A stretch of 64,000 bases of DNA from Tigriopus japonicus. Its lineage: Eukaryota; Arthropoda; Copepoda; Harpacticoida; Harpacticidae. How positions within the stretch are numbered: position 1 is the first letter of the stretch; each line of letters opens with the position of its first letter. This document shows positions 1 through 64,000 of this stretch, one piece after another. Below the pieces are notes generated by a model. That model searched no databases and was not told the DNA's origin. It was given only the letters and a program-made list of their open reading frames with translations. The stretch lies in NCBI GenBank assembly GCA_010645155.1, contig CM021317.1, forward strand, positions 1,045,330-1,109,329, written 5' to 3'. A program made the position numbers and the translations under genes.

Positions 1-1640
1 TTCACAGCAAAGTTGCAGCGTAAGATAGCAGTCCTTTTCCAGCCATTAAATTTTTACAATGATGCTTGCTGATCTCAGAAATTGGTCAAAACTGAGGTGC
101 GTCAAAGCAATAAAACAGTTATTTTTTGCGTATTGTCCTACATTTTTTGCCCTAAATTTCAAAATTTTTTGCCCTTTTTGCCCTATATTTCAACATTTTT
201 TGCCCTTTTTCCTGACATTTTAATGACATTTTTTGGACGTTTTTCCAACATTTTTTCCCGGCCTCTAATTATCATGAACATTGTCCATGCAATTTTGATT
301 TAGATTAAGGATAAGCTGTCCCAAGAATTCATCTTGGAACTGCTTATCTTGGGAATCTGCATTGGTACCTCTTTACTTAATTGTTAAGCCTTGAAAAGTG
401 GGATTGACTGAGCTAAAACAGCTTTTAGCAAAAATCATAGCATTGCATTCAGAACAATGTCCTACTTTTGTGCTGAGGTCACATCACAGACCACCTCCAG
501 GCTATTGGGTTCTAGCTAATCAAGCAGACAGCCGCGACAATACGGAGATCCGTGACCGCTAGATGACTCAGGCTGTATTTTTGGTTTGACTCTGAGAATC
601 AAAGTTCATGAAGGATATTTGCGTTATAAACAAGGTAGCGCACTCATAAGAATTTTATAAGGTAATCCCTCAAAGAGGGCGATTTGGTAACGTCAGAATT
701 GAGATATCTCTGATTAATTTATCTATGGTCACATGACCTATATTCCACGTCATCGCGTGACGTCATTGCGGCGAAACGGATTTATTTAGAGCTTTCAAAA
801 AATTCGGGTTTGAAACATAGTTGTCACCCTGTTCATCAGAAAAAAACATTTCTTTACAAAATGACAAAGTTTCTAAGTCCAAGTTCGAGCATCAAGATTT
901 ACAGAAGCCTTCAACAACATCGATACTCATTCCGTTCTTCGGTTTCAGGATTTTGACTCTCCAACAACATTGCCTACATCGCCTGAGCCTTCTTCCTTGA
1001 TCTCAGTGCAGTTAACATGGCCGTTTACGCTTGTCACGTTTGTCTTTTTATTGTGTGCTTCTTCACGCTCACCTCTTCGTAAGATCGACATTGCTTTGCT
1101 TAGCTATCCGGAGATGCACCGACGACTTTTCCGAGGAGGAACTTCAGTGGATGATGAGGGTAACATGTTCACTTCCTGAATCCTGTCATCCTGGATAAAT
1201 AAATGCATTGTAACACGCACATTTCCGTGACCGCTACGTCATTCTTTTTCGAGTTTTGGTCCGATACTCTTGGGGAATTGGGTCCCAAACTCATAAATTC
1301 ATTACTATTTGAACCGATATATATATATTTTTTTGAAATGACGATGAGTAAATTGGCTAAACCAAGAAATACTCGCGTACTAGAAGCTGGTTCGTGTTTT
1401 ACAAACTATTTATCAATAGTTTTCGCATTAAAACGCCCTACTTGCCATTAGTAGTAATTTCATGGAAGAACAAAGCTTTTGGGTTCAGATGTGAGTTTTT
1501 TTTAAAGACTTACGAGCTATTAGCTAGTTCATAATAGTCACCTAGGAGCTCCATATCAAGGAGCTACATGAAAACTACAGTCAACTGTAATTTGAGTTTT
1601 TTTTTCAAAAAAATGATCGTTTGGAGTTAGTTACCTTCCA
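1..1640. other. intergenic, no gene recognised
   Basis: I see no coding gene here. Positions 130-265 hold T-rich runs with repeated TTTTTTGCCC motifs, which look like a degraded transposon end. The rest is unremarkable AT-rich sequence. Short open frames have no recognisable domain. Confidence 0.5.
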
Positions 1641-1671
1641 AGTTAGAGATTTCTGGAAGTGATGTGTTTCG

Positions 1672-1795
1672 AACCAGGAGTGCTGCCAGTTTTGACTCGG
1701 AAGTTTATCGCTGTTAAGAAGGGCAGGTTGTGTTGAACTTTTTGAAGAGACCTAAACAGGGACCAATTTGGCAACACTTGAACTAGTTCGATTTC
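1672..1795 (+). repeat. ~125-bp dispersed repeat, copy 1
   Basis: A diverged copy of a short repeat that starts near GAGTGCTGCCA and ends near TTGGCAACACTTGAACT, so its ends are roughly inverted. Related copies lie at about 2414-2550, 5738-5860, 13935-14050 (minus strand) and 24613-24740. The last two sit inside the 1.1-kb transposon copies. It is probably an old MITE. Boundaries are approximate. Confidence 0.45.
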
Positions 1796-1809
1796 GAGTT
1801 TCATTGATA

Positions 1810-2399
1810 CAGGGTGCACCACTTAAAAGCGGACAAGAAGAATTGCTAATTTGAAGGAACTAAAATCGAATCAAAAAGCCTTTGTTACAAATGATGTTGG
1901 TTGGAACAATCTTTAAAATATATATTACTAAGTTATTCAACATAGAGGCCCTTGCTTTTAACCACGACCTTGAATCTACTCTCTGCATATGATCAAATGA
2001 TCCGCAGTTGCTCTGCTGGAATTTTAGTCCATGCAGCCTTAAAGGTTACTGCCAAGGAAGCCACATTTTTTTGAACCTTTACTCCCCACCATCTTCTCTA
2101 GAATGGCGGAAATAAAAAACTTCTTGGATTAATATCTGGTTGATTTCGCTTCAAGGGGCCTTGAAGCAATGGTCCTGACAATTGCTTGAACGATGTTATG
2201 ATCTTGTTACAGGTTGGTTACATATCTTTCTTGGTTGCCTTTTTTCTTGCTGAAACAGCTAGAGACTCCCAATCCCCTCAAAATACGTAATAACAAGTGA
2301 TTGGCCTATGAACTGGATTTTGGGGTCTTCGCTCTAAAATTGAAATTGGCATTGCTGGCCTTCATCAAACCTCTGTCCGATTTTAAGTGGCGCTCCCTG
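1810..2399. mobile_element. mariner-type MITE, 590 bp
   Basis: The ends are inverted repeats: CAGGGTGCACCACTTAAAA at the left, and its near-complement ending GTGGCGCTCCCTG at the right. TA dinucleotides flank both ends (1808-1809 and 2400-2401), as expected for a Tc1/mariner target duplication. There is no transposase frame inside, so it is non-autonomous. It sits between two copies of the ~125-bp dispersed repeat. Confidence 0.75.
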
Positions 2400-2413
2400 T
2401 AGATTTAAAAATG

Positions 2414-2550
2414 GATTTCGAGTTGGCAGTGCTGCCATATTTTATGGCAGATAAGGTCTATTGCTGATTGAAAAGTTTAGTTGTGGTCAGATTTTTGACC
2501 CTAAAAAGCAAAATGGCAAAACTCGGCTAAAAACCCAACTCGAAACACAT
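2414..2550 (+). repeat. ~125-bp dispersed repeat, copy 2
   Basis: This starts GAGTTGGCAGTGCTGCCA and ends near ATGGCAAAACTCGG. Its middle (AAGTTTAGTTGTGGTCAGA and following) aligns with the corresponding part of the 1.1-kb transposon at 24613-24740. It is a member of the same dispersed family as 1672-1795. Confidence 0.5.
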
Positions 2551-5500
2551 CAGTAGTTTCTGGACGAAGAAAGTGGCTACATCAACAGTGTCCCCAAATA
2601 TTTCGGCGAAAAATTTAAAGGGAAGGTGTTTGGTTTTCTGCAGAAACTTTTAATTACCTAAAATAGTTGAACATGCATACGAGCATTTGAGCTACTGGAG
2701 CTAAATTCAAAGATTCCATCTGATAAAAATGTAAGTCATCAACATCGCTAACTTTTTAAGTCTATAAAGTAGATTTGAGAGATATTTTGAGGATAGTTCC
2801 GCGAAAATAAACTGGATAAAACCGAACTCTGCTTGATCATGATGATTTCGAATCATCATGAATGATCAAATGACTGATCAATGAATATGCCATAGAAAAG
2901 TTTTCTTCATGGAACCCGTTTTGCGCTTTGGTGCACTTACAAAGTAACTTTCTAGTCCGACCTTTAATAAATCAATGGACTAGCTACATCATTAGCATTT
3001 TATAAAATATTTGCCGTTTTGTTTCACGTGTAGAGTGTACGGACAGCTTTACTTGAAGTTGACTCGAAGACAATGCTACTAGCACACCTTGGTGCACGCT
3101 TGGCATACAAAAGCCAATATTTATCCATTGAAGGCTGGTCTACACGTGAAACAAAAAAGCAAATATTTGGTCAAATGCAAGACAAAATTTGCTTGATGGC
3201 AAATATAACATTTTGTTTATCAAGTGTTTCTGACTTTGAACATGCTGAAAAAACATTTGTCACTATGCTAACTTTTTCTCGTCGACAATCGAAATACACA
3301 TCGACGCATGCAGGGTGTCCAATCACAAAACGATTTTTGTTAAGTAAAAAGTTTCAAATTAATGGATTGAAGGGCAAAACTAAAATCCTCTAACTTTTGG
3401 CATCAAGATCACCAAAATCGAAGGTCATTTGTGAAAGATTGCGAGGCTCCACGGAAATGGACGACAACAAAAGTCATCGATAATCAGTTGTAAGTGTAAT
3501 AGACTAGTCACGCACGTCTCAAATGCGTCAACTGACAGGCTCAGAAGAGTTTATTAGAGGGCTAAATGAAGAGAAGAGACACTCCCACTCAGCCGCTTGA
3601 ATGGAAAATTGCTTTGGCCTTGTCAGCCTGGAGTTGGACAGAGCACCTCAAAGTGCTCTAAAAAGAAGAGTGGCTCGACTGACCAGGCAGAAATTTGTCA
3701 ATTTTTGAGCAGATTTTGTAGACAAACGGGTCACAAAAATAACTTCTTTTACCATTAGCTTCCAAGCCCATTGTCATCCCAACACCCAAAGCACATTAGA
3801 ACATGAAATACGGTTGTCAAACTCGAATTTGAGCATGTCAGAAATTTTATGATTGAAAGGTTGTGTTATCCTGAGATTATTCTTTGCGTGCTGAAACACT
3901 TGGACTTCGTAACATAGATATGTTTAGATACGACATTTTCATCTTTGTGGGACAATAGGTGGAAAATGGTTTTGTAAATCAGCCCAAGGTTTCCAAAGAA
4001 TATTGATGTTTTAATTAAGGGTGATTTGAGCAGAACCAATTCCTATTTTCTGCCATACTAGTAAAATAAGATTTGTCTCATGTAAATTTGTAGCTTTGAA
4101 TTTGTTGCCGTCAAATCTTGTCAGGGAATAAACAAGAGGTTAAGTCGTTTAAGACAGGGCTAGACATATTGCAAATGTTTGATTATTAGGCCCCAGAAAA
4201 TAACTTTATTTTGTTGTGGAGCAGAAATCCCAGATGTTGAATAATGTAGGGTCAGATAATGGTTAGTTATCTTCAGCTAGCCTTACCCTTAAAACATCTT
4301 GAATTTCTTCTCCACAGCAAAATAGGATAATTTTCCAGGGCCTATTGATCAGATCATGATCAGCCTTTTCTTCAAAGACCTGATTGTCCCAACCGTGGGA
4401 GTGTGTCCAATTTGATTATGACCAGAGACAAGTTCGTTCTCAGTGACAAGACTTGAAGAAAGAGAGCTTATTGATGTTAATCTGTCCATGTTAACCCCAG
4501 AATCATCCGACAAAGTCGTAGGGAAAGCATATCTATGCTTTGAAATACAACTGGACAGTGGGCCAGGTTGACCAAATGTTGCACAAGTCCTAAATGTCAA
4601 ATGGTTAGAAAGTTTTGATTGGTACTCTTGAATTAATATTTGAATGTACCCTCTGGGTACAAATTATTTTCTGATTTTTAATAGTTTGACCCATAGTCAT
4701 GTTGGTTGAGTTGCAAGTACACTTCTTGAACTGAGTCCAACTCATTGATGGAGCTTGGAACCCTTTTTGCATTTCGAGTGTAGGGACAAGCACATGAGGT
4801 CTATGACGAATTTTTGAATTTGGCGCCATGACTGGGGAAGCAGAGAGACAGCAAACTGTGTTCATAACAAAATCCTTGCTAATGGGAGTGACATTTCTCT
4901 CCATTTAGCCCTCTATAGTTTATAAGGTGCAACGTTGCCATGTGGCAGCATTATTCACCAAAACCCAACTCGACAAAACCAAATGCCAGTGGAGAGTAGA
5001 GGTCTTAAAATGGTTGGGGGGCAAGAAAATGACTGAAAATGACATTACATAACGTCAGTGTCCACAACGTGGCGTTATGCAAAAGCCTTTCCATCCGAAA
5101 CAAATTACACTGAAAGAAAGAAAAAAAATCTTGATCGAAGAAAATGTCGTTGAAAAGTGACAATATGTGGCAGTATACAATTCACTTTCTAAATTTCGGG
5201 ACTCAGCTAAAGATGACTGGTTTTCAAACACTATTTGGCAGTGTCAGTTTGAAACAATTTGAAAAAATGGGCAATTCTTTGGCCAAGGGGTAAAATATTT
5301 GACAAACTGCACGTTCACGTGTAGAAGCAACAGAAAAGAAACATTTGGCAATCGCCTAACATTTTCGGAATATCTGACAAATAAAATAGCCAAAATGTTT
5401 CTCGTGTAGACCAGCCTTTATAGAAAGAGATAAAGAGGCTGAGATGAAATAGAGAGAAGTAGAGAAGCAAAGAGGAACTGCCCTACATTCATTCGTTTTT

Positions 5501-5737
5501 TCAGACTTTTTTTATCAGCGAATTTACCACATTGAAATGAGAAGATTAGGTGAGAATCGTTAAAAAGGCGCTGATGTGATTCTGGTAATAGGAGTGTAAG
5601 AGAGATAACCCGTTTCATTGCTTTAAACTTAGTTGTTTTCAAGGGGTGAGTACAGAAAATTGGCTTTCAATAATGTGCCATACTCAGAATTTTTTGTGCA
5701 GGAATTCGGGGAAAATTTCCTACATAGTTGATAATAG
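2551..5737. other. intergenic, with a possible old inverted-repeat element
   Basis: No gene is recognised. Positions 3128-3150 (AAGGCTGGTCTACACGTGAA) and 5399-5421 (the near-complement, ending GTAGACCAGCCTT) form an inverted repeat about 2.3 kb apart. A further arm is at 3019-3035. They may be the ends of an old DNA transposon, but I found no target duplication and no transposase. Confidence 0.3.
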
Positions 5738-5860
5738 ATAGTATTGCCAATTTTTTTCTCGAAGTTTAATCGCTTTTAGAAAAGTCATATTTTATGAAAC
5801 TTTTGTCCAAAGACTTAAAAAAAGACCAAAATGACAATACTCGAACTAAATCAACGGAGT
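5738..5860 (+). repeat. ~125-bp dispersed repeat, copy 3
   Basis: This starts near GTATTGCCAATTTTTTTCTCG and ends GACAATACTCGAACT, with the same internal order of motifs as the copies at 1672 and 2414. It is strongly diverged. Confidence 0.4.
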
Positions 5861-6039
5861 CAACTTCGATCGATTCGTCAAAGAAGACAGACGTTCAATC
5901 CAGTGCTCTCGTACAATTCCGTGACTTAGGTCATTCTTCCATCAACTATTGGCAAAGTGTTGTTTAGCATAAATTTGGAGTCGATCTGTTGCGGTGCTGC
6001 GGGGTGAAAATGAGGAAAGCTACTAGAAGTGCCACAAAA

Positions 6040-6385
6040 GATTTGCCATATCTTTCTGTGTCTGTTAGGAAACTCTAAAAGTTAAAATTTAAGTGTGGAT
6101 CATATTTTGTTCGTGCAATAACGCAACTCAAAATCAAACTATTACTTTGGCTCAAGCTTTGGAGTTGAACTTTTCAAAAAAGTGTCTATTTGCTTTGAAA
6201 TTTGAGAAAAAAAAAACAAATTTTGACTAATTAGACGAAAAAAGTTGAGCGAAATTGCCGGATTAGACGAAAAAAGACTAATAAAATCCAAATTAAATGA
6301 ATATAGTAATCGCGACGAATAAGAGTAAAAAAGACGAATAAAGACGAAAAAGTTTATTCGTCTAAAGTTCCTGTCCCTATGAATC
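6040..6385 (-). mobile_element. hAT-like element fragment (family X), one terminus
   Basis: The right end reads, on the minus strand, TAGGGACAGGAACTTTAGAC followed by repeated TTCGTC motifs. The same order of sequence occurs on the plus strand from about 19005, including a stretch near 6040-6130 that matches 19240-19330 in complement. I do not see the other terminus. The TAGGG start and the repeats suggest a hAT family. This copy serves as an intact reference for the terminus of family X. Confidence 0.55.
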
Positions 6386-6746
6386 ATCACCAAAAAAGTC
6401 CAAAAATAATAGTGCAACCGTGTCTTGTAGACATTGAAAACAAATATGACAAGTTCAAGGAAAAGGTGTTAAAGCGGCTGGAGTTTTCGAAAGAAGAATG
6501 TGCCTTTTTAGGATTAGATGAGTAGGAGTGCACTTTTCATGCAAATGCACTTTTTTATACGTTTGGCCGGTTTTTTTTGCTTTATTTGCACTTTTTCCCG
6601 TTTTTACCCGTTTTTGCACTTTCCGTGATTTTTTGCTAATATCTAGTTTTTGGGCAGAAATTCCAAAAATATAAGCATTTTTTTCCAAATTCCGCGTAAA
6701 AAAATTTCCGTCAAAAAAAACCCAGCATGGCTAAAGAAATTTAATA

Positions 6747-8469
6747 ATAATAATAATGTTTATTGCGACTCTTGGTCATGTCATGGCGTATCAAAAAAGA
6801 TATATGTATGATCATATATAACTGTAAAAGGACATGTCAAATGTTAAAAACACGTTAAAAATAGTTACGTAAATCATGCTATCACAGTGAGTTGACTAGA
6901 ATACATTCAATGCACATGGAAGAAATGAAGCGGGGTTTGACAGACTGTAAAGATGTAGTTGGGTAGAGGTAGATGATGAAAATCTTGGTTATTGCAGTAG
7001 AGAGGGTGGGTCAGATTGAACAGATCCTTCGTCAGTTCCCGTCTTTGATGGAGTTGGGCAGGAAGCCGGACGAAGGTGCGTGACCGCCAATATTCCGAAG
7101 GGATGTCAGGCCAAGGACAATAAGGTGTTGTCAAGTCCTTGACCGGGAAGGACAGCATGTGTCCAGACATTGCCTCCGGAAAGGTCAGGTTCCCAACACT
7201 GTTGGACACTAACCTTGCCAGCCCGATGGTGAGGGGCTCGGTTTCGCATAGGAAATGCGTCCATGCATTATTGGCATATTGGGGCACGCAGAGGTATCGT
7301 TTGAGGAATTTGGTGAAGGTGGCATCGGCGGATTTGAGAGCGGATTGGGCAGAGTTGGGAAGCCAGAGGTGAAGGCCGTAGAGGAAGATGGGGGTGATTT
7401 AGGTCCAGAAGAGTTGAAGAACTATTGGCAGAGGAAGATTCTTGATGGGAAGTCTATTGCAGATGTATCCGATCCTGGCCCTGGCCTTGGTTATTGCGAT
7501 GTTGAGGTGTTTGGTGAAGGAGAGTTGGGTGGTGAAGGTGAAACCGACATAGTTAAAAAACTGGACGATTTCAATCGGACTATTCTTGATGTGGAAGGAG
7601 GTGGGAGGCAGACGACCTTTATGGAAAACCATGGCCTTCGTCTTGATGGTGTTGACTTGAAGGCCGTTCTCTTGACAATAACCGTGGAGAGCATTGATGG
7701 CATTTTGCAATTCCATGGTTGAATCAGCCAAGAGAACCAGGTCGTCTGCATACTGTAAGTATTGTATTCTATTGCTATTGATGGTGGGGCTTTGGTGGGA
7801 GAGAGCTTCGGGCAGGTCGGATACATAAAGATTGAAAAGAATTGGCGATACTGGATCCCCCTGCGGAAGGCCGATGAATGTGAAGAAGCAGGGGGATAGG
7901 TCCTCACCAGAACGAATGGAACATTTGAGTCCTGCATAAATGTTGGACAGCAGGACGCATATGGAACACGGAATTCCCCATAGTTGGAGTTTGGAGAATA
8001 ACCGCGTTCGGTCCACCCTGTCGAATGCTTTGGAGAAATCCACAAAGCATCCGTAAACTCTCCTCTTAGTGCTGATGTTTGCGTGCACAATTTTGAAGAG
8101 GAGAGTGGCTGCCGATGTGGTTGAGCGGCTTCTCCGGAAACCGAATTGGAACTCGGGAAGGAGATTCCTTTCCTCGGCCAATCCGGAGAAACGGACAGCT
8201 AACAGGGTGGACATCATCTTCAAGAAGGGGTTTTCCAAGGCGATGGTCCTATGATTGTCTGGAATGTCCTTGGGCCTCTTCTTATGGATGAAGATGATGG
8301 CTGACTCCATCTAGTCTGGTGAGAAGAAAGATGTTTGGAGGGCGTGGCTGAAGAGATCTTGTAGGAGTGGTTGGATTTGGGTCCGGAAAAGTGAAAGTTG
8401 GAAGGGAGAAACCCCTGATGTTGACGGGGCCTTGCTCTTCATCTTCTTGAAATTTAATATATTTAAATC
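6747..8469 (-). mobile_element. LINE (non-LTR retrotransposon), 5'-truncated
   Basis: The insertion is bounded by a perfect 13-bp direct repeat, AAGAAATTTAATA, at 6734-6746 and 8470-8482. That is a typical LINE target-site duplication. On the minus strand it contains the C-terminal part of a reverse-transcriptase reading frame, a 3' untranslated region (about 6906-6765), and a tail of ATT repeats next to the left duplication. A second copy of the 3' untranslated region is at 57255-57410, and a scrap of the reverse transcriptase is at 43438-43572. I cannot assign the clade with confidence. Confidence 0.85.
6907..8452 (-). pseudogene. LINE ORF2, reverse transcriptase to C-terminus, with in-frame stops
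   Basis: The reverse transcriptase would copy the LINE RNA at a nicked chromosomal target. Clear motifs in order: FVDFSKAFDRVDR (catalytic Asp of motif A), GLPQGDPVSPILFNLYVSDL (motif B), and YADD with following LVLLADS (motif C). The reading frame is the same from about 8452 down to the stop at 6907. It is broken by a stop near 8313, where a Trp codon would be expected, and by another near 7397. The N-terminal endonuclease and the start of the protein are missing because of 5' truncation. The C-terminal 120 residues have no motif I can name. It cannot encode a full-length protein. Confidence 0.85.
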
Positions 8470-8482
8470 AAGAAATTTAATA

Positions 8483-9643
8483 TATTGTTGATTGTTCCAA
8501 ACATTGAAATTGGCCTCACTTGTTGGGGTAAATAGTTTACCTTATGGGCTGGTAAATTATATCATGTTTGAACACTATTATTTTTCGCTGAAAATTCAAT
8601 TTTTTGACATTAATAACAATTCTTCTTAACAAAACCAATCAATGCAGAGAAGGAAACGTTGAATAAACATAGGAATTAGTAGAAATCAACTTACCCACTT
8701 TGAATCAAAACTAACAAAGACCAAAAGCACTTGAAAAAACCTAACCAAGTATGGTCCTTATGTTTATTAAAAACCCCTTTGGCTTGAATATTGAAATGAA
8801 GCCAATCGGTCAAAAGGTTAGATAGACATTGCATGTATCTGCATATTTATTTTTTACAATTAAACTAAGTAAAGCCACATTAACAATCCTTAAGTGTACT
8901 CTCAGATGATTAGCTGTCTTTTTTTTAAAAGCAACAGCTCTGTTGAGAGTGTACTAAAAGACCATCAATTTGACCTAATTTTGATATACTGTAAAATCTG
9001 ACTCATATATGTTGACATGTGACCCAATATTGGGAGAAATGCATTTCTGATCTTTTTTGACTTGAAAAGCATTTTTGAAACAACAAAGGGGCTTAGCAAT
9101 TTTCGTGTTTTCCCAAATGAACAAGATCAGTCAACCAATTATTGTATTTCATAAAAAATGTTTGTACTTTTTGCACTTTTATTTGCACTTTAATTTGCAC
9201 TTTTTGGTCTATCTATTTGCACGAAAAGTGCACCCCTAACCATGATATATTGGAAAAAAACACGACATGTTTTAATGATCTCAAAACGTACCAAAAATAT
9301 CTCCTCCTCATTAATTGAACATTACAAACGTACCTACGTTTGTATTTTTCCTTTAAGCTATTAACAAAGTTTTTAGGCACCACATTATTTTTATGAAAAG
9401 CTACAGAGGTTCCTCTATCCTGACTATTAATGCGCATTTCATTTGTAGAACTGTTACTCAGTCATCATCAATATTTGTTACTTATTTTGGAGTGAAACAA
9501 GCCATTTTAGTACTAAGAGACAACTCTCGAGTACAGAAGAAACAGTTTTTGAGATTTGTTGACAAGCCTCAAACGAGGACAGCTGACGAGCGGATTTTTG
9601 TAAACATTCTCCGTGCGGTTGCCAATGGCCAATAGGGTATCTA
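8483..9643. other. no gene recognised
   Basis: The stretch to 9238 is the remaining part of the hAT-like element, with TTTGCAC repeats at its end. From 9239 to 9643 I see no gene or repeat with clear borders. Confidence 0.45.
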
Positions 9644-9651
9644 GTCAGGAC

Positions 9652-10063
9652 TAGAGCACTATAATAACAGAGTACGGTCATAAAGTGCGCCATCTAGTGA
9701 ATTTCATGTGGCAACAGCTGTAAAACGAGAAAAACTCGCTGGCAACAGCTCGTTGACTGAGTATTGTTAGGACTTGTGGTTTTTGGTTGAAATTATTGGT
9801 AAAATCCCTTTCAAATTGGCATGGAAATTTGACTACTATAAAGGTAATTCAGGCATGATTTATGTCAAAATTCATCAGAAAAACAAATAAGTTCTATTTG
9901 GAGTTCCGCCATCAACATTTTAGGCACTTCACTTTGTCCAAAACTGATGAATGACCATTGCAATCTTTAAAAACATGTGTATCATGGGAACGGCGAGCTG
10001 TTGCCGCATGAAATGCACTAGATGGCGCACTTTATGACTGTACTCTGTTATTCTAGTGCTCTA
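9652..10063. mobile_element. hAT-like MITE, 412 bp
   Basis: The ends TAGAGCACTATAATAACAGA and (complement of the right end) TAGAGCACTAGAATAACAGA form inverted repeats of about 70 bp. A perfect 8-bp duplication, GTCAGGAC, flanks the element at 9644-9651 and 10064-10071. TAG...CTA termini with an 8-bp duplication fit the hAT superfamily. There is no transposase inside. Confidence 0.85.
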
Positions 10064-10129
10064 GTCAGGACTAGATATTTTCTTTAAGAGTCGCTAGTGC
10101 TTTTGAACGGTTTCAGGACAACTCAACCC

Positions 10130-10670
10130 AATGGACACATTGACTTATTGGATAACTCGACCCATGGGACAACTCGACCCATTGGACAACTCGACCCATT
10201 GGACAAGTCGACCCATTGGACAACTCGACCCATTGGACAAGTCGACCCATTGGACAACTCGACCCATTGGACAAGTCGACCCATTGGACAAGTCGACCCA
10301 TTGGACAAGTCGACCCATTGGACAAGTCGACCCATTGGACAAGTCGACCCATTGGACAAGTCGACCCATTGGACAAGTCGACCCATTGGACAACTCGACC
10401 CATTGGACAACTCGACCCATTGGACAACTCGACCCATTGGACAACTCGACCCATTGGACAACTCGACCCATTGGACAACTCGACCTATTGGACAATTCGA
10501 CCCAGGTGGACAACTTGATCCACCAGACAACTCGACCCAGCGGACAACTTGACCCAATAGAAAACTCGACCTAAAACAACTCAACCCAATGGACAACTCA
10601 ACCCACCAGACAACTCGACCCTTCAGATAACTGGACCCAGCAGACAACTTGACCCACAGCAGAACTTGCA
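10130..10670. repeat. 17-bp minisatellite, about 31 units
   Basis: The unit is GACAACTCGACCCATTG. A variant, GACAAGTC..., forms a nearly pure block around 10260-10385. The first and last units are degenerate. The unit length is not a multiple of three and the units lack stop codons, so long frames stay open on both strands. They would encode 17-residue repeats. These are by-products of the repeat and I do not regard them as genes. Confidence 0.95.
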
Positions 10671-10688
10671 AGGGCGTAAAACTGGACC

Positions 10689-10959
10689 AATGGATGAGTG
10701 TAATCGAAGGAATTCAGCTGGGGATTCTGGGGCCAAAAGAACTAGGGATGGGTCAGAACTAGGTTCTGACATTTCAAAGTTTTAGTTTGCAACGTGAGGA
10801 ACATATTCTTATTTAAATTGATTGTCAAAATGAGGTAACCGAGTTGGGCTAACGAATTTTGATTAAATTTTATGGAGTGTGAGTCTCAACTCCGACGCAT
10901 CCCTAGCCATTTTGGCCCCAGAATCCCCAGCTGAATTCGTTCGATTACACTCATCCATT
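10689..10959. mobile_element. MITE with ~50-bp inverted repeats, 271 bp
   Basis: The left arm begins AATGGATGAGTGTAATCGAA and includes GAATTCAGCTGGGGATTCTG. The right arm is its near-perfect complement and ends CACTCATCCATT. No transposase and no clear target duplication are visible. It lies directly after the minisatellite. Confidence 0.7.
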
Positions 10960-11411
10960 AAACGCCATATCATAAAATTCAAGAGTCAAATTCTAGGCCA
11001 CCACAATGACAATGTTTTTTGATCTTCGTCCGGTGGGTGGAGTTCTCCGGTGGGTCACGAATATCAACCATGGTGCTCAACAACTAATCTTTTGACAACA
11101 TAATCAACGTCATTAAGGCTCTGCGCCTTCGTTAAGACTTCAGCATGTTTTTACATTTTTGTGCCATGTCTGAAAGAGAAGGCATTCCTGTTTTGTATTT
11201 ACCGTATTTTATCAAGATTTGGCTCCAAAAAGAACAAGCCTCCGTTCATATTGGTTTGGGTGTTTACTTCTTGGATGAACGAGGAAACAAAGGAAAAACT
11301 TTAAGAAGAGCGCATGCTGGAATTTGCACCAAAGTTATCTTTTTTAAAATATATTTGTTAGTCAAAAATGAATGGGATAATGCCTCACACTTTTTTCGCT
11401 TTTAGTTCAGG
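10960..11411. other. upstream region of GT31 gene 1
   Basis: No separate gene is recognised. A TTTTAG sequence ends at 11405, six bases before the gene 1 ATG, and looks like a splice acceptor. Gene 2 has the same arrangement (TTTTAG at 30920-30925). A non-coding first exon may therefore lie further upstream. I cannot locate it. Confidence 0.35.
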
Positions 11412-12144
11412 ATGAAAAGCATAAAAAGGTTGCAAATACTTTTCACCTTTTTTGCTTTGGCAATACTCTTGTATTTGCCTTTGATGGCTGTCATCCAATC
11501 CAATAACACAACCAAATTCATAACTCAGTCAACTTGGGCCGATATCGACATCCCTGAACCATTAGTCAATGATGGAACATATAACCTCCTGAAGCCCGAA
11601 TGGGCCCTTGTAGGCAGCGATCCCAAGACCTATAAGGGCCCCATTGTTGAAGGCTGGCCTCCAGGGAAAACCCGCGATATGAACAAGATCTTGGTCAAGG
11701 ATTACGTTGTTGACCATTGCCAAGAACAGGACTTGAGTGGCGTGAAGCTCCTTGTAGCCGTGAAATCCGTTTCCAATCGCTTTGAGACCCGTGATACCAC
11801 CAGAGAGACGTGGGCCTCATTCCAATACGACCATCCAGATGTGAAAGTCCTGTTTTTCATAGGACAGCCCACTACCCCTTCATTGATGAATCGATTGAAG
11901 GCTGAGATGCAAGTACATTGTGATTTGGTGATGGTTCACGGCGTCGACTCCTATGACAATCGAACAATTAAGGCCGTGTCTCTCCTGAGATACATCAACG
12001 ATCATCAACTGGGGCTAAATCCAGATGTGACCATGGTGATGGACGATGATGCGTACTTGAATCTGCCTCGTTTGCATCATTTGATCTCACATAAGCTATT
12101 GGCTACATCGGTCGATAATTTTCTGACAGGATATGTTTACGATG
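11412..12144 (+). CDS. GT31 beta-1,3-glycosyltransferase-like gene 1, coding exon 1
   Basis: This encodes residues 1-245 of a predicted type II Golgi membrane enzyme of the GT31 family, which transfers galactose or N-acetylglucosamine from UDP-sugars onto glycans. The exact substrate is unknown. Visible features: a membrane anchor at residues 7-27, N-glycosylation sites at 31-32 and 183, the family motif RETW at 131-134, and the metal/UDP-binding DDD at 211-213. The exon ends in phase 1 at a good donor, GATG|GTAAGT. No plus-strand partner follows within the expected distance. The matching exon 2 is on the opposite strand at 17486-17865, inside a transposon-bounded inversion. Read through, the donor leads only to a short unrelated tail. 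The middle of the exon is almost identical to gene 2. Confidence 0.9.
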
Positions 12145-13108
12145 GTAAGTGCAGTTTGCCTTTTATGTGGTCCCTTTCTACGTACGCCTTTTAGTCACCC
12201 ACTTATAGGTACTACCCACATAGTCTATACGCTCAGAAATGGGTAAAATTTTAAAGATGTGAAGCACACTTGCCAAGGTTAGTCGCTTGATCAACTTTTA
12301 CTAAATATCCCGTTCACACCGGGATAAACAGGATAAATGGGAAAATTGGCAGGATAACCGAATTTGTGGTGAAAATATGATCGCTAGCGTATTCTTATCA
12401 ATGGCGCAGTTGTGTAAATGAAATTTTTACTCTTCCATTTTTTCTACTTCTTCCAAAATTTTTAAAGTCGTTGCATATTTGAGGCAAAATTCATTCTTCG
12501 ATATTTTATCTCACTGGAACAATGATTTTTGCACTTTTTAAAAAATTATACACTATAAAGTCTGTTGCTTACGGTTTATGATTTAGGTCGGAATGAGTGG
12601 TTAATTTAGTCAGAGATCTGAGAGGATTTATTACAGTTGTAACAATATGTATTTAGTTTATCAGCTATTTCAAGTTATGAAGTAAGACTTACAAAGATGT
12701 GGCAGATAGGAAAAAATCAGTTCCAACTACAATTAATGAGAAAATGAGAAAAAACCGAGTTCGTTACATAATTTCTCAAAATAATTACGTTAATAAAAAA
12801 AACTTAAAACGGCCTACAATCCTCGGAGACCACGTAAATATGGTGACAAAATAATTTTCGTTTGTTTCTCTTTTTGCAACTTTGGCCAAAATTTAAAGCC
12901 AAACTGAGTATCCCACACAATAACAAGATATTTTTTGTTCTCTTGAAGTTTTTTGAACCAAAACAATCTCAATATTACATTTGAGACATGATATACCGTA
13001 TATAGTGCTCGTCATAAAATGACTCCAACTTTGACAGCATAAAATCGCGACTCGTCTTTTGGAATTTCAAGAACAAGAATGTCGACAAAAGAGAAAACAA
13101 CGAAATAA
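12145..13108. other. gene 1 intron side, up to the inversion boundary
   Basis: AT-rich sequence follows the exon 1 donor. I recognise no gene. It is unlike the start of the gene 2 intron, although the adjoining exons are very similar. Confidence 0.5.
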
Positions 13109-13129
13109 CTAGGGGCAGGAACTTAAGAC
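13109..13129 (+). mobile_element. orphan terminus of hAT family X
   Basis: The sequence TAGGGGCAGGAACTTAAGAC is the terminal inverted repeat of family X, known from 6385 (minus) and about 19007 (plus). Here it is cut off after 20 bases by the 1.1-kb transposon. Nothing of family X follows on the other side of that transposon. The continuation (ACTTAAGACGCATAAAA on the minus strand) is found next to the other copy, at 24414-24398. Its last nine bases are one half of a target duplication. Confidence 0.75.
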
Positions 13130-14242
13130 TCTAGCCTATTTTTTGCATACTCGGGAAAGTGAAATAGCCGCTAGAGGCGCGGCAATCGCGCGACTCATTT
13201 CAGCGCCATCTAGCGGGAAAAGTTCGACCTAGATTTCCACAAAGGACCTGTGTTTCGAAGTTTTGTCTTTAGCGATCGACTCCCAAATTGAATTTCAACC
13301 ATGAAAAAGGGCTGGAAAGATGGGAATAGTTTAGAAAGACGAGTATTTAATTGATGTGTGTAGTACGTTATTGTTATGCTTCAGAATATGAGATAGCTGT
13401 TGTATCGCAATATATTGTATGCAAATGAGACATGTATTCAGCTGTACGGCTGGTCTAATTTACATGTTTGCACAAATGATAATAGAATATAGGAAAGCAA
13501 TAAAGAATAAAGGAAAGTGTGTTAAATTCTTAACCTTGTGACTAAACTTCATTTGAAGTGGAGGTTCAAAGGATTTCCTGGTTGTCATTCCTGTTTCAGG
13601 TTTTCACTTGCTTCTTCAAAGCCCAAGTCACCGTGATCATTGTACTGGACTATGTTATACAGTAATTAAGTAATAAGTCGAATCTGATAGAACGTGATGG
13701 AAAAGAACGGAAAGAATGTATGAACAGAAACGAGTTATCAAAGAGGAAGCAGGAAAGCGAACTTGATTCAAATCATCAAGCTTTTCCCTCTTGTCATTAG
13801 GTTTGTGAGCTATTCACAAGAATAAAGAAAACATAAGATTACAAGATGAAATTAATGATCAAATAAGCTTTGAAGAGTGTGTCCATCTGTTCCTTCATGG
13901 TGACTACTGATGGATTTGAGTTCGTATTTTGCAATACTTTTGCCATCTTGGTCCTTAAGGGTCAAAAAGCTTGACCACTGCTAAACTTCTCAAACAGCAA
14001 GATACCTAATCTCCAAGTAAAATGTGGCAACACTCCCAACTCGGAACCCATCACTAATGGTGACCCACCTTTCGAAACGTCTTTGGATGAATCGGATCTG
14101 ACTCTCCGACTGAAGACCGGACGGAAGGAAGGAGTACAAATAGTTTGAATTTTTATCACTAGATGGTGCTAGAACGAGTCGCGCGATTGCCGCGCCTCTA
14201 GCGGCAGTTTCACTTTCCGAAGTATGCAAAAAAAAGGCTAGA
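13130..14242 (+). mobile_element. 1.1-kb non-autonomous DNA transposon, copy 1 (inversion endpoint)
   Basis: The ends are TCTAGCC and GGCTAGA, with inverted repeats of about 90 bp that include GCCGCTAGAGGCGCGGCAAT. No coding capacity is visible. Copy 2 at 24415-25525 is nearly identical and in the opposite orientation. The 9 bp at the left (ACTTAAGAC, 13121-13129) do not match the 9 bp at the right (CACCATCAT, 14243-14251). Each matches, in complement, one flank of copy 2 instead. The element therefore carries flanks from two different insertions. The 9-bp duplication is typical of Mutator-like elements, but the superfamily is not proven. Confidence 0.85.
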
Positions 14243-14251
14243 CACCATCAT

Positions 14252-15256
14252 TTATTAGAAATCCCAGATGATCCAATGTTCTACACACAATCATAGATTT
14301 CTCAACCACTGGATGTTGGACGACCGACCGCTTGGAGGGCAAAGCATTAAAAATTTTAGCATAAAAGGCACAATATTGTATGAGTAACTCTTTTTAGTCC
14401 ATGAATAAGTTTATTTGCTGCTTTTTGGTGTCATTTGCATTTTATTTTACATTTTAAGCATCTTTTTGCAACGTTTCATATCAGTAAAGCCAAAGTCAGT
14501 GACTAAATTTTTCGCCTATCCCTTGTTATCATCTATACATTTTAATATTTCCCCAAACGCTAGCTAGAATAAACTTCATTTTCTGAAAATTGGCCAAAAT
14601 ATTTAAAAGATATTTAAGATTCATGCCTTACTTAATAAAATACAAGTCAAAGCTTTTATCCTGGTGGGCATACTTACAATTTCGCACAACCATGTTATAC
14701 CACTTTCAAAGGCAGATACAGTCAAAATAGAAGGGGAGACCACAGGTCAGACGATAAAGTATGTGGGCTAGGTAAGGTTGAAAAGGGTGTTGGTGATGAG
14801 GTGTTGACACCTACAATGTTTCATATTTTTGAAAAATATGAAAACTCTTCTAAATAACCCTTTCATAGTCAGTGTTAAGGTTGATGTTGACACTGATGTC
14901 AGTGTTAGTGTTGACAATGACAATATGGCCAGTATTGATCAATGTCGGCAATGATGCAAAAATGCCGGTGTCACCCATCCCTAACGAGGGGGCGCCATGG
15001 AGAGGGCTGGATCTTGATAGAAGAATCTTCAAGTCCTTAGGATTTGGCCCACAGGGCTCAAAGGTTATCATACGGCTTAACCTCATAAGTTTAAGAAGGC
15101 CCCCATAGTGCTAGGGCTTAGGTCCTCATAATAAGTTGGGGCTCCGCAGAGTTACGGGACAACATTGCGAGGGCTTACTTCCCCACATGGTTAGGTCCCT
15201 GCAGAGTTAGGGCTTAGGGCCCCACAGGGTTAGGGACGGGCAAGGCTTGGGCTTCA
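14252..15256. other. no gene; low-complexity repeats
   Basis: No coding gene is seen. Around 14865-14945 there are GTTGAC/GTGTTA-type simple repeats. Around 15105-15240 there are degenerate GGGCTTAGG...CCCCACAGGGTTA units of roughly 25-50 bp. Confidence 0.5.
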
Positions 15257-16326
15257 TGCATTTCTAGTCACCCTAACATCTTCATTTTCCCGCTTTGCTC
15301 GTTTACCTCCATCAGACATTTTACATATACAGGGTGCGTATGGTATTTGTTGATCAACTTTGGTGGTGTTTTTTGGAATATCTGTTAGAGCTATAGGTTT
15401 GAAATTTTGACAGCTCAAAGATGAGTCATATGTGAGTGTGTGGACGAAAAATGGCATCAAAAGAATAATTTAAAGTTCCAATTTGGAGGAAAAGACAAAA
15501 GGTCTTGTTAGAACTTCGCACCGGAAAGTACAATAAACAAAGTCTGGCTGTAGGACAGTTATGGCGATTTCGTTGGACCGGACTTAATTTTGACCTCCTA
15601 ACTCTTCGAATCTCAATCCGTTGGATTTTTTCATATTGGGCGTGGTTAAAAGACATACCAACCGAACTCCATGCAACACCTCAGACGAATTGAAGCAAAA
15701 AAACCGCCATGAATTTGCAAACTTGTCCAAGGACTTGGCAGCCAAGGCCTGCTCCCGATTCAGGCCCAGACTGGAAAGAGTTTTCACGAGAAAGGCGGTT
15801 TCTTTGACTAAAATAATAGTATTTTCATTGCTGAATCCAAATATGTGCATATTTCTCGAATCGGACCAAGATTTTTGAAATGGCAGCCTTTTTCCTGCAG
15901 AACTCCTGAAATCAACAAATACCATACGCACCCGGTACTAGTCAGTTCTATTTTACTCTCCGGACAATAAAGTATGTGAAACGCCATTGCCTTTGCCATA
16001 CGTTAACATATGCGTCCGTAGCACGCATGGCGCAATCGGTCTAAGAACCGAACGACTGCACCCGAAGATCCGCCTAACCAAGGCGTTTGATCAACCCGGT
16101 ATTTTTGGGTTCCTTAAAGGACACGCCTTAAAGTCGAAAGGGGTGTTTGATGGTTATATTTGATGCATTTCTAGTCACCCTAACATTTTCATTTTCCCGC
16201 TTTGCTCTTTTACCTCCATCAGACAATTAACATTTTCTTGTCAGTTCAGTTTTACTCTCCGGGCAATGAAGTATGTAAAACGCCATTGTCTTTGCCATTC
16301 GTTAACACACGCGTCCGTAGCACACA
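15257..16326 (+). mobile_element. miniature LTR retrotransposon (TRIM-like)
   Basis: Two direct repeats start TGCATTTCTAGTCACC and end GTAGCACRCA. The left repeat (15257-16027) is interrupted by the MITE at 15330-15935; without it the repeat is about 165 bp. The right repeat is 16164-16326 (163 bp). The internal region is only about 136 bp. It starts directly after the left repeat with TGGCGCAATCGGTC at 16028. That matches a primer-binding site for a serine tRNA whose acceptor ends in GACTGCGCCA, with one or more changes. There is no protein-coding region. I find no matching target duplication, so one end may be altered. Confidence 0.6.
15330..15935. mobile_element. mariner-type MITE inside the left LTR, 606 bp
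   Basis: The ends are CAGGGTGCGTATGGTATTTG at the left and, in complement, CCGGGTGCGTATGGTATTTG at the right. TA lies on both sides (15328-15329 and 15936-15937). It interrupts the left repeat of the miniature LTR element; the right repeat of that element shows the uninterrupted sequence. No transposase is seen. Confidence 0.8.
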
Positions 16327-16355
16327 GACGCCATTTCAAACTTAAATAATATTTA

Positions 16356-16506
16356 TGCACCCACAAATGAAGGGAGTAATGGCCAAGATCCAACATCACT
16401 CATTTCATTTTAATTGACACCCCTCGGGCTAACGCCCTCGGGTCGCCAATAAAATGAAACTCCCCCGGCCGGATTTTGGCCATTACTCCCTTCATTTGCG
16501 GGTGCA
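16356..16506. repeat. inverted repeat with ~35-bp arms
   Basis: The arm starting TGCACCCACAAATGAAGGGA is repeated in complement as TCCCTTCATTTGCGGGTGCA at the right end. It directly follows the miniature LTR element. It is either a small MITE or a hairpin. Confidence 0.6.
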
Positions 16507-16625
16507 CATGGTATTTTGTTGACCAACTCATCCTTCTTGGGACTTCTATTACAATTTTCAACCCTGAAAATCAGTTCAACCTTGGACATTCGTAATATCC
16601 AGCTGGCATGCTTTGCCTGCTCAAT

Positions 16626-16760
16626 ACATAGGATCAATTATTAATCAGTAGATAGCGTGCAAGCTTTAGCCAGTATGATTTGGAAAAGGGGGCGAAATGC
16701 CTTGAATTTGTGAGGAAAATGTCGCCCTCACAACTGTTGAGCGGACACTTAGTGTGACTA
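16626..16760 (-). repeat. dispersed repeat, minus-strand copy (second copy at 53330)
   Basis: The complement of this stretch aligns with 53330-53462, including TGTCCGCTCAAC.GTTGTGAG, GGCGACATTTTCC and AAGCTTGCACGCTATCTA. It has no coding content. The repeat family is not identified. Confidence 0.55.
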
Positions 16761-17485
16761 AACACGCGCACCAAGAACAATTTTTCAAAACTCGTTCTTG
16801 AAGCCACAATATGTATGCACAATATGTATGCCCATATATGTATTGGTTTAACCCTACATAACGCAAAAGCTTAATTTTGTGGTCTTCCTAACAATGACCG
16901 ATTCAAGGTATTGGCAAAAAAGTTCCCCTTTGAGAAATGTTGTACTGTAGAATTCAAATCCAAGGCATGGTCACCTAGTGACGTCTTCGGTGATTTCAAG
17001 AAAGTGACCACTAGCAATAACAAAAAGTGACCCAAAAACAAAACTCTAATCCACATTTGGTTCATCAATTGTACAGTTGACATTTGCCTGGTCACACATT
17101 TCAAATGTTCCCGCACTTTTGCCCGCTCAACAGTTGTCGACCGGAGACACATTATTAGGCTCACACTCCATCTAGTATTTAATAGATCTCAATCCTCAAT
17201 ACCGGCTTTAAGAGCTAGCTCTGTTCGAAAGACATGGTTCATTCAAAGGGCAATAAAGTGATTAGTAGGACAATGAATTGATTTGTAGGGCAAAAAATAA
17301 GTTGAAGTGAAATAATATTTTGGACCTGACCTCTTCAGGCTCGGAGAAAGTCTCAAAAAAGGAGAAGGCGGTCAAAAAAAAAGTACAATAAACTCTTCTC
17401 TTCACCACAAGTTCCAAGTTGTGCCTCAACATTCAAAATATTTAAAAATCACCCACAAAGCTGCCAAACTATTTACAAAATATTT

Positions 17486-17865
17486 CTACTTATCGCCACT
17501 AATTTGACACTCCTTGACAAGTTTGTGAAATATTTTCAGTCTATCATTAGGTGTTTGATAGTGCAATAGCAAGTTGTGGCACGTAATGTCCTCGAGATTT
17601 TTTTTCAAGGGCGAAAATTGAGAGTGTGCCACTCGCGGAAATCCGCAAGCTTCCGCGCAAAATCCGGTGATGAAAACATCGTTGATATGCAGGAATGGAA
17701 GCCTAAAGGCTTGCTTGACAAGACAGGGTAAGGTGATCCGTGGCACAAGATAACCGGAACCACTTAAATGCGGTGGAGTTGTAGTACCGTTGTACATGTA
17801 GGTGGGACACTCAGATGGCAACACAAACTTGTTTGTTGCATTTGGTTTTGGTCGGAGCACGGGAC
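17486..17865 (-). CDS. GT31 beta-1,3-glycosyltransferase-like gene 1, orphan coding exon 2
   Basis: This encodes residues 245-370, the C-terminal part of the catalytic domain. It has a good acceptor (TTTGTTTTGCAG just upstream), starts in the phase that exon 1 requires, and ends with TAG. It contains NDVFITGFCAEACGF, which corresponds to the E/DDVF.TG motif of GT31 enzymes, and six cysteines. Its length, 380 bp, equals gene 2 exon 2. On its own strand I find no exon 1 upstream. The closest exon 1 of the right subtype without a partner is 11412-12144 on the plus strand. Both lie at the borders of a transposon-mediated inversion, so this is read as the displaced half of gene 1. The open frame has no damage. 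Confidence 0.85.
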
Positions 17866-18119
17866 CTGCAAAACAAATAATTCATCTCAGAAGTGAACCT
17901 TCAAAAGGCAGCTAATGCACTTAGTCGAGCCTGGTTATTTATACTACAGTTTGGTATGATCAAACAATTGAGGAGTCAAAAGTCACTCTTTTGCAAAATT
18001 TATCTCTTCAGGTGTTGTATTCTCATGTCTGCTCCCTTCTACATGCTCTTACTCGTACTAGTCACTTTCCATTATGTATATATATCCGTGTCTTAGTACA
18101 GAAAACAACTAGTCATTTA

Positions 18120-18330
18120 CCAACATCTCTCCTGATGCAACCTGGCGCAGTCGGTTCGTGCCGACCTGCGAGCCGACTGTCGTGTGCCTCGACTGCATTT
18201 GGGGGAGTAAGTGGTGCCTTTGGAGGGTGGTGCCTCAACCGAGGGTGGCGGAACCATCGCGTGGCCAGGAGATCTCGTTTCCCGGCGGGTTGATGATGAT
18301 GATCCAAGGCTGCTTGAGAATCGCAAGAGG
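18120..18330 (+). other. possible 5' end of a Mag-like LTR element
   Basis: TGGCGCAGTCGGTT at 18142 matches the serine-tRNA primer-binding site also seen at 59298 (minus). It follows TGATGCAACC, which could be an LTR end. The next 180 bp are markedly GC-rich compared with the surroundings, as in the Mag-like gag region at 23-24 kb. I do not see a second LTR, so this is tentative. Confidence 0.35.
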
Positions 18331-18504
18331 CCATCTTTTACTGACAAAGTCCGAAATATTACGACAAACTTTTGCTCACAATTTTCACAGGATATTTCGC
18401 TCCGTTATTCGTACGGAAAAGCAAATGTTCAAGTTGCGATTAGTGATCATGACTATCTGGTTAAGAAGTTCCCGTAATATTAGATCCGCGATAACATAAA
18501 TGTT

Positions 18505-18998
18505 ACCGAAAATAGACGCTGAGAAAATTGCATTAATGACTAGAGATTAGGCAAAATCTCAGAAGTGGTTTAAATACCGTCAAAGACGATTAACAGCCAG
18601 CCATTTGGGAGAAATTTGTCAAATCACGAAAAAGCGCTACAAGCACAAGTTTTGTGAGTCAATGTTTAAACCGAAGAATCTCGCCGTTCCTGCTATCATT
18701 CATGACCAGACTTACGAGAGTGTGGCAACAAGAAAATTTTCAGAACAGAAACAGACTGGAAAAATCGTGACTAAAGCTGGTTTAATTCTTAATCCAAATC
18801 TACCGTTTTTTGGCTGCCTCACCCAACGGGTTTATTAAAGATAAAGAATCTCCCTTGAATGTCATGTGTCCGTTCAAAATCCGCGAAGAAAAACTCAACC
18901 TCAGCAATCTTGAAGTGGACGAATGTGGAGAAACGAAATTAAGAAAAACACCCAAATTTTCCTTCCAAATTCAAGGACAGCTTTCGATTAGCAAACTT
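18505..18998 (+). pseudogene. YqaJ-type (lambda exonuclease-like) domain fragment
   Basis: Proteins of this family are 5'-3' exonucleases of the PD-(D/E)XK fold. They occur in phages, viruses and many animal mobile elements. Visible motifs in order: WFKYRQRRLTASHLGEI, then a middle part ending AGLILNP.LPF, then AASPNGFIKD (compare SPDG), then a MCPFKIREEKL stretch where the family usually has E/D-x-KCP, and finally FSFQIQGQLSIS (compare YYxQxQGQL). A one-base shift near 18815 separates the two halves. The SPDG aspartate and the EIKCP acidic residue look changed. There is a stop near 18550. The fragment ends abruptly where hAT family X begins. It is most likely a remnant of a mobile element. 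Confidence 0.65.
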
Positions 18999-19960
18999 TA
19001 GCAAACGACAGGAACTTAAGACGAATAAACTTGTTCGTCTTTTTGGCCTTTATTCGTCGCGAAATTTTTTCGTCTAATTTGGATTTTATTCGTCTTTTTT
19101 CGTCTAATTGGCCAAAAAATTGGATTTTCTTAGATTTCAAGCGCTTGTAACGTTTTTTTTTCAATTTTCCAAGCAAATAAAAACTTCAAGGAAATTTCAA
19201 CCCCTCCAATCATTGCCAATGTAATAATTTGATTGTCAGTTGCGGTTTTGCACAAACAAAATACAATCCACACTTATAAATTAACTTGTACTCGTACAAT
19301 TGCTCGACAGACACAGAAAGAAAAGAATGCTATTGGGTTGAAAAGGCCATCAGAACAATTATTGGATTTGCAAATCTTATTTTAAGTATAGCTGTACCAA
19401 AAACGTTCCTTTAAAAAGGCATTTTAACTCTTGGTTTTTATTTGACATATGTACTACTGGCTAATTCTTGCTCGTTAGGTACTTCCTTTTTCTAATTTTT
19501 TTAGATTTCGCCGTTTTTGACAATCAGATCGGTTCAGACAGATTCCTTATCAATAGAGACATAAATAACGTCTATTTTGTGACAGCAGCTTTAAACGTCT
19601 TTTTTCGTCTGGACGGGCATTTAATTCTTCTTCTTTCTTATACGATAGGTTCATTCGCCTTTTTGGGAAATTAATTCGATTTTTTCCATTTTGCAAGTAT
19701 TTTTTTTCTTTTTTTTTCGTCTGTTGGGAACTTTTTGATCTAGGATATATCTGTTTATTTCCAAATATACAACACACAGGGTGACCTTCCCCCTCTCTAT
19801 TTCTTTGGGCAGATGGTCGACGAATACATAATAACTGCGGCAAGTTGTAACGACACTTAGGTCCTTGGATGGAGCTTGAATCGGAGGCGCTTGGACTGCC
19901 TCAACTTCCTCTCTGTTGGCTCCAATATTTGCTTCTCACGCTCTGTCGCTTCCTCCTCTA

Positions 19961-20788
19961 TCACAGCCTCATTTTCCTTCTCTCCGTCCTCTTCGGGCGG
20001 TGGGGCTGGTTGGTGGGCCTTAATTGGCCGAAGGAATTTCCTATTCCTCCATAGGCACCTGCCAGATGGGAGTTTGACTCTGTAGTCCCGCGAGCGACCT
20101 CTCTGGACCACCAGGTCAATCCTGTCCCAGAGCTTGCTTTGGTAGCTCTGGATGCGTGGATGCGTACCTTGGTTCCAACAGGGAGTGGAGGGAGCTCTCT
20201 GGAAGCCTTGTTGTAGCTCTTGGTCTTCCTGGCCCTGACCTCGGCCATTTTACTGTCATGGTCCTCCATGGCCACCAACCACTTCTTGTCAAAGGCCTTG
20301 TGGTGGCATGGCACGTGCAAGCGTATTGGGTGCCCAAACACGATCTTGGCTGGAGACTTCCCCCCTTCCCTTGGGGTGTTCCGCAGCTCAAGCATGCCTT
20401 TCCGGAAGGTCTTGTTGACTTTGCCACCTGTCTTTAGGAGCAGGGCTTTGACTTGCTTCACGGTAACCTCTGCTTGCCCATTTGACTGGGCGTATCCTGC
20501 TGTTGACAAGCGATGTCTGACTTTCCACTGATGCAGAAAGTCTTGGGTCTCTTGGGCGGTGAATTGTAACCCGCCATCTGACTGGAGTCTCACTGGGACC
20601 CCTGACTTGCAAAACATCTCTCTCAGGCAGGTGATGAGGGTGTTGGCAGTGGGCGCCTGTCTGAACTGGTACACTTCAGGCCAGCCAGAGTATCTGTCGG
20701 CCAAAACAAGGAAGTGGGTGCCGGATGCCTCGCAAAAATCGGTAGCAATCTCCTCAAACACTGGGGTGGGCATGGGGTCCCTCATCAT
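19961..20788 (-). pseudogene. integrase core of the Mag-like element
   Basis: The integrase would insert retroelement cDNA into the chromosome. The catalytic triad is visible: ATDF (first Asp), LQSDGG (second Asp) and NGQAEV (Glu), with the typical FLVLADRYSGWPEVYQF between. About 275 residues remain open. The N-terminal zinc-binding H2C2 part is absent, removed with RNase H by an internal deletion. The C-terminal 60 residues have a proline- and lysine-rich tail. No partner for processing is intact, so I treat it as non-functional. Confidence 0.85.
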
Positions 20789-20799
20789 GGGCTCCTGGG

Positions 20800-21423
20800 C
20801 CTGGCTTGGTAGGAGCTGGCACTGAACGTTGTGAGCAGCTGGCTCTCCTCATCCAAAGGGACCTGGAAGTACCTGTGCTTGGCATCACACATTGTGAAGT
20901 ACCTGGCTGATAGGGGATTGAGGAGACCGCCTGCTTCGGTGTAGTCATGGGGTGGACTGGCCACTTGACGTATAAGTTGAGCCTTCGCAAGTCCACGCAG
21001 AGCCGGCACTTGCCACTCTTCTTCATCACAAAGGTGGCAGGGTGGAGCCAAGGGGTGTCCTCTGTGACCTCCTCAATGATATCCTTGTGCTTGAGGTCCT
21101 CAATGGTATTCTTGGCCTCCTCTTTTATTGGAATGGGTATGGGCCTGGGTCCATTCACATGGAACGGCTGCACATCCTTGGTCAGCTCAATGTGGATGGG
21201 TTCGCCCTTCATTGGTTTGAGCGTTGATTCACAGTTGAACACGTCCTCAAATTCCTCCAAAAGTTCATTCCTCTTTCGCTTGAGGATCTTGGGATCATGT
21301 CCTGTCTGCTGCTTCTCAGTGTCCAGCACAGTGCAGGGCCTGATCTGCTTGGGGAACTTGCCAGGGACCAAGCAGAGAGCTTTGCAACACTGCAAGTTGA
21401 TGAGCGTTACATTGTACTCATTG
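20800..21423 (-). pseudogene. truncated reverse transcriptase of the Mag-like element
   Basis: The N-terminal half of the RT domain is present: a linker with an acidic FEDVF segment, PRPIPIPI, a MKKSGKCRLCVDLRRLN region, and motif A (DAKHRYFQVPLDEES) in a shifted frame. The sequence then joins integrase. The YxDD active-site motif and RNase H are missing. The upstream end is cut at 21424 by a hAT insertion. Two frame changes are needed to read it. It cannot be catalytic. Confidence 0.8.
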
Positions 21424-21431
21424 GTAATGAC

Positions 21432-22687
21432 TAGGGACGGGCAAATATGGTAAAAATATTTTTGGTAACATAAACCCATTTTTCCGCACTTTTGCACTTT
21501 TTATTTACGTTTTTGGCCAAAATTGACAAATTGTTAAGAAAATGTAGTGGCTTTTGAAAGAATTTTTAGTTTCAAGATCAAATTTTGAACTAGTCGAAAA
21601 AGCTTGCATTTGCAATCAACCATTCTTAGCACCTTGAAGAAATATGTGCATTTCAGACGCAAACCTCACACTTTATTCACCATCTTGCTTTAACTATAAC
21701 ATCCTGTTTACTAAACTAAAGATTAGACTAAAGAATCTCATTGCATGCAACCAACAAATAGCAAACCTAAAGAAACTCATGTTATGGTAATGGAAGGATC
21801 TACTAACAATATAGATTGCAGAATTAGGTTTGTTGCCTACAAAGATCGCTATTTCTAAAAAGGGCCGTCCGTTATAAACTTAAAATCATCAAGCTAAGGA
21901 TACATCAATGTAGCAGTACACATTGTTACATTGACTCGAAGATATTACTTTTAAGTTCCAAAAGTATTTGAGAACAGTTTTGATGTGATGAGACAGTGAA
22001 TGCCACATTTGAAATTGAGTTCTGGTAATTAGGCCATGGGTCAAATATTGAAGTAATGCCACTAAAAACATGCTTAAAACACATTTATGACTATTTTCTT
22101 TGATCTAATTGTTAGGCACACTTGGGTATTTTTCTGTTCAATTTTGAATGTCTATTTTTGAAGGACAAAATTGGAGTGATGTAAAGCCATATAAAACAAT
22201 TGCTAAATTTATTTCGACAATATTTTAGGTACATACATCCACGAGACTACCTTAGGAATGAAAAATTCAGAAGAATGTTGACTAGAGTATTTTTCATGAC
22301 TCTACATCCTTTTTGCTAGTGACCTAATTAATAGAACTCTATTACTTGTGCGGCATTGTCTCTTCACCTCAAACTAGTCTCAAATGTCTTTAGAACTTGT
22401 AAATGACTTCTCCTGCTCAATTTGGAGCCGTGGGTACTCCATGAATGACGTTTTAAGTCCAAATGCAAGTTATTTGCTCTTTTTTACATTTATTTGCACT
22501 TTTTTGACATTTATTTGCTCTTTTTTGACACTTATTTGCTCTTTTTTCGACATCTATTTGCTCTTTTTTGACATTTATTTGCACTTTCAACATTTTTCTG
22601 CACTTTGTTTTGCACTTTTGGGCACATTTTTTTGCAACTTTTGGTAACTAAAAGGGTAAGATTATTTGCACTTTCTGCCCGTCCCTA
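21432..22687. mobile_element. hAT non-autonomous element, 1256 bp
   Basis: The ends are TAGGGACGGGCAAA and, in complement, TAGGGACGGGCAGA. An exact 8-bp duplication, GTAATGAC, is at 21424-21431 and 22688-22695, placed inside the protease-RT region of the Mag-like element. The right part has TTTGCACTTTT and TTTGACATTTA repeats like those in the elements at 6523 and 9238. No transposase domain is visible. Confidence 0.9.
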
Positions 22688-22695
22688 GTAATGAC

Positions 22696-24170
22696 GAAGG
22701 AGGTCTTGAATCCCACCTCTCTAAGTCTGATCACCAAAGTCTTGCGCCCCACCGTCTCGATGGGCAGGTTGTTGGCGGTGGCCAATGCGTCCTCGCACTT
22801 GCGCAGAGCCCTGTTGTTGTAACCTAACCTCTTGTAGTGGCTGACGGACATCAGGTTGGACCCGGAGCCGGTGTTGGGCAGCACCTCAAGCTGGCCAACA
22901 TTCATTCCACTCTTGGGATCCTCAAAGCTCAACCTGATTTTTTGCAGTGTGCAGAACGGTCCGGTGTTGTTGTTCACCTGGCAACACACCACGGATGAGA
23001 CCTTGGCCTCCTTGGACTGGTCGGTTTTCTCGTTCTTGTTGCCCTTCTTCTCATGGATGTCGCGTCCACAGCAGCCACACTTGCGGTTGCCTCCCTGGCT
23101 CTGGCTCTGGCTCCTGCCTTGACCCTTGTTGCGCCCATTGGAGCGGCCCCTGTCGCTCCTGTTCTGGCCAACCCAGTTCACTTCGGCGCCGCCCAGCTTG
23201 CTCCGATTGGCATAAGCAGCCTCCTTTGCGTTGCAGCTGTCGATGGCTCTCTCCAGGGTGGGAAACTGGTGCTCCTCCAAGAGCTCGTCCCGGGCCCTGT
23301 TGTCTTTTGTACCTACAATAATGCGGGTGACAATTTGCCGCTCTCTGCAATGGGGGCAGACATCCGCATCATCGGCCAGATCGGTGAGCGCAAACCTGAA
23401 ATCGTCAAAGGTTTCATGCTTGTGCTTGCGGCGGTTGTTGAAGGCCACAAGGTCCACGGCCACGTTTCTCTTGGCTCTGAAGTAGGCCTGGAGTCGGTCC
23501 AGTATCATGGGCACGGTGGTGCTGGGGTCATCAACATCGATCTACTCGTGGGTCTTCACGATCCTGGAGGCGTGGGCGCCAAGGGCTGTTGTCAGAGGGT
23601 ACACTTGGACCTCCCTCTCGAAGGTGCTCAGCTTATGCACTTTGACGTTGTTGTCCCATTTCTCCCTCCAGTCCTTAAATCCTTTGAAGGTGGCATCCTA
23701 AGCCAACTCTGACAGTGAGGAGAAGTTGAAGGTCCTGGGGGCCGACGGGTGGGCCTGGCCTCTACCAGCTTGGGAGGCGGGGCCAGCGGATGATCCGGTC
23801 GCGCTTCTGGATGCAGAGGATACTGTGGCCGCCCTCGTGAGGCAGCGGATCTTGAAGTTGGGGCGCTCAATTTACGGTCTAGTTCCCTAACTTGGAGCGT
23901 GTGGTGATCCTGCTCGGCCTCTTCGTCCGTGATCCCCTCCAGCGCCGTGCACTTGGCGGCTGCTTCCTGGTTTTTCTCCAGCTTGGTCTGGGCGCCCAGG
24001 AGCATGTCCTCGGCCTCTTCCAGGGCGGGTATTGCTGTGCGTCTAGTGAGACCCTCACTCTCTTGGATCTTGGCCATCAAGGTCTCCACAATGGCCCTCG
24101 CGTTGGTTGCGAAGGTGGCCCGGCTCCTGCAGGCGGTGGTGATGGCTTCCTGGTTACCGGCCACTACCAT
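22696..24170 (-). pseudogene. Gag and protease region of the Mag-like element
   Basis: Gag would form the particle and bind RNA; the protease would cut the polyprotein. The first frame (24170-23628) is a charged, helical-looking Gag part. After a frame break near 23600-23515 the second frame (23514-22690) holds a nucleocapsid-like stretch (KCGCCGRDIH, basic, Gln/Ser/Gly-rich) and a retroviral-type protease. The protease active site reads NTGSGSN rather than the canonical DTGS, so the catalytic Asp is replaced. The frame is cut by the hAT insertion at 22688. It is more GC-rich than its surroundings. Confidence 0.75.
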
Positions 24171-24414
24171 TGTGCTGGGGTGGCTGGGATATTCTCAGAT
24201 TTCCCTTTTTTCGTTTTGGGAGCGTTCTCGATCGTACCAATTGCGCCATGATCTAGCATATATCTGTTTATTTCCAAATATACAACACACAGGGTGATCA
24301 CTTTTATTCGTCTTTTTCGTTTAATCGGTCAATTTTATTCGTCTTTTTTTCGTCTAATCAGCCAACTCTGTTCGTCTTTTTTCGTTTAATTTGACAGTTT
24401 TATGCGTCTTAAGT

Positions 24415-25525
24415 TCTAGCCTTTTTTTGCATACTTCGGAAAGTGAAACTGCCGCTAGAGGCGCGGCAATCGCGCGACTCGTTCTAGCACCATCTAGTGA
24501 TAAAAATTCAAACTATTTGTACTCCTTCCTTCCGTCCGGTCTTCAGTCGGAGAGTCAGATCCGATTCATCCAAAGACGTTTCGAAAGGTGGGTCACCATT
24601 AGTGATGGGTTCCGAGTTGGAGTGTTGCCACATTTTACTTGGAGATTAGGTATCTTGCTGTTTGAGAAGTTTAGCAGTGGTCAAGCTTTTTGACCCTTAA
24701 GGACCAAGATGGCAAAAGTATTGCAAAATACGAACTCAAATCCATCAGTAGTCACCATGAAGGAACAGATGGACACACTCTTCAAAGCTTATTTGATCAT
24801 TAATTTCATCTTGTAATCTTATGTTTTCTTTATTCTTGTGAATAGCTCACAAACCTAATGACAAGAGGGAAAAGCTTGATGATTTGAATCAAGTTCGCTT
24901 TCCTGCTTCCTCTTTGATAACTCGTTTCTGTTCGTACATTCTTTCCGTTCTTTTCCATCACGTTCTATCAGATTCGACTTATTACTTAATTACTGTATAA
25001 CATAGTCCAGTACAATGATCACGGTGACTTGGGCTTTGAAGAAGCAAGTGAAAACCTGAAACAGGAATGGCAACCAGGAAATCCTTTGAACCTCCACTTC
25101 AAATGAAGTTTAGTCACAAGGTTAAGAATTTAACACACTTTCCTTTATTCTTTATTGCTTTCCTATATTCTATTATCATTTGTGCAAACATGTAAATTAG
25201 ACCAGCCGTACAGCTGAATACATGTCTCATTTGCATACAATATATTGCGATACAACAGCTATCTCATATTCTGAAGCATAACAATAACGTACTACACACA
25301 TCAATTAAATACTCGTCTTTCTAAACTATTCCCATCTTTCCAGCCCTTTTTCATGGATGAAATTCAATTTGGGAGTCGATCGCTAAAGACAAAACTTCGA
25401 AACACAGGTCCTTTGTGGAAATCTAGGTCGAACTTTTCCCGCTAGATGGCGCTGAAATGAGTCGCGCGATTGCCGCGCCTCTAGCGGCTATTTCACTTTC
25501 CCGAGTATGCAAAAAATAGGCTAGA
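24415..25525 (-). mobile_element. 1.1-kb non-autonomous DNA transposon, copy 2 (inversion endpoint)
   Basis: This is the inverted partner of 13130-14242, nearly identical along its length and two bases shorter. The left flank GTCTTAAGT (24406-24414) is the complement of ACTTAAGAC at 13121-13129. The right flank ATGATGGTG (25526-25534) is the complement of CACCATCAT at 14243-14251. Its own two flanks do not match each other. It contains one copy of the ~125-bp dispersed repeat (24613-24740). Confidence 0.85.
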
Positions 25526-25689
25526 ATGATGGTGCGACACGGGATCCAGGATTGGATTGAAATCGGACGTATAAACTTTCGGTTTCTGAATATGGCTCCT
25601 CCATCAATGGATTTATCGTGTGGTTTTTGATTATTTTTCACTTTTTCGATCGTTCCAATCCTATTCCATTTCTTTGATTGATTGTCTTG

Positions 25690-26400
25690 GATTCGTCAAT
25701 TTGTTCCACTGGAGGGAGGTAAAAGATTGCGTGAGGATACATCATGTAATTTTTTGGACTTATCAAGATATCCGTGATGGGATTTTTCCATGACCTCATG
25801 GTTACCGTCAGTTAAACGATCCTTACCTTTTGTTGAACAAGGACAAAGGGTTCGTTGGCGATTTAAAACCCACTGAGCAGGAAGGGCTCAATCCGTTCGT
25901 ACGCCGGGCGGGGTGTTCCCCCAATGCAATGCAGAAGTGCCAAGAGGAAATCAGGCCAATTTTGATTATGTTTATCAAGGAGTAATTTCATAACATAAGT
26001 TCCGCCTCTGCGTGTCCATTGGATCGTGAATTGCAAGGGGACCTGAGCTCATGAGTTATTTTGCATTTTTAACAAAATGTTGAATATTCAGCCCGGAATT
26101 GTGGACTTCCATCAATGCGTACTCTTTAGGGGATTTCACATTGAACAAACCACAAGAAAGTTTGCTGTCATGACTGCTATGTCTAGATGAGTCAACTTGG
26201 AGATTGACGGACAACCAGAGTAACGGTCCCCAAAACATGTACTGTTTGCCTGAGAGCTCAAAAAGGTCGATGGAGACTTGTTCGAAAGGGCGAGAGGAGT
26301 TAATTTGGATCAAACGTTCATTACAATGGCTAGGATGATTTTCTTGGCATGTTTGACAATCAGAGATCATTTGATCAATCTAGTGATTGTATGAATAAAG
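25690..26400 (-). pseudogene. gypsy-type integrase relic
   Basis: On the minus strand the order is: a CxxC segment (SDCQTCQENHPSHC, second half of the H2C2 zinc finger), RPFEQVSIDLFELSGKQYM (start of the core), and then, in other frames, a part resembling the NG-x-AE helix with MKLLLDKHNQNWPDFLLAL. It ends in a segment resembling the NTP.....G..P.ELL motif. Several frame changes and stops are present. It differs from the Mag-like integrase at 20 kb and probably comes from another Ty3/gypsy lineage. Confidence 0.6.
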
Positions 26401-26845
26401 GAGTTTGGCCTAGGATTTGGTGCACCTTTGGCCTTGATGAGTTGATGACGATTAGAGCAAGGAAAAAAAATATGAAAAGCAAGGTAAAAAGTTTTTAAAA
26501 AGTAGAAAAAACGGCAAAAAATAATAAATTGGCAAATCTGAGCCTTAATGCTTAGTCAAGTAGGTCTACATTACGAAATCCATGGAAATTTGCAACCAGG
26601 TGGCACTTCAATGTGTAACAATGAGTACCATGCATTTTAATGATGGAAATGTTTAGATAACTGTAATTATATCAAAGTCAGCTCTTTATTAAATGAAAGC
26701 ACACAAATGAATATTAATATTGCTTTTGGAACTCTATTGCAAGGCTTAAGTACTATTATGCAACTAAACTTTATTAAAATTCAACCATGAATAAAATAGT
26801 ACTTTCTTGACATCATGTTTGGTAAATAAGTTAAGTTTCATATCT
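26401..26845. other. no gene recognised
   Basis: AT-rich sequence between the integrase relic and the SINE. I see no domain, repeat with clear ends or regulatory element. Confidence 0.5.
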
Positions 26846-27080
26846 TTTTTTTTGGATTGTTTGTGCTAGGGTCGGAGGGTTGAGCCTCGCCCGGCCATTG
26901 AAGCCAGCCATCACATCGTCCGAAGTTTTTCCGATAGGCAATCTCATGTCCGGTATCAGCATCTCCGTCTGTGGGTAAAAAGTTTCCTTGCGAAAGGTCG
27001 AAGAGGAGAATCGAACCTGGGACCTCTCTCAAAAATCTCTCTCTGAACAATCGCCTCAGTCTTGTTCCTGCCAATGAACT
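26846..27080 (-). mobile_element. tRNA-derived SINE, copy 1
   Basis: On the minus strand the head contains a B box, GGTTCGATTCTCC. The body includes ATGTGATGGCTGGC and GCTCAACCCTCCGACCCTAGC. The end is an A-rich tail (nine A at 26846-26854 in complement). The same order occurs at 61064-61305. The A-box region is diverged in this copy. Confidence 0.75.
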
Positions 27081-27933
27081 CTACGTTAAGTGAACTATAT
27101 TTGTAGCAGTGTTTTGTTCAACTATAAGAGTTGTGAACAATTACTGTAGATCATTGCGGCTAAGGTAGTTCCAAGGATCTACCGTAAATGTCTCGGAGGA
27201 GGTACATCCAATTCTAGTACTTTTGGTCTTACAACGCAATCTTTCGTACTCCTTCAAAAGCTTGTTTTGAAAGACATTTTGAAAAATTGTAACACAGAAA
27301 TAAGTTTGTTTTAGAAACTGGCATGAACAAATGCTTATTTTTTATAGTTTGTCGGAAAAGTTTCCAACCTATTAGTAATTGTTTGTATGGTTTGATTTAA
27401 CGCCAATAATATTAGAGGTGAAAGAGATTTTAAAGGTCAAACATGTTAGTTTTCGTTTTTATCCTTGGACTTTTAAAGCAAAAGAGGCAAAGGGCTCAAA
27501 AAGCGCGTTCACCAGACGCCCAAAAGCGGCAATATGTGGAAGCACTAGTTGCAAATTTTTGCAAAAAAGCATTGAGATACAAATTTGGCTAAAATTGTAA
27601 AAGAAAAGTTTTTTGTTGGAAAATAGTTGAATCTGTCATAAAGGGCGAAAAATAACGGTTGATGTACGACTTTGGGCTAAAAACAAGTAACCAGGCAACT
27701 TTTACACATTCATCATTCACATTGATGACAAATGAGTCGTTCATGCTTAGGGCTGTACTATCCAAGACCTCATCCTGTGTTAATGTTGTTGTTGGTCCAA
27801 TTCAACTTTTCATTTTTTATAGCCAACTTTTCCCGAAATCAGTTACAAAAAGGACAGAAATATTTTGAATGATTGGACCTACAAATATGAATCAATTCAG
27901 TCAAATAAATTTTTGGCGACAAAAGACTTTAAC
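27081..27933. other. no gene recognised
   Basis: Positions 27379-27600 have an open frame with no family motif. I see no other structure up to the mariner at 27936. Confidence 0.45.
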
Positions 27934-28039
27934 TACCGGGTGGGGATTATATACGCGCACATCACGTTAAAAGGCCCTTTAGACATACTTCTAACTGACC
28001 GATTTTGAATTTTCTCGCAAAAATCAAAGCGTCTGTTTA

Positions 28040-29365
28040 TCTTCTACAAGAGAAACAAAGCAGTTTTGCAAAAATCGCTCGATTTTTCGACAAGTCGAAC
28101 TTTAAGCAAGGGTCGAAGGGTCAAGGCATCGAAGAGCTGTTGTGCATCGGCACCAAGACCAGCAACGTTTGCAAGGCCTTGGGCGTCGGCAGGACGAGTG
28201 TCTGCATGTTCAACGTCGGATTTTCGATGGATAGCCTCTGGTCGACAATCAAGCCAAAAATCAGAGGCCAAAAACGTTGGGAACCACTGGAAAAACCATC
28301 AAGCGTTACTTTAAGAAGCACCTGCGTGAGTCGATGAGGTCCGTCGCAAAGATGTACGCTGTCAACCCGAAGATGGTCCGCAAGGTCATACATGAGGCCG
28401 GAAGCCGCTCCCTAGTTGCCAAAAGACTATCTCTTTTTTCTGAGGTCGGCCGGAAAAATCGTCTGGAGAGGTCTAAGAAGTTGCTGATTATTAGAAAAAG
28501 GCGCCCGAGATCGTGCTCTTCTCAGACAAAAAGAACTTCACCGTCGATCCAATGGTCAACAGGCAAAACAACCGCTACTTGGACCTCAGCCAGCCCTCAG
28601 ATGATCCCGCGAGGTCAGTATCGAGGTCAAAACACTCGGTTTTGGTAATGTTTTTGGGCGTCCTGGCCTCCACGGGTGAGGTGTCGCCGCCGATATTCTT
28701 CCCCGTCGGGTTTCGCCTTACAGCAAAGGGCTGTATCGATGTCTTGAAGACTGCACTCATCCCTTGGATGAAAAAAGTCGCTGGCAACAAATCAAAGGTG
28801 TTTCAGCAGGATGGGGCTCCCGCCCATACAACTAGAATCACCCAAAAATACTTGAGGAGAACGTGACTTTGAGGCTGAAAGACTGCTGGCCGCCGTCCTC
28901 CCCCGACCTGAACCCATTGGTCTATAGCAGGGGTTGGCAACCAGTGGGCTGCGGCCCACATGTGGGCCCAAGGGTGATCGTTAGTGGGCCCGCGAGCTAT
29001 GAGTAAAGTCCAAAATAATGGGCCCAAGAGACATCCATAGTACTATACTTGTGGGCCCAGAGGTCTTAGATCGTTAATTTGTGGGCCCTTGAACCTGCCA
29101 CCATCTGTATGGTGGGCCCACACTTTACCAAACCAAATTTGGAGGGCTTTGACACAAAAACGGTTTCCGTCCCCTGGACTATAGCATATGGGTGCGTGTC
29201 GAGAGGTAGGCCTGTGGTACTCGTGCACCGAATGTGGACGTTCTGAAGAGGCGCGTCGCGAAGTCCTGGCACAACCTCGACAAGGAGTACAACTGCAACG
29301 TCTGCAGGGCCTTCCAAGGTCGTTTGGAGGGCGTTATCGAGACCAATGGCGGTTTTGTTAAATAA
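28040..29365 (+). pseudogene. mariner-like transposase, degraded
   Basis: The transposase would cut and paste the element. It has an N-terminal helix-turn-helix-like region (SIEELL..GTKT.NVCKALGVGRT), a VVHEAG linker, FSDKKNFTVDP (first catalytic Asp), FQQDGAPAHT (second) and WPPSSPDLNP followed by (L/V)(D/Y) before YS (third, best seen in copy B as LDYSIW). Counting in copy B, 36 residues separate the second and third Asp, unlike the 34 of classical mariners. Several frameshifts and a MITE insertion between SPDLNP and the C-terminus disable it. It ends with an AATAAATAG-like stretch near 29362. Confidence 0.8.
28928..29176. mobile_element. hAT MITE in mariner copy A, 249 bp
   Basis: The ends are CAGGGGTTGGCAACC and ...GGTTTCCGTCCCCTG. 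Repeated GTGGGCCC motifs lie inside. The flanks are GTCTATAG (28920-28927) and GACTATAG (29177-29184), an 8-bp duplication with one change. Mariner copy B has the unoccupied site GACTATAG at 39391-39398, which proves the insertion. A relative is at 62135-62378. Confidence 0.9.
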
Positions 29366-29497
29366 ATAGTATATTTTGGACCTTTTCCTACAACTTTTGT
29401 TAAATACATTTCTTCGAATTCTAAAATTCTTACAAAATAATGATTTCGTATAAGTAAATATGTCAAACATGTGCGCGAATTTAATCCCCACCCGGTA

Positions 29498-30931
29498 CAA
29501 AGCCTCTTTTTTGAAGGAAATGTGAAAACGTAGAAGGTTTCCACAACAAATAGCTCATGCAACAATTTATGGACGAGAATAGCTTATTTTCGGCATGTAG
29601 ATTGGAGGTAAAGTGCTGCATTAACTTGATTTTAGAACTTTTCAATGGGTTTGAGCGGTAGTGCAATAATTGCTTTTCTTCGAGCAAAGGACGATCAGTG
29701 TATGCAAGAGTACAAGAGCAAGTCAAGTTTTGCACTTGCCTTGGGGAGTTTTGGAGATGATGGTATAAATTCCCTCTTCATTTTGGCGATGCATTAATCT
29801 TTTTTATTGAACTTGCATTAAGCTGACACGGTTACATTTGCCATGTTGGCTTAGCCCTCGTTGACAAGAATTTGAACACGAGGGCGAGCCGATTTCTCGT
29901 CTATTACAAACTTTAACTTGTTTGGTTCAGTCCTTTCCAACCCGTCAACATGTGAAATTTGATAGTTGTAAATCACCTTTGTTTGCGATTTTATTCAGGG
30001 CACAAATTGTATCGTGAATTGGGTTCCTCCTCCTCTGGTGAGATTACTATCCTAATCTAGAGAGATAGAAAGTTTGAATTAAAAACATCAATGAATTACA
30101 TCCAAAGAAATATCACGATAACTTTAAAAACGACAAATGGAGCTATAAAGGTTAGAAATGATGGTAAATTTCAAGGTAGTTGGATTACATATCAATAGAA
30201 GATATGAACTAAATACATCGGTGGTGCAATTTGATCCAGAAGAGAAGACATAGCATAATGGTGTCAAATGCTGAAATTCAGTTAGACTTTAGTACTTATT
30301 CAGCATTTGTCATTGAGGAAGTATGTCGTAAGTAAATTAAGTACGGATTTTCAGTTTAGTCAACCCATCAGTTTTTAGAGTTTTTAGTACATTCATACAG
30401 TGTAATTGTCAAGAGGGTTTTCTATGCGTTTGTTTAACAACAAGGTTCAATTAACCACTACACTTTACTATCCTCTCATTTTGGTTACTCGATTGTTTGC
30501 CTACACTTCGGTCTAGCTAAAGGCCAAAGATATGAGGGTAAAAGGGCTAAATTCCACTAGATTCTGCAATTATTCACATCCTCTAGTAATATTCACCTAT
30601 TTATCTTATCCTGCCTTAAAAGTTGTTAGATCATCAGCTAATTAACAAAATAATAAGAATAAAACTAAAGTAATTAGAGAAAGAAAGGAAAGGCTAAAAA
30701 GCATAAAAATGACTTACCTTGGATTCACACGAACACAACACAACACAGAACTTAGTTTGAACCAGCCGATTTATCAAGAGCAACGCAAAAGACGCCTGCT
30801 CGCAATAACGTACGATAATTATTCAAAAAAGCTTTGCCGAAAAAATGGCTTCATGGATTATCCCACAGGAAATGGTCACGACATTTTCGTCATTGTGTAC
30901 CAAAGATGATATTTTTATATTTTAGGTCAGA
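29498..30931. other. upstream region of GT31 gene 2
   Basis: No separate gene is recognised. TTTTAG at 30920-30925, six bases before the ATG, looks like a splice acceptor and suggests an upstream non-coding exon, as in gene 1. The sequence is not similar to the region upstream of gene 1, although the first coding exons are. Confidence 0.4.
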
Positions 30932-31664
30932 ATGAAAAGTATACAAAGGTTGCAAATATTTCTCACCTGTTTTACTTTGGCAATGCTCTTGTATTTGCCT
31001 TTGATGGCAGTCATCCAATTCAATAACACAACCAAAATCATAACTCAGTCAACTTGGGCCGATATCGACATCCCTGAACCATTAGTCAATGATGGAACAT
31101 ATAACCTCCTGAAGCCCGAATGGGCCCTTGTAGGCAGCGATCCCAAGACCTATAAGGGCCCCATTGTTGAAGGCTGGCCTCCAGGGAAAACCCGCGATAT
31201 GAACAAGATCTTGGTCAAGGATTACGTTGTTGACCATTGCCAAGAACAGGACTTGAGTGGCGTGAAGCTCCTTGTTGCCGTGAAATCCGTTTCCAATCGC
31301 TTTGAGACCCGTGATACCACCAGAGAGACGTGGGCCTCATTCCAATACGACCATCCAGATGTGAAAGTCCTGTTTTTCATAGGACAGCCCACTACCCCTT
31401 CATTGATGAATCGATTGAAGGCTGAGATGCAAGTACATTGTGATTTGGTGATGGTTCACGGCGTCGACTCCTATGACAATCGAACAATTAAGGCCGTGTC
31501 TCTCCTGAGATACATCAACGATCATCAACTGGGACTAAATCCAGGTGTGACCATGGTGATGGACGATGATGCTTACTTGAATCTGCCTCGTTTGCATCAT
31601 TTGATCTCACATAAGTTATTGGTTACAGCGGTTGATAATTTTTTGACAGGATTTGTTTACGGTG
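30932..31664 (+). CDS. GT31 beta-1,3-glycosyltransferase-like gene 2, coding exon 1
   Basis: This encodes residues 1-245 of a predicted 370-residue Golgi glycosyltransferase of family GT31. It has a signal anchor at about residues 7-27, RETW at 131-134 and DDD at 211-213. The donor is GGTG|GTAAGT, phase 1. The partner exon 34589-34968 is on the same strand and joins in frame. Over 496 bp (31038-31533) it differs from gene 1 by a single base. Before and after that it differs by 10 of 106 and 10 of 131 bases. The intron (2924 bp) holds transposon debris. The acceptor substrate cannot be told from sequence. Confidence 0.93.
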
Positions 31665-31937
31665 GTAAGTGCACACTAAGAACTTTGTTGCTGTTGTGTT
31701 ATCTAACGGGGATCTAATCTACCTACAAGTAAGATACTCTGACGTTTAGGTAAACTGTTTAATTGCTGGTACCCAGACGTAGTTTTGGGGGATTTTCGCT
31801 TCAAACTAGTTTTAAGGCCAATTTCGGACTGACCTCAACAGTTCAGTACTCTTAAGAAAGGAACAGAACTTCTTGTTTCTAAGATTGATTGATGTAAAAG
31901 ATTGAGATCGAATGTTCTTTATTTCATCAACTTGTTA

Positions 31938-32230
31938 TTCAGGGTGATTCAGTAATGAATGAGCCCCACAAAATGTAAGCGTAAACCCTCCGCCGCCAGC
32001 ACCTCCTGTGGTCTTATTAAGGCAGAGTTGTCAAAACGGAAGTGACATTATTCAATCAAAACACGACATATTAGTGAAACGACACCACTGAAATATTATC
32101 ATCTTGTAAAATAGTGCCAAAAAGTGGCATAAAAATCCCCATCTAGCAACCATATACGAATCTGACAAGAGGCGCTCGCGGTGGAGGGTTCACGTTGACA
32201 TTTTGTGGGGTCCAATTCCTGTGCTCTTTT
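31938..32230. mobile_element. possible MITE in the gene 2 intron
   Basis: Imperfect inverted arms: GAGCCCCACAAAATGTAAGC at about 31961 and, in complement, GGACCCCACAAAATGTCAAC near 32212, followed by matching GAACCCTCC segments. The left end begins CAGGGTGATTCAG. I do not see a clean target duplication. Confidence 0.45.
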
Positions 32231-33439
32231 ACACAAGTTCAAATAATCATTCTGCCCAACACTATGCACGAAATTTGTCAAAAATTACTTTTAAACAAAC
32301 CTGCCTAAAACATTTAGCCATCATTCAATTGGGCTTAGACGAGAACTTATTTAATATGGAGTGATTGGCAAACAACGACCGATAAAATTCGATGGCTGAA
32401 AAAAAAGTTTTTTTTCCAAATACCATTGACTAAAAAGTTTTTTTTCCCAAAAAAATGACCTAAAGAAAGTTTCTGCTTTCTAAATCTGCTCTAAAAGTGT
32501 ACTAACTAGGTTTTCAAAAATAATTTATTTAATGGATTTTTAGGTATATAACTTTTAATCACGACCTGACTTTGAGAAACTCAGTAAATCAAAGTTGTTC
32601 CTCTTGGTTTCCTGAGTCTGAATCTAATTTCATAGTGTTTGGGAATTTCCACACAAACTTGAAATAATTTTTTTCAGTACCGTGATTGGACATTCCAATT
32701 ATTTTAGTATTTAGCATATATATAGTGTTGTCCTTGTGATGGTTGGTTCACATGTTGGCCGCCATTCGAGGCGTCGTGTCCAGTTTTCCTTTCATCGATG
32801 GGACCTTGATGACCGAATACAGGAACCACTGTACTTCAGGACGGATTTCAAAAATACACACTAGGTCCGATCATTGTACTAAAATGTGAGGTTTTTGCCA
32901 CAAATATATTGTTCCGTTGAATTTCCATTGTACTAATCGGACCTAGTGTGTATTTTGAAAGTAATCCTGGCTTGAGCCATCCTTGCCGAATAGTGAAGTT
33001 GTTCTGTTTGAGCTGTTTCTTGTCCTATTCGTGGATTGACTCTGCATAAGCTGATCAAGCGACAGTATCAAAACAGAGAGAAAATCTGTTCAAGCAGCTT
33101 GCAAGAAATAAGGGTTCGAGTTTTCGGCTCTTGATAAAACTTTTTTCATCAAGCTTGTCTTGACCTACGCTAGAGAGGAGGCAGATTTCAACGCATGCTG
33201 TGCGGTCACTCTATGGAAATCAAAACAAGAAAAAGATGTTCACAGCTTACACCTAACGAACCTCAAAAATTTGTAAGCTGTTTTGCGTTTGTCAATTTTG
33301 ATTGAGGTCTGCCATGTGTGATCTGGGAAAAAAGTTTATTCTTCCGAGAATGGTCAGGGTGGAGTTTCGAACCAACAACCCATATCATGATAGAAAGGTG
33401 CCTTATCCATTTAATCACATCTCCTCTCAAGATTGTTGG

Positions 33440-34390
33440 AATGATTGAAGGGGGTTGAGCAGTACTTTTGTTGCTCAAAGTCTTTGGGTTCATTGCAATA
33501 CAATAACCAGGTGGAAGTTCAAGGAACAAACCTTTGGCAGCCTTCAAAACCGGCCTGGTCGAGGACGATAATCATAGATTTCACGAATCGCCAAAATTGT
33601 GAAAACCAAATCATTGACCGCAAACCGTTAATCAACAAGAAAATTATCAAAACGATTGACAGCATCTGGTTATCCAGTATTCAAAATCTCGGTCGAAAAC
33701 TATTTGAGAAACAATCTTACCACTCAGCCATTCAAGGTCAGGGTTTGTCCGAAATTGAGCAATGCTCAACGGAAAAACCGCAATGGTCGGGGGAAAGAGA
33801 GAAAGCAGTCGTCTTTTGAAGATTAAAAGAATGGTCATTTCTTCAGATGAAAGTCCCCTTGAATTTTTACATGTGCCAAACTCTCAAAACGACCGAGTTT
33901 GGGCTCAGAACAAGGGGTATGGTGTAAGTACACCTTCAGTATAATTTCCGACCAAAATTTTGGTTTGGGGTGCAATGAGCCATCGTGCAGTCAGCGAGTT
34001 GCATGAAGTAACAACAAACGCCTCTGTGACGTCAGAATACAAACACGGAAGTGATTTTGAAAAAAGTTTCTGTTACCAACTATCAATAGAACAAGAAAGA
34101 CCAGATCAATTCTGCGAAGAAAAGTTTTGCGAGACATGTCACAAGCCATCTTCCAGAGGATAACGCTCCTTGCCATCCTGCCCAGAGAACCCAAAAATGG
34201 TCCAAGAGGAATTTAAATTCATTCTAGAGAAAATAGGAATGGCCCTCAAACAGCCCTGACATGAGCGTAATCAAAAATCTTTAGCCTATTTCCAGAATGA
34301 TCTAAATTGTTTACCTCCTGTCGCAAAAAGAGAACGGCTTGAAGGTAATGCAAAATGGCATGGGTCAGAATCAAAACAACTACGTTGAAC
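33440..34390 (+). pseudogene. Tc1-like transposase relic in the gene 2 intron
   Basis: The fragments in order resemble a Tc1-type transposase: a GRKL helix-turn-helix-like part, FSDESPLEFL (first Asp region), RVWAQNKGY, LVWGAMSHRAV, EDNAPCHPAQRTQKW (second Asp region), and WPSNSPDMSVIKNL (third acidic region). The frame changes several times and contains stops. It lies in the sense orientation within the intron and seems to have no effect on the exons. The element ends are not identified. It is unrelated in detail to the two mariners at 28 and 38 kb. Confidence 0.7.
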
Positions 34391-34588
34391 AACTTGATCG
34401 CAGGAATGTCAAATAGAGTTCGAACATGTCTTTAATTGAACGTTGGACAGTTTGACCAATGAATTACTCACAAGATATGTAGTTTGAATTTATCAAAATA
34501 AATTTCATTTTCCGATGTAATTGTCAATCTATTCTTGGACGTCCTGTATGCTCTACTGTATTTCTGAGATGAATTATCTGTTTTGCAG

Positions 34589-34968
34589 GTCCCGTGCTCC
34601 GACCAAAACCAAATACAACAAACAAGTTTGTGTTGCCATCCGAGTGTCCCACCTACATGTACAACGGTACTACGACTCCACCGCATTTAAGTGGTTCCGG
34701 TTATCTTGTGCCACGAATCACCTTACCCTGTCTTGTCAAGCAAGCCTTTAAGCTTCCATTCCTGCACATCAACGATGTTTTCATCCCCGGATTTTGTGCG
34801 GAAGCCTGCGGATTTCCGCGAGTGGCACACTCGCAATTTTCGCCGGGCAAGAAAAAGCTTTCAGACATCACTTGCCATCATCTTCTACTACATTATCAAA
34901 CACCTTCAGACAGACTCAAAATATTCTCCAAGTTTATCAAGGAATGCCCAACTGACTATGATAAATAA
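34589..34968 (+). CDS. GT31 beta-1,3-glycosyltransferase-like gene 2, coding exon 2
   Basis: This encodes residues 245-370 and completes gene 2. The acceptor is CTGTTTTGCAG|GTCCCGTGC. It contains NDVFIPGFCAEACGF. The Pro replaces the Thr seen in genes 1 and 3 at the same place in the E/DDVF.TG motif, so activity may be altered. It is close to gene 1 exon 2 over its first two thirds and more diverged near the C-terminus (after the QFSP segment). It ends with TAA at 34966-34968, with a polyadenylation signal at 34972. Confidence 0.92.
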
Positions 34969-34971
34969 TGT

Positions 34972-34977
34972 AATAAA
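34972..34977 (+). promoter_or_regulatory. polyadenylation signal of GT31 gene 2
   Basis: AATAAA four bases after the stop codon of gene 2. This would give a very short 3' untranslated region. The position is plausible but transcript data are needed to confirm it. Confidence 0.5.
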
Positions 34978-35639
34978 ACCAATCTCAAACTGAAAATGCC
35001 TGCCACATTTCAATTTCAAGGAGGAGGCTCCAATTCTTTAGTCAAAAAAGGCAGGGCCTATTTACCACCTTGGTCCATATTCCCTTTCAAGTTTGCATCT
35101 CAACGTATCACGTGCAGCGCTCTCTAACGTCAGAAATCTCTAATCAAATGAGCTTAACGCCATCTTTTGACTGTTGTGAGAGCTTGAAAAAAGTAAAAGA
35201 TTGGTTCAAGGTCCAACATGTGGAAATTATGCCCCAATCAAAGAAAAACCTTGTCCTTGTCGAAATTGCAAAATGGAGTATTTTGTCACAAATGACCTTT
35301 TCCTGGCTGGATGTACATGGGCCACGAGTAAAAAAGTGCCTAATAAAAAAGCCCTCTTACTAAGCGGACGCTTCTTTTCAAGGCTTTCCGTTTTCCAATG
35401 ATTCCATTGAATTATGTTTATGACACGGTCTTCAGTGGGTGAGTGTGCAAACAAAGGAAGGCCAGAAAGGACTCCTGAGCCATAAAACCATTTGCAGTAG
35501 TGGTTCAGAACCTTTTAACCAGGTATATGTGTTAACTCATAGTGTCATTAAGAGCAACGCTTTTCGTCGTCAATAGCAGAACATTTTGAAAGAGGAAAAT
35601 GTTCCACTGAGCCACCAACTTCATGTCAGACAAGCTCAT
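34978..35639. other. no gene recognised
   Basis: Sequence downstream of gene 2. Open frames near 35070-35400 show no recognisable motif on either strand. Confidence 0.45.
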
Positions 35640-36800
35640 TAAAATTGCATTGAAAGTACCGAAACAACTGACTGATTGAGTACAATGTCCATGCCAAACT
35701 TGCGCAAAACCTTCAGAGTAGCTATTGTTTGCTTACCACGTCGCTTTCACCCATCCATCTAGAAGTAATCAGCAATGAACAGCACATTATTGTTAGAGCC
35801 TTCAGGACTCTAACATTACCATTCTACCACTTGTGCCTTCTCGTGATGTTCCATTTTAATCATCGTGATTTGTGCTCATTTTGAGTTCAAACGAGCATAG
35901 TTGGGACAATGCGTCTCAACCAAGATCAAAGTGTCGTTTTCAAAAAATCCGTCCGGAGAGGTACTCATTATGCCAAGATTCATCCTCTGTGTAAGGTATA
36001 TTTGGAGTTTAAAATGTAGTACAAAAAAAATCAAGCATTAGGCCGCATGTAGTAAGTGTATGGAAATTTACACTACGAATTGTCCTTGCACAAAAAAGTA
36101 TGTTAAAGTTCTTAAACTTAGGGTCGAATGCACCTTTCATCCTCCTTTCAGCACATAAATTTTTGGAACATGTCTTAAAAGCAAGTAACTTTTCCACCCT
36201 TTCCTGCTCAGTAACTACATGCAGTGAGTACATCATGCAAGTGAAACAGGCCACAACTCAAATTTGAATCGATAAAGTCCTATATTGAGACGGTTGGAGA
36301 AATCGTATTATCATCAGTTTCTCGCCTAAATGTAACCAAAAGGCGTAAGCGTTCTAGCAAGCTTTATGTAAGCGTGATAATGCTTTCCGTGATAATTGCT
36401 AGAGTTCATAATTTCATCATTGGCCACAATTCATATTTGATTGTGAAGTTTGCTTGTGGAGGGATTACATCTGCTTGACTTTTGAGTGTCACAAAACACT
36501 CGGTTTATCAAATGACGCCATATGGTGTTTGATGGAGTTTTGCCATTATGAGCAGATTTCACGCAGATAAAGTTTTACGCCTGAATATATGTTTGTTTAC
36601 TGCTTGTTAACTTTATATTTTCTTTTTGCTAGTTTTTGTCTTTTCAAAAATCTTTGAAAAAATGCACTTGCGATATTTTATTTTCGACTTAAGCAAAACA
36701 GAACCGAAAAAAAAATCAAATTTTCCGCCTAGAAACCGAACAAAAGTTTTGGCATAAAACGCGGAGGTTTTTTTCGTTCATTTGTCATTTTTTCCAATTT
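35640..36800. repeat. diverged segmental duplication, unit 1
   Basis: This aligns in order with 37980-38445 and then, after the mariner, with 39764 to about 40030. Matching landmarks include ACAATGT.CATGCCAA, CC.CTGTGTAA, TTCATATTTGATTGTGAA and CGGTTTATCAAA. About 400 bp near 36015-36420 are present only here. On the minus strand one part of both units reads as a related peptide (ILVE.H..N.A.LNSK). It may be a duplicated exon or an old element. Here a stop follows LNSK. Confidence 0.55.
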
Positions 36801-36894
36801 TTTTGTGTTAAATACTGCGTCATTAAGCATTACGTAATATTTAGATACATCACACAACCTCAATTCATAGTAAACACCGTTGAAAAAAAATATT

Positions 36895-37183
36895 GTGCTA
36901 AAAAAAACTTATACGTGCGCTCTGAGAGCACCTTCAAATCCTAAGGAATCAAGACTAGTTCGAACAATGAAGTCCTCCTCTCTTCTTTATCGGGCTCCTT
37001 TATTGTTCAACTTGTTGCCTATTTGTCTTCGTCGGGAATATGTAAGAGTTGATCCTCTAACAGCATTTAAGGCAGGACTGGACAATTTTTTAAAAACTAT
37101 TCCTGACCAACCCACTTTACAGGGGTTGTATAGATCTGCCAACAGTTACTCATGGGTAGATCAAATTTCATATAAACATTAAT
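36895..37183 (+). pseudogene. LINE ORF2 C-terminal fragment
   Basis: The frame ends with a segment typical of the C-terminus of LINE proteins: FNLLPICLRR..., FKAGLDNFLKTIPDQP and then NSYSWVDQISYKH before the stop. A second, shorter copy of the same end is at 51183-51275. The reverse transcriptase domain is missing, as in a 5'-truncated insertion. Confidence 0.65.
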
Positions 37184-37199
37184 TATTGAAACTACATTT

Positions 37200-37979
37200 A
37201 TGATTAACTCTCTTTTCAGGGAATCCCATTCCTTGTAGCGGTATTGAAAAAAAAAAACACGGGAGAGTTTTTTACAATACAGCGTTCAACTCAAAAGGAC
37301 GTACGGAACAATCCCATGTAAATTTCAAGTTTCTCTCCAGATGAAAAAATGTACAAAACGTTAAAGATATCCAAACTTTGATAAGCAACGCTTGAATTTT
37401 TTACTCCTATATATCACTTGTTCCTTAGTTCTCTTCAACTTTGAAAATAGCATTATTAGAGCTTACAGGTCAATTTACGGCTCAAAGGGGCATGTTGAAG
37501 TTCTTAATCAGCTTGTGCCTGCCATGTTTTATTCCTTGGAGACTTCCAAAAAGACGTCACAAGAAGCACTGAATTTCTGAAGCTGGAGGCTAACAATGAG
37601 AATTTTGATATCCAGATGGATTGATTCAATTGTGTTCATCTGCAAACGAGACTTTGCTTGTTTTTCAATTTTCAGGTCAATCGAATGACGGAGTGAAAAG
37701 TTATGAAGAGGCATAAAATGAAAGAAGATCTGGTTCATTCATTCTCGGTAGGATTAGCACTGAACTTTGAGAGAAAATAACTTTTGACTCCGACGTTTGA
37801 TTGAGTTGAAAATTGAAATACGCATTCTAGTCAACATGGACAAGGTCTCATTTGCCGAAGAACATAGTTGATTAGTTCCTACTGGAAATCATAATTCTTT
37901 TCGTTTGCCTCCCAATCTATAGAAATTCGGTGGCTTGTGGATTAACCGAATACTTGCTTTTACTATATGTAAATGCCAG
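37200..37979. other. no gene recognised
   Basis: AT-rich sequence between the LINE fragment and the second duplication unit. No motif, repeat or RNA gene is visible. Confidence 0.45.
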
Positions 37980-40030
37980 TGCCCAAACAACTGAGTTAGT
38001 GTGTACAATGTTCATGCCAATTTGGCGTGCAAGCTAAATTTAGAGAAAGTATGGTTTTGTTACCACGTATGGAACAAGCTGCCACACATCTTAAGGGAAT
38101 CGCCAATAACAACACTCACCACCAGCACAGGACTGTAACAATGATATTCTTACCCCATGTGCACTCTAGTGAGGTTCCATTTGCATCATTCATAGTGCTC
38201 AATACTGGTTTTGAATTCAAAGGAGCTCTGTTGGAACCATGATCTTCAACAAGGATCAGAGTGCATCTTTCAACAAAGCTGTCCGTCGCGGTACCCATTA
38301 TGCGATGATTCCTCCTCTGTGTAATGTATAATTGAAGTATGATATATAGTACAAACGATATCAAACATTCATATTCATCTTTGCCGCCATTCATATTTGA
38401 TTGTGAATTTTGACTGAGGAGGGATAACATCTGTTGGATGTCGTACAGGGTGGGGATTGAATTCGCGCACATCATGTTTAAAGGCCTTTTAGACATACTT
38501 CTAACCGACCGATTTTGAATTTTCTCGCCAAAATCGAAGCGTCTGTTTATCCTCTACAAGAGAAACAAAGCAGTTTTGCGAAAATTGCTCCATTTTTGAC
38601 ATGTCGAATGAAGAATCCATCGAAGAGCTGTTGCGCATTGGCACCAAGACCAACAACGTTTGCAAGGCCTTGGGCGTCGGCAGGACGAATTCTAGAAAGT
38701 TCGAAGCCGGATTCGCAATGGCCAGCCTCTGGTCGATAATCGAGCCAAAAATCAGAGGCCAAAAACGTTGGGAACCACTGAAAAAAACATCAAACGTTAC
38801 TTGAAGAAGCACCTGCGTGAGTCGATGAGGTCCGTCGCAAAGATGTACGCTGTCAACCCGAAGATGGTCCACAAGGTCGTACACGAGGCCGGAGGCCGCT
38901 CCCTTGTCAAACGACGGCCTTCATTTTCTGAGGTCGGCCGGAAAAATCGTCTGGAGAGGTCTAAGAAGCTGCTGAATTCTGTGAAAAAGCGCCCGAGATC
39001 ATTTTCTTCTCAGACAAGAAGAACTTCACCGTCGATCCAGTGGTCAATTGGCAAAACAACCACTATTTGGACCTCGGCCAGCCCTCAAATGATCTCGCGA
39101 GGTCAGTATGGAGGTCAAAGCACCCGTCCTCGGTAATGTTTTTGGGCGTCGTGGCCTCCACGGGTGAGGTGTCGCCGCCGATATTCTTCCCCGTTGGGTA
39201 TCGCCTTACAGCAAAGGGCTGTATCGATGTCTTGAAGACTACACTCATTCCGTGGATGAAAAAAGTCGCTGACAACAAGTCATAGGTGGTTCTGCTAACT
39301 GCTAAAATCACCCAGAAATACTTGGACGAGAACGCGACTTTCTGACTGAAAGACTTCTGGCCGCCGTCCTCCCCCGACCTGAACCCATTGGACTATAGCA
39401 TATGGGTGCGTGTCGAGAGGTAGGCCTGTGCAAGGAGGACTTGGCCTGTGGTACTCGTGCACCGAATGTGGACGTTCTGAAGAGGCGCGTCGCGAAGTCC
39501 TGGCGCAACCTCGATAAGGAGTGCAACTGCAGCGTCTGCAGGGCCTTCCGAGGTCGTTTGGAGGCTGTTATTGGGGCCGATGGCGGTTTCGTTGAATAAA
39601 TAGTATATTTTGGACCTTTTCTTACAACTTTTGTTTAATACATTTCTTCGAATTCTAAAATTCTTACTAACCTCATACTAAAAAGTATAATATTCCTACT
39701 AAATAAATTTTTTTAACAAGTTAATCGGTCAAACATGTGCGCAAATTAAATCCCCACCCGGTAAACCACTTCATTTATCAAAAAACACCGTTCAGTGTTG
39801 AGAAGTTTTGGCACTACGAAGGTGCAAATTTTAAACAAAGAACCTTTTAGCCTGAAATATTTGTTTTTTTCGGCAACCTATAGCCCGTTTTTAATAAATT
39901 TATATTTTTTTTCTTTTTTCTAATCTTTGACAAACAGATCTACAAGATCAAATTTTTGACTTTTTCAAATAGCGCCATCAAATGATTGTTTGCCTTAAGA
40001 GATTCACCATTAATATGTACTAAAGCATCA
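37980..40030. repeat. diverged segmental duplication, unit 2, split by a mariner
   Basis: This is the counterpart of 35640-36800. The mariner at 38446-39761 lies inside, at a point matching about 36480 in unit 1, where there is no mariner. The mariner therefore arrived after the duplication. On the minus strand, unit 2 is open for longer across the shared peptide (FVERCTLILVEDHGSN...) and reaches a GGTAAGA sequence that could be a donor. I do not recognise the protein. Confidence 0.55.
38446..39761 (+). mobile_element. mariner-like element, copy B
   Basis: The left end is CAGGGTGGGGATTGAATTCG and the right end, in complement, CCGGGTGGGGATTTAATTTG. TA is on both sides (38444-38445 and 39762-39763). 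It is the same family as 27936-29495, without the MITE. Its transposase (about 38600-39597) has frameshifts and a stop (TAG at 39284, and TGA in TTCTGACTG near 39343), and a short deletion where QDGAPAHT should be. It keeps SPDLNPLDYSIW. Confidence 0.85.
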
Positions 40031-40875
40031 CGTGAAATTTGATGGTTTTTTGAGGTCAAAATACTTCATTATTTAAAGGTTTCAAGGAACAAGAAGATGT
40101 CAATTTTGTTGTCAAAAGTTTTATTTTCAAATTTTACGATTTTTCAGTTTCATACGTCTTGAAAGAAAAAGGTTAATGCTGGATGGATTTTTTAAAGGAG
40201 AAGTATTTGACATCTTCACAATCATCAGATATGTTGGTTAATAAAGAGTGATTGCACTCTTATGAAACTAATGCCGTTACTTTTTGGCTTAACAAGCCGT
40301 TTTATATTTGTTAAACATGGAAAAAGCATTGAAACATTTTTTTAAGGAAAAGTTTTATGCATAGTTAGAAATACGTATATTTCTATTGGGGGAGTGCGAG
40401 GAAGTAAAAGTTATTTGAACATTGTGACAAACGATCTGCCCAACTCTGTGGACGTGAATCTATTGAATGTCATGCCCGTTGATTGTCTCTTATCTTTTTT
40501 AAATTGAACCTAGGATCAAAAAGATGCTCATACACACCTGTTCATTTAATCTTTCCTAACCAATTTGCTTTGAATAGTCAATTTGAGGGCTTTGAAATAG
40601 TTGATCTCAAGTTGCAATGAGATTGTTGTTCAATTGTGACGTTACAGTTTTCAGCAACCCAAACAAAACAGATATCTTTTGAAATGAGTTCAAGTGAATT
40701 TCAGTCCCATGTGCGGAACCAATTGCATTTTTTAGTCAACTTAGTTTGACTTTGCTTCTCTCTAAGGAACTATAATCTCCATGTAAGGCACTCTGCTCCT
40801 TGAAAACTAGAATCACCCTTATTAATTAAGACTACTTTGAACTTGCAGCTTTTTCTCGCGACCACGAGGTTTGTC
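40031..40875. other. upstream region of GT31 gene 3
   Basis: No separate gene is recognised. TTGCAG ending at 40848 looks like a splice acceptor, 27 bases before the ATG chosen for gene 3. This parallels the acceptors close to the start codons of genes 1 and 2. Confidence 0.4.
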
Positions 40876-41602
40876 ATGGTGCGAAACGTGGCCCTGCTTT
40901 TGGTGGTCGCCATAATCATGTGCTTGGCATATTTCGGAATTTATCATACACAATACCATCGACGAGGAGGGCATATCCATGAAGACTGGGCACAAATCGA
41001 TTACAAACTCGTGACCTACCTACTCAATCATGGAGAAATTAGTGCGCTCAAACCGGAATGGGCTTTAGTGGGAACTGACCCCAAAACCTATAAAGGTCCC
41101 ATTGTGAAAGGTTGGCCTCCAGGCAAATCCAGGGATATGAGGCAAATCATGATCAAAGATTATGTCATTGAGCAATGCCCTAATCAAAATCTGAATGGGG
41201 TCAAGTTGTTCATCGGGGTGAAAACGGCTTCCCAAAGGTTTGAGACACGTGACACCATCAGAGAGACTTGGGCCTCGTTTCAAAAAGATCATCCCGATGT
41301 GAAGGTCATGTTTTTCTCTGGCCAAGTGGAAGATCCTCAACTGAGAAAACATTTGAAGATCGAGATCCTGACCCATTGTGATTTGGTAATTGTTCACGGA
41401 CTTGACACCTATGAAAATGTGACGATGAAGACTGTGTCCATATTGAGCTACATCCACGATCACCAATTCGGATTGAACCCGGAGGTGTCCATGATCATGG
41501 ATGATGACTCATATCTGAATCTAGAGCGGCTATATCATCTCGTTTCACATCGCCTGTTGGCCAGGCCATTCGATAATGCTTTGACCGGCTTTGTTTTTGG
41601 AG
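40876..41602 (+). CDS. GT31 beta-1,3-glycosyltransferase-like gene 3, coding exon 1
   Basis: This encodes residues 1-243 of a predicted 367-residue GT31 enzyme. I chose the ATG at 40876 because the sequence just before it has a splice acceptor (TTGCAG, ending 40848) and because this start places a hydrophobic anchor at residues 4-22. The stem is followed by the family motifs RETW (129-132) and MDDD (208-211). The donor is GGAG|GTGAGA, phase 1, at the same place as in genes 1 and 2. Gene 3 is clearly paralogous to them but much more diverged, and shows no conversion tract. Its intron (2145 bp) contains a foldback element and a LINE scrap. Confidence 0.92.
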
Positions 41603-41637
41603 GTGAGATCAATTTAGAATCATTAGCATTAGAAGTG

Positions 41638-42289
41638 CAATGGGGGATGCAGGGGGAGGTTTGAGTGATCTCTTCAAAAATCTTATCGCGGGCGGATGAA
41701 AGAAGAGAAAAGGCTTGTTTGGCAACAGTGGGTGGCTCGTGAGAATTTGGGCAGTTTAAGGGTTTTCGCAATTTACAGACCGCCCTTGTGAATTAGATGC
41801 CATGAAAAATGTCGAATTGCAAGTTTGAACACCTTTGGTTAGGATTTTGGAAAAAAATGCACACTTTATTTGCTCGTTCTTGCACGAGAAAATTCTCAAC
41901 AAAAGGCCACTTTTTTGGGTAAGTACAAGTGTAAGTGATGTTAAAAGCACTGATTTGTATTGTAAAGCTCCAAAACCATCATGGTATCAAACAAAATGCC
42001 GTTTTTTGTACGTGTTTCTCTTCAATATCAAAGGTCTTGTTGAAGTGCTTGCCATTTTTTGATCAAAAGAATAATTTTGCAAATTCTTACAAAACCGAGA
42101 GTCAAAATGTCCAAACCGGCAATTCGACAATTTTTGTAGCATCTAAGTCATTAGGGCGGTCTGTAAAACGCGAAAACCCTTGCACTGACCAAAATCTTAC
42201 ATTGACGAACAAGCCTTTTCTCTTCTTTCATCCGCCCGCGATAAGATTTTTGAAGAGATCACTCAAACCTCCCCCTGCATCCCCCATTG
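41638..42289. mobile_element. foldback element in the gene 3 intron, 652 bp
   Basis: Long imperfect inverted arms: CAATGGGGGATGCAGGGGGA at the left, complement at the right, nearly perfect for about 80 bp. A second, more diverged stretch includes GGGTTTTCGC..TTTACAGAC. Arms total about 190 bp. It starts only 35 bp after the exon 1 donor. No target duplication was found and no coding region is visible. Confidence 0.75.
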
Positions 42290-43437
42290 ATAACTTGGGG
42301 GTGTCAATCTCTGGCATGTACAGTTTTAGGTCCAAAAATGGGTTGGTTTTAGCTCGGTGTTAAAATCTACTTGACGTTTTGAGCTCACGACAAAATTTCG
42401 GATCTAAAGAACGAGACCGATAGGGTTTCACAAAAACTGAAATCGATTTTTTTCATAAAAGATAAGTAAGATTGAAATGCAAATTTACAATAAGTGAATG
42501 TAAACTTTTGTTTGTCATTTTTTTTCAAATGTAATATTGTTCTTGCCAATTTAATGATGTTTGATTGCTTTTTCTTGGGTTGAAAAGGTTCATAGTTTAT
42601 TTGTCCGAAATCTTTACCTCCAGTGACCTCATTAAACTAATGATCTAAATAACAAGCTTCACCACGTAGAATCTTTTGATGAATTTTAATTGCTGTTGAC
42701 CGAAACTTCAATAAATACTTGGTTGGGTGATGGCCAAACCTTCAAAACATTTTTTTGAATGGAATCGTGTAGGGTGGAAATTTGTGAGGCTCTTCATGAA
42801 AGAGTTTCAAAACTTGAACATTTCCGATTTCAATTTATTCATTAGGCCTCGAATAAAGTTGCAAAATGCAACTTGCACCAAAAATGACATCTTTTAACCA
42901 TTTTATTGTTAAAAATTAAAAATTGTTTCGATTTTTGAGCAATTAAGAGCAACGTTTGGCATTTTTTGTCACGATCACTCAAATCCTGCGGGAAGTTATT
43001 GTACGAATTAAATGCTTTACACGAACTTTCACCAAACCCTTTCAAAGAATTAGTACGAAGGGTATACCAAAAAGAATGCCAACGACCCTGTGATTATTGA
43101 TCCACAAGATCAATTAAAAAAAACAATTATCACGCAAAATTTCAGTTTGGGCAACTAAATTTGTTTATTAAACATTTTTGACAACCCTGTTTTTGACCCT
43201 ATTTGATGCCGTCAAACGAAGTGAATTGGGACGAAAAACTGGAATAGAACAACATCCAGAAACTGTAGGGCCTCCAGAAAACTCCGTTGGGGGTGAGCAA
43301 AAACATCCCTAGAGATTCCATTGCGACCTGCTTCAAGGAGCGGTTGGCTTTTTGGGAATAGGTTAAATCTCGAGACTACGATCATGTCCAGGTTGGTTAC
43401 ATATATCTTACTGTTCTCAAGTTATTAAGCCTTTTGC
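42290..43437. other. gene 3 intron, nothing recognised
   Basis: AT-rich intron sequence. I see no gene or repeat with clear ends. Confidence 0.5.
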
Positions 43438-43572
43438 ATTCTCCTGTTCGAGTGGCTTCTCCGGAAACCGAATTGGAACTCTTGGAGGAGATTCCAATTC
43501 TCGGCCAATCCGAAGAAGCAGCCACCTAGCATGGTGGACATCATCTTCAGGAAGGGGGCTTTCCAAGGCAAT
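43438..43572 (-). pseudogene. LINE reverse-transcriptase scrap in the gene 3 intron
   Basis: On the minus strand this reads (A)PFLKMMSTML..CFFGLAE.WNLL then EFQFGFRRS, matching the LINE at about 8120-8250. It is a fragment of roughly 135 bp with no LINE ends. It may have moved by recombination or be the remains of a larger copy. Confidence 0.75.
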
Positions 43573-43747
43573 AATAAAAGGTTTGCCCAGAATTGAGACA
43601 CGTGTTTGGCCAAATTTGACATTTTAAGGCCAGAAATCGTTACTTTGTTTGAAAAATCGTCGCATTAAGCCCAAGTGTGATTTGCCTGTTAATCTTTTCT
43701 TCTTATGGTGGTTCTTGTGAACGAAACTCTTCTCTCTTTTTTTCAAG

Positions 43748-44124
43748 GCACCTTGATGAGACCACCCGCGGACTCGGACAAAGAGTTCACCGACGCTTCA
43801 GTTTGTCCCACCTATATGTTCCAAGGGGACCAATTTCCCCCGTTCCTCAGCGGATCTGGGTATCTCTTACCTCAAGCTGTGATTCCTTGTCTTTACGAGC
43901 AAACCAGAAGTCTGCCATTCCTTCACATTGATGACGTGTTCGTGACGGGATTTTGCGCCGAGGCTTGCGGTTTCATGCGCGTTACGCACTCTCAATTCTC
44001 ACCTGGTCACAGGAACTTTGAGGACATCACTTGTCACAACATTTTACTTCATTACCAGTCGTCTGAGGAGAAGCTTCGTATTTTTGCCAAATTCTCTAAA
44101 GAGTGCTCATATGAAAGTCTGTAA
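43748..44124 (+). CDS. GT31 beta-1,3-glycosyltransferase-like gene 3, coding exon 2
   Basis: This encodes residues 243-367 and completes gene 3 in frame. The acceptor is TTTTTCAAG|GCACC. It contains DDVFVTGFCAEACGF, the best match of the three genes to the GT31 E/DDVF.TG motif, and conserved cysteines. The stop is TAA at 44122-44124. No AATAAA follows within the next 80 bp. It lies tail to tail with the LINE remnant on the minus strand. Confidence 0.92.
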
Positions 44125-44203
44125 CGTTTCATTTCATTTCCCTTTAAGGAATGTATGTATGTACAGTATGTATTTCAGATTAAGTGCATTGCACACTTTT
44201 TGG

Positions 44204-45031
44204 TTAAATTGGTAGTGTTTTTACAAACGTTCTGACGCCTTTAAAAAACGGTTCTCTTGGGTGGATCTGACTTCCGGTGGCAGACAATTCCAGACTCGGG
44301 CTGCTTTTTTTCTTGTTGTTGACGCTAGGGTGAGGGATGCGCATGTAGTGGCTACCTTTCAATCTCGTCGCCACGTCCGTTGGGTCGTGAAATTGGAGGC
44401 CACTCGAAACGCATGGAACAGTTCCAATTAGGGCCTGCCGACACTCACGGAGGATTTCCCGTGCTGCCAGTTCATTTATTGAGAGTATCAACGTCTTTTC
44501 CATCAAGTGCTGAATTGTCACCTTGTCTCGAATTTCCTTGCCTGCCATGAAACGCATGACGTGGTTAAGGATAACTTGGAATCGTGTCATTTGTTCCGAC
44601 ATGGGGTCCTCTTCATTCAGCCGAACGTCACCGTAGAGAGCGAGTCCATATCTTATGCGTGAGAGCACGAGGCTGTGTATGACTGGAAGGAGATAATGTC
44701 TTGGTACATGAGGGCTCAATTGCCCAAGTATTCCCAATGCTTGGTTCACTATCAAAATGTTTTTTTCCTTTGAGGTCATCGGTTTCCACGGTCGAAGGTG
44801 AAAGCCTTCGAGAATTAGCTATGAAGGCCGATAAAATTCATATAGAGCGTCCAACGCTAGTGGCGAATGTCCAGAACTTCGCTCCTTATATCGATTCGGT
44901 CCGATTAAGCAAGCGACCTCAACAAACCAACCGCACATCCAACAAAATTTGCGGGAATCATTTTCGGTATGGCCCTCATGCACGAACATGCACTCCTCCA
45001 TGTCTCTTTCAAACATTAACGGACCCGTCAT
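44204..45031 (-). pseudogene. LINE ORF2 C-terminal remnant
   Basis: A single minus-strand frame from 45031 to 44204, with one stop near 44820. The part 44779-44204 reads like the region after the reverse transcriptase: LVLSRIRYGLALYG, then a helical stretch ending LKGSHYMRIPHPS, and a C-terminus rich in Lys and Phe. The part before the stop has no motif I can name. It differs from the LINE at 7-8 kb and from the fragment at 36.9 kb, so at least three LINE types are present. Confidence 0.6.
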
Positions 45032-45189
45032 TGTCGGGAAACGAATTCCCCAATCGAAGGTAGCTGCGGCAACGATTGGATCTTCTCTTAGCAGCTTACT
45101 TCACCTCCGCGACAGCCTTTCTGGACGTCTTTATCCAGGAACCCCTGAAAGGGGTGGACACGAACTCCGATTTTTGAAAAAAATAGTAT

Positions 45190-46109
45190 GAGGCCGAGGT
45201 TATATTTTGACACAATGTCATTTATTCCTTATTAACGAGTAAAACTGTTGAACATGCATCTTGAAAGAATTCAGTCAAACTTTTTGTGTTAATATTTATT
45301 GACTAATTGTTCTTCACCATGATTTTAGAGGTCCCAGCACTCCTTTTACTCGTCTCATGAACTTTTGACATTCAGCTCTCCAAAGGATTTTAGTCCTCTT
45401 AACAATCAGGAAAATGCATAGATGGAATCTTGCTTCACCCATTAGTCCAACTTCTGTGAAACAATGCTAAATAGAAGTATCTGTGGTGATATCTGGAGGG
45501 TTACTCCTCTTCCATCCTCTTCAACACCTCCACAACGCAGGAACCATTTCCATAAGAAAATGAAAGAACAAGAATGGTCTCATTTTGAAACAAGATGGAG
45601 TCCAAGTCAGAGATGTTGTTGGCTATAACCATTGAAGGGCACTTTTGACGGTTCTGGATCAGATCAGCCATCTGATCCGGATTGGAACAGGAACAAAGGC
45701 AATCACAACGTCCTTGAGACAAAATGAGTGAAAAACATGAGGATTAAAGCCTTGATTGTGGATTTGATTGAAAACGTTTCAAGTCTTGGGGCTCAAGAAG
45801 GTCGGGACCACGCAGGACTGGGGCTAAGGGTCCTTCAGGACCAAAGGATCATGTCTTATCATTGCAGGGATAGGCTCTACAGGCTTGATAAGGTTTGATT
45901 GATCTTCTTAGATCCCCTTGTCCAGGAATTAACAATCAGATTGAATGAAAAAATCCACACAATTCAATCTTGATGGGAGCATTTCATTCTAAAGACTTTG
46001 GGAGGGTCCATGGACCCGGGTTAGACTGTCAGATCACCAATTTGGGCTGACTGACTCCAAAGGCAGATCAAAATATTGAGCCCATCCATTGCTAGTAGGT
46101 CCACCTGAT
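45190..46109. other. no gene recognised
   Basis: On the minus strand, 45722-45501 is open for 73 residues and starts with a Cys-rich segment (CDCLCSC). It has no family motif. I see no other structure here. Confidence 0.4.
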
Positions 46110-46735
46110 AGGTTTCAAAGTCATCTTAATTTGTTCTTCATTTGATCGAATTCTTGACACTGAGGACTTCTTCTTTCTTTGTTCTATATTGACCTTAATC
46201 CGAACGCAAATTCCTCTTGAAAAGGGATTAAGAACCAACTTTCCCCACATACTCTCACCCGGATCAAAACGGGGAGTTTTATCGCACTCGTCCATCACAC
46301 AACTTGAACAACTTAAGAGTATCTTACCTGTCCTTATTATCCTGAACTAAAAGACACAACCATACAATAAAGGAAATTCGAAAAAGGACCATCATTTATA
46401 GAACATGTTATGCCAAGGTGACAATCTCACAATCTATAACAACCTTGATTTCATACAAAGTTTGGCATGTGTTAATTCAGTTCAGGATAATACCTGAAAT
46501 ATTGATGGATGGGTTCAATTGTAAGTTCAAAGATACTAATAAGACGTTCAAGTCGGATGATATATGAGCTCGGAAAAAAACGATATTTTGTTATTGATAA
46601 TTCAAGTAATCGTAAGATATTCTTAGTTGTTCAAGTTGTGCAATGGATGAGCGTAAAGAAACTCCCCGTATTGGTCCGTGGGAAAGTTGGTTCTTAATCC
46701 TTTTGCAAGAAGAATTTGGGCTCGGAGTCCGGTAC
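46110..46735. repeat. inverted repeat with ~115-bp arms
   Basis: The complement of about 46195-46320 matches 46615-46728: both contain GTTGTTCAAGTTGTG, AAACTCCCCGT and GGGAAAGTTGGTTCTTAATC. GTTCAGGATAATA at 46482 and its complement near 46339 form an inner pair. This is either a foldback transposon or an inverted duplication of an unknown sequence. Confidence 0.6.
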
Positions 46736-47189
46736 ATATTCGTTTTTTTGCTTTAGTTAGGGCTATCACTTCCGAAGTTCATTGCAGGTAACCTCGTCAT
46801 CAGATTTCATTTGATCACTTTGATCGTCATCTTGTAGATTAGACACCTTTGTGGGTTCATTCGCACTCCATGATGTGGTCATTCATTCACTATTTCATTC
46901 ACTCTTTCTTGGGTGAACTGGATGTCTTCGAAACACCAACATCGGACTGATTTTTGGGCATGGCGTTGACCTTTACCAAGGCTAGGACTTGGCTGGACCC
47001 GCTTGAAACACAGGGAACACCGATTGGCGCACTATCTTTTGGAATTTTGGTCGATTTCCGTTTGATTTTCCGCTCCCAACATGGCGGTTTGTTCTTCTTG
47101 TTTACGAATCTCGGCCTCATACCGGAGGTTGCGTGCCGGAGAAATTCCGCGAGTTCGCATCCAGTATTAATACTATTATATAGGTTATC

Positions 47190-49132
47190 CCTGCTTTATC
47201 TAATCGACACCGGTGCCCAACGCTCCGTCATTCCTGTCTCTGAATCAGACAGACGTCTCGTCGAACATAAAGAAGATTTGGCTGCCGCTAATGGCACGGT
47301 GATCCGTACCTATGGCTCAAGAAACATTCCACTGCGTTTTGCATCTTCACATTATAGCTGGAATTTCATTATTGCTAACGTCTCCAACGCAATACTTGGG
47401 GCCGATTTTTTACGACATTATGGATTGATGGTGGATTTAGTTAATGTGCAACTCGTAGATCAAAGTCATTTTACTTCCATCCCGTGCTCTTCCAAAGTAG
47501 TTTTTTCACCTTCGGTGTGCACATTTTCCAGTCACAAGGCCACTTATTCAGCTATTCTTGCGGAATTTTCTGAAATCGCGGAACCACGTTTCCTTCATTC
47601 ATATCTGAAACACTCTGTCGTGCACCACATTCAAACTGCAGGACCTCCTACTTACTCCAAAGCCCGACGATTAGCACCTGACAAATATACAATTTCCAAG
47701 TCGGAAGTCGAAAGGATGATGAAAATGGGGATTATGAGACCTTCGTGTAGCCCATGGGCTTCACCACTTCACGTCGTTCAAAAACCAGACGGGTCATGCC
47801 GCCCGTGCGGCGATTATAGAAGGTTGAATGATATCACAATTCCAGACCGGTACCCCGTGCCGCACATTCAGGATTTGTCAGTCAAGTTGTGCGGGCTGCA
47901 ATATTTTTCCAAGATCGACCTAGTGCGTGGATACCACCAAGTCCCTGTGGCAGAGGAAGACATTCAAAAAAACCGCCATAATAACACCGTTCGGCTTGTT
48001 TGAGTTTCTTAGAATGCCGTTCGGACTAAAAAATGCTGCACAAACATTTCAACGATTAATGGACTCCGTGCTGCTTGAAATAAACTGCGTTTTTGTGTAT
48101 TTGGACGATATTTTGGTTTTTAGTCCCTCCGAAGATCAACATGAAAAAGACTTGGGAAGTGTGTTTAAAAGGCTTCAAGAGCATGGTTTGGTCATAAATC
48201 CAGACAAGTGCTCTTTCGGAAACGAACAACTAGAATTTCTAGGTCACACTAGCGACCCTTACTAGAGACTGGCCGTCGTAGGCTAAAACACGGTGCCGAT
48301 GATTCACGCTGGTGATTGGTCAATAGCATTCAGTTGAACATTCAGCTAATTCTAACGAAGTTCAATAACAAACCAGAGTACTTCTTCTTTGTTGATTTTG
48401 TAGTGATCTGACTTGGTGCTGGGGTTGCCAATTTAGTTATGTGAAATCATATTCCCCTCTAACTACCAGTCTTCATAAACCCGTTTTTTCTTTAAGAGTC
48501 ACCAAATGGCAAGGGATCCCTGACTGTAGTGACTTCTGAGCAGGGTTGCAAATCAAACTCACATTCGTGTTTGCTCTTATACAAGAGCAAAGCACCCATT
48601 CTCCAAGCGGTAACCCTACCTTGCAACCTCCCGTAAAAAAACTTGCGCAAGCCCAGATTCCACATCACTAAGATTTTGTTGTCAATCACCCGATCATGTG
48701 AATTAATCGGCCCCTGTTTAAACTCCACACTAATTGAAATTCACTTTTTTCATATCAGGTAAATACCTTAGACACATTTCCAGCAGACTTGAGGATTTTC
48801 AATAACCAAACTACCCTATCAAATGAGCGAAACAGTTTAGATGTGTTTCTCAGAAGAAAAGGTTCCTTTAATCATGAACTTCGGCTTCCCGCATGATGAA
48901 TGACGTCACAGACAGTCCGTGCCGGGTCGGGCAATCATAGATTTGAATGCCAATCTCTGCCTTTTAGTATTTCTAGGTCACACAATCTCAGCAGCAGGAA
49001 TTGCACCAATGGGAAGTAAAGTGGAGGCAATTAACTCGTTTCCACAACCCAACACCGTGAAAACGCTTCAAGAATTTCTGGGAATGATTAATTTTTATCA
49101 TCAAAATTTCGAATTGATACTGCTCTTGAAAT
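47190..49132 (+). pseudogene. gypsy-type protease and reverse transcriptase, split by a hAT
   Basis: A fragment of a Ty3/gypsy polyprotein. Protease active site LIDTGAQRSVIP is intact near 47200. RT motifs in order: CRPCGDYRRLN, FSKIDLVRGYHQVPV (motif A), FEFLRMPFGLKNAAQTFQ (B), VYLDDILVFS (C, catalytic), and LEFLGHT (E). A run of seven A near 47970 causes a frameshift. At 48249 the frame is interrupted by a 726-bp hAT. It resumes at 48984 with SAAGIAP and ends near 49130 with LGMINFYHQNF. RNase H and integrase are missing. No LTR is seen. It is another lineage than the Mag-like element at 20-24 kb. Confidence 0.85.
48250..48975 (+). mobile_element. hAT-like 725-bp family, copy 1 (in gypsy RT)
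   Basis: An exact 8-bp duplication, GGTCACAC, lies at 48242-48249 and 48976-48983, within the gypsy RT frame. The element begins TAGCGACCC and ends TAGTATTTCTA. It shares its whole length with 55786-56510, although the first 30 bp are diverged. No transposase is seen. It contains a TGACGTCA palindrome at 48901. Confidence 0.9.
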
Positions 49133-49135
49133 AAA

Positions 49136-50719
49136 GAACAATGCTTGTTTGAGCAAACGAAGCCTTCTTAAGGTAGTTCGGGGAATGAAGATGGATGTGA
49201 AAATGGAACTAGAGGCTATTTTTTACACGCAAAGATTGATCTCAAGATCGGACTTAAACTACTAAAATAACTTACGACTTTTAAATGTCGCTCGTGAAAC
49301 TTACCAGTGGTTCCATTGTTCCAGTGGTATATTGCAATGACTCATGGCAGTTTGTGCAATCGACATTAGCTTGTATGCTATGATGGCAAAGCTCGATAGT
49401 TGACTTGCAAGTTTAGTTCAGAGTGTGCTTGCCTGGTTTTCTCCATCGATTTGGCTTTTCTCGAATGTGATGGTCCGTTTCGATCTTGAAATTCCCGAAC
49501 ATCAATATCGTTCGCTCGCCCGCTTTCAAAGAAACACCTCCTGATTTCATCTACCCAAGATTTCTCCTTTTGTCTCTACCTCGCACCATAGATATAGGCG
49601 CGAAGCGCCTAGATTCCCAACCTTGAAGGTCCATCTATTGACGGATATTTGAAATTCGGTAACGAGATGGACTAAGTCGTTTTTTCAAACTCAGTGAATC
49701 AGAACTCTAACACAGATATCCATAGACAGGACAAACTGAGCTAAATGTGTGCTTTGTTATGAAGGAAAAGTCTCAGTTTATTGTTGTACTGCATTCAGTT
49801 ATTGCTGAAAAACATGTCCAAACTAATTACTCATAGCCATCTGCTTTCACAGCCACATACTTATTTCTGCCTTCAAAGTTTGAAATCAATGATTTAATAA
49901 AACATTTGAAGACATTTTCTTATTTCCAAACAAGGAGTTTGACAGAAGGATTATTATCATATACATGTCAAATAATTGCATTATAAGAGCAATTGTGTTT
50001 ATTGCATAAATAAGCAATTAAAACCCTTAAGAAATATCAGAACTCAAAATTGGAATTTGTTTTCTATCTGCAACATGCAATTTAGCTCAATACAAAAAAA
50101 AAGATTTTCGTGTTGTGGAGCAATCAAATTGGGACATCCTAAGCTGAAAACTGGAAGAGTTGGAATTCAACAATTTTCCCCACAATTTTTAGGTCTTTAA
50201 CAAGAAGTTGTATTTTAAGACATGGTAGTATATCGTATCTGTCAAATCTATGAAGTTGAGATGTTGTGATCTTGCACGTATTGTAACTGAAGTGCGAAGT
50301 TAATAATTAGCTTTGGAAAAGGCACATATATTGAGCTAGCTGTATCTTTTCAAAAGAAAAGAACATACTCATGTGTGTTGAAAAGCAATATATTATTTGA
50401 AGTCTTTGCTAATGGCTGGTTTTTTTTGTCTCAATCCATAATGTTCAATCCCGGAAATTTGTTCAACATTCCTGTCAAGTGGCCACACTGAAGGCTACCC
50501 TTGCTTCCTTGTTTGCTCCATGGACAGCGTTGCCGTTCAAAAAACAGTTTAGCAACTTGGACAAATTAACCACCAAGAAAATGATGATGTTGACGCACCA
50601 TTTACAAATTCAATGAACTTCCCCCATATCTAAGATTTTATGTGAAAATGCAAATTCGAACCTATTTCTCATGGCACCAATATGGCAACTTCAATGATTC
50701 ATTAGAAAACGCTGATTCT
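49136..50719. other. no gene recognised
   Basis: A segment near 49630-49675 (CCATCTATTGACGG... GAGATGGACTAAGTCG) is repeated with changes at 52928-52980. Otherwise I see nothing. Confidence 0.45.
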
Positions 50720-50728
50720 CATATTACT

Positions 50729-52857
50729 CAAACAGTTTTTCCGACACACGAATTTTTTCGACTGGCGGCAGAAAACGGAACCCTTTAGTTGCGTGAGTAA
50801 TTTTACTAATGTTGCGTTAGGTTAAAAGTTGCGTCCGTTCGAATCATTGAAAAAGTAATCGAGTAAAACAGTTTGTTCGAAAACTAAATGGAATCCCAAT
50901 TTATATGTAATTAATATTGATTTTCATTCTTTTACTGACTAAGTTCAATCAATCACAATCATCAATTGCGATCTAAATCATTATAAATCAATAATCGCGC
51001 CGCCCAAATTGAAGGTGGCAAAAGTCAAATCAAGTATTCAATTGATAGAGAGAACCTGGAACAACAGTCTGATCCATTCAACCATAGGCATATTCACCGT
51101 TGATTATCGTTCTTGTAAGTGGTTCCCAAGAAAACGACAACCAAAATAAAGAGGAAGGAAAAAACACAAATGACATTTATCTTACACTATTCCTGACCAA
51201 CCCATTATTCAAGGGTTGTACAGATCTGCCAACAGTAACTCATTGGTAGATCAAATTTCATATAAACATCAATTATATAAACTATTTTAATCATTTACTC
51301 TCATTACAAGCTGAATATGCCTAAAGATTGATCTGGAACTTATAACTCAAGACTTGACGGTTAGAATATCTGAATATTTGTGCATTTCTGGATTAGCTTT
51401 GAACAACTTTCAAATCGGGAACTTGTTCCAGATCATTTTTCAAGATTGATTCAGAAGACCGATTCCGATATCATTCAAAACCAATTTTAATATTTTTCAA
51501 GACCAATTCCGGTATTATCCAAAACTAGTTTACATGTTGTCTAAGACCGATTCCAAAATTATTCACAGCCATTTTAGATATTGCCCAAGACTTCATCAGG
51601 AAAAACTTTGATAACTTTTTAATTATTCTTGCGCAAGCTTTGGATGGGACTTGGAGAATCTTCAAACCTTTGGGCAGTTTTCAGATCGGTGTTTACCAAC
51701 TTTCAATCTGGAACTTGTTCAAGAACCATTTGAAAGTTGGTCTTTATTGATTCAGATGTTATTCAAGATTGATTCTGATATTTTGTAAAACCAATTGTGA
51801 TTTCGTCCATGACCAATCCCGATAATACTGTCTAAAAGTCTAATTTATCTTTAAATCCGTCTTGGACAGTCTCTGAATTGAACTCACAAAAGTTCCACTT
51901 TAGAACAATAGCCGAATCAATCTTAGACAATTTTCGTATCGATCTTTCATGACATCCAAATCAATTTTGAACAATATTCGAATCAGTCTTGGATCATGCT
52001 ACTAAATAATTTGTTTTAAGTTTAGATGGAAATTACTAAACACTTAAACATTTGTTTCTTATCAATGGAACCAATTGCAGCAGCATTTAATTTGGTACAC
52101 CTAAAACATCACTTATACTATCTTTTTTAAAAGAGTGTATAAGGATCTAGTACCATTTTGAACTGTTAAGACGAAACATACCAAAACTTATTCTTTTTAG
52201 AAAATAAAAAAAATCATTTGCTTGGGAATTTAAGTTTTCATATACCACCAGCGTTGGGTAAATGATAGATAAGTTCATTCTCAAAATACACCAGCAGCTG
52301 ATTATCATATTCTAAATCATATTCAATTCTACTAGACTTAAGTTTCCAAAAGAAATAGTTTTTTAGGTATATAACTTTTCATCTAGACCTGAGTTAGTTT
52401 CATTTCAAAGTTGTTCCTCGTAGTTTTCTGGGTCAGAAAAGTTTCATATGCATAGTTTTAGGACATTTCATAAAAGATTCATACATATTTTTTCAGTACA
52501 ACGGGATAATAACGAACTAATCTTTAGATCTTCGGATTGGTCTTGGTCAATAATTGAATGGCCTTGGAGAATCTCCGAACCGGTCTTGAATAATAATCAA
52601 ATCGGTAAAGTCAGTATAAGATTGAAATGTCATGATCAATTATATCAATTATTCCATTAACAATTCTATATCAATTCAGATTCCATTCATGTGTCGGAAA
52701 AACTGTTTCACTCGATTACTTTTTTTAATGATTTGAAGAGACTATTATTACGCAACTTTTAAACTAACGCAACATTTGTAAAATTACTCACGCAACTAAA
52801 GGGTTCCGTTTTCTGCCGCCAGTCGAAAAAATTCGTGTGTCGGAAAAAGTGTTTGAT
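50729..52857. mobile_element. foldback DNA transposon, 2129 bp, with 9-bp duplication
   Basis: The ends are inverted repeats of about 155 bp: CAAACAGTTTTTCCGACACA at the left, and in complement ATCAAACACTTTTTCCGACA at the right, then GGCGGCAGAAAACGGAACCC in both. An exact 9-bp repeat, CATATTACT, flanks it (50720-50728 and 52858-52866). Internally, 51400-52010 holds degenerate repeats of the type AAGACCRATTCCGATATTAT. A LINE end (51183-51275) lies inside. No transposase is visible. Long inverted repeats and a 9-bp duplication resemble Mutator-like elements. Confidence 0.8.
51183..51275 (+). pseudogene. LINE C-terminal scrap
   Basis: This matches the end of the LINE fragment at 37085-37183: TATTCCTGACCAACCCA, then TGTA.AGATCTGCCAACAGT and TGGTAGATCAAATTTCATAT. 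It lies within the foldback element. Confidence 0.75.
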
Positions 52858-52866
52858 CATATTACT

Positions 52867-55777
52867 TGACATTTATCCCGGTAGAGAAGCAAATTCCAAC
52901 CAGAAGCGTCATTTGATGGTCAGCACCGCCATCTATTGAGGATTACTTTCAAATTTGGAACCGAGATGGACATAGTCGATTTGAGCCCAGTGGTATTGCT
53001 TGTTCATGCGCACAATAACCGTTTTTCGGTTTCAACTTCAGAATTGCGCCGCAAGAGTCCCTCGTAGGGCTGGGAGTTTCCCTCACTGGAAGTGTGGCCA
53101 AGCCGTCTCTGCTCGCACCCTTTTCAACTCTGCGCTTAAGAATATGTCAGGGGGCGTGCAGTTTTTGACAGCGAATTCGAAGAAACACTGAAAGGAAGTT
53201 CGCTTGGAGGTAGGAAGAACACAAATTTAAGCTTTTGCTTTATGTTGGGTTAATCCAATACACATATGGACAAAAACTGCCATGTGGCTTCAAGAACAAG
53301 TTTTAAAAAAGTTGGTCTTGATTGGCATGTTTGGTCACACTAACTGTCCGCTCAACGGTTGTGAGGGCGACATTTTCCGCATAAATTCAACGCATTCCGC
53401 CCCGCTTGCCAAATCGGCCTGACTAAAGCTTGCACGCTATCTAGTGATTAATAAATGATCTAAGGGTTGACGTCGGAACTATCCGAAAACAAGGGGGAAA
53501 TCAGGGTCGGAGCTTTTAGGCCAAATATTCCAAATGTGCATTCTTTGAAATCGTTCATCAAATTGGTTAAAAATTTTGGTCAAATCAAAACCATACAAAT
53601 GTTTTTTTTAGAGTAAACTACTTGGTTTTTGTGTCAAACAAGACTAGAATGTTGATTCAAACTCAAAAATTGAAGTCCATTCCAGTTCCATTGAAACCCT
53701 GATATATCTGGCATTCGGATGATAGACTTGAGTTTTGGTGAAAGTACTGTTTTATTTTTAACCTACAAAAAGTCCGAGTATTTTTGTAGAAAATTTTACA
53801 ACACATTAATATGTCGCAATATCAGTTCATTACGTATAGCCACTGAAAATATCCAAAACGCCTCGTTTTTGAACGACTCCGTATTTTTTCAATTTCGATC
53901 GGGCAGCTCTGCAGGACTCAATGTCCACAAGCGCGAGCAGTACTAAGGAAGCAACAGGGAGGGGTCAAATTTGATAAAAGAAACCCGCTGAAAATCTATT
54001 TAATTTTGTTTGCAATGCAAATACAATTTGATGATGCAACTTTTGATAATACCTTATAGAATTTTATGTGTCAAAGACAAACATATTAACTGAATATCAA
54101 CGTAGCATATTTTAAATGCAAGTGACTTCTCGCTCTTTAATTGAAAAACGTCACACTTGCGAAATGACGGCAAATTCAGTTCTAGCTAGAGCTTATTGAG
54201 TCTGAATCTCTTTAATTGCCCAAAGAACAGCTTTTGCGAATGCGTCCTTCCCTTGGAATAACACGCTGTTGGAAATTCAACATGCTAAGTGCGACATATA
54301 TTTAAGAAAAGTGTCAAGATGTTTTCTACGACGGCTCCCCTATGAAATCACTGTAATATTTGACCCACCAAATTTCTCCACATACAGACATTCTTTTTCA
54401 CATGATAAAAAGTGCAATCATTCACTTAAGAGAAATCCAGTCATCCAGCCAGCCAGCCAGCCATTATTATTCATGTCCATATTGTACATATTATCCATAA
54501 TCCACCCAAACCAAATATGATGTTTTTAAAGATTGCAAGAAAGAGATCCTAAGGCCGTCCCATAAACCTAACGGTTTGTTTTACTAAGGAACCTTGACCA
54601 GATACGTCACTTTTTACATAGTTTGTACTCTCCGTTTTTTGGTCAGACAGCTTTGACTTGAAGCACAAATGTTTTTTGCAAGCTGCATAATTCAGATCAT
54701 TTTAATTGAAAAGTGCCTCATTTTCATAATGAGATAGATTTAATCATTGATATAGAACACCTATCACAATAGAGAGCCGAGTTCCCACTATTGAAGCTGA
54801 AACATGCAGGTAATTCTACTTGGTATAATTTACTTTGTATATGGCTACTGTTTATATGATTAGAAAACAACCTTTATCTCAATTGCCTGCGTCTTTGTAT
54901 CATTTGAGGAAATAATTGTCCTTTTTATGGATCATGAATCAAGTTCGACTTTTCGCGGTTCCTTCAAACTGGATTACGTTGGTTTCCCCATGAAGAATAT
55001 GTATATCAACTAGTTGCATGACAGGAATTTGTAAAAAGGAGTAAGAGTTTCGTGATTTCAAAATTAACATTGTAAAACCTGAAATTATATTTCAGTAATG
55101 TTTGATTGAGATTTAGAAGCTGTATATACCAGAAGAGAATAGGTCAAAGAATTTGCTTAATATTTTAAAGGAGCCTATGGCTCGAAATAGATGGCAAGAA
55201 GCAAAATCAGGCGCAGTTTCAAATTCCTAGAGATGATAAAGCAATTTGAAAAAAGCATAATTCAACAATACTCAAACGCATCACACGTAATCAAACAGGG
55301 TGTCCTTGTTTTTTTCTGAAATGAACATAGCCGTGTCTAAGCAAGTCTTGATTTATGAGCATAAGTGTTCTGGTTGCCAGCCTTAGATATATGTTCCTCA
55401 AAGTTTACATTAAGCGATCTAATTTCCCCTTCGAGTCTTATCTTTGGCCTTCTGAACTTGTATACCCAACCTAAACCATATTGAGACGTTCACCTCTTGT
55501 TGTTGGTTCGAATTTCTACATAACAAAAAAACATATTAAGTGCTGAAAAAGGCTAACAGGGTGTAGGCTCTTACCTATAATTTGTTTGAGATGCAATGTT
55601 GATAGATAGAATTTGTACGTGGACGTGCAAAAAAGCTAAGCAAGATCATTGTCCTTGTTACCGCAATATCCTGCCCGCCATATTAGGACATGAGGAGATC
55701 ACAAAGAAGGAATATAACTTGACAAGTAGTGGTTGTTTGTTGGTCCCTTGATAACAGGCAGAATATGTGATATTGTA
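52867..55777. other. no gene; one dispersed repeat at 53330-53462
   Basis: Positions 53330-53462 are the plus-strand copy of the repeat at 16626-16760. A short CCAG simple repeat is at 54441-54462. Several open frames of 60-80 residues show no motif. I recognise no gene. Confidence 0.45.
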
Positions 55778-55785
55778 TGTTAGAC

Positions 55786-56510
55786 TAGATACACTAAGAT
55801 AGATATTGGCATTCGTAGGCTAACACATGGTGCCGATGATTCACGCTGGTGATTGGTCAAGAGCATTCAGTTGAACATTCAGCTAATTCTAACGAAGTTC
55901 AACAACAAACCAGAGTACTTCTTCTTTGTTGATTTTGTAGTGATCTGACCTGGTGCTGGGGTTGCCAATTTTCTTAAGTGAAATCATATTCCCCACTGTC
56001 TACCAGCCTTCATAAACAGGTTTTTTTTTCTTTAAGAAGCGACAAAAGGCAAGGCATCCCTGACTTTCGTGACTTCTGAGCAGGGTTGCAAATCAACCTC
56101 AAATTCGTGTTTGCTCATACACCAGAGCAAAGCACCCATTCTCTAAGAGGTAACCCTACCCTGCCACCTCCCGTGAAAAAACTTGCGCAAGCCGAGATTT
56201 CACATCACTAAGTTTTTGTTGTCAATTACCCGATCATGTGAATTAATCGGCCCCTGTTTAAACTCCACACTAATTGAAATTCACTTTTTGCATATCGCGT
56301 TAATACCTTAGACACATTTCCAGCAGACTTGAGGATTTTCAATAACCAAACTGCCCTATCAGATGAGCGAAATAGTTTAGATGTGTTTCTTAGAAGAAAA
56401 GGTTCCTTTAATCATGAACTTCGGCTTCCCGCATGATGAATGACGTCACAGACAGTCCGTGCCGGGCAATCATAGATTTGAATGCCAATCTCTGCCTTCT
56501 AGTATTTCTA
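55786..56510 (+). mobile_element. hAT-like 725-bp family, copy 2 (reference copy)
   Basis: It starts TAGATACACTAAGATAGATA and ends GCCTTCTAGTATTTCTA. The first and last ~30 bp form imperfect inverted repeats (both contain ATTGGCATTC inward). Exact 8-bp duplication TGTTAGAC at 55778-55785 and 56511-56518. It has a TGACGTCA palindrome at 56441. No transposase is visible. Confidence 0.9.
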
Positions 56511-56563
56511 TGTTAGACAAGAACACCACTCTTTGTTAAAATTTGTGTTTACATGGGTTCTAC

Positions 56564-56827
56564 TAGAAATACTAGAAGGCAGAGATTGGCATTCAAATCT
56601 ATGATTGCCCGACCCGGCACGGACTGTCTGTGACGTCATTCATCATGCGGGAAGCCGAAGTTCATGATTAAAGGAACCTTTTCTTCAAGAAGAAGTACTC
56701 TGGTTTGTTGTTGAACTTCGTTAGAATTAGCTGAATGTTCAACTGAATGCTCTTGACCAATCACCAGCGTGAATCATCGGCACCGTGTGTTAGCCTACGA
56801 ATGCCAATATCTATCTTAGTGTATCTA
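56564..56827 (-). mobile_element. hAT-like 725-bp family, internally deleted copy
   Basis: Both termini are present in the opposite orientation to copy 2, but the middle ~460 bp are missing, leaving 264 bp. Exact 8-bp duplication GGTTCTAC at 56556-56563 and 56828-56835. This is how MITEs arise from larger elements. TGACGTCA is retained at 56631. Confidence 0.9.
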
Positions 56828-56835
56828 GGTTCTAC

Positions 56836-57254
56836 CATCACTTCTAAGAAGGTTTTGCAAAGCACAGCCCATTAGCCATTGGTTCCTAGGTGAGCTATTG
56901 TCCATGAAAAGGACAAAATCGTTTGGCTCAATGCTTCTGCTGTCTTCTTACCACTCCTGTCTTGATCTTAGAGGTGAAAGGTACTTTCTTCCTTTTCTAT
57001 CAATATCAGATGGAGTCGGCACCTCATTTGCATCTTGATCGCAAAAATTTGGTGCACACAAAGAGCACAAAGTTCCCGGAGAGAAGACACAAGAGAAGGC
57101 CAGTCATAAAGTTTCATTGTGGGCAGCAAGAGCCGTTTGTCATCATCGACTAGTTAAACCTCACCCAAACAAATGTATTCATAGAAGGCAAATATTTGAA
57201 AAACCTCTTTTTCGGGATGTGGCATCTTGTCTTTGCTTTGCTTCTCCCAAATTA
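56836..57254. other. no gene recognised
   Basis: An open frame at 56923-57153 on the plus strand has no family motif. Nothing else is visible. Confidence 0.4.
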
Positions 57255-57410
57255 TGAAGATGATGTTTATTGCGACTCATTGCCATGTCATGGTGTTTGA
57301 AAAAGGATAAATGTAAAATCATATAACGATGCAAAAAAGACAGGTCAAATGGAAAAAGGCCGTTAAAAATAGTTATGTAAAATTGTGATTTCACAGATGA
57401 GTTAACTAGA
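57255..57410 (-). mobile_element. LINE 3' untranslated region, truncated copy
   Basis: The complement matches 6755-6905, the 3' end of the LINE at 6747-8469. Shared stretches include GTTTATTGCGACTC, CCATGTCATGG and GTTAAAAATAGTTA. The tail here is ATCATCTTCAT-like rather than pure ATT repeats. It is a severely 5'-truncated insertion. Confidence 0.8.
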
Positions 57411-58032
57411 ACTGGAATGATTTATAATAAATGGATCTATATGCATGCAACATTCCATATACCTGATGAGTTGGAAGCTTACTGATCTTTATTTAGAGAG
57501 CGATATAGCTAAGTCTGTAGATAGAGAGAGAAGAGAAGAACTCTACACCTCCCCCCAAGATTATTGCTAATGCAAACGTGCAATAATTTGAAAGATATTT
57601 GAAAATACGAAGCATTAGACATTTTTGCCTTTATGGCCTTATTGCATATAAAAGACATTGTCCGAATTCTGAATTTTGAAGTGGAAGTTCCATTGTAGAA
57701 GACATTAAATTGGAGATCGGTTTCCCATTTCGCTGAATAGGTGACCGACAATTCCTCAATACTATTTCTGAAGTAGGGAGTGTCTTCAAAGTTTTAAATT
57801 TCGCTTGTTGGGAATCCGGCAAATTCTTCAATACTTTTCTGAAGTTGAAGGTGTCTTGAAGAGTCGTTTTGCTCTTTGTTCCTCGGTTAATTTTGCAAGC
57901 TGGATGTTGAAATTTGATCCGTTATTTTGAACATTTGGAAAGCGTGCTTATGGTCTCCTCGTGACCAACAAAGATGATCTCTTCATTGTGGATTGATTGA
58001 TCAAAATTTTCATTCTTGCCTCTTGATTAATT

Positions 58033-58240
58033 GGAAATTTTTGAGAATATCAATTTCTTCTCAGGTTATACTTCGAACCTTTTGAAATTTTCGAGAGATT
58101 CACTTTCTTTTTAGGTTATATTTCGAACCTTTTGAAATTTTCGAGAGATTCACTTTCTTCTCAGGTTATATTTCGAACCTTTTGAAATTTTCGAGAGATT
58201 CACTTTCTTCTCAGGTTATATTTCGAACCTTTTGAAATTT
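58033..58240. repeat. 50-bp tandem repeat running into the gap
   Basis: At least four units of CTTCTCAGGTTATATTTCG... with a 50-bp period (the TAGGTTATA or CAGGTTATA segment is at 58062, 58112, 58162 and 58212). The first unit is diverged. The array continues to the first N, so the gap is probably caused by the repeat. Confidence 0.9.
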
Positions 58241-59160
58241 NNNNNNNNNNNNNNNNNNNNNNNNNNNNNNNNNNNNNNNNNNNNNNNNNNNNNNNNNNNN
58301 NNNNNNNNNNNNNNNNNNNNNNNNNNNNNNNNNNNNNNNNNNNNNNNNNNNNNNNNNNNNNNNNNNNNNNNNNNNNNNNNNNNNNNNNNNNNNNNNNNNN
58401 NNNNNNNNNNNNNNNNNNNNNNNNNNNNNNNNNNNNNNNNNNNNNNNNNNNNNNNNNNNNNNNNNNNNNNNNNNNNNNNNNNNNNNNNNNNNNNNNNNNN
58501 NNNNNNNNNNNNNNNNNNNNNNNNNNNNNNNNNNNNNNNNNNNNNNNNNNNNNNNNNNNNNNNNNNNNNNNNNNNNNNNNNNNNNNNNNNNNNNNNNNNN
58601 NNNNNNNNNNNNNNNNNNNNNNNNNNNNNNNNNNNNNNNNNNNNNNNNNNNNNNNNNNNNNNNNNNNNNNNNNNNNNNNNNNNNNNNNNNNNNNNNNNNN
58701 NNNNNNNNNNNNNNNNNNNNNNNNNNNNNNNNNNNNNNNNNNNNNNNNNNNNNNNNNNNNNNNNNNNNNNNNNNNNNNNNNNNNNNNNNNNNNNNNNNNN
58801 NNNNNNNNNNNNNNNNNNNNNNNNNNNNNNNNNNNNNNNNNNNNNNNNNNNNNNNNNNNNNNNNNNNNNNNNNNNNNNNNNNNNNNNNNNNNNNNNNNNN
58901 NNNNNNNNNNNNNNNNNNNNNNNNNNNNNNNNNNNNNNNNNNNNNNNNNNNNNNNNNNNNNNNNNNNNNNNNNNNNNNNNNNNNNNNNNNNNNNNNNNNN
59001 NNNNNNNNNNNNNNNNNNNNNNNNNNNNNNNNNNNNNNNNNNNNNNNNNNNNNNNNNNNNNNNNNNNNNNNNNNNNNNNNNNNNNNNNNNNNNNNNNNNN
59101 NNNNNNNNNNNNNNNNNNNNNNNNNNNNNNNNNNNNNNNNNNNNNNNNNNNNNNNNNNNN
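58241..59160. other. assembly gap (920 N)
   Basis: No sequence. The true length is unknown. Frames that cross the run of N are artefacts. Confidence 1.
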
Positions 59161-59550
59161 TCTTTCCATTTTGAATCACTTTTGCTCATGGAGTTTCCCG
59201 ACTCCCGAATCAAAAAGTGAGGGCAATGCAGTTCGATTCTCAACCATAGTTTAAGGCGAGAAAAGGAGTAAGGAGGGTCGTTCAGACCGACTGCGCCATG
59301 ATGAGTTGGAAGCGTACTGATCTTTATTTAGAGAGCGATATAGCTAAGTCCGTAGATAGAGAGAGAAGAGAAGAACTCTACAATACCACACTCCCAACCT
59401 CTCGTTTCTATGCCAATATCTCATCATACTAATCCTATATTCCGTCCACAATCAGGGTTGAAAGGCCCTGACGTTTAGGACTAAAATACAAAAAATCCAA
59501 AACTTGGACATGAACAAAATATGCATCCTGTGACTCAAGCACGATCCAAG

Positions 59551-59690
59551 TCTTCCAAATATAACTTGACCTTACAGAGTGGCTTCCAAATATAGCTTGA
59601 CCTTCCTAAGGGCCTTCCAAATATGACTTGACCTTCCTGAGGGCCTTTCAAATATAACTTGACCTTCCTGAGGGCCTTCCAAATAATGAG
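59551..59690. repeat. ~31-bp minisatellite, about 4-5 units
   Basis: The unit is close to CTTCCAAATATAACTTGACC followed by TTCCTGAGGGC. The units differ by a few bases each. Confidence 0.85.
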
Positions 59691-60054
59691 CTACCCTAAT
59701 GAGGGCCTTAAAGCAGTAATGGACTACGGAGACAAAATGCTAGCTACCTCTACTCCCCATAGACAGACTCCTGGGAATGAATCTTCAAGGCTCACTCCTA
59801 ACAAATTGCGGTCACCCTCCTAATCACGTGTGCGTCTATCAAAGTTGATCTCTAGTCTAGAGTCTTACTCCAATGCATCAACCCATCAGATGAACAGTTT
59901 GGGATCAATGGAATACCAGATTCCAGAGCAGGCCAAACGAACTGTTGTCCTTGCTGGAGCTTGTCCCCAAAGAACACAGTGTTGTTTCCATCACGCACAA
60001 TCTTGAGTGAAGCTAAGGGTATGCCAATCCTCAATTTTTGTGAGTTTGAGTTTG

Positions 60055-60560
60055 AATGTCATGCAAATGGCGCAGTTTTGTGTAGTAGCTCGTGTATTTG
60101 GTCAAGAGCACTTTGTAATTTGATTTAATCATGCACAGAGTTCACTGATATAAATATTTTGGAGTCATTGGCGAATTTGAGTGAGCATACTGGGCTTCAT
60201 GCAACAATTTCATTCATATAGATAGAAAAGGGCAGAGGACCAAGCACACTCCCCTTCTGAATTCCCAAAGACCCGGGACTCCAATCTGAAGAAATTCCTT
60301 TCAAAGTAACGCGTTGAGCTCTCTTCAGTAACCAGTGCTGAATCCATCTCAATCGATGCCACGCCCCCGGGAAAGGGAAATGTATAGTCATGGTCCTATT
60401 CTAGTCAAATACATTCAGTCAACTACGAAGTCTCTTCATGACTTGACAAAGATGTTATTCCAAAGCCAATCTTTGATTAATCCCTCCATGAGCTTCCCAG
60501 CAAACATAAGTCCAGGATATTGGACCATAGTTGGATCAAGGAAGTTTTGCATCACCCCTA
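60055..60560 (-). pseudogene. LINE reverse-transcriptase fragment
   Basis: On the minus strand, frames in order: KLMEGLIKDWLWNNIFVK, then PFPGAWHRLRWIQHWLL, GIQKGSVLGPLPFSIYMNEI (motif B, compare GVPQGSVLGPLLF.IYINDL), and FANDSKIFI (motif C position, FAND for YADD). Frame breaks and stops separate the parts. It resembles the Jockey/CR1 group, and is different from the LINE at 7-8 kb. Confidence 0.7.
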
Positions 60561-61063
60561 TCAAATAGAGAGAAAATTTTTGCACATCTCCAATCCACGT
60601 GAACCTCACCAGGCGACATTGACCAAGAAAAGAAAAGTTAGAGCACATAGGCTGGGGATTTTCCAAGCTCATTCAACAGACCAGAGGATTTCCTATCCGG
60701 TCCTTGGGATGTAGAATACTTACACCAATGAGCCTGTTCAATGACTTTTTGAGATTAAATTGTCATTGTAAGATCGTTGATGCCCAAATCTAGCTGAAAA
60801 ATTTCACCCATCGTAGGAGAGGGGGAGCAAACAAAGACGAAAAGCAGTGATTAAATATTTTAACCTTGGGTTGTTCATCATAAATCAAAGTCCCTTGCTC
60901 ATCTTGTCATGGTACAATTCGGGACCCACCTCGTTTCTATATGTAACCATAAAAAGACTTGAAAGTTTGGATTTTTACAGTCCCTCTGGTAAGTCTTCTT
61001 TAGTCTTACGTACTTTAACTTTTATAACTTTAGCACGACACACATGGTCTGCTTGTGATCTTA

Positions 61064-61305
61064 ATTTTTTTTGAATTGTTGTAGCTAGGGTCGGAGGGTT
61101 GAGCTTCACCCGGCCAGCAAAACCAGCCATCACATCGTCCAAAGTTTCTTCCAATTGGCAATCTCATGTCATCAGAATGGTTCTCCGTCTGTGAGTGTGA
61201 ATTAGCGTCTAAAAGTTTCCGTGAGAAAGGTCGGTAAGGAGAATCGAACCTGGGGCTCCTCTCACTATAGGAAACTGCGCTAACCACGACGCCACGTGTC
61301 CTCCC
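61064..61305 (-). mobile_element. tRNA-derived SINE, copy 2
   Basis: On the minus strand the head reads GGACACGTGGCGTCGTGGTT and TAGCGCAGT (A-box region), then GGTTCGATTCTCC (B box). The body shares ATGTGATGGCTGG and CTCAACCCTCCGACCCTAGC with 26846-27080. It ends in an A-rich tail. RNA polymerase III promoter boxes are visible, as expected for a SINE from a tRNA. Confidence 0.85.
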
Positions 61306-62134
61306 TGTTTGATACCCTGAATTTAACCCAGAGTCTATTATGCTTTCTAATTTGGGCCAAATGGTCCCTAGTACCCAGGGAGGCCGTTTATGGCATTTCC
61401 CTGTACCGTGGAGTACGTTATAACTGGAGTGAGACGCGTCGATTGCATTTTGCAAGAAGAGGTCAACACAATTTTTGGTGTTTAGTAACGAAAAAAGGAA
61501 AGAAACCATTATTACACACGTAGTTAGCAAAGACAACCATATTGACAACAACCTAATCCAACGAAACACATTAAAAATTGCAAGATTGGGGCTTTTTCAA
61601 GTTATTGACATGAATTTTCCGAGTTTTCCTTATGATCTGGCTTTAGCTTTGCCTTCCTTTCTGGCTTGAATTTCAGATTAAATATCATTGGCAAAGTTCT
61701 TTCCAAGTTATCCAAGCCGTCTCACAATTTCTGGAATGTGCTTTAGAATAAATGACCATTAGAACATAAATATTCTACAAGAGAAGCGTTATTGGTGCAA
61801 GAAGAGAAAATGTTCAAAACCGATTCTGCAAAAACATCACTAGGATTACGAGAATAAAAAAGTCTTCTTGGTCCGTTTCCTTGTTCAAAGCGTCATTGTA
61901 AAATCCCCAATTGTGCATAAAACCATGATATAACACCTAAAACACATCTGTATGCCACCAAAGCCTCTTACAATTCAATTGCTTTATGATTTTCTTTCGG
62001 TCTTCATTTTCAAAGTCCTTGGATTCAACGACAAAATCAGACACGCCGGATTCTTTCCCTTTGAATAAGAGATCTTTGCAGTGTTTTCAAGTGGTTTGTT
62101 CATATGTATGTATGTAGGAACTGATCTTCTAGCA
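61306..62134. other. no gene recognised
   Basis: An open minus-strand frame near 61569-61300 has no clear family motif and overlaps the SINE. I see nothing else. Confidence 0.4.
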
Positions 62135-62378
62135 CAGGGGTCGGCAACCATTTTTGGGTCAAGGCCCACGAAATTTGATTTGTGTTGTCTGGGTCCCACC
62201 AAACAGGCATTGGTTGGTTCAGGGGCCCACAAATTAGCGGTCAAAGAGCTTTGGGCCCACAAGTACAGAACTATGGATGGCTCTCGGGCCCACTCTTTTG
62301 GACTTTCTCCATAGCTCCTGGACCTACCAACGACCACCCTTGGGCCCACATTTGGGCCGCGGCCCACCGGTTGCCGAC
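62135..62378. mobile_element. hAT MITE, relative of 28928-29176
   Basis: It begins CAGGGGTCGGCAACC and ends GGCCCACCGGTTGCCGAC. It has several GGGCCCAC motifs. The last six bases of the right terminus are altered. It directly adjoins a truncated copy of the 725-bp family, so its right target duplication cannot be seen. Confidence 0.75.
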
Positions 62379-62383
62379 AGCAG

Positions 62384-62890
62384 TCTTCATAAACCCGTTT
62401 TTTCTTTAAGGATCGCCAAAAGGCAAGACATCCCTGACTTTAGTGACTTCTAAGCAGGGTTGCAAATCAAACTCACATTCATGTTTGCACATAAACAAGA
62501 GCAAAGCACCCATTCTCCAAGCGGTAACCCTACCTTACAACCTCCCGTAAAAAAGCTTGCTCAAGCCTAGATTCCACATCACGGAGATTTTGTTGTCAAT
62601 CACCCGATCGTGTGACATTAATTGGCCCTTGTTTAAACTCCACAATAGTTGAAATTCACTTTTTGCACATCGCGTTAATACCTTAGACACATTTCCAGCA
62701 GACTTGAGGATTTTCAATAACCAAACTGCCCTATCAGATGAGCGAAATAGTTTAGATGTGTTTCTTAGAAGAAAAGGTTCCTTTAATCATGAACTTCGGC
62801 TTCCCGCATGATGAATGACGTCACAGACAGGCCGTGCCGGGTCGGGCAATCATAGATTTGAATGCCAATCTCTGCCTTCTAGTATTTCTA
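62384..62890 (+). mobile_element. hAT-like 725-bp family, copy 3, left end missing
   Basis: The right part matches copies 1 and 2 from CAGTCTTCATAAACCCG to the terminus TAGTATTTCTA. About 200 bp of the left end are missing and replaced by the MITE at 62135-62378. The right flank, GTAGAACCCATGTAAAC (62891-62907), is the exact complement of the left flank of the deleted copy at 56547-56563. TGACGTCA is at 62817. Confidence 0.85.
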
Positions 62891-62907
62891 GTAGAACCCA
62901 TGTAAAC

Positions 62908-63427
62908 GAAAAAAATCTCTCGGCCATTTCCAAAAGTGGCCGAAAGTGGCCGAAAATAGCAAAAAATAATCGAAATGATTATGAATTTTGTAAAATGAAT
63001 CCTGCATTGGTCTGAAATCTTACTACATTTGAACGTGCCATGTTCTGCCAACCAAAGCATAGACATCTAGGTATACATAGACTTGAAACATTTAGTTTGT
63101 GTCCAAAAATTGGGCACTTGCAATATTTCAAACTTTCATTCCATGATCAATTTCAGAATTAGAAACGCTCTTAGAAGAAATTTTTGTTTGATGTGACTTC
63201 CGTTTAATTTTAAACCCTCTTTCTGAAGAAGCTTTTGATTTCATTTGGTTACTCAAATCGTCAATCACTGCTAAACTTATCAAAAATGGAACAGTCAAAC
63301 TCACCGATCAAGAATTTGATAAATAAATCCTCGTATTTCTCTAGATTTGAAACATACCTCATTGTGTTTGCAAATTTCTATTTCAATTGGATAACCATTT
63401 AAAAGTAAAGTATCTTTAAATAGAAAT
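62908..63427. other. no gene recognised
   Basis: AT-rich sequence with short GTGGCCGAAA repeats near 62935-62955. Nothing else is visible. Confidence 0.45.
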
Positions 63428-63435
63428 GTTGGAAC

Positions 63436-64000
63436 TAGATACACTAAGATAGATATTGGCATTCGTAGGCTAACACACGGTGCCGATGATTCACGCTGGT
63501 GATTGGTCAAGAGCATTCAGTTGAACATTCAGCTAATTCTAATGAAGTTCAACAACAAACCAGAGTACTTCTTCTTTGTTGATTTTGTAGTGATCTGACC
63601 TGGTGCTGGGGTTGCCAATTTTCTTAAGTGAAATCATATTCCCCACTGTCTACCAGCCTTCATAAACAGGTTTTTTTTTCTTTAAGAAGCGACAAAAGGC
63701 AAGGCATCCCTGACTTTCGTGACTTCTGAGCAGGGTTGCAAATCAACCTCAAATTCGTGTTTGCTCATACACCAGAGCAAAGCATCCATTCTCTAAGAGG
63801 TAACCCTACCCTGCCACCTCCCGTGAAAAAACTTGCGCAAGCCGAGATTTCACATCACTAAGTTTTTGTTGTCAATCACCCGATCATGTGAATTAATCGG
63901 CCCCTGTTTAAACTCCACACTAATTGAAATTCACTTTTTGCATATCGCGTTAATACCTTAGACACATTTCCAGCAGACTTGAGGATTTTCAATAACCAAA
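63436..64000 (+). mobile_element. hAT-like 725-bp family, copy 4, cut by the window end
   Basis: It starts TAGATACACTAAGATAGATA like copy 2 and follows it almost exactly to the end of the window. The candidate left duplication is GTTGGAAC (63428-63435). The right end is outside the window. Confidence 0.85.

Follow-up and report, generated by a model that had tools for sequence, protein, structure and literature searches.

The window, i.e. the whole analysed stretch of 64,000 nucleotides of Tigriopus japonicus DNA, contains two inverted copies of one transposable element, which enclose a segment of about 10 kb (Table 1). Exon 1 of a glycosyltransferase gene of family GT31 (gene 1) is located outside this segment, whereas its exon 2 is located inside, on the opposite strand. 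The segment also harbours a retroelement frame; two more frames to the right of it gave no Pfam match.

Table 1. Coordinates of the features discussed, numbered from the first letter of the window
Feature	Position	Strand	Remarks
GT31 gene 1, exon 1	11412..12144	+	733 bases; outside segment; donor GTAAGT; Pfam Galactosyl_T
Outer end of family X element, cut at copy 1	13110..13129	+	
Site a, 9-bp target duplication	13121..13129	+	ACTTAAGAC; outer left flank of copy 1
MULE-like non-autonomous element, copy 1	13130..14242	+	1113 bp; terminal inverted repeats about 102 bp, 85% alike
Site b, 9-bp target duplication	14243..14251	-	CACCATCAT on +; left end of segment
Segment, probably flipped relative to inferred ancestral order	14243..24414	.	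10,172 bp between copies
GT31 gene 1, exon 2	17486..17865	-	380 bases including stop; inside segment; acceptor TTTTGCAG
Retroelement frame within segment	19961..20848	-	integrase core domain
Remainder of same family X end, now beside copy 2	24300..24414	-	
Site a, other half	24406..24414	-	GTCTTAAGT on +; right end of segment
MULE-like non-autonomous element, copy 2	24415..25525	-	1111 bp; inverted relative to copy 1
Site b, other half	25526..25534	+	ATGATGGTG; outer right flank
GT31 gene 2, exon 1	30932..31664	+	intact paralogue, used as control
GT31 gene 2, exon 2	34589..34968	+	intact paralogue, used as control

The divided GT31 gene

In agreement with the initial annotation, the two exons of gene 1 can be joined in phase and then encode 370 amino acids, the same number as gene 2; recomputing the position of exon 2 after unflipping the segment likewise reproduced 20790-21169. 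The phase of gene 1 exon 1 also suits exon 2 of gene 2 (34589). The profile PF01762 (Galactosyl_T) matched exon 1 (1.5e-12) and exon 2 (4.9e-6) with its consecutive parts 2-118 and 128-192, and the Galactosyl_T domain of a GT31 beta-1,3-galactosyltransferase is thereby predicted to span both exons. Exon 1 contains a motif which we take to be the DDD motif. A predicted protein of 280 amino acids from Tigriopus californicus (P0001) is a relative that has the sequence of both exons in one chain. The identity between genes 1 and 2 is patchy and resembles gene conversion.

In a genome survey of this GT31 group, each of the two exons was found seven times at an identity of at least 50% (16 matches were considered for each exon; 8 and 9 weaker ones of 28-42% and one fragment were left out). 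Six pairs have both exons on the same strand, and gene 1 is the sole opposed pair. It is extremely improbable that its exons stem from different genes and that their opposite orientation has nothing to do with a flip: their match to gene 2 is uneven (96.6% identity for exon 1, 89.4% for exon 2), but patchy conversion would account for this, phases and splice sites fit, and all other exons of the survey are paired. Two further comparisons gave no information. The spliced gene 1 protein was absent among six matches from the protein collection, as was that of gene 2, and the in-order matches between the genes are only about exon-sized, so that intron and downstream DNA of the paralogue did not help to determine the orientation.

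Exchanged duplications and the former order

The coordinates, the flanks and the near-identity of the elements were re-measured and agreed with those first reported: 1108 of 1113 aligned positions are identical, with 3 substitutions and 2 indels (2 gaps). Copy 1 is flanked by ACTTAAGAC and CACCATCAT, copy 2 by GTCTTAAGT and ATGATGGTG. The crosswise arrangement noted initially was also found: the two left flanks are mutually reverse-complementary, as are the two right flanks. On both sides the complementarity ends at 9 bp, which is the duplication size of the element family. For a random pair of 9-mers from the window the probability of complementarity is 9.3e-6, and for both sides about 8.6e-11; ACTTAAGAC occurs twice in the window, the other three 9-mers once each.

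A marker of the former order is the end of the family X element, a putative hAT element according to the initial annotation; this end had been described as cut at copy 1 and continuing at copy 2. When the segment was unflipped, site a rejoined without loss, and the restored family X site aligned unbroken with all 39 non-self loci (52 rows; 40 of 994 candidates scored). Across the rejoined site b, only the window's own halves matched (32 of 32 candidates scored).

The locus thus comprises two inverted copies with exchanged 9-bp duplications, and both a family X end and a GT31 gene are cut. Because three independent lines, namely the exchanged duplications, the continuity of family X and the strand survey of the exons, point in the same direction, it is well supported that the segment was flipped with respect to the ancestral order, separating the two exons of one GT31 gene. 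The flip would have moved exon 2 to the opposite strand, and this copy of gene 1 should no longer make the full protein. From the undamaged halves the initial annotation had concluded that the event is very recent, polymorphic or an assembly error; the halves are intact, but this alone does not imply a very recent event, and the copies have already diverged.

Repeats of 1.1 kb with 99.6% identity are a classic place for wrong joins, and both gene halves retain intact frames and splice sites; both facts would suit an assembly error, in which the duplications match in the animal and the contig was flipped between the near-identical inverted repeats. We consider this unlikely: the window's only run of N is far to the right, with none in the segment or adjoining either copy, and the copy-specific variants (alignment positions 169, 456, 592, 906, 1099) are at most 314 bp apart, so that even paired short reads could presumably link them. 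Moreover, such an error, too, presupposes that a daughter copy arose 11 kb away from its parent. Among the candidates scored (32 of 32; best 40 of 1738; best 40 of 1733), the same assembly showed no second haplotype of this locus.

The element family and the twin copies

Judged by their sequence, the paired elements are MULE-like. They possess long terminal inverted repeats of the MULE type (102 bp, 85% complementary), and 18 other copies of the family have a perfect duplication of their own of 9 or 10 bp; for MULEs, 9-11 bp are given (PMC4334395). A relative of 5.4 kb (L045) has its own 10-bp duplication and candidate MULE-type transposase pieces: among its three frame pieces, one matches PF21056 above the cut-off (1.8e-6), one matches PF10551 (MULE) below the cut-off (4.4e-4), and the third is without a match.

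The flank listing contains 88 ends, 87 of them distinct (C12:9511593 was read twice). Left out were L017, L025, L032, L034, L036 and L039 (covered by larger loci), L042, L043, L064 and L065 (repeats of the window's copies) and L041, L066 and L067 (other places); L035 yielded no end. Under an 8-10-bp rule, 46 of the 88 ends have no partner, including 13 copies that were read at both ends (L004, L006, L007, L009, L011, L012, L022, L031, L033, L040, L047, L053 and L056). Unlike flanks alone are therefore not rare, and the double complementary match is the special feature of the locus. Inspected by eye, L004, L012, L040 and L056 have short or imperfect repeats. By chance, about 0.03 exact single flank matches would be expected over all pairs of ends; three were seen, two of them at the present locus. 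No other pair with exchanged duplications on the same chromosome occurs among the ends checked, and there is no sign that such exchanges happen often in this family. Two candidate pairs were rejected. C4:9483995 and C39:49179 have a 9-bp flank in common, but about 800 bp alongside are 92-95% alike, which suggests to us a single insertion whose surroundings are duplicated or allelic; at C12:9510559 and C12:9521232 the outward flanks are identical, which signals an inverted duplication and not a target duplication.

Beyond the initial annotation, the two copies turned out to be twins. They were compared with 19 other copies having both ends and most of the length, chosen from 38 other loci fetched. 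In the tree of these 21 copies, copies 1 and 2 form a clade of their own (support 100/100). They have in common 37 alignment columns absent from the other 19 (23 substitutions, 14 gap columns); roughly 10 of the substitutions sit in one adjacent block and could go back to a single event, and only one lies within the first 417 bases. With up to 3 mismatches allowed, a marker string is confined to these two copies genome-wide. At 46 family-variable sites the twins differ once, and the 171 other pairs have a median of 11 and a minimum of 1 differences, i.e. at least one of these pairs is equally alike. The nearest other copy is the same for both twins in eight of nine alignment sections (one of them a single base); in section 557-695 it differs, by one site. 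Copies 1 and 2 are each other's nearest relatives by far and are not chimeric between distinct family members, although chimerism would not show had the parents themselves been twins.

The likeness might be mere appearance if two old, independent insertions had recombined and then been wholly overwritten by gene conversion. The conversion-like pattern of the two GT31 genes lends this some plausibility; as the conversion must span all 1.1 kb to both ends and halt at the duplications, we regard it as very unlikely.

Proposed origin of the inversion

A crossover between two insertions, each duplicated at its own site, had been proposed initially. The flip and the split of the gene are supported, but the crossover is only one of two fitting mechanisms, and because the copies are near-identical and not chimeric, one original insertion would be enough in the case of hybrid element insertion. 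Tentatively, and at slightly less than even probability, we favour the view that the inversion, about 10-11 kb long, is real and was produced by the ends of a single MULE-like element. The starting point would have been one copy resident at site a (or b), which underwent replication; the transposase would then have paired the left end of one sister chromatid (or homologue) with the right end of the other, and the hybrid element would have been inserted at the other site, about 11 kb away. Thereby outer a would be joined to one copy, the stretch from a to b turned round and a second copy left at the far end; the expected product has exactly the exchanged duplications seen.

According to PMC2775673, chimeric copies prove ectopic recombination and identical copies are the mark of hybrid element insertion. 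By this rule the one-step insertion appears to fit slightly better than the crossover. The test is one-sided, since a crossover between two near-identical local copies gives the same sequence. Hybrid element insertion would leave identical copies and neither delete nor duplicate flanking DNA. Here site a rejoins without loss, site b has only the window's own halves as a match across its junction, and the copies are not wholly identical; their 3 substitutions and 2 indels need later mutation or an assembly error. PMC8225341, in weighing recombination against reversed-ends transposition, takes unlike, exchanged duplications of the copies as indicating recombination, which counts against the one-step insertion here.

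Ectopic (non-allelic homologous) recombination would begin with an inverted daughter copy about 11 kb off, each copy having its own 9-bp duplication, and a later crossover would flip the segment. This is the standard published outcome, with exchanged duplications in the Galileo and BuT5 inversions, and the family has been mobile recently, as indicated by L022, L023 and L024, which are 2-4 substitutions apart on three contigs. We nevertheless hold it to be rather unlikely: two steps are required, the chance of a random daughter within 11.3 kb on either side in 195 Mb is about 1e-4 by our own estimate (local jumping would raise it), and the published positive proof, copies chimeric between distinct family members, is absent.

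The structure described here has partial counterparts. Galileo inversion 2z3 of Drosophila buzzatii (PMC2775673) is likewise bounded by two copies of a single DNA transposon in inverted orientation, with exchanged target duplications; there, the element belongs to the P superfamily, the duplications have 7 bp and the copies are chimeric, which is that paper's proof of ectopic recombination, whereas here we find 9 bp, a MULE-like element, near-identical twins and a segment of only 10 kb. The BuT5 inversion 2s of Drosophila mojavensis (PMC3355041) also has exchanged 9-bp duplications, but the element is different and one of its copies is reduced to a 27-bp footprint; one of the breakpoints is 121 bp from the start codon of a gene, and the available portion of that paper reports none within an intron. 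In the hybrid element insertion of P elements (PMC2775673) and in the alternative transposition of Ac in maize (PMC8225341), the outcome is, as here, an inversion that carries a copy at either breakpoint, together with a duplication formed at the new site. These elements belong to other superfamilies, and in maize the inversions start from two copies close to each other, with loss of the fragment in between. The rearrangement in the citrus Arrufatina (PMC4334395) involves a MULE with dissimilar 9-bp duplications belonging to distant sites, and its authors propose that a single transposon sufficed; unlike here, one inverted copy lies beside a 2-Mb deletion, and there is no inverted segment between two copies. 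Our literature search brought up no comparable insertion attributed to an animal MULE.

It is conceivable, though with a probability somewhat below one half, that the locus represents a natural one-step inversion by an animal MULE, in which a single resident copy, by hybrid element insertion or copying insertion in cis, duplicated itself, flipped the neighbouring DNA and split a host gene. When a transposon-made inversion shows exchanged duplications, recombination between separate copies is the usual explanation. With its twin copies, exchanged duplications, family X marker of the old order and split gene, the present locus offers a direct case for asking whether a transposase makes natural inversions in one step.

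Twin elements and their flanks

The two inverted 1.1-kb elements (copy 1 and copy 2; see table) are identical at 1108 of 1113 positions, and the nine bases on either side are exchanged between them, as the left flanks ACTTAAGAC (copy 1) and GTCTTAAGT (copy 2) and the right flanks CACCATCAT (copy 1) and ATGATGGTG (copy 2) show. Read directly, the crosswise 9-bp flanks reported in the initial annotation proved exact as written; the match stops after nine bases and, judged by the window's own 9-mer content, the chance of both matches is about 8.6e-11 per element pair.

The genome searched comprised 194.85 Mb in 158 contigs (window: C3:1045330-1109329). The element family is represented by 131 matching pieces at the best 40 of 495 candidate places, and its 21-base end pattern gave 83 matches with at most two mismatches (control: 0). 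Among the 88 element ends read, 87 of them distinct, 18 copies have a perfect duplication of their own of 9 or 10 bp; 46 ends are partnerless under the pairing rule applied. A 5.4-kb relative (L045) has its own 10-bp duplication. Among the pieces of its open frames, PF21056 is matched by one (1.8e-6, above cut-off) and PF10551 MULE by a second (4.4e-4, below cut-off); a third has no match. The excerpt of PMC4334395 names duplications of 9-11 bp and long terminal inverted repeats as MULE features, and that of PMC3169594 describes a nematode Mutator/Foldback family making 9-bp duplications. We regard the family as MULE-like.

In a tree of 21 copies, the twins form a clade (support 100/100) whose stem measures 0.028 and whose tips measure 0.0018 and 0.0009, the median tip being 0.012. 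They share 37 alignment columns absent from the 19 other copies (14 are gaps; about 10 sit in one block), and their marker string occurs nowhere else in the genome. At family-variable sites they differ at 1 of 46, the 171 other pairs at a median of 11 (minimum 1, maximum 23). On these grounds, either one twin was very probably the template of the other or a single source gave rise to the two, well after the family's spread.

Several further repeats were observed. At L033/L048, a MULE end plus about 267 flank bases forms an inverted repeat 10 kb apart with about 95% identity. L052/L069 and L054/L068 lie on two contigs and have one 9-bp flank in common, placed at opposite ends of the MULE copy; the surroundings are 92-95% alike, and the two are probably one insertion within a duplicated or allelic stretch. 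L022 has differing flanks, though it is near-identical to L023 and L024, both with perfect duplications. A tandem array of about 32 copies of the 17-bp unit GGACAACTCGACCCATT is open in several frames.

Features and their coordinates (window positions unless a contig is named)
Feature	Coordinates	Strand
Copy 1	13130-14242	+
Copy 2	24415-25525	-
GT31 gene 1, exon 1	11412-12144	+
GT31 gene 1, exon 2	17486-17865	-
GT31 gene 2, exon 1	30932-31664	
GT31 gene 2, exon 2	34589-34968	
GT31 gene 3, exons	40804-41664, 43693-44124	
Tandem array	10116-10656	
L033 / L048	C12:9510259-9511893, C12:9521232	
L052/L069	C4:9483995	
L054/L068	C39:49179	
L022	C1:13556714-13557719	

Orientation of the intervening segment

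At site a, the target duplication with its outer half on the left, the outer flank was joined to the inverted inner flank with the nine bases kept once, which restored the end of the repeat named family X in the initial annotation. The continuity claimed for this repeat was borne out: of 994 candidates 40 loci were scored, one being the window itself, and the junction is unbroken in all 39 others at 89-94% identity (12 extra rows stem from internal parts of these loci). At site b, the duplication with its outer half on the right, a search for a match spanning the rejoined junction found none; the family X-type check has no counterpart there. Joining the exons confirmed that unflipping places both exons of GT31 gene 1 on one strand and in phase, giving 370 codons like gene 2. 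Genome-wide, the GT31 group (at least 50% identity; all 26 exon 1 and 23 exon 2 candidates scored) contains seven copies of each exon; six of the seven pairs lie on the same strand, and gene 1 is the sole opposed pair.

Alternatively, the orientation could be an assembly error, as near-identical inverted repeats are typical places for an assembly to be flipped, and neither exon of gene 1 is damaged. However, there is no assembly gap near either repeat, copy-specific variants are spaced at most 314 bp apart, and an error would still need the same local duplication of the element. Nor need undamaged exons imply a brand-new event: only 3 substitutions separate the twins over 1.1 kb, and in coding DNA that also spans 1.1 kb damage may simply not have arisen so far.

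Possible origins of the apparent inversion

The initial annotation proposed a crossover between two inverted copies, both inserted earlier. The exchanged structure agrees with it, and in the excerpt of PMC8225341, where the contrast is reversed-ends transposition, unlike exchanged duplications are a sign of recombination. However, a crossover requires a daughter copy within 11 kb, by chance or local jumping. According to the excerpt of PMC2775673 on Galileo, the products look strikingly alike whether hybrid element insertion, starting from one site, or ectopic recombination made them; identical copies indicate the former and chimeric copies the latter. The twins are near-identical, and chimerism between family members was not seen, although twin parents would mask a crossover. 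Given the near-identity, and because a single event would suffice to yield the structure, one-step insertion appears slightly preferable. A MULE-made animal inversion with exchanged duplications is unreported in the open-licence literature searched, mostly titles and abstract openings and thus weak evidence (passages of PMC2775673, PMC3355041, PMC8277862, PMC8225341, PMC4334395, PMC3169594, PMC10809549 and PMC8504770).

Consequences for the GT31 genes

Among proteins, every named relative of gene 1 comes from Tigriopus californicus; the highest identity is 80%. The DDD motif lies in exon 1 of gene 1, and the C-terminal portion of the Galactosyl_T domain in exon 2. The differences between genes 1 and 2 look like patchy gene conversion: exon 1 has a single one across a stretch of 496 bases, with 20 in its remaining 237, and exon 2 has nine among its initial 244 bases, with 44 over the final 136. 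By eye, the gene 3 exons appear joined in a 367-aa protein-collection match (P0002) on a 1.4-kb public contig, perhaps a transcript.

Because exon 2 now lies on the opposite strand, gene 1 is expected to yield a truncated protein; gene 2, 19 kb away with its exons joined, may cover for the loss.
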